33,343 nt of DNA from Patescibacteria group bacterium (lineage in GTDB: Bacteria; Patescibacteriota; Gracilibacteria; UM-FILTER-43-11): NCBI GenBank assembly GCA_029260985.1, contig JAJDCE010000036.1:1-33343 (forward strand). The letters are read 5' to 3'. Below, in pieces: positions 1 to 33,343 of this stretch. The first letter of the stretch is position 1; each line of letters starts with the position of its first letter. Below the pieces are notes generated by a model. The model did not search any database. It was not told the DNA's origin and saw only the letters and a list, made by a program, of their open reading frames with translations. A program made the translations under genes and the position numbers.

Positions 1-342
1 CTGACCACCACCGATCACATGAATTGATTCAATGGAATCATCAGCACTGTGGATGGCTTCATCCAAATCATGAAAAACCTCTGCACCCTCTGCCTCATAT
101 TCAGTATTTCGGGTCAACACCACATTCTTGCGACCTTTTAACGGTCGATGAGGTGGGGGAACGGATTCCCAAGTGGTTCGCCCCATAATCACCATATTCT
201 GCTTTTCAGGGTCCTGAGTTTTTGTGGTCACATCCTGAAAGTATTTGAGTTCATTGGGAATATGCCAGGGGAGTTTCCCGTCTTTGCCGATTCCATTATT
301 TTCGTCAGCCGCCACAATGGCGTAAATGTTGTGACTCATCAT
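1..342 (-). CDS. folA: Dihydrofolate reductase, partial (3' end outside window)
   Basis: Minus-strand reading from ATG at 342: MSHNIYAIVAADENNGIGKDGKLPWHIPNELKYFQ...NMVIMGRTTWESVP...HVIGGGQ, typical DHFR motifs; open to window edge; directly downstream of thyA. Confidence 0.93.
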   Translation of the reverse strand, partial: MMSHNIYAIVAADENNGIGKDGKLPWHIPNELKYFQDVTTKTQDPEKQNMVIMGRTTWESVPPPHRPLKGRKNVVLTRNTEYEAEGAEVFHDLDEAIHSADDSIESIHVIGGGQ

Positions 343-343
343 T

Positions 344-482
344 CAGGTGGTTAATCAGGTTGTTATTCAAGTGGTTTTTCATGTGGTCAATTTCACCATA
401 TAGCATGACAGACTACATGATAAACGGCCGAAGACCTGATAGACAACCTGAAAGACGGCCGAAGGCCTGAAAAACAACATGT
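344..482. repeat. Intergenic repeat-arm inverted repeat: four 12-bp degenerate tandem units (344-391) and two 31-bp degenerate units (about 420-481) in opposite orientation
   Basis: CAGGTGGTTAAT/CAGGTTGTTATT/CAAGTGGTTTTT/CATGTGGTCAAT; reverse complement resembles the right arm ACCTGATAGACAACCTGAAAGAC...CCTGAAAAACAACATG. Confidence 0.75.
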
Positions 483-484
483 AA

Positions 485-1378
485 TTAAACAGCAATCGGA
501 AATCTAATAGGTTCATCACTTTCATACCCAACCAATTCAAAATCCTCAAACTCCAGATCCCAAATCGACTTTTTAGCGATCTTAAGGCGAGGGAGCTTTT
601 TAGGAGTTCGTGTCAGTTGCTCCTTAAGCCCCTCAAAGTGGTTGGAGTAAATATGAGCATCTCCAAACGTATGGATGAAATAGCGAGGCGTCAAATCACA
701 CTCCTGTGCAATCATCATCAAAAGCATCGAATAGCTGGCGATATTAAAAGGCACCCCAAGAGCAATATCCGCGCTTCGCTGATAAAGCTGCATATCAATC
801 ATTCCATTATTCACGTAAAACTGAAAGAGAGTATGGCAAAGCGGAGGGGCAGATGTTTTCCCTTTTATTAACTCTTGAATATCGGCCACATTCCAACCAC
901 TCACAATATGCCGCCTGGAGTCAGGCTTTGCTTTAATCTGATCGAGTACATTTTGAATCTGGTTGATCGGAGCGCCGCTTGGCCCTTCCCAACGAATCCA
1001 CTGCTTTCCATAGACCGGTCCCAACTCTCCCCACATTTTGGCGAATCCATCATCAGTTTTAATCTTCTCCACAAATTCCTCAAGCGTTTCACTTTGATAC
1101 GCTTCACTGGCTTTATAGGTTTCATAGGGCCACTCATTCCAGATCCTAACATTTCGATCCACCAGGTATTTTATATTGGTATCACCCTTTAAAAACCAAA
1201 GGAGTTCATGCAAGATTCCGCGGAAGTAAACTTTTTTAGTGGTCGCCAGAGGAAAACCTTCCCGAAGGTCATACCGGTTTTGATACCCAAACACCGAAAG
1301 CGTTCCGGTCCCAGTCCGATCTTCCTTTTTCTCTCCATTTTCCAGCACATGTTTAACGAGCTCAAGATATTGTTTCAT
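485..1378 (-). CDS. thyA: Thymidylate synthase
   Basis: [31 protein letters not shown]..., [23 protein letters not shown] motifs. Confidence 0.97.
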
Positions 1379-1393
1379 GAGTTCAATATATCG

Positions 1394-1488
1394 GAACTAG
1401 GTCGAAGTGCAAGTGACAACTTGGCTTAATTAATTTAAACTTGCACTTAGTTCTTAGTCCCTAGTTCTTAGTCCCTAGTTCTTAGTTC
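1394..1488. repeat. Inverted/tandem repeat spacer between divergent thyA and nnrE; 14-bp TAGTTCTTAGTCCC tandem repeated about 3x (1448-1488)
   Basis: GAACTAGG...AAGTGCAAGT (1394-1414) versus ACTTGCACTT...CCTAGTTC (1439-1481). Confidence 0.8.
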
Positions 1489-1495
1489 AAAATAA

Positions 1496-2191
1496 ATGGA
1501 ATATCTCAGTACATCCGATATGCAAACATTAGAAAGATATGCATTCGAAAACTATCCCATCACGTTAGAGCAAATGATGCAGAACGCCGGGAAAGCGATT
1601 TTTGATGTGGTGATGAATGAGGTTTTGCCGAATATCCAACCAACTGTAAGTGGGGATCCCCATCCCCACATATTAGTTATAAGCGGAAAAGGTAATAATG
1701 GAGGTGATGCCCTTGTGACCGCGCGCTTATTGAAAGAGAAGGGGATTGAAGTAGTTGTTCTTGAGCCCTATTCTGATGTTGGACAAAGTGTCGGGAATTT
1801 CGACAACAACTTTTCACTCATCATTGATGCTCTTTTCGGCTTTTCCTTAAAAGGAGATCCAAAACCGCCCACCGACAAGCTTATTGAACAAATTAATTGT
1901 TCATTCTTCGACTGCGCTCAGAATGACAATAGTAAGCCAGAAAAGCATATTCCCGTTTTATCGGTCGACGTTCCATCGGGACTAGATGTGCATGATGGCT
2001 CAATTGGTAATCCAACCGTCAAAGCTGATTACACCTTGGCTCTCGGCATGCTAAAAAAAGGATTTGAGGAACATCCTGATCTTGTCGGTAAAACATTTTT
2101 AGGTGATCTCGGAATTCCTGAGGACGCTTACAGAGAGCAGGGATATGAGCCACCTATATTTAGGGGTAAATCCTACCTTTTCGTCAATTGA
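1496..2191 (+). CDS. nnrE: NAD(P)H-hydrate epimerase (YjeF N-terminal domain only)
   Basis: ISGKGNNGGDALVTARLL, DALFGFSLKG, SVDVPSGLDVHDG motifs; TGA stop. Confidence 0.88.
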   Translation: MEYLSTSDMQTLERYAFENYPITLEQMMQNAGKAIFDVVMNEVLPNIQPTVSGDPHPHILVISGKGNNGGDALVTARLLKEKGIEVVVLEPYSDVGQSVGNFDNNFSLIIDALFGFSLKGDPKPPTDKLIEQINCSFFDCAQNDNSKPEKHIPVLSVDVPSGLDVHDGSIGNPTVKADYTLALGMLKKGFEEHPDLVGKTFLGDLGIPEDAYREQGYEPPIFRGKSYLFVN

Positions 2192-2217
2192 AAAATCAGA
2201 GAGGGATGGTTATAATT

Positions 2218-2308
2218 CATGGGCAATATATTATGGTTATATCGTAGAGACACAAAATTTTGTGTCTCTACCGAAAAACCATATTTACAAATTAATTTAT
2301 TGCCCATG
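2218..2308. repeat. 91-bp palindromic element with CATGGGCAATA/TATTGCCCATG termini and perfect 28-bp core GTAGAGACACAAAATTTTGTGTCTCTAC (2244-2271)
   Basis: Direct inspection; right terminus contains the likely pgk ATG (2306-2308). Confidence 0.9.
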
Positions 2309-3463
2309 AAAACCCTCCAAGACGCATCGGATTTAACCGGTAAAAAGGTAATCGTCAGGGTCGATTTTAATGTTCCTCTGGATGAGGAGGGAAATGTTCG
2401 TAACGATAAGCGTATTCGCCATGCTTTACCAACCATCAAACATCTATTGGAAGCGGGTGCCGCTCAGGTTATTTTAATGTCACACGTTGGGCGACCAAAG
2501 AATAATGAAGAGAGCTTAAAAACAGGAAAGATCGCCGCTAAGCTTGCTGAACACCTTGGGCAGGAAGTTGAAAAAGTGGATGATTGGGGTGAAGCAGGTC
2601 TGCCTGAGGCAAAGGTAGTGATGCTCGAAAACCTGCGTTTCCATCCCGGTGAAAAAAGTAAAAATGAGGCAGAGGTTGAAGTTTTCAGTAAGCAATTGGC
2701 CTCACTTGCAGATGTTTATGTGAACGAAGCTTTTTCGAATTCTCATCGAAAGCATGCCAGCATGATGCTGCCAAAATTGATGGAGGGATTTGTCGGGTTC
2801 GGAGTTGAAAAAGAAGTTTCTGCCATTAAAGGCGCACTCGAAAATCCAGAACATCCAGTGGTCGCAGTCATTGGTGGTTTAAAGGCTGATAAGCTAACCG
2901 CCATTAATAATTTACTTGGTATCGCGGATGAAATTTTGGTCGCAGGAGCTTTAGCATTTACCTTGCTAAAAGCAAAAGGAAAGAACATGGGGGCGAGTAA
3001 AATTGACGACGAAGGTCTTGGTGAAATGGGGGATTTGCTCGAAAAGGTGAACGCTAGCGATAAAGTACATCTGCCTGTTGATTGCGTGGTTGCCGATAAT
3101 TTTGCGGAAGATGCCAATGCTAAAAATGTGTCTGTCGATTCCGTCGAAGACGGTTGGATGGCGCTCGACATTGGCCCTGAAACTGTAGGTCAGTACGTTG
3201 CCAAATTGAAAGAAGCAAAAACTATTCTCTGGTTCGGCCCCATCGGCGTATTCGAAATGGAACCCTTCAGTCATGGCACTAAAATGATCGGCCGTACGAT
3301 CGCCGAATCCGATGCTGTATCAATTGTCGGAGGAGGGGACAGCGCGTCAGCCGTTGAAAAGATGGGACTCGCTGACCAAATCACACTCGTTTCAACAGGA
3401 GGTGGAGCATCGCTTAAGATGATTGAAGGAAAAGAATTACCAGCTATTAAATTACTAACCTAA
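2306..3463 (+). CDS. pgk: Phosphoglycerate kinase (start trimmed from ORF 2219)
   Basis: GKKVIVRVDFNVPLDEEGNVRNDKRIRHALPTI, SHVGRPK, ENLRFHPGE, GGGDSASAVEKMG motifs. Confidence 0.96.
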   Translation: MKTLQDASDLTGKKVIVRVDFNVPLDEEGNVRNDKRIRHALPTIKHLLEAGAAQVILMSHVGRPKNNEESLKTGKIAAKLAEHLGQEVEKVDDWGEAGLPEAKVVMLENLRFHPGEKSKNEAEVEVFSKQLASLADVYVNEAFSNSHRKHASMMLPKLMEGFVGFGVEKEVSAIKGALENPEHPVVAVIGGLKADKLTAINNLLGIADEILVAGALAFTLLKAKGKNMGASKIDDEGLGEMGDLLEKVNASDKVHLPVDCVVADNFAEDANAKNVSVDSVEDGWMALDIGPETVGQYVAKLKEAKTILWFGPIGVFEMEPFSHGTKMIGRTIAESDAVSIVGGGDSASAVEKMGLADQITLVSTGGGASLKMIEGKELPAIKLLT

Positions 3464-3466
3464 ACT

Positions 3467-3551
3467 ATAGATAGAACGATAGATGAAACAATAGATAAAC
3501 GATAAAGGTGTAGTTAAGCTTCAATCGTTTCCTCAATCGTTTCCTCAATCG
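3467..3551. repeat. Intergenic repeat-arm inverted repeat with 12-bp tandem TCAATCGTTTCC (3521-3551)
   Basis: Left GAACGATAGATGAAACAATAGATAAACGAT; reverse complement of right CGATTGAGGAAACGATTGAGGAAACGATTGAAG. Confidence 0.75.
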
Positions 3552-3554
3552 TAA

Positions 3555-5270
3555 ATGGGAAAAATAAGTAGACAAATCATCTATATCGAAATCGACGAGG
3601 AAGTCACTGCGATTTCTGATCGTATCAAACGGTTTCGCCGAAAGGAAATTCTTTTGGTGGTTCCAAGGAAAGCCATCCTTTTCCAAAGTGTGGTAAATCT
3701 AAAAATCCTCAAAAACAAGTTAAAGGAAAAGGGGAAACGGCTGATCATCGTGACCTCGGATCGGAACGGTAAGCACATGGCTGAAAAGGCTGGGATAAAA
3801 GTCTTAAAACGGGTTGAGGTAGAAAAAACTGAGGCTCAGGGGGAAGATACGCCTCAAATGAAAATTCAGCCCATTCAGGCCAGGCGGAACTTAACGCCAA
3901 AAGAAGAAAGGCCCCAACGATTCACGGAAAAAAAGATCAGCATTCGGGAGCTGCTATCCGAGTTTAGAATGCAGAATAAGAAGAAAAAGAAAGGATCTAA
4001 AGACTCGATGGACGACTTCAATTTCAATAAGCCAAAACGAAAATTCATCGCCCTTATCATTATTGTCAGCATCGGCCTTTTTGGCCTGATCACCTATATC
4101 GCTTTACCTAGCGCTACCATTTATATTCGGCCAAAATTCGATAATCTCGATTTCTCTGTAAACGTCACCTTGGCAGATAAGCGAAAAAACCAGACGTTGA
4201 TCAGGCAAAACAAGCCACACATTATTTCCAGCGAGGTGGTATCCACTAGCACCAAACAAACCAAGATTTACAAAACCGCCAGCAAGGAATTCAACGGAAC
4301 AAATGCGCAGGGGAAGATTCTGATCACCAATACTTTTAATGAGGAATGGGAACTTCGTGAAGGAACTCGTTTTCAAACCAAAGACGGTTTGGTGTTCCGC
4401 ATTAAAAAGGGGGTAATCGTCCCTCCAAAAAGCCGGGATGAAGCCGGCGAATTTAAGCCTGGAAACCTTGTGGCGATTGTGGAGGCCGACCCGTTTGATA
4501 TTTATGGCCAGCCCGTTGGAGCTGAGGGAAATTTGTCCCCAACTCGTTTTACAATCCCAGGTCTTTCCAAATACAATCAACGACTGATATGGGGAGAGTC
4601 TCATGAGCCTTTCGTTGGGGGAGTCACGAGCTATCGGGAAATTGTTGAAGAAGATGATATTGAGTCCGCTAAAAAGCAGATTCAGGACAATCTGATCCTG
4701 TTGGCAAAAGAGGACTTGAGAACCTACATCGATGAGGTGAATAAAATAAACAAAACCAATTTAACCCTCCTTGATGACAGCCGTTACTTGAAGACAGAGC
4801 TTGAGGATTTGCGGTTTTCAGATGATCTGGAAGGCAGCTACAAAGAAAAGTTTGAATTATTCGCCAGAATCAGCGCTGAAGGAGTAGCCTTTGATTTCGA
4901 TCAGCTCTTCGCCATTCTCAAAAAAGAATTGGGCACTCGAACTCATCCCAATATGCAGCTTCGTGACGACTCGATTGCGCCCGAAAACATCTCATACGAA
5001 GTGATTGATGAGGATGACATTCTTGGGCAGATTAAAATCACAGCGACTGTTATCGGGATCGAGGAGTTTGTGATAGAGCCGTCTACGGAAGCCGGCGCTC
5101 GGTTTGGCGCTAAAGTTAAGGAAAAGGTAGTGGGGTTGAGCCTTGAAGAGGCCGAAAGTCTGATCGGAAACCTTCCGGAGGTAGATGCGGTAGAGATAAA
5201 AAGCTGGCCCATCTGGATCAGTAAGATTCCTAGAATACCAGAAAGCATCGATATAAAATTGATGGACTAA
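3555..5270 (+). CDS. Conserved hypothetical protein with one TM segment and large C-terminal (probably extracytoplasmic) region
   Basis: 571 aa ORF; TM FIALIIIVSIGLFGLITYIALPSATIYIRP after a charged cytoplasmic N-terminal domain. Confidence 0.75.
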   Translation: MGKISRQIIYIEIDEEVTAISDRIKRFRRKEILLVVPRKAILFQSVVNLKILKNKLKEKGKRLIIVTSDRNGKHMAEKAGIKVLKRVEVEKTEAQGEDTPQMKIQPIQARRNLTPKEERPQRFTEKKISIRELLSEFRMQNKKKKKGSKDSMDDFNFNKPKRKFIALIIIVSIGLFGLITYIALPSATIYIRPKFDNLDFSVNVTLADKRKNQTLIRQNKPHIISSEVVSTSTKQTKIYKTASKEFNGTNAQGKILITNTFNEEWELREGTRFQTKDGLVFRIKKGVIVPPKSRDEAGEFKPGNLVAIVEADPFDIYGQPVGAEGNLSPTRFTIPGLSKYNQRLIWGESHEPFVGGVTSYREIVEEDDIESAKKQIQDNLILLAKEDLRTYIDEVNKINKTNLTLLDDSRYLKTELEDLRFSDDLEGSYKEKFELFARISAEGVAFDFDQLFAILKKELGTRTHPNMQLRDDSIAPENISYEVIDEDDILGQIKITATVIGIEEFVIEPSTEAGARFGAKVKEKVVGLSLEEAESLIGNLPEVDAVEIKSWPIWISKIPRIPESIDIKLMD

Positions 5271-5291
5271 CATTTGCAGGCTAGAATGATT

Positions 5292-5702
5292 TTAACTGCT
5301 TAGTATCTGATCGATTTCTTTACGTCGGCTGGTGAATTTTTCCAATGCATTCTTTGAAACCCTGTCCAGTCCTGCATTAACATTTTGACTCGGAAGAAAA
5401 CTTGTTTCCTGACCTTGAGCATCAATCAGATATCCCCCCCTAGTACGCTCACCGTTATACTTTTCCAAAAACCATGCTTCGTCTGTAGCCAGTAAAAAAA
5501 TTAGACACTCTTCTTGAAAAATTCGCATAAAATCCTCACTTACTCTACATAGCTTATCAGCCTGATCCATAATTTTATCCCGATCAGCCATAGAGTCATC
5601 ATTCTGAGCATGATCTAAGTGCGCGTAAGGATTATCATCCTTAATGATTGGCGCAGGCACGACATATTTTGTGCCTTCAATTGTCCTAGGTGAATTATTC
5701 AT
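5292..5702 (-). CDS. Hypothetical protein, 136 aa
   Basis: Intact ORF filling the gap between neighbours; no recognisable family. Confidence 0.6.
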   Translation of the reverse strand: MNNSPRTIEGTKYVVPAPIIKDDNPYAHLDHAQNDDSMADRDKIMDQADKLCRVSEDFMRIFQEECLIFLLATDEAWFLEKYNGERTRGGYLIDAQGQETSFLPSQNVNAGLDRVSKNALEKFTSRRKEIDQILSS

Positions 5703-5714
5703 GATTATTATAAG

Positions 5715-6641
5715 TTAGTTGAGTATCGAAACCCAAAAAGGAATCGTTATTGCCGCTAAAATCGTACTGAGCACAATCGAGCGGGCGATGAAGCCCTTAT
5801 TCAGCTTATAAGCCTCAGCGAGTGCAAAGGGAGTGATGGCTAGTGGCATGGCCGCATCGATGATGGAGATTGAAAATTGACTGGGCAGAAAGCCAAAAAG
5901 CCTTACGCCAAAGTAAAATAAGGCGGGCAATAGCAGAAGCGTCACAAAAGAAAAGGCAATGGCGGGCTGCCACTTTTTAAAGGAACCGATTTTAGATCGT
6001 CCGATAAAAAATCCGATCACCAGAAGAACCACAGGGGTCACAGACGCTGCCACCATGCTGATAGACTTAGCTATGACAGAGGGGATGGGGAGATTTAAAA
6101 TTGTCACCAATAGCCCGAGAGCAACAGCAATGAGAAGAGGATTTTTGACTAAATGCAGGAGTACTGTTTTAAATAAATCCCTTTTTGACTTTTGCTGAGA
6201 CATTTCTAAGTAACCAACTCCCACTGTGAAAAGCCAGAATAGATAGACCGCTATTATTAAGCTTAAGGCAGGCAAAACGGCATCGCCAAAGACCTGAGCC
6301 AATGTGGGAATACCGAGATAAGCGACATTACCAAACCCAAGGCAGATAAAAAGAGTTCGAAGGTTCTTCTGTCCAATTCTGAAAACCTTGCCAAAAAAGT
6401 AGGCAATAAGAAAGCTCGCTACAAGAAAGAGGGAGTTTGAAGAAATTAGGCTGACTTGTTCTGAAAAAACAAAACTAGCCTTAGTAAGAGCTGAAAAAAT
6501 CAGTGCAGGAAAACCAATTTTAAGCGCATAATTATTGAGAACAGGTGACCAATGCTCATTAGTGAGCTTCAAGCGCTCCAAAACGGCCCCCAAAAGGATA
6601 ATCAGAAACAACGGCGCGATAACAATGAGTATCTCAATCAT
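5715..6641 (-). CDS. AEC family (auxin efflux carrier-like) permease
   Basis: 308 aa, multiple TM segments; IAPLFLIILLGAVLERLKL..., GNVAYLGIPTL...FGDAVLPA typical of AEC permeases. Confidence 0.85.
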   Translation of the reverse strand: MIEILIVIAPLFLIILLGAVLERLKLTNEHWSPVLNNYALKIGFPALIFSALTKASFVFSEQVSLISSNSLFLVASFLIAYFFGKVFRIGQKNLRTLFICLGFGNVAYLGIPTLAQVFGDAVLPALSLIIAVYLFWLFTVGVGYLEMSQQKSKRDLFKTVLLHLVKNPLLIAVALGLLVTILNLPIPSVIAKSISMVAASVTPVVLLVIGFFIGRSKIGSFKKWQPAIAFSFVTLLLLPALFYFGVRLFGFLPSQFSISIIDAAMPLAITPFALAEAYKLNKGFIARSIVLSTILAAITIPFWVSILN

Positions 6642-6699
6642 AGAAATGGCGGAATAGAAAAATAGCGCATTAGAACATTAGAAGAATAGAACAATGGCA

Positions 6700-7416
6700 T
6701 TAAAGCTCTTCAATATCTATCTTGCCCATATCCTCAATCTTTTCGTTATGAGCCGTGTCCGGATTGTAGATGCGGTAAAAGAGCTCGACGAGCTGTGGAG
6801 TGGTCAGTTGAGCCGCTCTCAAATTGCAGGACTCTAGCCCGGTTTTAACTGAATTTACCCGTTCCATCAAATGCTTTTTTACCTCCTCAAACTCGTGATG
6901 GCGCCGTTTGATACTATCAATACTGTCGCCAGACGAAATACTTTGCATGAATTTAGAGAAGATATTCGGCTTTTGAGCCCGATAAGGGTCAAACGGAACG
7001 ATAACGTAAAAATTCTTCTCCATAATATCCGCGTATTCAATCAGTTTTTCAACATAATCCGCGTATTCAAGCGTTTGCTGCTTAAGAAGAGGATTTTCAT
7101 GCTGGCTTGCTTTTTCCTTCACACTATCAACGTACTTATCGATATCAAGTTTGCGGGATTGAACATGAATCTGAATCGGGAACTCAAGTGAATTAAGGAA
7201 GTTTTGATAGGAATAAATGATACTGTTCTGCTCATCCTCAGACTTGAGATTAAAATTAACGCTCGACGTCTGAAGAATTGCTCTCATTCCTCCATTTTTC
7301 AGAATCACCACATCATCCTTAATTTCAGCGATATTCAGATGAAGTTGAGTACTGGCAGCAGGAGAGCCTTTCTTCTGCTTTACAGTATCCTTTGCTTTAG
7401 GTTGTGCGTCAGCCAT
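6700..7416 (-). CDS. TraC/VirB4 N-terminal-like T4SS-associated protein (no ATPase domain)
   Basis: LHLNIAEIKDDVVILKNGGMRAILQTSSVNFNLKSEDEQNSIIYSYQNFLNSLEFPIQIHVQSRKLDID resembles the TraC-like domain; follows a PrgI gene. Confidence 0.7.
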   Translation of the reverse strand: MADAQPKAKDTVKQKKGSPAASTQLHLNIAEIKDDVVILKNGGMRAILQTSSVNFNLKSEDEQNSIIYSYQNFLNSLEFPIQIHVQSRKLDIDKYVDSVKEKASQHENPLLKQQTLEYADYVEKLIEYADIMEKNFYVIVPFDPYRAQKPNIFSKFMQSISSGDSIDSIKRRHHEFEEVKKHLMERVNSVKTGLESCNLRAAQLTTPQLVELFYRIYNPDTAHNEKIEDMGKIDIEEL

Positions 7417-7428
7417 TTTGATTGAGTT

Positions 7429-7499
7429 ATTGTTTTATTTTTCTATTTTGCTATTGATCTATTTAAATAGAAAATTAGAGCATTAGCCAAATAGAACAC
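7429..7499. repeat. Inverted degenerate repeat spacer (CTATTTTGCTATTGATCTATTT / AAATAGAAAATTAGAGCATTAGCCAAATAG)
   Basis: Right arm is an imperfect reverse complement of the left arm. Confidence 0.65.
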
Positions 7500-8431
7500 T
7501 AGTCCAAATTGAGGTCGATTTCTCCCTTCTCCAGCTCCCGGAATTCCATTGCGTCTGAGTCAGGATGGCTCGTTGCCTTTTTCTGAGTTGATGGACTCGC
7601 CGGTGGGATGGAAGAGGATTGAGCCTTAGGTGTAATTGTATTCACAGCTGAGCTAGGCCGAGCCGGAGCAGCGGGTTTGCGCCGTGGACGTCGTTTTTTG
7701 GTGGCTGTCGGAGCTGCTGCAGTGGTTGGTGAAGACTCCATAGACTCCTCCACCTCCTTCTTAACTTTAGCGATCTCTTGTCGAGCGGCCATAGCTTCCA
7801 CAGACCCTTTCTTGATTTTTGTCACAGGCATTTTAGCGAAAACATCGAGCATTTTCATATGACTCTCTTTGGTACGCCAGTACATATTTTGAGTATCACT
7901 GTCCTTTTGCTTATGGCCAAAGTACGCTTCGGACACCAAATCATCATCATGAGTCGTATCGATATCCTCATGCTCTTTCTTATGCACATGCTCAAAGCCC
8001 CCGCTGTCGAGTGTTTGAGTTAATTCACGCAGGTTAGCGGCTCGTTTAGCTTTCCGTTCATAATCTGCTTCAGCATCATCAGCTTCGGCGCCAGTCACGG
8101 TCTGACTTCCAAGATCAGGGGCTACTAACGCAGCAATTCCTCGATGATCCCATATACGTTTCTTGGGTTTAATCGAAAATTCCAGAAATAAATACATGAA
8201 CTTGATCAAAGGGATGTTATTGATTTTGATTAAGGCAAAGGCAATCGAAAATAAAAGAGGAATAGCGATCACAAAGTATTCGATAAAATTCAAATCATAA
8301 ATCTTGGTCAGGATCGCAAAAAGCACATAGCTGATCCCCCCGCCAACGGCCAGGATAATCAGCTGTTTTAGAGTCAGTGGACCGACAATTTTGTCTTCAA
8401 TGCCTACGTTTTGAGGAATTTTAAATTGCAA
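7499..8431 (-). CDS. PrgI family protein with long disordered C-terminal tail
   Basis: MQFKIPQNVGIEDKIVGPLTLKQLIILAVGGGISYVLF...KPKKRIWDHRG is PrgI-like; then Pro/Ala/Lys-rich tail. Confidence 0.85.
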   Translation of the reverse strand: MQFKIPQNVGIEDKIVGPLTLKQLIILAVGGGISYVLFAILTKIYDLNFIEYFVIAIPLLFSIAFALIKINNIPLIKFMYLFLEFSIKPKKRIWDHRGIAALVAPDLGSQTVTGAEADDAEADYERKAKRAANLRELTQTLDSGGFEHVHKKEHEDIDTTHDDDLVSEAYFGHKQKDSDTQNMYWRTKESHMKMLDVFAKMPVTKIKKGSVEAMAARQEIAKVKKEVEESMESSPTTAAAPTATKKRRPRRKPAAPARPSSAVNTITPKAQSSSIPPASPSTQKKATSHPDSDAMEFRELEKGEIDLNLD

Positions 8432-8442
8432 GAGATATGATT

Positions 8443-8458
8443 TAATCTAATTATTATA
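8443..8458 (-). promoter_or_regulatory. Putative promoter -10 region: TATAATAATTAGATTA, identical to 16202-16217
   Basis: 16-bp identity upstream of two minus-strand genes; contains TATAAT. Confidence 0.5.
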
Positions 8459-8523
8459 CCATAAAAACACCTCAAAATAAAGGGTTATTCAGAGAGGAAA
8501 TGAAAGTTTCGGGAAATGGGGAA

Positions 8524-8573
8524 AAGGCGGTGTATTCACGGTGGGATCTCGTAAGAGATTGTGAAACCGCCTT
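8524..8573 (-). terminator. Structured hairpin / probable terminator at end of pnuC-like gene
   Basis: AAGGCGGT...TTCAC...TCTC GTAA GAGA...GTGAA ACCGCCTT nested stems; minus strand continues with TTTTC. Confidence 0.55.
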
Positions 8574-9159
8574 AGTCCGGATCATTAGACTCCTCCTTTG
8601 CTTGTTTTTGGGAGCGATGATAGCCCCAAACAACAAAGCCGAGAGAAGTTATCTGTTGAACGACGAGGTAGGGTTTGGACTGAACTGCCATTAGGGTGGC
8701 CATGCTGACATTCATCAAAGCGAAGAATAGCCATCCGATTGACTTCTTTTCGGCGAGAAGGTAGGTCCCCATCAGGAAGCCGATTGTCACACACAATTCC
8801 AGGAGCTGTGTAATTGACGTGAGTCCCCGATGATCATACAGGCTGTAGATAATACCGACAGCCAATAGTCCGTAGGCAAATAGACCGGCAAGGATTTTAA
8901 GGATTCTGGGTGTCTGTTCTTTTCCTTTCCAGGCAATCACTAGGCCAAGAAGCATAGCGGGCGCTCCACCGACTTCGGTCGATGTCACGATCCAGTCATG
9001 CTTTTCAGTCAGGATAACAAACCAGGCAGGAAGACCCAGGAGGTAAATAGACCAGCCGGCAATTTGCCACCTTTTGTCACCTCCTTCCCCTAAAGATAAG
9101 AATATTTTGTTCAGGAGGTAAAAGCCCCCTGCCCAAATCTGCAGGAAGACTTCCATCAA
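8572..9159 (-). CDS. Nicotinamide riboside/mononucleotide transporter PnuC-like
   Basis: Polytopic 195 aa; LCVTIGFLMGTYLLAEKKSIGWLFFALMNVSMATLMAVQSKPYLVVQQITSLGFVVWGY resembles PnuC. Confidence 0.65.
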   Translation of the reverse strand: MMEVFLQIWAGGFYLLNKIFLSLGEGGDKRWQIAGWSIYLLGLPAWFVILTEKHDWIVTSTEVGGAPAMLLGLVIAWKGKEQTPRILKILAGLFAYGLLAVGIIYSLYDHRGLTSITQLLELCVTIGFLMGTYLLAEKKSIGWLFFALMNVSMATLMAVQSKPYLVVQQITSLGFVVWGYHRSQKQAKEESNDPD

Positions 9160-9232
9160 ACACTTCCGATTCTTGTCGCGTTAATGTTAATGACCGGCCA
9201 CTTATTCTAAAATATAAAAGTAGGCACGTCAA

Positions 9233-11272
9233 TTATTTACCCTGAAGTGATTCAGACAGTTCCAAGGTCTTGATTGCCACCTTACTCATTTCAGCGCGGG
9301 TAATGGGGTTGCTGGGCAGAAATTGGCGCAAGGTGTGGTGTTTACCTGGTGTACCCGACATGATGCCGTGATTGATAGCAAAGCGGGCATAAGGGTAGAA
9401 CCACGCGCTCTTAGGCATGTCCACAAAATTCTTCTTAGCATTTTCAGGCAGTTCGTCAGGCACGTTGGCAATATCCAGTCCAAAAGCTTTGAAAAGAATC
9501 TTTACTGCCTCAGCCCGATTGATCAATTGACCAGGTTTAAAAGTCCCATCATTGTATCCTCCTATAAGCGATAAATCTTTAGCGGTCTTTACATAGGGAA
9601 CATACCAGGAAAAGAGAGGAACATCCTTAAACGGGGCCTCGTCTGATTCTTTGATAGTAGAAATGTCATAACCGGCAGCGCCAAGAGCGATCTTGATAAA
9701 TTCAGCCCGGGTCAGATAATCATTTGGAGCAAAAACTCCCTTATCCTTTCCGGTTACGATGCCTTTACGATAAAGCTCTTCGATGTAGTTTTTTGCCCAG
9801 TGAGTCGCCACGTCGTAAAATACAGTTCGGTTGTAATTCGTACCTGATTGAGAGACGAAGAATTGGTTGGAGCGATAAGCCGAAATGGTCACCTCCTTTT
9901 TGGTGAGATCAGACTCGTAAAGGCCTCGGTTATACTCCGTGTACTTTTCGGTAGAAGGATCATAGGTAAATACCCTCACTTCCTCATCCTGCTTCCACGC
10001 TTCTCCATAAGGGATCGTGATCTTAATGGGAGGCGAAAACTGAAGATCTTCGCCTTCAGCCGACTTGAATTCAAAAATAGACTTAAAGCTCCAGCCAAAG
10101 TTAATAGGGTAATCTTTTAGGTAAAGATTTTTAGGTTGTTTGATATAGCCCACAAAAGGTTTCCCATCAGAATCTTTTATGGTGGTGTTTTTTTCGAATT
10201 CAATGCGTGTGCCCCGTTCCAGATCTTTAAATAACACAGGCCTCGCAATCACTCCTTTGTGCTCCCTGGTAACATAGATGGCTGGTTTTGTAGCAATAGT
10301 CATCGGAGTATCAGAGGCAAATAGAGGGGCTGTAACCGCATTGACTTTATAATCGTCAGGGTCAGAACCGCCCAGTCGGATCACGCAGGTATTCGCTTTT
10401 AAAATAAAACCATAGTCACATTCCTCAATCTTGCATTCAGGGTATTTATCAATTACCTTTTTAGTATTTTCGTAAGCGGGGCATTTAAAGCTATAGCGAA
10501 TCGTCTGAAGCTCAGATTTATTGCCTAAATCATCCTCAGCAAACACCCGAAGAGTGGTTCCATCTTTCAGAGAGAAACTCTGTTTATAAACAGGGCTTTT
10601 GTCGGTTAGATTCACATCGTTAAGGGTGTAATAAATCTTTGCGGTTTCATCTAAAAACTCATCACTTTTTGTATAGTCACCAATATAGGCCTTTATCGTA
10701 ATATCCTGAGAGAAATGATAAGTCCCAGCAGAAGGTGTTACCACAACGGTTGGAGCCGTGTGATCCACCGCTTTTGCTGTCATAAAAGTGCTTATGTATG
10801 CCCCATCAAAACTTCCAACTAGCGTATTGCCAGGAGCATCTTGAACATTCCTGATCTTTATAGCATGGCTAGCTTCACTGAAAAGCTCCTGATTAATTTT
10901 AATATCGAGTGTTTTTAGATCATCGTGCAGGTCGAGGTCATAATCAAGTGGTGCAGTCTTATGCTCAAGAACAACATTAAACTTATTGATCGTCGTGTCC
11001 TTCATTGGCTCAGAAAAAGTGACCGTAATAGTATTCAGTAAAGTGCTTATATCAGTTGCCTGATAAGAAGGGGAGATAGACTCTATTGTTGGCGCATCCA
11101 TATCTTCGACTTTGCAATAAGCGCTGCACCCGTCCCGATCGATAAAATTACCGTCATCACACTCTTCGCCCGACTGCAATCCACCATCACCGCAATAAGC
11201 CAAAGTTAAAGTTGGAAAGAGGACAAGGCCTAAGAGAACAGGGCCAATGGTTTTTGTGAGCCTAGAAAACAT
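9233..11272 (-). CDS. Surface protein: signal peptide, DUF4215-like Cys-rich repeat, Big/chitobiase-like domains, three SLH domains
   Basis: CGDGGLQSGEECDDGNFIDRDGCSAYC; C-terminal SLH motifs THWAKNYIEELYRKGIVTG..., FKDVPLFSWYVPYVKTAKDLSLIGGYNDGTFKPGQLINRAEAV, FVDMPKSAWFYPYARFAINHGIM. Confidence 0.9.
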   Translation of the reverse strand: MFSRLTKTIGPVLLGLVLFPTLTLAYCGDGGLQSGEECDDGNFIDRDGCSAYCKVEDMDAPTIESISPSYQATDISTLLNTITVTFSEPMKDTTINKFNVVLEHKTAPLDYDLDLHDDLKTLDIKINQELFSEASHAIKIRNVQDAPGNTLVGSFDGAYISTFMTAKAVDHTAPTVVVTPSAGTYHFSQDITIKAYIGDYTKSDEFLDETAKIYYTLNDVNLTDKSPVYKQSFSLKDGTTLRVFAEDDLGNKSELQTIRYSFKCPAYENTKKVIDKYPECKIEECDYGFILKANTCVIRLGGSDPDDYKVNAVTAPLFASDTPMTIATKPAIYVTREHKGVIARPVLFKDLERGTRIEFEKNTTIKDSDGKPFVGYIKQPKNLYLKDYPINFGWSFKSIFEFKSAEGEDLQFSPPIKITIPYGEAWKQDEEVRVFTYDPSTEKYTEYNRGLYESDLTKKEVTISAYRSNQFFVSQSGTNYNRTVFYDVATHWAKNYIEELYRKGIVTGKDKGVFAPNDYLTRAEFIKIALGAAGYDISTIKESDEAPFKDVPLFSWYVPYVKTAKDLSLIGGYNDGTFKPGQLINRAEAVKILFKAFGLDIANVPDELPENAKKNFVDMPKSAWFYPYARFAINHGIMSGTPGKHHTLRQFLPSNPITRAEMSKVAIKTLELSESLQGK

Positions 11273-11292
11273 ACTTTTTGTATTAATTTGAT

Positions 11293-11703
11293 CTAATAAA
11301 GAAAATAGCTGATTCCCATCGCAGCGGCCATATTGATGATGAGTCCGTTTACAAGCTCTAAAGCAAGTAGGCGCATGGGGTAATTAACCATCACAAACAT
11401 GTCAAGAAAACGGGGAAGAATACGGATCAGAAAAATGAAAAGGCCAAAATAAAGACCGGCTGCTATCCAGCTGGTAGCCGGATGAATAGTAATTAGACTA
11501 AAAACAAGGGCATAAATGAAAACTTCCAGCATCAAAGACAGGAAATGACTGAGCATAAAAAGCTTCTGATTCTTCCAGGTTTTAAGAATACCGGTTTTAG
11601 TCGATTTTCGATAAAGCTTAGAAGCCAACGGGTTCGTATAAACAAGCGATGCCACAATAAAGGCAATAACGGTAACAATGAGAGTTGTTTTTAAAATTTC
11701 CAT
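11293..11703 (-). CDS. Hypothetical membrane protein, 136 aa
   Basis: Several hydrophobic segments; no family recognised. Confidence 0.6.
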   Translation of the reverse strand: MEILKTTLIVTVIAFIVASLVYTNPLASKLYRKSTKTGILKTWKNQKLFMLSHFLSLMLEVFIYALVFSLITIHPATSWIAAGLYFGLFIFLIRILPRFLDMFVMVNYPMRLLALELVNGLIINMAAAMGISYFLY

Positions 11704-11765
11704 CCTATTTTAAGTTTATATAATTAAGCGAGGTATAAATATTAAACTCCCAACTCCCAACTCAT

Positions 11766-12326
11766 CTAAGTAACACGGCTGACATAATCACCCGAATCCG
11801 TATTCACCAAAATAACATCCCCTTCATTAACAAAAAGAGGAACAGAAATGGTAATACCGGTTTCAAGAACGGCTGGTTTAGTGCCGCCCTGGACTGTGTC
11901 GCCTTTTACTCCGGGCGGAGTCTCAACAACTCTCAGTTCGATTTTAATCGGAGGCTGAACCGAAATGGGCTTTCCCTCATAAAAGGTGACATAAACTTCA
12001 GTATCATCTTTTAGATAGGGGAGTGCACCCTCAACTTGATCTGTTGGAAGCTGAAACTGTTCGAACGATTCATTGTTCATGAAATGAGCGGTTCCGTCAT
12101 CACGATACAAATACTGACAACGGTGATTTTCAATTTCCGCAAATTCAAAAGACTCACCCGCAAGAAAAGTTTTGTCCAATGCGGCTCCATTTACTAAATT
12201 CTTAAGCTTGGTCCGCATCACGGGTTTTCGTGCCTGCTTACGATTAAACTGGCTCCAGGTTACCAAATATGGATCACCGCCAATTTTTACAATCGTCCCA
12301 GTTTTAATGTCGGTCAAACTAGCCAT
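11766..12326 (-). CDS. efp: Translation elongation factor P
   Basis: TDIKTGTIVKIGGDPYLVTWSQFNRKQARKPVMRTKLKNLVNG..., GDTVQGGTKPAVLETGITISVPLFVNEGDVILVNTDSGDYVSRV. Confidence 0.97.
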   Translation of the reverse strand: MASLTDIKTGTIVKIGGDPYLVTWSQFNRKQARKPVMRTKLKNLVNGAALDKTFLAGESFEFAEIENHRCQYLYRDDGTAHFMNNESFEQFQLPTDQVEGALPYLKDDTEVYVTFYEGKPISVQPPIKIELRVVETPPGVKGDTVQGGTKPAVLETGITISVPLFVNEGDVILVNTDSGDYVSRVT

Positions 12327-12373
12327 AATAGGAGTTAAATTTAGCCAAAACAGTATAGCATAATTCTGATAAT

Positions 12374-12400
12374 TTGCATTCCGGAAAAATTTGTTATAAT
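12374..12400 (+). promoter_or_regulatory. Putative sigma70-type promoter TTGCAT-15-TATAAT
   Basis: Located upstream of the DoxX gene (12437). Confidence 0.5.
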
Positions 12401-12436
12401 CATTAACAACGAAGTATAAATTTAACCCAACAAATT

Positions 12437-12862
12437 ATGAAATCGAAAAATTGCAGAGACTGGGGCATGCTGGTCGTCCGGATCTTAATTGGACTTCTAT
12501 TTATCATGGCGGCAGTCAATAAATTCCAGAATATTGATGCTGTGGCGGGCGCTATCGACAGTACCTGGCTTCCAGCGGGTAATACACTTGCTTGGGCTTC
12601 AGCCATTTTAGAGTTGCTTGGCGGGCTCATGATTGTTCTTGGGATCCATGCCAACGGCGCTGCCTTAATATTGGCAGCGTATGTCTTGATCACCACCCTT
12701 ACCTTTCACTTAGACTTCAGCGATCAAGGCCAGACTATTCAGCTTCTCAAAAACTTAGCTGTTATTGGTGGATTATTGTCATTATTTTTCAATGGCGGAG
12801 GAAGGTTTTTAGCGGTGAAATGTAAGTGCTGTAACTCATGCGGCACCTGCAGCACAAAATAA
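12437..12862 (+). CDS. DoxX family membrane protein with Cys-rich C-terminal tail
   Basis: DWGMLVVRILIGLLFIMAAVNKFQN...; tail KCKCCNSCGTCSTK. Confidence 0.85.
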   Translation: MKSKNCRDWGMLVVRILIGLLFIMAAVNKFQNIDAVAGAIDSTWLPAGNTLAWASAILELLGGLMIVLGIHANGAALILAAYVLITTLTFHLDFSDQGQTIQLLKNLAVIGGLLSLFFNGGGRFLAVKCKCCNSCGTCSTK

Positions 12863-12883
12863 AGTAGTTTCAAAAAGAACTAT

Positions 12884-12914
12884 TAAAAACGCTCGCTGAC
12901 TAGTGGGCGTTTTT
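12884..12914. terminator. Bidirectional intrinsic terminator between convergent genes
   Basis: TAAAAACGCTC...GGGCGTTTTTA inverted repeat. Confidence 0.75.
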
Positions 12915-12925
12915 AGTGAACAATT

Positions 12926-13717
12926 TTATTGTTCAATCGAACGCTTGAAAATCTCAATCACTTCCTCATGAATTGAAGTCCCATTACTCACCATTATATT
13001 AGAATCCCCGGGAACCCAGTCCTTTCCGTCAAAGTCAGTCGCTCTGCCACCGGCCTCCCGAACCAAAAGCGCTCCGGCCGCCATATCCCACAGGGGGAGT
13101 TTATTCATCAGATAAGCGTCACAAATCCCCTTAGCCACCAATGCCATCTCACTGCCGGCACTCCTAAGTCGGGACGCATCCCGGGCAGCGATCTTAAGTT
13201 CAACCACATATCGTTCAGCTTCCCGAATCGATTTTTCATCAGGCGCATGGCAATAGAGGAGCATCGAATCACCAATAACCTCCTGTTTAGACACATGAAT
13301 AGGCTCTCCATTTCGGAAGGCACCACCCCCTTTGGAGGCATGATAAAGATGATCAACAATCGGTTCATAAATCACAGACACCACTGGCTCTTTATTTTGC
13401 AGTAAGCAAAGCATGGTACAGAAAAAAGGATTCTCTGTTGCGTAATTCTTTGTGCCGTCCAATGGATCAATAACCCAAACAAGCTCACGTTCAGTTCGCT
13501 CAGATGTACCTTCTTCTCCGATAATCCCATGATCCGGAAAACGCTTTTTAATTTCATCGGCATAAAATCGCTCTACTTTTTTGTCGATTTCTGTCACCAA
13601 ATCACGAGGCCCTTTAAGTTGGATTTGCTCGGGGCTAAGTTTTCCAAAATTTTCTTTAAGAATAGCTCCGGCTTTTCGGGCGGTTTCCTGGGCGAATTTA
13701 AGATAGTCTTCAGTCAT
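12926..13717 (-). CDS. Inositol monophosphatase family protein (start trimmed from 13816)
   Basis: DLVTEIDKKVERF, GIIGEEGT, WVIDPLDGTKNY, PLWDMAAGALLVREAGG motifs; ORF extension reads through the tRNA-fragment region and is unlikely coding. Confidence 0.93.
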   Translation of the reverse strand: MTEDYLKFAQETARKAGAILKENFGKLSPEQIQLKGPRDLVTEIDKKVERFYADEIKKRFPDHGIIGEEGTSERTERELVWVIDPLDGTKNYATENPFFCTMLCLLQNKEPVVSVIYEPIVDHLYHASKGGGAFRNGEPIHVSKQEVIGDSMLLYCHAPDEKSIREAERYVVELKIAARDASRLRSAGSEMALVAKGICDAYLMNKLPLWDMAAGALLVREAGGRATDFDGKDWVPGDSNIMVSNGTSIHEEVIEIFKRSIEQ

Positions 13718-13743
13718 AAGATCATCGTTATTATCCAGTGGAG

Positions 13744-13780
13744 TGGTGGGTCTGGTCCCGCCTTGGCGGGACGACCAATC
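13744..13780 (-). pseudogene. Duplicated tRNA 3' half with T-arm replaced by palindrome TCCCGCC-AA-GGCGGGA-like hairpin
   Basis: Minus strand GATTGGTCG-TCCCGCCAAGGCGGGA-CCAGACCCACCA versus tRNA GATTGGTCG-TTGGTTCAATTCCAA-CCAGGCCCACCA. Confidence 0.8.
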
Positions 13781-13789
13781 TAGTTGCGT

Positions 13790-13865
13790 TGGTGGGCCTG
13801 GTTGGAATTGAACCAACGACCAATCGGTTATGAGCCGACTGCTCTAACCACTGAGCTACAGGCCC
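13790..13865 (-). tRNA. tRNA with CAU anticodon (Met or lysidine-modified Ile2), CCA encoded
   Basis: GGGCCTGTAGCTCAGTGGTTAGAGCAGTCGGCTCATAACCGATTGGTCGTTGGTTCAATTCCAACCAGGCCCACCA folds as a cloverleaf. Confidence 0.95.
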
Positions 13866-13958
13866 ACTGACCCGTTTAAGATATACGATAAACTACCCCC
13901 CTGCAAGATCAATGAGCTTTACAAATACGGTATAGAATGAGCCCCATAACATATAATA

Positions 13959-13989
13959 AAAAAGCAGAACCGCTAGGATCCTGCTTTTT
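13959..13989 (-). terminator. Intrinsic terminator downstream of RRM gene
   Basis: Minus strand AAAAAGCAGGATCCTAGCGGTTCTGCTTTTTT. Confidence 0.75.
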
Positions 13990-14013
13990 CAGTTTGAGTG
14001 ATTAAATCACTGA

Positions 14014-14271
14014 CTAGCTCTCTTCACGAGGACGAGCTTCGTTTACGATGATCGCACGACCATCAAGCTCTTTTTCGTGCCACATTTCAATAGCAGCCTG
14101 AGCCTCTTCAGGAGAACCCATTTCAACAAAGCCGAAGCCTTTTGAACGACCTGACATACGGTCAGTGATAACGGTGGCTGAAACAACAGTTCCTGCCTGT
14201 TCGAAAGCTTCTTTCAAAGAGTCATCTTTGACACCCCATGAAAGGCTTCCAACAAATAACTTGGTACTCAT
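14014..14271 (-). CDS. RNA recognition motif (RRM) protein
   Basis: TKLFVGSLSWGVKDDSLKEAFEQAG...RSKGFGFVEM: RNP2 LFVGSL and RNP1 KGFGFVEM. Confidence 0.95.
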   Translation of the reverse strand: MSTKLFVGSLSWGVKDDSLKEAFEQAGTVVSATVITDRMSGRSKGFGFVEMGSPEEAQAAIEMWHEKELDGRAIIVNEARPREES

Positions 14272-14448
14272 AATAATTATGGTAAAGAAATATTAACAAT
14301 TGATCTCATTCTTTGACCTTAATTAACTAAAATGAACCAAGGGAACGAATTAACAAAAATTGCAAAAAAGATTATGACTATAAATAGAGTGAGAAGCAAG
14401 CAAAAAAACGCCAAAACAAAAATCTATCTAAGTTAAAGGCGAAGACGA

Positions 14449-16188
14449 CTAAGTGCGACGATGGCGATGCTGCTGCTTTTTGAGGGCGAGATACTTATTA
14501 TAACCCTCACGTTTATAAGCATATTTGGTCAATGACTCAGCTTTCTTAATATGGCCCTGATTTTGCATTACTTTCGCCCACCCGGGTGAGCCAATTTCGA
14601 AATGCCAATATTCAGCGCTATACCGCACAAAACCAGCTCGGTTCATACAATATTCAAGAATATCTTTAAATCGATCCGATTTTGATGATGATGAGGTTAA
14701 TTTTTTACCAGTACTCAGATTAACAAGCATCACGTCCGTCGCCCCACCAGAATGATGCCATGACGTACCAGGAGCCGCCACATATTTACCCCTACGCTTA
14801 GGGGAAGTTCGTTCATAAATGCTCTGTTGGGAGTCGTAAGATCGATAACCGGAAAAAATCCTTATATCATAACCCAGGTTGCGAGCTACTTGTCTGGCAT
14901 ATTGAAAAGAGCCATTAACCGATTCCTTTAATTTGTACCGCTTGGATAAGGCATCCTGAGCTGATACCAGTGATTCGTTGGTTGAAAAGTTGTTAGTAAG
15001 CTTTCTGACCTGGGATGTATCAGGCTTGTACTTAAGAACGCGACTGCCTGATTTCGACATAATCACAGATTCTTGGCGTCGAGCAAACCTCTCTTTCTCA
15101 GAGTCAGTTTGAGGGCTTTTCTCAATGGGTTTATTCCCAACCAGGCCAAGTACATTGGGGATCACTTTCCCACTTGTTATTATCGCCCCGTGACTAAAGC
15201 GTGTTTCGATAAGAACTACTTTTGCATTGCTTAGCTTCGCAGTAATGCTGGTAGGGGTTTTCTTGAGTATAGTGGCATCTGGGAAGGGTTTTAAAAATTT
15301 GCGGGCTGCTTTTTGGTGATTGTAGTAAGGATTTTTAGGGCTGGCGACGACCACCATTTTGTGACCTTCCTTCTTAGCCCAGCGATGGAATTTTTTGTGA
15401 TATCCATAAAACGAATCCAGAAGAATTATATTCTTCACATCCTTGTTATGCAGCCACGAGGCAATGGTGGTATAGGCTCCGCTATGCCCAATCAGGGTGA
15501 CATTATTTTTTGCTTCAGCACCGGTTTTAGCTTTAGAAAACGATATTAAGCCCTTTAAATCTAACTTTCGCTTTGAATTCTCTCGCCCATTCCAGTATTT
15601 CCCACTCTCCTTATTGTCGTTGGGGCCTTGAGGCACTATAAAAAGAGCTTTCTTACCACTTTTCTTGAATTGCTGTCGGAGTTTTCCATAACGGCTCCAG
15701 AAGTGATCTGGATTCTTTCGGAATATTTTCTTTTTTTGACTGTAGCCATGAAGTGCAACGACAATTTCTGTTGGTGGGTCACCTCGATACTCCGGATGCC
15801 ACACATGAACCACTCCGTACTTCGGGTGCTTAAGTCTCCAATAGCCTTCAGGGTGTAGCTTCTCAATCTTTTCAGGTGCTGTCGGTTCAGTCTGTCGTAT
15901 TCTTGTGTCGATTTGCTGCTTTAATTTGGCTTTTGCAGTTTTAATTGGAGTGCTTGTTTCTTTTTTCTCCCCCGTCTTTATTCCTTTAATCACTTCTGCC
16001 CATCCGATCAATGGCCCCATCAGAGAAGCCATAAGTCCTTTTTCCTTCGTATTTTTGAAGAACTCCTTAAACCACGAGAAAATCTCCTGAGATCCTTTGA
16101 CAAATCCTTCTTTTACAGATTTGCCTAAGTCTTTCAAGGCATCATGCGTTCTTTTCTTTTTCTCTGGTGTGATGAGTTTATCGAGCAC
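14449..16188 (-). CDS. Alpha/beta-hydrolase-like domain fused to D-Ala-D-Ala carboxypeptidase VanY (M15B) domain; GTG start
   Basis: VVALHGYSQ, LIGHSGAYTTIASWL (nucleophile elbow); C-term SGYRSYDSQQSIY, TSWHHSGGATDV, YWHFEIG (VanY zinc motifs). Confidence 0.8.
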   Translation of the reverse strand: MLDKLITPEKKKRTHDALKDLGKSVKEGFVKGSQEIFSWFKEFFKNTKEKGLMASLMGPLIGWAEVIKGIKTGEKKETSTPIKTAKAKLKQQIDTRIRQTEPTAPEKIEKLHPEGYWRLKHPKYGVVHVWHPEYRGDPPTEIVVALHGYSQKKKIFRKNPDHFWSRYGKLRQQFKKSGKKALFIVPQGPNDNKESGKYWNGRENSKRKLDLKGLISFSKAKTGAEAKNNVTLIGHSGAYTTIASWLHNKDVKNIILLDSFYGYHKKFHRWAKKEGHKMVVVASPKNPYYNHQKAARKFLKPFPDATILKKTPTSITAKLSNAKVVLIETRFSHGAIITSGKVIPNVLGLVGNKPIEKSPQTDSEKERFARRQESVIMSKSGSRVLKYKPDTSQVRKLTNNFSTNESLVSAQDALSKRYKLKESVNGSFQYARQVARNLGYDIRIFSGYRSYDSQQSIYERTSPKRRGKYVAAPGTSWHHSGGATDVMLVNLSTGKKLTSSSSKSDRFKDILEYCMNRAGFVRYSAEYWHFEIGSPGWAKVMQNQGHIKKAESLTKYAYKREGYNKYLALKKQQHRHRRT

Positions 16189-16201
16189 AAGTAAATCATT
16201 A

Positions 16202-16217
16202 TAATCTAATTATTATA
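16202..16217 (-). promoter_or_regulatory. Putative promoter -10 region TATAATAATTAGATTA, second copy
   Basis: Identical 16-mer to 8443-8458, at a similar distance from the start codon. Confidence 0.5.
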
Positions 16218-16264
16218 ACATATTTACTTAAAAGTATCAATAGATACCAAAAAGGCGTCGGTCA

Positions 16265-16309
16265 GCCTGCCGGCTGGCAGGCAGGTCCGAAATCAATACG
16301 AAATCAACA
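16265..16309. repeat. GC-rich palindrome GCCTGCC-GGCT-GGCAGGC (16265-16282) followed by 11-bp tandem CGAAATCAAYA (16288-16309)
   Basis: Direct inspection. Confidence 0.8.
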
Positions 16310-16314
16310 CGAAA

Positions 16315-16758
16315 TTACTCCGCTTCAATCACCACCTTAACCTCAGTTGAAATATCCTCATTCAGCTGAAGTTTTACTTTATGTTCTCCTAAATCTTTTA
16401 ATGGTTCATCAAGTTTAACCATATCCTTAGAGATTTCTACCTTCTGCTCCTTCTTCAGAGCGTCAATAAGGTCAGTCTCTTTAATAGAACCATATAGCTT
16501 TTCACCTCGTGCCTTTTTCTTGAAAGTGAGAACAGCATCTTTAAGTTTGTCAGCCACTTCCTTGGCATTTTCCAGAACAGCCTCAAGTTTAGCAGAAACC
16601 TTAGCTTTCATTCCTTCAGCTTTCTTTAGCTCACCGGCAGTGGCAATAACTGCAAGCTTTTGGGGAAGCAAAAAATTTCGGGCGTAACCGACTTTTACAT
16701 TCACCACATCATAAGGATTTCCGAGCTTAGGAACACGTTTTTTTAGTACGACTTGCAT
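16315..16758 (-). CDS. rplI: 50S ribosomal protein bL9
   Basis: MQVVLKKRVPKLGNPYDVVNVKVGYARNFLLPQKLAVIAT. Confidence 0.97.
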   Translation of the reverse strand: MQVVLKKRVPKLGNPYDVVNVKVGYARNFLLPQKLAVIATAGELKKAEGMKAKVSAKLEAVLENAKEVADKLKDAVLTFKKKARGEKLYGSIKETDLIDALKKEQKVEISKDMVKLDEPLKDLGEHKVKLQLNEDISTEVKVVIEAE

Positions 16759-16831
16759 CTGAATTTAATTAGGAATTAGAAATTATGAATTTTGGGCTTA
16801 GAACTTAAGACTTATAGCTTAAGGCTAAGGA

Positions 16832-18937
16832 TTAAAATTGTTTTACGATCCAGCTGACAAAAGTGAGAGGATTGACCCCTTCCGCGAAGCGGCGATCTAC
16901 CCGCGCGTACCAGTCATGAATGCGGGCGAACCGATCAGTTGTAGTCGCCAGATTCTCAAAGGTTGCGTTCTGAATCTTGTCGGAAAGAGCAAAGTTATAA
17001 GTAGGGCTATAGAGGAAGATTGCAGGGATTTCTTTGCTGATGATCTCTTGAATTTTGCCCAAGGTTCTTTTACGATCCTCGACATCATCTTCGAGCCTGG
17101 CTTTATCCAGAAGGCTGTCGACAATAAAATTCTTGAACTGAGAAAGATTATAACCTCCTTCTTTAGCCTGACTGCTATGCCAGTAAGGATAAGCGTCGAG
17201 ATTATAGCCCAGATTCTGACCAAAAATCAACAGATCATAGTTTCGCTTAAACAGCGCCTCCTGAAATTCGCCATTTTCAAGGACCTCAATAGTAAGACCG
17301 ATGCCGACCTTTTTCCATTGTTCCTTGATGACAGAAGCAACCTGACTATAGGCTTCAGGCGTTTTGGGCACAACCATCCGTAAGATCAGTGTTTCATCAT
17401 TATCATTGAGTCGGATCGGAAGAACATCTGCCTCAAGATTCTCCACTGCAATTTCTTTTAGTTCTTCTTCGATAAACTGATCCTCAGTTCCCTGGGTGAT
17501 GGTAATAGAGTCAATCAGTGATTTCTCTTCATCAAATCCAACCGCGTAAACCTCAAAAAGATTATTACCTTTCTTTAAATTTTCAAATTCAAAGCTCGCC
17601 ACATAACTCCAGCCTAGGTCGCCCGGTATATATTTTTTAAGTTCATAATCGTTCACGAAAATAGACTTAGTCTTATCCGGAACCGTTCCGGTGATGGTGA
17701 TTTTTTTATCGGTGGTTTGCCAATCTTTTCCTCCATTCGGCCCCGTAATAAATTCAGGCTCAGCGCTTTCCTCATCCTCAATTATTTCCTCTATCGTTTC
17801 CTCTATAGTTTCACCTATTGTTTCATCGACTTTATCGGGGAGCTGCCACTCCGTTTCAAACAAAGCTCCATTAGCTTTATTGATGCTGTACTGATAAACC
17901 CAATTTTTCTGATCAATTTCAAGCAGGGGAGTGTCAATTCGCTTAGTCTGCCCCAAGGTTTCAACAATGGCATCTTTGTCAGTGCCGAGCTGAAGAGCCA
18001 GGCGCACTTTTGGATCCTTGAGTACTTCAGCCTGAGTATTCATAAACACCGCCACGTACTGAGGCAGATGATAGCGGGTTAAACTGAGTCGTCCGCGGCT
18101 CAAAATCTTTTCAGTGTTTTCCTCGGGTAAATTCCTAATGCCATCCAGGTCACCTTGGCGTTTGATAAGTTCTTTAAAATGAGAAAATACCTTTATCTTA
18201 ATGGTGGGAATGTTCGGCGCTTTGCCGTAATATCCCTCATAAGCCTCGAGAGTGACCTCCGAATAATCCTCGATAGGAGTTAGGGAAACAAATTGATAGG
18301 GCCCACTTCCAACGGGGAAGAGATTATAGGGGTCGCTTTCAATAGCTTCGACTGGCAAATGCCCCAAAAGATGGGATGGAAGGATACCGGCCAAAGTTTT
18401 AACCAGGAAGAAGGAATCAGGAGATTCAAGGAGGAATTTAACCGTTCGTTCGTCAACTTCAGCCACCTTAATCCCACTGTAATCATTGTAATTAAGAATA
18501 AGACCATTAAAGCCCGGAGTATTGATCACTGAGTTATAGGTGAAAAGAATATCAGCGCTGGTCACCGGAGCTCCGTCATGCCATTTGGCATTGTCTTTAA
18601 TTACAAAGGTATATTCCTTGCCATTCGAGGACACCGTAAAATCAGCCAGATCAGGCACAATTTCATTGGTTTTAGGATCAAATCGGGTAAGACCCGAGAA
18701 TATAAGGGTGGTCAGATCATGAGACACACTTCCCAGAGAGACATAGAGCGGATTGATCAAGTCGACTTTGCCCACAGCGCCTTCGGTGTAAACCCCGCCT
18801 TGAACAGGCTTCATTTCCGTGTGTTCATCATAAAAAGCATGGCCAATCTGAAAACCCGACACCGCGACCACAAGGGATAAAAAGGTGACCGTGATTTTTT
18901 CAAGCTGATTGAGGATGCTAAAACGGCGTTTGAACAT
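16832..18937 (-). CDS. ABC transporter substrate-binding protein, family 5 (peptide type), with inserted Ig-like domain (start trimmed from 18976)
   Basis: GGVYTEGAVGKVDLINPLYVSLGSVSHDLTTLIFSGLTRFDP..., ADFTVSSNGKEYTFVIKDNAKWHDGAPVTSADILFTY; internal GGKDWQTTDKKITITGTVPDKTKSIFVNDYEL...LFEVYAVG. Confidence 0.9.
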   Translation of the reverse strand: MFKRRFSILNQLEKITVTFLSLVVAVSGFQIGHAFYDEHTEMKPVQGGVYTEGAVGKVDLINPLYVSLGSVSHDLTTLIFSGLTRFDPKTNEIVPDLADFTVSSNGKEYTFVIKDNAKWHDGAPVTSADILFTYNSVINTPGFNGLILNYNDYSGIKVAEVDERTVKFLLESPDSFFLVKTLAGILPSHLLGHLPVEAIESDPYNLFPVGSGPYQFVSLTPIEDYSEVTLEAYEGYYGKAPNIPTIKIKVFSHFKELIKRQGDLDGIRNLPEENTEKILSRGRLSLTRYHLPQYVAVFMNTQAEVLKDPKVRLALQLGTDKDAIVETLGQTKRIDTPLLEIDQKNWVYQYSINKANGALFETEWQLPDKVDETIGETIEETIEEIIEDEESAEPEFITGPNGGKDWQTTDKKITITGTVPDKTKSIFVNDYELKKYIPGDLGWSYVASFEFENLKKGNNLFEVYAVGFDEEKSLIDSITITQGTEDQFIEEELKEIAVENLEADVLPIRLNDNDETLILRMVVPKTPEAYSQVASVIKEQWKKVGIGLTIEVLENGEFQEALFKRNYDLLIFGQNLGYNLDAYPYWHSSQAKEGGYNLSQFKNFIVDSLLDKARLEDDVEDRKRTLGKIQEIISKEIPAIFLYSPTYNFALSDKIQNATFENLATTTDRFARIHDWYARVDRRFAEGVNPLTFVSWIVKQF
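17775..17830 (-). repeat. 12-bp in-frame degenerate tandem repeat encoding ETIGETIEETIEEIIEDEE
   Basis: TTTCCTCTATCG/TTTCCTCTATAG/TTTCACCTATTG; near-identical to intergenic unit TTTCCTCAATCG at 3521-3551. Confidence 0.8.
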
Positions 18938-18946
18938 AATTAAAAA

Positions 18947-19027
18947 AAGTGCGAGTCTCAAGTGCGAGTCTCTCATCGAGCCTGAGCGGCCTCGGAGCCG
19001 AAGGCAAGTGCGAGTCTCAATGAGACT
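18947..19027. repeat. Spacer with three AAGTGCGAGTCTC(A/T) direct repeats, GC-rich core and palindrome AGTCTCAATGAGACT
   Basis: Copies at 18947, 18960, 19006; palindrome 19013-19027. Confidence 0.8.
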
Positions 19028-19030
19028 GAT

Positions 19031-19243
19031 TTAGACAAAAACAAAGAGTAAGGCATTGAGCAGGAAGAGGCCTCCGAGTAAAACGGTAGCGATAAAAAGA
19101 ACTTTCTCAGGCCCTCGCTTGGTTGCAGAGAAACTTCCGGAACCACCAGAGGCGGTGAAACCTTCATCTTTACCCTGAATCAGAATTAAGAAAGAAAGAA
19201 GGAGTGCAATGATAATTTGAGAGGCGATGAGTAACTTCTCCAT
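19031..19243 (-). CDS. secG: Protein-export membrane protein SecG (start trimmed from 19297)
   Basis: MEKLLIASQIIIALLLSFLILIQGKDEGFTASGGSGSFSATKRGPEKVLFIATVLLGGLFLLNALLF. Confidence 0.9.
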   Translation of the reverse strand: MEKLLIASQIIIALLLSFLILIQGKDEGFTASGGSGSFSATKRGPEKVLFIATVLLGGLFLLNALLFVFV

Positions 19244-19334
19244 GATAATAAGTGTTAAAAGCGGAAAAAGTCTAGCACAAGAAAGAGGGGAATACAATTT
19301 ATAATTGCCAGAAGATTGACATTTTTACTTTTCA

Positions 19335-19364
19335 TTGACAAATGTAAAACTAAATGATTATATT
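19335..19364 (+). promoter_or_regulatory. Sigma70-like promoter TTGACA-18-TATATT
   Basis: Upstream of ORF 19401. Confidence 0.65.
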
Positions 19365-19400
19365 GAAACCAATCTCACATAGTTATAACCCTCCAAAAAT

Positions 19401-19592
19401 ATGAGTGAAATAATTGATAGAACCAGACAAACTGAAATGGATATTGATGCGACCATGGATGCACACGGTACCCTGTTTGGTGAAGAGCCGCCCGTTGATG
19501 AGCAGACATGGAATAAAATGCTATCTCAAATGAGTGCAGAAAGGGCAGCTCAGGCAGAAAGGGATAATGTAGCTGCAATATTTGATAAATAG
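19401..19592 (+). CDS. Small hypothetical protein, 63 aa
   Basis: Good upstream promoter; overlaps start region of comF. Confidence 0.55.
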   Translation: MSEIIDRTRQTEMDIDATMDAHGTLFGEEPPVDEQTWNKMLSQMSAERAAQAERDNVAAIFDK

Positions 19593-20277
19593 TGGAATGA
19601 GGTTTATCAATGCGCTTAAAGCGTTTATCCTAAACACCTTGTTCCCTCCCGTATGCGTTTCCTGTAAAAAGGAAGGGGATTTTTTGTGTATGGACTGCCT
19701 TAATAGTCTGGACAAAAAAAAGATCAGTCAAAGCTATAAAAAAATCGATGACCCCGACCTCCATCATCTGGATGGCGTGATATACGCTTTGGATTACGCA
19801 AAAAATCCGCAGATCCAGGCCGCTATAAAACAGCTCAAATATAAATTCACTCAGGATCTGGCAAAGCACTTTGCGGATATGATGGCACTGAAGCTATCGG
19901 AACTCAATATGGTAAAGGGGCATAAAATTATTCTCATCCCAGTGCCATTGCATAAAAAGCGATTAAACGAGAGAGGGTTTAACCAGGCGGAAGTGATTGC
20001 AAAACTCATCGATAATGCAGAGGTAATACCGATGCTTGAGCGAGTACGAAACACTAAACAGCAGGCAAGACTTAGTAAAAAGGAGCGGCATGAAAACCTT
20101 ACAGGAGCTTTTAGGTTGAACAAAAAATGTATTCACAAATACAATTCAGAAAACATCTATTTCCTCGTCGATGATGTTTGCACCACAGGTTCCACCCTGG
20201 AAAAATGCGCTGAAGTCCTCAAGAAGAATGGGATTGAGAAGGTGTATGGTTTAGTAATTGCACGGGCATTTAAGTAG
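19582..20277 (+). CDS. comF: ComF family phosphoribosyltransferase
   Basis: CVSCKKEGDFLCMDCL zinc motif; PVPLHKKRLNERGFNQAEVIAK; YFLVDDVCTTGSTLEKCAEVLKKNG. Confidence 0.9.
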   Translation: MINSGMRFINALKAFILNTLFPPVCVSCKKEGDFLCMDCLNSLDKKKISQSYKKIDDPDLHHLDGVIYALDYAKNPQIQAAIKQLKYKFTQDLAKHFADMMALKLSELNMVKGHKIILIPVPLHKKRLNERGFNQAEVIAKLIDNAEVIPMLERVRNTKQQARLSKKERHENLTGAFRLNKKCIHKYNSENIYFLVDDVCTTGSTLEKCAEVLKKNGIEKVYGLVIARAFK

Positions 20278-20278
20278 C

Positions 20279-20413
20279 TGTCTGAACCGCTGATTCTCAG
20301 GATTACTGAAATGTATCAGGATGGATTTACGTGATTATCCTGCGAAGTCCGCCTTTAGAGGGATAATCCATCACGGTAAATCCATACAATCCTGTGAATC
20401 AGCGGTTCAGACA
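20279..20413. repeat. 135-bp hairpin: TGTCTGAACCGCTGATTCTCAGGATT ... AATCCTGTGAATCAGCGGTTCAGACA (25/26 complementary ends) plus inner arms
   Basis: Left arm 20279-20304, right arm 20388-20413; inner GGATTTACGTGATTATCC / GGATAATCCATCACGGTAAATCC. Confidence 0.92.
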
Positions 20414-20492
20414 AGGGGGGTTAGGGGTTATGGGAGGTTTTAATTTTCTATTTTTTATTGTATCTTTATTCCGCATTTTAAATAATAAAAAA

Positions 20493-21794
20493 ATGATAAA
20501 GTTCGCCGTCATCTCATTTCCCGGAAATAATTGTGAAGTCGAAACCGTTCGCGCGTTCAAGCGTAATGGAATGGAGGCCGAGACTATTCTGTGGAACGAT
20601 CCCGGCATGTTGGATAAGAGCAGGTGTTATGAATTTGACGGCTATTGTCTGGCTGGTGGTTTTAGCTACGAGGATCGTAGCCGTAGCGGAGTGATTGCAG
20701 CCCAGAATCCAATTTTGGACATCATTAAAAAAGAAGCCGAAACAGGAAAAGTGGTGATCGGCATCTGTAATGGGGCGCAAACGTTAATCGAAACGGGTTT
20801 GATCCCGGGGTTCGAAAACTATGATCTGGCTGCTGGCTTGGCTTGGAATGAAATGATTAAAGGTGATGAGGTGGTTGATACGGGGTTTAGAAATTCATGG
20901 GCCTACTTAAAAAACATTGCTCCAAAAAATCGATCTGCCTTCAATAATTTCGATGGCCTGCTGCATATTCCTTACGCGCATGGAGAGGGAAGATTTGTCT
21001 TTAAAGATCTAAAAGTTCTGGAACTGTTAAAAGAAAACAATCAAATCCCTTTCCAATATTGCAATGAGGAAGGAAAGGTTGATCATGAATTTCCCATTAC
21101 TCCAAACGGTTCCACGGATTCTATCGCCGCCCTCTGCAATCCCGCAGGAAATGTGATGGCCATCATGCCTCACCCGGAAAGAGACCCAAGGGGAAATGGG
21201 AATAAGATATTCGAATCGATTCGGGACTGGATTGAGAACAAAAAGAAATCTGAATATAAAAGTTTAGGTGAGCATAAAACGAAGGAGGATATTCGTGATT
21301 TTGGAGAAGCAGACTTGGAGTTTCTGGTTCGTTTGATCATTGTGGATAACGCGGAAAGAACCGTTGAACAAGCTATACGTAAGAGAGGATTTGAGGTGAA
21401 ATTGAAACGATACATTTACTGGTCAGCCTCACTAGCGCCTGGAGTAGACAAAAAGGAGGCCGCGCTAAAAATAATTCAATCAGGCGAGCTGGCGAATCTG
21501 AATAAAGAGTGGATTTACATAAATATTGATGGAAAGCCTTATTCTTATAATAAAGAGGATGGGCTTCAGCAGGCAGAAATGGAATTTAAGAATTATCTGG
21601 TAACCTGCGATCACGAAAATTTTGTCGGGGAAAGCAAAAAACAGACCATCAATCTGCATGCAGGTGAAATTATAAAATCAATCAAGGGAGGCGTTTTTTG
21701 GGAGGTGGAAAACACTGATGATGAAGGGGTTTATGAGATTATCCGAACAAAAATTTTATACAACCCGAATTCAATGTATATCATGAAGAAGTAA
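20493..21794 (+). CDS. PurQ-type FGAM synthase glutaminase domain fused to uncharacterised C-terminal domain
   Basis: KFAVISFPGNNCEVETVRAFKRNG, GICNGAQTLIETGL, IMPHPERDPRG; about 165 further residues of unknown type. Confidence 0.82.
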   Translation: MIKFAVISFPGNNCEVETVRAFKRNGMEAETILWNDPGMLDKSRCYEFDGYCLAGGFSYEDRSRSGVIAAQNPILDIIKKEAETGKVVIGICNGAQTLIETGLIPGFENYDLAAGLAWNEMIKGDEVVDTGFRNSWAYLKNIAPKNRSAFNNFDGLLHIPYAHGEGRFVFKDLKVLELLKENNQIPFQYCNEEGKVDHEFPITPNGSTDSIAALCNPAGNVMAIMPHPERDPRGNGNKIFESIRDWIENKKKSEYKSLGEHKTKEDIRDFGEADLEFLVRLIIVDNAERTVEQAIRKRGFEVKLKRYIYWSASLAPGVDKKEAALKIIQSGELANLNKEWIYINIDGKPYSYNKEDGLQQAEMEFKNYLVTCDHENFVGESKKQTINLHAGEIIKSIKGGVFWEVENTDDEGVYEIIRTKILYNPNSMYIMKK

Positions 21795-21908
21795 CCAATG
21801 GCTATCCAATGGCTTTCCGATTGCTAACCGATTGCTAGTAACAACAGCAACTGGATAGCAATGGATAGCAACTGGACAGCGCGACGTCAGGAGCGGATAG
21901 CAGCAATA
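21795..21908. repeat. Spacer repeat hairpin upstream of proB
   Basis: CCAATGGCTATCCAATGGCTTTCCGATTGCTAACCGATTGCTAG / CAACTGGATAGCAATGGATAGCAACTGGACAGC. Confidence 0.8.
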
Positions 21909-21913
21909 GAAAA

Positions 21914-22987
21914 ATGAACAACTACAAACGAATCGTAATCAAAATAGGCACAAACGTAATCACCAAAGAGGACGGCCTTTTGGATAACAAGGTAATGAAG
22001 GGGCTTGTTTCTCAGATGGTTGAACTTAAAAAGTCCGGTGTGGATGTTGTTTTGGTTTCTTCCGGCGCCATGGGGGCAGGCCGCCCACTTGTAAGGCTTA
22101 AGCAGAAAGTCAGCCGGATTCTGGAAAGGCAGATTTTAGCCTCTGTAGGCCAAACACGGCTGATGAATCGTTATGATGAACTGCTATCCGCACATAGCTT
22201 TTTATGCGCACAGGTACTTGCAACCAAAGAAGATTTTCGGGATCGCAAACATTATCTGAACATGAAGAACTGCCTGGAGGGCTTGCTCCACGACCAGATC
22301 ATCCCCATCATCAACGAAAACGATGTAATATCGGTAGATGAGCTGATGTTTACGGATAATGATGAATTGGCAGGTTTACTGGCCTCGATGCTGAACGTTG
22401 ATGCCTTAATTGTTTTGACCAACGTGGACGGAGTTTTGGATTGCAGTAAAAAGGGAGCAAAAGTAATCTCCGAGGTCGATCACAAAAAGGCTAACGTGTT
22501 TTCGTGCATCACTCCGGAAAAATCTTCTTTCGGACGGGGAGGAATGCTGACCAAATGCCGGATCGCGGAACGAATGTCCCAAGTCGGGATCACCACACAC
22601 ATCGCAAATGGTAAAACAAAGTCCGTAGTAGTTGATATTTTGAAGGGTAAAAAGATTGGAACCAAATTCCTTCCACAAAAAAAGGTATCAGGAGTCAAAA
22701 AATGGATTGCTCATGCTGGAGGGCAGGAAAAAGGTGAAGTGATTATAGACGACCGCGCCTCCGAAATTCTCATGTCCGATGACAAAGCAGTCAGCCTTCT
22801 GCCTGTCGGAATCACAGAAGTATCAGGTAAATTCGAAAAAGGTGATATTATTCGCATCAGAAACGTCAGCGGCAAAAAAATCGGCCTTGGCGTCGCCCAG
22901 TACAGCTCTAAAAAAGCTAAAGAGTTTATCGGAAAGAAGGGCAAGAAACCTCTTGTGCATTATGATTATTTATTTATAAATTACTAG
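21914..22987 (+). CDS. proB: Glutamate 5-kinase (with PUA domain)
   Basis: KRIVIKIGTNVITKEDG, VSSGAMGAGRPLV, PIINENDVISVDEL, TNVDGVLD, FGRGGMLTKCRIAERMSQVGITTHIANG. Confidence 0.96.
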   Translation: MNNYKRIVIKIGTNVITKEDGLLDNKVMKGLVSQMVELKKSGVDVVLVSSGAMGAGRPLVRLKQKVSRILERQILASVGQTRLMNRYDELLSAHSFLCAQVLATKEDFRDRKHYLNMKNCLEGLLHDQIIPIINENDVISVDELMFTDNDELAGLLASMLNVDALIVLTNVDGVLDCSKKGAKVISEVDHKKANVFSCITPEKSSFGRGGMLTKCRIAERMSQVGITTHIANGKTKSVVVDILKGKKIGTKFLPQKKVSGVKKWIAHAGGQEKGEVIIDDRASEILMSDDKAVSLLPVGITEVSGKFEKGDIIRIRNVSGKKIGLGVAQYSSKKAKEFIGKKGKKPLVHYDYLFINY

Positions 22988-23130
22988 GAGTTCAAATTGG
23001 TGCTCAAATGGGAGCTCAAATTGGGGTAAGTAGACTTACAGTAAAACTGACCCCCAATGTGAGCCCCGCGCCAAAGGCTTTGAGCGGAGTCGAAAAGACG
23101 AAGGAGCAGAGCCCCAATGTGAGCCCTAAT
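22988..23130. repeat. Spacer repeat hairpin between proB and proC
   Basis: GGAGCTCAAATTGGGG (23011-23026) versus CCCCAATGTGAGCCC (two copies, about 23052-23066 and 23112-23126). Confidence 0.82.
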
Positions 23131-23137
23131 ATGAAAT

Positions 23138-23923
23138 ATGGACAAAAAAATAGGAATCATCGGCGCAGGCAACATGGGTAGCGTGTTCTACAAAGGCTTA
23201 TCTAAAATAGTGGATGAGGAAAACCTGTATATCTGCGATACGAATCAGGGCAAGCTTGAGGAATTAGGCGTAAAAAATACATTTGCAGATGCGGGAGAGA
23301 TGCTCAAAGAAGTGGATGTTGTGATACTGGCCATAAAGCCCCAGTCTTTTGAGGAATTTAAAAAGAGCCTCAAAGTACATCTCGATTACAAACTCCTCAT
23401 ATCCATTATGGCAGGCATTTCCGTAGAACGTTTAGAAGAAACCGGTGCAAAACGCATCATCCGCGCCATGCCAAACCTGCCGGTGCAGGTAAAAAAGGGT
23501 GTGGTCGGCTGGTTCACATCGGAAGGGATTGATGATACTGACAAAGAGATAGTAAAAAAACTATTCAGCGCATTCGGTTACGCGCCTGAACTGACTAATG
23601 AAAGCATGATTGACGCCATCACTGTTTTAAGCGGCTCCGGCCCGGCGTATTACTTCTTGCTCGCCGAGTTTTTGTCCGACAAAGCCGTATCCCTCGGTTT
23701 CAGTGACGAGGAAGCTCGTAAGATTACTGAAGCAACATTAGAAGGTAGCGCGGAACTTTTGAAAAAGGGCGATAAATCCGCAAGGGAGTGGCGATACGCG
23801 GTTACATCAAAAGGCGGAGTTACGGAAGCTGTAGTCGACTCGCTTACCGAAGCTGGTTTTGGGGAGATTTTTGATAAGGCGGTGGAGGAGGGGATTGGGA
23901 GGAGTGAGGGGTTGGGTGGGTGA
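23138..23923 (+). CDS. proC: Pyrroline-5-carboxylate reductase
   Basis: KKIGIIGAGNMGSVFYKGL, VVILAIKPQSFEE, RAMPNLPVQVKKGV, VLSGSGPAYYFLLAEFL, TSKGGVTEAVVDSL. Confidence 0.96.
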   Translation: MDKKIGIIGAGNMGSVFYKGLSKIVDEENLYICDTNQGKLEELGVKNTFADAGEMLKEVDVVILAIKPQSFEEFKKSLKVHLDYKLLISIMAGISVERLEETGAKRIIRAMPNLPVQVKKGVVGWFTSEGIDDTDKEIVKKLFSAFGYAPELTNESMIDAITVLSGSGPAYYFLLAEFLSDKAVSLGFSDEEARKITEATLEGSAELLKKGDKSAREWRYAVTSKGGVTEAVVDSLTEAGFGEIFDKAVEEGIGRSEGLGG

Positions 23924-23928
23924 GGGGG
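23908..23928 (+). other. Canonical G-quadruplex motif GGGG-TT-GGG-T-GGG-TGA-GGGGG spanning the proC stop
   Basis: Four G-runs of at least 3 with 1-3 nt loops. Confidence 0.7.
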
Positions 23929-24007
23929 ATGCTTTGTGTAATAGTGAGTTGTGTGAAATAATGAAAAGTTATATAGTATCTATTGTAATTTTTAAAAAAT
24001 AATTTTA

Positions 24008-25750
24008 ATGATTAGACCTGAAAAGAAAACCATTGAAGGCATTTTAAAGGGGAGTGATTCCCAATTTTCTGTACCCTCATATCAAAGAAGTTTTGACTGG
24101 GGTAAGAGTGAGTTGCAGGAACTCATTGATGACTTAAGAGAAACAAAAGACTCAGACAATAAGGAGCTCTTTTTAGGCAACTTTATTTTCGACATTTCCG
24201 ATAAAAAAAATATCAAGATCGTTGATGGGCAGCAAAGACTTACAACTATATCAATAATATTAATTGCACTTCGTGAGCATGCTAAGAAAATAAATGAATC
24301 AGAATTTGCAGGAGAATTGCAAAACTTAATATCAATGAGCTCAGCCTGGAGTGATAAAACTGGAAATAAAATTAAAGTTTCCGAAAATATTAGGGATGTA
24401 TTTGAGTTTATATCTGATAGAGAATGGAATGGAGATTTTCCAGATAAAATTGATGAAAAATCTGTAAAAAGGCAGGTAAACAAAATTAAGCCAATTTTTA
24501 CCTATGTTTTAGATGAGCTATCAAAGTACAGCAAAGAGAGCTTAGAAGGTTTTACGCGCACATTGTTATACTCATATGTAATCGTTATTGAAGTTGAGAA
24601 TACTGAAGATGTATTTTCAATCTTTGAGCGAACAAATGCTCGCGGGCTAGATTTAAACATAGGTGACTTACTAAAAAATTATATTTTTTCACATGGAATC
24701 AAAGAGTTTGAGGGAAGATGGAATGAAATTATTGAAAATGCAGAAAGTTCACTACAGAGAATGTTAAAATATTTTTGGATTTCGCAAAAAGGTCATATAC
24801 AACAATCAAATCTTTATAAAAATTTAAAAAAACATGGTAAGGAGCTTGGAATAGACCAATTTGTTGGTGATCTTTATTCCTTTTCTAGATATTACAAAGT
24901 TGTCCAGTCACAAGATCCTGATCTCACTAGGGACTGGCTAGAAGAAATTGGACTTACTTCATTGTCAAGTAATGAGGATCATTATAGAAGGGTTAATCGT
25001 GTGTTTCAGGCTCTAAAATTATTTAGAGTTACGCAGGCTTATCCATTAATCTTCTCAATCTTTAAATTTTATCAGAATAGTAAAAGTAGTAGCTACAAAA
25101 ATTTGTTTAAAGCACTGGAAACCCTAGAAAACTTTCATTTTGTTAATAATGTAATTTCAGGAAGAATCGGTAATGAAGTTGAAAAATATTATGCAGAAAG
25201 TGCTAAACGTTTTTATGAGAGCCAAGAAGATTTTACAAAGATAATTACTGAATTTATTAACGGCTTAAAAAAGAAAAAGGCACATAAGGACGAATTTATA
25301 GCTAATTTTGTTGAAAATGTCACCTATGATAGCATTCCTTTGATCAACTATATTTATGACCGAATAAATAATTTCGAAACAAAAGGCGCACAACGAGTTG
25401 ATATTTATACTCCTGAAAAAGATATAAAAAGGCGTAACTTCAATATCGAACATATTCTTCCTCAGAGCTCAAAAAGTAACTACGAAGAGGATGAAGAAAT
25501 AGAATGCTTTGATAAAATTGGTAATCTATTGGTAATGTCTAGACACTCTAATTCAGAATTTCAGGATAAAGAGCCTTCTGAAAAGTTTGAAATTATCGAA
25601 TTAGATCCAAAACATACCGCCAACCTCAGATATCTAAATGTCTTTATTAAGGAATACAAAAAAGAGGCTGAAAATTGGGACTTTTTAACAATCAAAGAAA
25701 GGTCAAAAAAAATTGCTGAAAATGGGTTTGAAAAAATATGGGGTTTTTAA
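24008..25750 (+). CDS. DUF262 + DUF1524 (HNH) GmrSD-like protein
   Basis: SVPSYQRSFDWGKSELQELIDDL, IKIVDGQQRLTTISIILIAL; C-term FNIEHILPQSS...FDKIGNLLVMSRHSNSEFQDKEPSEK. Confidence 0.88.
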   Translation: MIRPEKKTIEGILKGSDSQFSVPSYQRSFDWGKSELQELIDDLRETKDSDNKELFLGNFIFDISDKKNIKIVDGQQRLTTISIILIALREHAKKINESEFAGELQNLISMSSAWSDKTGNKIKVSENIRDVFEFISDREWNGDFPDKIDEKSVKRQVNKIKPIFTYVLDELSKYSKESLEGFTRTLLYSYVIVIEVENTEDVFSIFERTNARGLDLNIGDLLKNYIFSHGIKEFEGRWNEIIENAESSLQRMLKYFWISQKGHIQQSNLYKNLKKHGKELGIDQFVGDLYSFSRYYKVVQSQDPDLTRDWLEEIGLTSLSSNEDHYRRVNRVFQALKLFRVTQAYPLIFSIFKFYQNSKSSSYKNLFKALETLENFHFVNNVISGRIGNEVEKYYAESAKRFYESQEDFTKIITEFINGLKKKKAHKDEFIANFVENVTYDSIPLINYIYDRINNFETKGAQRVDIYTPEKDIKRRNFNIEHILPQSSKSNYEEDEEIECFDKIGNLLVMSRHSNSEFQDKEPSEKFEIIELDPKHTANLRYLNVFIKEYKKEAENWDFLTIKERSKKIAENGFEKIWGF

Positions 25751-25802
25751 AAATTATAACTTACTAGAAGGGATACTTTTCATTACATCGTCCAACTAAA
25801 CG

Positions 25803-25889
25803 TTATTATACGCAGTCATCCCCACCCAAACACCCTCCTCAAAAAATAAAGGATATGCTATTTTGTCATTGCTTTAAAATAACCCAATA
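25803..25889. repeat. Direct repeat copy 1 of the proA-leader sequence
   Basis: Aligns without gaps to 27131-27217 (offset 1328), including identical AAAAAATAAAGGATATGCTATTTTGTCAT. Confidence 0.92.
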
Positions 25890-25912
25890 CTGGTAAATTT
25901 AACTAAGGTAAT

Positions 25913-26668
25913 ATGAAAAATGAAAACTATACGCTGATCACCGGCGCCAGTTCCGGCATTGGCGAAGCCTGTGCAATTGCATTGGCAAGGGATGGGCATA
26001 ATCTCATTTTACCTGCACGAAGAAAGGAGAAGCTTGAAGACCTCAAGACCAAACTGGAAAAAGAATATAATGTCGCAGTATTAGTCTACAAAGTCGACTT
26101 AGGGAACATCGAAGAAATTGAGAGCTTTTTCAATGAGATAAAAGGGCAAAAAATCAATGTGCTCATCAATAACGCCGGCCTCGCTCTGGGTAAGGCCTCC
26201 TTCGAAGACAGCGAATGGGAAGACCTTAACAGGGTGATTGATATTAATATTAAAGCATTTACTAAAGTAGCTCAGCTCGCAATACCACACCTAAAAGAAA
26301 CGAATGGTCATATAGTTAATGTCAGTTCGATTTCAGGCATTGAGGCGTATGAAGGAGGATCAGTTTACTGTGGAAGTAAAGCCTACGTAAAAATGATCAG
26401 TAAAGCATTACGTATCGATTTAATGGGAACCGGAGTTCGTGTCACAGACATAGCCCCAGGCCTGGTTGATACGGAGTTTGCAACCGTTCGCTTCAAAGGC
26501 GACAAGACCAAGGCCGATTCAGTTTATGAAGGTTTTACACCGCTATTTGCAAAGGACATTGCCGATACCATTGCCTTTACCCTCTCCCGACCGAAAAACG
26601 TAAACCTCGAATACATCCTTATCATGCCAACCGCACAAGCTAGTGCAACGCGTATTGCTAAAAGCTAG
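25913..26668 (+). CDS. SDR family NAD(P)-dependent oxidoreductase (YdfG-like)
   Basis: LITGASSGIGEACAIALARDG, NVLINNAGLALG, IVNVSSISGIEAYEGGSVYCGSKAYVKM. Confidence 0.93.
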   Translation: MKNENYTLITGASSGIGEACAIALARDGHNLILPARRKEKLEDLKTKLEKEYNVAVLVYKVDLGNIEEIESFFNEIKGQKINVLINNAGLALGKASFEDSEWEDLNRVIDINIKAFTKVAQLAIPHLKETNGHIVNVSSISGIEAYEGGSVYCGSKAYVKMISKALRIDLMGTGVRVTDIAPGLVDTEFATVRFKGDKTKADSVYEGFTPLFAKDIADTIAFTLSRPKNVNLEYILIMPTAQASATRIAKS

Positions 26669-26772
26669 CGGCATAAATTTTTGATAAGGCATTCGATAAT
26701 AATTAGTTGTAGTACATATTTTATAGCCTTTAGTTTTAACTTAAAATAAAATAATCTACTTAAAAAGAAATC

Positions 26773-27102
26773 ATGAAAGAAATATTTGATGCCATAGACA
26801 GAACTTGCGTTGAGCCTGCAAAAGACATGGGAGATTGTAGAAATAGACGAATAAGAATATTTGCCAACGGAGATGTTGTAGAAAGATACACACGACTGGG
26901 AATGAGAGCAGGTCCACATTGGGCCAAAGTAGAAACAAACGAGCGAGCATTTTTCTTCTCAGAAACGGCAAATTTAGGTTGTACAATCGCTCAACGCAAA
27001 GATGGCACTCTTACTTTCATACCGCCAGATAGAGACATAGAAGATCTTGGAATAATAACCAGATATTTTATTGAAAAAGAATTAATGACTAAAGGGCGAT
27101 AG
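26773..27102 (+). CDS. Hypothetical protein, 109 aa
   Basis: Intact ORF in a gap; competes with a less plausible antisense ORF. Confidence 0.6.
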   Translation: MKEIFDAIDRTCVEPAKDMGDCRNRRIRIFANGDVVERYTRLGMRAGPHWAKVETNERAFFFSETANLGCTIAQRKDGTLTFIPPDRDIEDLGIITRYFIEKELMTKGR

Positions 27103-27130
27103 CCACAAAAATACGCCCTGCAGCTATCCC

Positions 27131-27217
27131 TTATTATTCGTAGCCATTCTCAACCAAACCCCCTCCCCAAAAAATAAAGGATATGCTATTTTGTCATAGC
27201 TCGTAAATAACCCATTA
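27131..27217. repeat. Direct repeat copy 2 (ends at the proA ATG)
   Basis: See copy 1. Confidence 0.92.
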
Positions 27218-28467
27218 TGCCCGACATAAACACAAACCTCGCAGCCACCCAAAAAGCCAGCAGAACACTGGTAAATCTGGATGAAGAAAAGATAAACAAA
27301 GTCCTCCTCGATTTAGCCGACCATCTTTTAACCGAAACCGACGGAATTTTAGCTGAGAACCGGAAAGATCTGGACAAGATGGACGAAAGCGACCCCAAAT
27401 ACGACCGCCTAAAGCTGACGAAAGAGAGATTGGAAGGTATCGCGTCGGACATCCGAAACGTAGCAAATTTGGACTACCCTGTAGGCAGGGTTTTGGAGGA
27501 AAAGACATTGGAAAACGGGCTTAAGCTCTCCAAAATCACAGTGCCCCTGGGAGTTATCGGAATCATTTACGAAGCACGGCCAAACGTGACCTTCGATGTA
27601 TTCTCCTTATGCTTCAAATCCGGAAACGCCTGTGTTTTAAAGGGCGGAAGTGACGCCCATTCATCGAACACAAAAATTGTTCAGCTAATCCAGTCAGTAC
27701 TCAAAAAACATGAACTGGATGAGAACATAATCTACCTGGCCCCAAGCGAACGTGAAGCCGTAAAAGACATCCTGAGCGCCAATGATTATATCGACGTCAT
27801 CATCCCAAGAGGAAGCCAGAATCTCATCAGTTTTGTCAGAGAAAACGCCACCATCCCGGTAATAGAAACAGGGGCGGGGATTGTACATACTTATTTAGCA
27901 AATTCAGGTGATTTTGAAAAAGCAAAAGCAATCATTCTGAATGCCAAAACTAGAAGGCCAAGTGTCTGCAATGCTTTAGACACTCTGCTTTATGACGAGG
28001 AACAGATTTACACCTTATATGATTTACTGAAGCCATTAGAAGAAAAAAAGGTTGAGCTATACGTTGATCCACCGACATACAGTGAGCTGGAAGGGAAATA
28101 TGATGATGCATTGTTGAATAGAGAATCAGATGAGAGTCGCGGAAGAGAGTTTTTATCTTTGAAAATGTCGATTTACATGATGCCGACTGTTGTAGAAGCT
28201 GTCGATTTTATTAATAGATTTGGATCTGGGCATAGCGAAGCGATAATTTCGGAAGATGAGTCTGAAATTGAATATTTCCTCAACAACGTCGACGCAGCCT
28301 GCGTATACGCCAATACCTCCACCGCCTTCACCGACGGCGCCCAATTCGGCATGGGCGCGGAAATAGGGATAAGTACCCAAAAACTCCACGCCCGCGGCCC
28401 AATGGCCCTTAATGAACTGACCAGCTATAAGTGGATTGTGAGGGGGGAAGGGCAGGTGAGAGAATAA
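27217..28467 (+). CDS. proA: Glutamate-5-semialdehyde dehydrogenase
   Basis: [107 protein letters not shown]. Confidence 0.97.
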
Positions 28468-28476
28468 ACGCAGAAT

Positions 28477-28562
28477 AAGGATTTATATGATTAGCTGATT
28501 CACTTTGATGTATTGAGCTTCAGCACAGTCATCTTGACCATCAGTTAATCTGCGTAATCCTT
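28477..28562. repeat. Imperfect spacer hairpin (AAGGATT...GATTAGCTGAT / ATCAGTTAATC...AATCCTT)
   Basis: 10/11 and 7/7 matching arm segments. Confidence 0.72.
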
Positions 28563-28622
28563 GTCCAGATAAGGGGGTAATGGAAGGTGCTTTAAATGCA
28601 AAATAATAAAATGCTAAATTGA

Positions 28623-29096
28623 ATGCGAAATCAGAAATCCGAAATCAGAAATGATGTATACATCCTCCTCAACAACATCCGCTCCCTACACAACGTAGGA
28701 TCCATTTTCCGTACGTCAGACGGCGCTGGTGTTAAAAAACTGTTTCTCTGTGGCCAAACCGGCTATCCTCCGCGGGAGGAGATAGCAAAAACCGCACTCG
28801 GCGCGGAAGAGATAGTTCCGTGGGAATATTACATCGACCCCATCGACTGCATTAAAAAGTTAAAGAAAGAGGGAATCCAAATAGTGGCGCTGGAGCAGAC
28901 CAGTAAGAGCATCGATTACAAAAAACTGAAACCAAAATACCCCATCTGCCTAGTGGTCGGACACGAAATTGATGGTGTATCGAAGGAAATTCTAGAATTA
29001 TGCGATGAGGCCATCGAAATCCCCATGCACGGCGAAAAACAGTCATTGAATGTCAGCGTAGCTTTCGGCATCGCTATTTATGAATTAGCTAAATAG
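28623..29096 (+). CDS. TrmH/SpoU-family RNA methyltransferase
   Basis: VYILLNNIRSLHNVGSIFRTSDGAGVKKLFLCGQTGYPP, CLVVGHEIDGVSKEILELCDEAIEIPMHGEKQSLNVSVAFGIAIYEL. Confidence 0.93.
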   Translation: MRNQKSEIRNDVYILLNNIRSLHNVGSIFRTSDGAGVKKLFLCGQTGYPPREEIAKTALGAEEIVPWEYYIDPIDCIKKLKKEGIQIVALEQTSKSIDYKKLKPKYPICLVVGHEIDGVSKEILELCDEAIEIPMHGEKQSLNVSVAFGIAIYELAK

Positions 29097-29116
29097 AAAA
29101 ATAGTAAAATAGAACA

Positions 29117-29374
29117 TTAAGACTGAAGTCGTCTGCTTTCAATAAATATATGAGTATAGAGGTGGTTTACAAACTCTTCAGAGAGCTCATTGTCTTTCGC
29201 CATTTTCTTTAGCATGGCTCTGACTTCTTCCTCACGTTCCTTATCCTGAATCGGTAAGCCGAATTCCTTCTTTGAGTTCCCAATTTCCAGAGAGAGTTTC
29301 ATTCGCTTTCCCAAAAGCTCAATCAACTCCTTATCAATGACTTCAATTTGGTGACGAATTTCATCCATAAGCAA
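29117..29374 (-). CDS. Chorismate mutase (AroQ-type) domain protein
   Basis: MDEIRHQIEVIDKELIELLGKRMKLSLEIGNSKKEFGLPIQDKEREEEV. Confidence 0.85.
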   Translation of the reverse strand: MLMDEIRHQIEVIDKELIELLGKRMKLSLEIGNSKKEFGLPIQDKEREEEVRAMLKKMAKDNELSEEFVNHLYTHIFIESRRLQS

Positions 29375-29475
29375 TTCAAATTTAGATTATTTACCTCACC
29401 TATTCTAAACTAAAACAACATTTGATTAAAGGGTTACAAAGTGATAAAGTACATGTTGTAATCTTATTTTTAGCT

Positions 29476-30123
29476 ATGGAAGACACATCAAATCCAACAC
29501 CTCAAAGTTCTGATCCAAACGCAGGCCAAGGCGGTCAGCAGGATCCTCAGGCATCTCAGCCAGCAGGCGGTCAGCCCCCTGCAGATCAAGGAGCTCAACC
29601 AGCCGCAGGTGGTGAGCCCGCTGAAAGCACTGAGCCTGCCGAAGCTGTCGAACCCACAGCAGGTCAGCCTGTAACAAGAAAAGCAGGACAGAAGGACTTA
29701 AGCGGTATCATGGAGGAGAATGTGGACATTAGTTCATTGGTTTCTAACGCAGGCAATAAAGCTGAACAGGATAAATTTTTACAGGAAATAAAAATTCCTG
29801 AACATCCCAACACAAAGTTTGACGACAAGAAATTCGTTTCGCTTTTAGCGGGTTCTATTTCATTAACATTCACAGAGAAGAAGAAAATTATTGAAGCCTT
29901 GCCTCAGCTCTCTCAATTTCAAGTGGACGAGCTGATGAAGATTTTTGAAGAAGAACAGCAAAAGTTTACCGAGCTGGAAAAGAAACACGCTGAACAAGTT
30001 GCTAAACTGGAAAAAGAACACGCTGATAACCCTGAAGCTGAGAAGGCGAAGGCTGAAGAGGTAGCCAAGCAGAAGCAGGAAGGCCAGGAAGCTGAGGATA
30101 TTAAGAAATCCCTTGGTCTTTAA
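29476..30123 (+). CDS. Hypothetical protein: Pro/Gln/Ala-rich N-terminus, Glu/Lys-rich coiled C-terminus (start trimmed from 29422)
   Basis: MEDTSNPTPQSSDPNAGQGGQQDPQASQPAGGQPPADQ...; FTELEKKHAEQVAKLEKEHADNPEAEKAKAEE. Confidence 0.7.
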   Translation: MEDTSNPTPQSSDPNAGQGGQQDPQASQPAGGQPPADQGAQPAAGGEPAESTEPAEAVEPTAGQPVTRKAGQKDLSGIMEENVDISSLVSNAGNKAEQDKFLQEIKIPEHPNTKFDDKKFVSLLAGSISLTFTEKKKIIEALPQLSQFQVDELMKIFEEEQQKFTELEKKHAEQVAKLEKEHADNPEAEKAKAEEVAKQKQEGQEAEDIKKSLGL

Positions 30124-30275
30124 TTGTTGAATTAGAAGATTAGAAAATTAATCTTGGGGTTTTTAATAGTATTTCTAATTTTAAATCAGTTGACAAAGTA
30201 TTAAATTCGATTAAAATTTCCACCTTTTAGTCTAATTTTATGATATTGTCAACAAATAGCACTTAATTTATACCT

Positions 30276-30746
30276 ATGAGCTTACTCAGTGATGGCACAA
30301 TTGACAGTCCTTGCGATGGGGGAGGGGGGACAGAGTCTGTTGAAATTTCCAGGCAACACTCAATTCTTTTAGTTGATGATGAAGAAGTTATCATAAAAGC
30401 ACTCAGGAGGATCATTGGTAGGAGGGTTAGTGTAGATACTGCAGCATCCGGAGATGAGGCGATACAGAAAATGGAAGATGGTATAGATCCTGACTATATT
30501 TTCTGCGATATCACAATGCCCAATGGTACAGGAAGGGATGTTTATGAATATCTAAGAGCAAATAAACCGGAATTAGTAGACAGGATCAAATTTGTAAGCG
30601 GAGGCGCTACTAATACAAAAGGAGAGAGGGGTGGTCTGGGAGATTTTTACAATGAAATGAAAAGAATGGGGAAATTGGTCGAAAAACCTTTTGATATTCA
30701 GGAGATCAGGTTGTTAATAGCAAATGCACTACTAGGGGTTGAGTAA
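30276..30746 (+). CDS. Receiver-domain-only response regulator 1
   Basis: ILLVDDEEVIIKALRRII, YIFCDITMPNGTGRDVYEYL, KFVSGG, VEKPFDIQEI. Confidence 0.9.
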   Translation: MSLLSDGTIDSPCDGGGGTESVEISRQHSILLVDDEEVIIKALRRIIGRRVSVDTAASGDEAIQKMEDGIDPDYIFCDITMPNGTGRDVYEYLRANKPELVDRIKFVSGGATNTKGERGGLGDFYNEMKRMGKLVEKPFDIQEIRLLIANALLGVE

Positions 30747-30785
30747 TTGTTGATTGCAAAAGCAGATAGGTTGAAGTGTTTATAT

Positions 30786-30813
30786 TTGACAAATAAATAA
30801 AGTTGTGTATAAT
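30786..30813 (+). promoter_or_regulatory. Consensus promoter TTGACA-16-TATAAT
   Basis: Upstream of response regulator 2 (30836). Confidence 0.75.
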
Positions 30814-30835
30814 ATAGCACTTAAATCAATTAAGT

Positions 30836-31357
30836 ATGTCAGATATCAATAAGCCCAATGGCAGCAACAGCACAGAATCTGCTGAGAAAATAAAGAAATA
30901 TTCATTCCTTGTGGTTGATGATGATGAGCGAGTGATAAGAAGTAATAGTCGAGTATTAAGGCTTGCACATAAAGGGTCTGAGGTGAGAAGTGCGGATTCG
31001 GGAAATAGAGCCATAAGAATAATTGAAGAAGGCTACATTCCAGACATTATTATCAGTGATTTGTCGATGCCTAATGGAACAGGAAAGGACCTGTATGATT
31101 GGCTAAAAATAAATAGCCCTGAGCTGGCTGATCGACTTATGCTTGTTAGCGGAGGTATTGAAGGGGGGATAATTGGCGGAAGGCATATACAGGAATTAAA
31201 AGCTTTCATTAAAGAAAGAGAGGAGGCTAACCGTTTCGAAAGAAAGCCTGTCTCAGTAGTAAAGCTTAAGGAGAAAATAGCGTTAATACTAAGTGTGAGA
31301 GAAGGGGCAGAAGCTGTTTTATCAGAAGATGAGCCAGAGTCGGACCAGCAGGGTTAA
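30836..31357 (+). CDS. Receiver-domain-only response regulator 2 (paralog of preceding gene)
   Basis: FLVVDDDERVIRSNSRVLRLA, IIISDLSMPNGTGKDLYDWL, LVSGG, ERKPVSVVKLKEKIA. Confidence 0.9.
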   Translation: MSDINKPNGSNSTESAEKIKKYSFLVVDDDERVIRSNSRVLRLAHKGSEVRSADSGNRAIRIIEEGYIPDIIISDLSMPNGTGKDLYDWLKINSPELADRLMLVSGGIEGGIIGGRHIQELKAFIKEREEANRFERKPVSVVKLKEKIALILSVREGAEAVLSEDEPESDQQG

Positions 31358-33343
31358 GCAGCCTTTACCAATTTTTTCTTAGGTATTTTTGCTTTGAGTT
31401 CCACCTTCATAAAAGTAAACTCCTCCTTATCTTTCAGACATCCGATTTTAATGGTGTCTCCTTTTTTGAATTCACCCGTGAGCATTCGCTCCGCGAGAGG
31501 ATCTTCGATAATATCCTGAATTTTTCTGCGAACCGGTCTTGCCCCATATTCAGGGGTATAGCTCAGCTTCGCAAGAAGCTCAAGAGCCTCAGGCGTTAAA
31601 TCAATTCTAATATCTTTATCGATTAGTCTGTCGTTGAGTTCTTTGATCTGCAGGCTGACAATCTCCTGAATATTTTCGTGAGTAAGAGGCTGGAACACAA
31701 TCACCTTATCAATACGATTGATGAATTCAGGTCGGAACGTGTCCTTAAATTCTTTCATCACTTGCTCTTTCTTCTCATTAAAATCCTCCTCAGCCTGTTT
31801 AAGTTTATCATCGCTCAAAGCAAAACCGATCTTACTCGCTTCTTTGGTCAGCTTTTTAGCACCAATATTACTCGTCATTATAATGATCGTATTGGTGAAA
31901 TCCACTCGCTTACCCTTCGCATCCGTTAAGTAGCCATCTTCGAGTACTTGAAGGAGGATATTAAAGAATTCAGGATGGGCTTTTTCAATTTCATCAAACA
32001 GCACCACGCTGTAGGGTTTTCTGCGTACGGCCTCAGTAAGTTGTCCGCCTTCTTCGTAACCCACATAACCGGCAGTGGCGCCGACAAGACGGGAAACATT
32101 GTGTTTTTCCATAAACTCACTCATATCGATCTTAATGAGCGCTTCAGAGTTGTTATAAACTTCGCGAGCCAGTGTTTTTACCAGTTCGGTTTTACCAACA
32201 CCGGTAGGCCCCAAGAAGACAAATGAACCAATCGGGCGGTTATGAGTCGCAATGCCCACTCGTGCCCGTCTGATCGCCTTAGAAACTTCCGACACAGACT
32301 CTTCCTGGCCTATGATGAAGCCTTTAAGAATTGACTCAAGATCAGATAGCTTTTTAGACTCGTCTTTCATCAATTTCGCCACAGGAATACCGGTTATCTT
32401 GCCAACGGTTTTAGCGATATCATTCTCATCAATTTTCACTCGCTTGGCTTTGTTCTGGCTCTGCTCCTTAATCTTTTCAATATCCTTAAAGATTACTTCT
32501 TTCTTCTCTTTGAGCTTTGAGGCTTTTTCGTATTCCTGAGCATAAACATGCTTTTCAATCTGCTTTTCAATCTTAGCGATTTTTTCCTTCTCTTTTCGGA
32601 TCGACGGAGTATTAAATTGACTCCTGGCGCCCATCAGGGCTGCCGTTTCATCCACTAAATCAATCGCTTTATCCGGTAAGAATCGCTCAGTCAAATATCG
32701 CTTAGACAACTTCACCGAAGCGACAATGGCTTCATCAGAAATATTGATATTATGAAATTTCTCATAAGCGGGTCGAAGCCCTTGCAGAATCTGAATACAT
32801 TCATCATCACTGGGCTCTTCCACCATAATCGATTGGAAGCGACGTTCAAGCGCCTTATCTTTTTCAATCTGTTTTCGATACTCATCAATTGTAGTAGCAC
32901 CAATAATCTGCATAGAACCTCTCGAAAGAGCAGGTTTCAAAAGATTCGCAGCATCCATACTGCCTTCAGCACTCCCTGTGCCGGAAAGGGTATGAATTTC
33001 GTCGATAAAGAGAATAATCTCATTATCAGCTTTAGCCGCTTCATCGATAATACTTTTCATGCGTTCCTCAAATTCTCCACGGTATTTGGTACCGGCAATC
33101 ACATTGCTGAGTGAGAGCAGTAAAATTTCCTTATTCAAAAGGGCGTCAGGCACAGACTCTTCAACAATGGCTTGGGCTAGGCCCTCAACCACAGCCGTTT
33201 TACCCACACCAGGGTCACCGATAATAACGGGGTTGTTTTTGGTTTTTCGGTTGAGCACATGAATCATACGCTCAATTTCCTTTTTTCGTCCGATAATTGG
33301 GTCGATCTCGCCTTTCCGGAACTTATTATTCAGATTGGAAGTA
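31354..33343 (-). CDS. clpC: ATP-dependent Clp protease ATP-binding subunit ClpC-like, partial (N-terminus beyond window)
   Basis: [44 protein letters not shown] (open to window edge), two AAA+ modules, central UVR-like segment, [17 protein letters not shown]. Confidence 0.95.

Follow-up and report, generated by a model that had tools for sequence, protein, structure and literature searches.

The stretch that we analysed (the window, 33,343 nucleotides) belongs to a draft genome (G000; 148 contigs, 86% completeness) and carries on its minus strand an intact tRNA-Met(CAU) gene with an encoded CCA (13790..13865), recognised by ARAGORN and by Rfam (RF00005, 76.5 bits). This gene is the parent of a partial copy that begins on the same strand beyond the CCA, after the 9-nt spacer ACGCAACTA (13781..13789). 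Block 1 of the copy, GATTGGTCG (13772..13780), matches tRNA positions 41-49 at 9/9 and covers the 3' strand of the anticodon stem, the variable loop and the first base of the T-stem; block 2, CCAGACCCACCA (13744..13755), matches the tRNA-Met 3' end at 11/12 and covers the end of the T-stem, the acceptor 3' strand, the discriminator and the CCA. Between the two, where the tRNA has the 15-nt interior of its T-arm (TTGGTTCAATTCCAA), the copy has the 16-nt palindrome TCCCGCCAAGGCGGGA (13756..13771). The whole copy of the 3' half spans 37 nt (13744-13780, minus strand) and runs colinearly with the tRNA. It keeps the closing G49-C65 pair, and the palindrome with its outer G and C reads GTCCCGCCAAGGCGGGAC, an 18-nt palindrome (13755-13772) with an 8-bp stem and an AA turn. 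This layout agrees base for base with the original prediction, which had described the 9-bp spacer, the two blocks with their match counts and the exchange of a 15-nt T-arm segment for a palindrome.

We randomised the 100 nt downstream of tRNA-Met 200,000 times under a first-order Markov model; 57 of the randomised sequences held an 11/12 match to the tRNA 3' end, and none held both blocks. Across both strands of the 33-kb window, the tRNA-Met 3'-end 12-mer (at most one mismatch) is found only in the tRNA itself and in the copy, or tail, and the palindrome core occurs once against an expected 0.04. ARAGORN and Rfam report the parent tRNA alone and do not detect the tail as a tRNA; it does not have the complete cloverleaf of a functional tRNA gene, and because its 5' half and T-loop are missing it cannot function as a tRNA.

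The tail sits in the 72-nt gap that separates tRNA-Met from an inositol monophosphatase family gene (12926..13717, minus strand; Pfam PF00459, 2.6e-68). The reading frame of that gene (12926-13816) remains open through the tail, from a TTG at 13816 inside the tRNA; the true start is probably the ATG at 13717, and automatic annotation may place it too early. On the other side, a terminator scan placed an intrinsic-terminator-like hairpin after the upstream RRM gene (13957..13991, minus strand). At the tail itself the scan found no promoter-like or terminator-like site, and we rejected an intrinsic terminator as a reading of its hairpin, which has no T-run and is followed by CAGACCCACCA. By the criterion used, no upstream partial copy, or head, pairs with the CAGACCC of the tail; GGGTC just upstream of tRNA-Met fits it weakly, by eye. 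Among the window ORFs scanned, Pfam recognised no integrase, transposase or reverse transcriptase. Elsewhere the window carries a GmrSD-type restriction endonuclease gene (24008-25750; PF03235, PF07510).

Partial copies at other tRNA genes

To the flanks of the tRNA genes in six genomes of the window's class (G000, G016, G012, G010, G017 and G022), other tRNAs being masked, we applied a census that covers tRNA flanks only and counts 12-mers that differ at no more than one position, the downstream side being searched to 300 nt. The tRNA 3'-end 12-mer recurs downstream in 39 of 214 cognate tRNA/flank pairs as against 6 of 6788 non-cognate pairs (Fisher p ~2e-54), and the 5'-end 12-mer recurs upstream in 16/214 cognate as against 13/6648 non-cognate pairs (Fisher p ~2e-17). 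Tails lie downstream and heads upstream, each terminating at the mature tRNA ends; a matching head is present for 5 of the 39 tails.

The T-arm is exactly replaced by a 15-18-nt palindrome in 19 units on 13 tRNAs, and in all 19 block 1 stops no more than 1 nt from the start of the T-arm and block 2 starts no more than 2 nt from its end. This swap is seen at Met, Thr, Pro, Lys, Asp, His and Ile tRNAs; an exact anticodon-arm swap is seen at Glu, Leu-CAA and Gln tRNAs, and the Leu-TAG unit of G016 combines T-arm and anticodon-arm modifications. In some units the hairpin is instead put into the T-loop with 17-20 nt to the CCA kept, and Arg-CCT of G016 has a clean palindrome insertion there, while upstream copies are modified in the D-arm or D-loop. 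A second class of tail begins within the T-loop, continues through to the CCA and lies 46-166 nt downstream. Other tRNAs of the window's own genome have T-loop-type tails (Lys-TTT, Pro-TGG and Arg-TCG) and a D-arm-swapped head (Ile-GAT; all among L114, L129, L132 and L126). The copies are thus real and recurrent, match their cognate tRNA and break at exact arm boundaries.

Tails also form tandem arrays, with a 42-47 nt period at Lys, Asp and Gly tRNAs (L205, L218, L230, L307): three units at Lys-TTT, two at Lys-CTT and three at Asp in G022 (L205, L218, L230), and three at Gly in G045 (L307), where the anticodon arm is missing as well. Some arrays are located at contig ends. At tRNA-Asp of G012 the duplication extends beyond the unit to about 40 nt of downstream flank, a T-run included, as local duplication predicts. 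Duplication that takes in the flank (G012 Asp), insertion into the T-loop (G016 Arg-CCT), exact loss of an arm (G045 Gly) and exact arm swap are each present. The heads of G016 Met (L072) and G017 Thr-TGT (L258) have a common ~65-nt body, with 88% identity over the aligned stretch. A rule that units start in the preceding loop was blurred by mismatches, and we do not claim it.

The tRNA-Met query matched in 17 of the 18 family genomes searched. There is no tail at the corresponding tRNA in G010, G013, G006, G007 and most other family genomes. The tRNA-Met of G012 does have one, in which palindrome (TCCCGCTTAGCGGGA) and spacer are both unlike the window's and which tracks its own tRNA (CCTGGCCCACCA), the acceptor sequence being CCTGGCCC in both. 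In G016 the tail is on a different CAU tRNA and is again cognate (CCGGTGACACCA); the end of contig C13 of that genome (L073 3341-3482) holds tandem tRNA-Met pieces in which the same palindrome replaces the anticodon arm, a repeat that runs off the contig end. The original prediction had named two outcomes that would tell against it, namely sister genomes without the fragment together with reads that do not support it, and a collapsed tandem tRNA array. Most sister genomes do have no tail at tRNA-Met, but G012 has one that follows its own acceptor sequence, and a collapsed array is not supported.

Distribution of the palindrome and of the arm swap

The same hairpin is found at multiple genomic places, with two exact copies in G000 and 18 near-copies in G016. 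Although the stretches no more than 200 nt from an annotated tRNA make up 1.6% of the G016 genome, they hold 13 of these 18 (p 4e-20); of the other five, three are in further copies of tRNA-Gln or tRNA-Met and one is just past the 3' end of the 16S rRNA. In G017 the palindrome occurs between the 23S and 5S rRNAs (these two rRNA-linked copies are L081 642-659 and L082 625-642); its preference is for stable-RNA genes. Judged by sequence, hairpins of the same pool occupy variable arms of functional RNA genes as well. CCGCC-two bases-GGCGG hairpins are found in the RNase P RNA of G009, G011 and G005, in the P3 arm of the fold; CCCCCGATGTACTTCGGGGG is common to the RNase P RNAs of G003 and G002, and the 3'-terminal variable arm uses other hairpins of the pool (L292-L305). 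Pool hairpins may have moved into these arms. The RNase P RNA of G001 has an arm insertion of more than 100 nt (L292-L305).

We scanned 84,980 species for exact occurrences of the T-arm-swap pattern and obtained 23 matches. Of these, 12 belong to Patescibacteria-type assemblies (Peregrinibacteria, Peribacteraceae, Kerfeldbacteria, Komeilibacteria, WWE3, Parcubacteria and other bins) and almost all of these adjoin tRNAs; the other 11, in Streptomyces, Actinomadura, Frankia and Azospirillum, have no tRNA-like context, look like chance in GC-rich sequence and were set aside. Within the window's class, the core pattern is present in 7 of 288 genomes, the match in G167 not being next to a tRNA. Occurrence of the swap is patchy, as seen by a search pattern that detects one palindrome and one arm only. 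We conclude that these "hairpin-swapped tRNA satellites" are a recurrent class in Patescibacteria, consisting of incomplete copies of the adjacent tRNA that retain a single mature end, located downstream if the CCA is kept and upstream if the 5' end is kept, in which a hairpin drawn from a small shared pool replaces an arm or fills a loop.

Discussion

We favour, with a probability of roughly 0.55, the reading that the tail arose as a partial duplicate of the tRNA-Met next to it and is dispensable, a repetitive hairpin module standing in the place of the T-arm. The segment from the 3' strand of the anticodon stem to the CCA end would have been duplicated beside the tRNA-Met gene, and a palindromic hairpin module of the TCCCGCCNNGGCGGGA family would have come to take the exact position of the T-arm, presumably by insertion and then loss of the old stem. 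Duplication and hairpin insertion would then be the mechanism, and the tail would have no function at this locus. Among the four explanations that the original prediction had offered, insertion of a palindrome into a tRNA duplicate fits best, since it recurs beside many tRNAs and in many genomes with the tail cognate each time, whereas a remnant of site-specific integration is weak, since Pfam finds no integrase among the window ORFs scanned and the swapped arm is unlike an att core. A decoy or a processing target may apply, in view of the unexpected perfection of the copies. We identified no palindrome-inserting enzyme, and Y1 transposases do not track the units.

Several observations speak against a dispensable duplicate. 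Junk should decay, yet identity to the cognate 12-mer is bimodal, with 35 copies at 12/12 and three at 11/12, the window tail among the latter, and counts at 10 or 9 matches that do not exceed background. G016 and G010 share the Tyr tail at 18/18 positions despite a spacer that has diverged to 87% with gaps; nested outer tRNAs elsewhere, described below, are predicted to keep paired acceptor strands. Such near-perfect copies could be due to fast turnover, to conversion by the adjacent tRNA or to selection.

It is possible, if rather unlikely, that the copies are functional RNA modules in pre-tRNA leaders and trailers in which the hairpins serve as structural elements, that the repeated acceptor strand competes for its partner or forms an outer tRNA-like jacket, and that such modules steer maturation, stability or decoy binding. 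Identity that is either perfect or absent is consistent with this, as are the placement of heads upstream and tails downstream with their ends at the mature tRNA ends and the retention of the orthologous Tyr tail and Thr-GGT head alongside a diverged body. So are seven loci in other Patescibacteria, from the class of L104 and one WWE3 genome, at which a functional tRNA is enclosed by a hairpin-modified outer tRNA copy and the tail is the 3' part of that copy. The inner tRNA lies in the D-loop of the outer copy at L104, L110 and L334 and in its anticodon arm at L105, L106, L322 and L326. RNAfold predicts seven outer acceptor pairs in 5 of the 7 loci and six in one more, and the outer acceptor is unlike the inner one in L104, L105, L106, L110 and L322. 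L104 and L110 agree in the predicted topology of the stem that leads to the inner tRNA; two of its pairs have changed in a compensatory way (A-T to G-C and A-T to T-A) and none is broken. A single pattern for the CCTGCC...GGCAGG D-loop hairpin of upstream copies matched 16 of 381 genomes of the class of L104, a few of these matches being unrelated to tRNAs.

What tells against a functional role is that most units are lineage-specific: within genus g10, most G016 units are missing at the orthologous tRNAs of G010 and G017, and the Gln-CTG unit of G010 is decaying. The Thr-CGT unit of G016, for example, is missing in G017 before the same gene; the window locus has no alignable empty site. Moreover, a matching head exists for no more than 5 of the 39 tails, the window tail being without one, and paired arms can come from palindromic repeats without selection. 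Tails, heads and nested tRNAs might even be one architecture, a hairpin-armed outer tRNA-like jacket around a functional tRNA that, complete or half, is kept matched to its tRNA and controls or protects pre-tRNA maturation, but we find this joint claim doubtful. The window has no head, and we therefore do not claim jacket membership for its tail.

We consider it improbable that the tail is an integration scar, that is, a displaced attR-like 3' end left after a small element integrated with an identity block that kept the tRNA intact. The tails that run from the T-loop to the CCA 46-166 nt downstream do resemble known tRNA integration cores, and the ~65-nt body shared by heads of different tRNAs could be read in the same way; here, however, the repeat is broken by the swapped arm, the inserted bodies are shorter than 200 nt and the window ORFs scanned gave no integrase Pfam match. 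IMG/VR viral contigs do not contain the T-arm-swap pattern, on which ground we also rejected a phage link.

We think it very improbable that an IS200/IS605-like Y1 (RAYT) transposase moved a REP-type palindrome which landed by chance in a tRNA duplicate. REP hairpins of the same genome (L008, L010) do look similar to the palindrome, and Y1 domains are present in G000 (two) and G012, but none was detected in G010 or G017, nor in G016 and G022, where units are commonest; we thus rejected a correlation with Y1 transposases. Nor is the palindrome spread over intergenic space at large; it is concentrated at RNA genes. Chance similarity or a metagenome assembly artefact is scarcely credible given the shuffle test, the cognate specificity and the recurrence in independently named assemblies, even with a draft genome of 148 contigs and 86% completeness and some arrays at contig ends.

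Few known sequences are as tightly constrained as tRNA genes, yet here they lie amid incomplete copies of themselves that have given up a whole arm for another hairpin, and in some lineages the functional tRNA is enclosed in a loop of a second copy. If selfish, the satellites would reveal a DNA process that handles a stem-loop as an exchangeable unit; if functional, they would mean that tRNA maturation has a further, new level in a very large bacterial group that is for the most part uncultured. For annotators they are a trap, since they look like tRNA pseudogenes or att sites, and both the calling of start sites and programs that find integration sites can be misled by them.

Our search of the open literature found no description of such hairpin-swapped partial tRNA copies. 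They are real and recurrent, and we regard them as a variant of hairpin repeats that acts on tRNA duplicates by arm exchange. The tyrT repeats of E. coli (rtT RNA; Rfam RtT) are found in one operon as tandem ~178-bp units that repeat the tRNA 3' end (~19 nt). Like them, the satellites can be tandem units downstream of a tRNA that repeat its 3' end, but rtT is without the exchange of an arm for a hairpin, and the Rfam RtT model has no match in the window, where the tRNA alone is found at the gathering threshold. Integrative elements that target tRNA genes leave a direct repeat of the tRNA 3' end downstream, in blocks that start from the anticodon or T-loop. Unlike in these, the spacer here is 9 nt, no element lies within or beside the pair of repeats, none of the window ORFs scanned matches an integrase, the identity block is interrupted by the swapped hairpin, and units form tandem arrays. 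Rickettsia palindromic elements are selfish palindromes inserted into genes; to our knowledge they are not associated with exact replacement of tRNA arms or with partial copies of a cognate tRNA. With REP/RAYT systems the satellites share GC-rich imperfect palindromes repeated in the genome, but the palindromes here are at stable-RNA genes and have no consistent transposase partner. Mitochondrial repetitive or double-hairpin elements, such as the RHE of sponges, are palindromic repeats in intergenic regions and in structurally unimportant places of rRNA genes (PMC2800124). The likeness lies in short palindromic repeats spread through one genome; the mitochondrial elements are insertions (PMC2800124), whereas here whole arms are replaced at stem boundaries and the hairpins sit in partial copies of a neighbouring tRNA.
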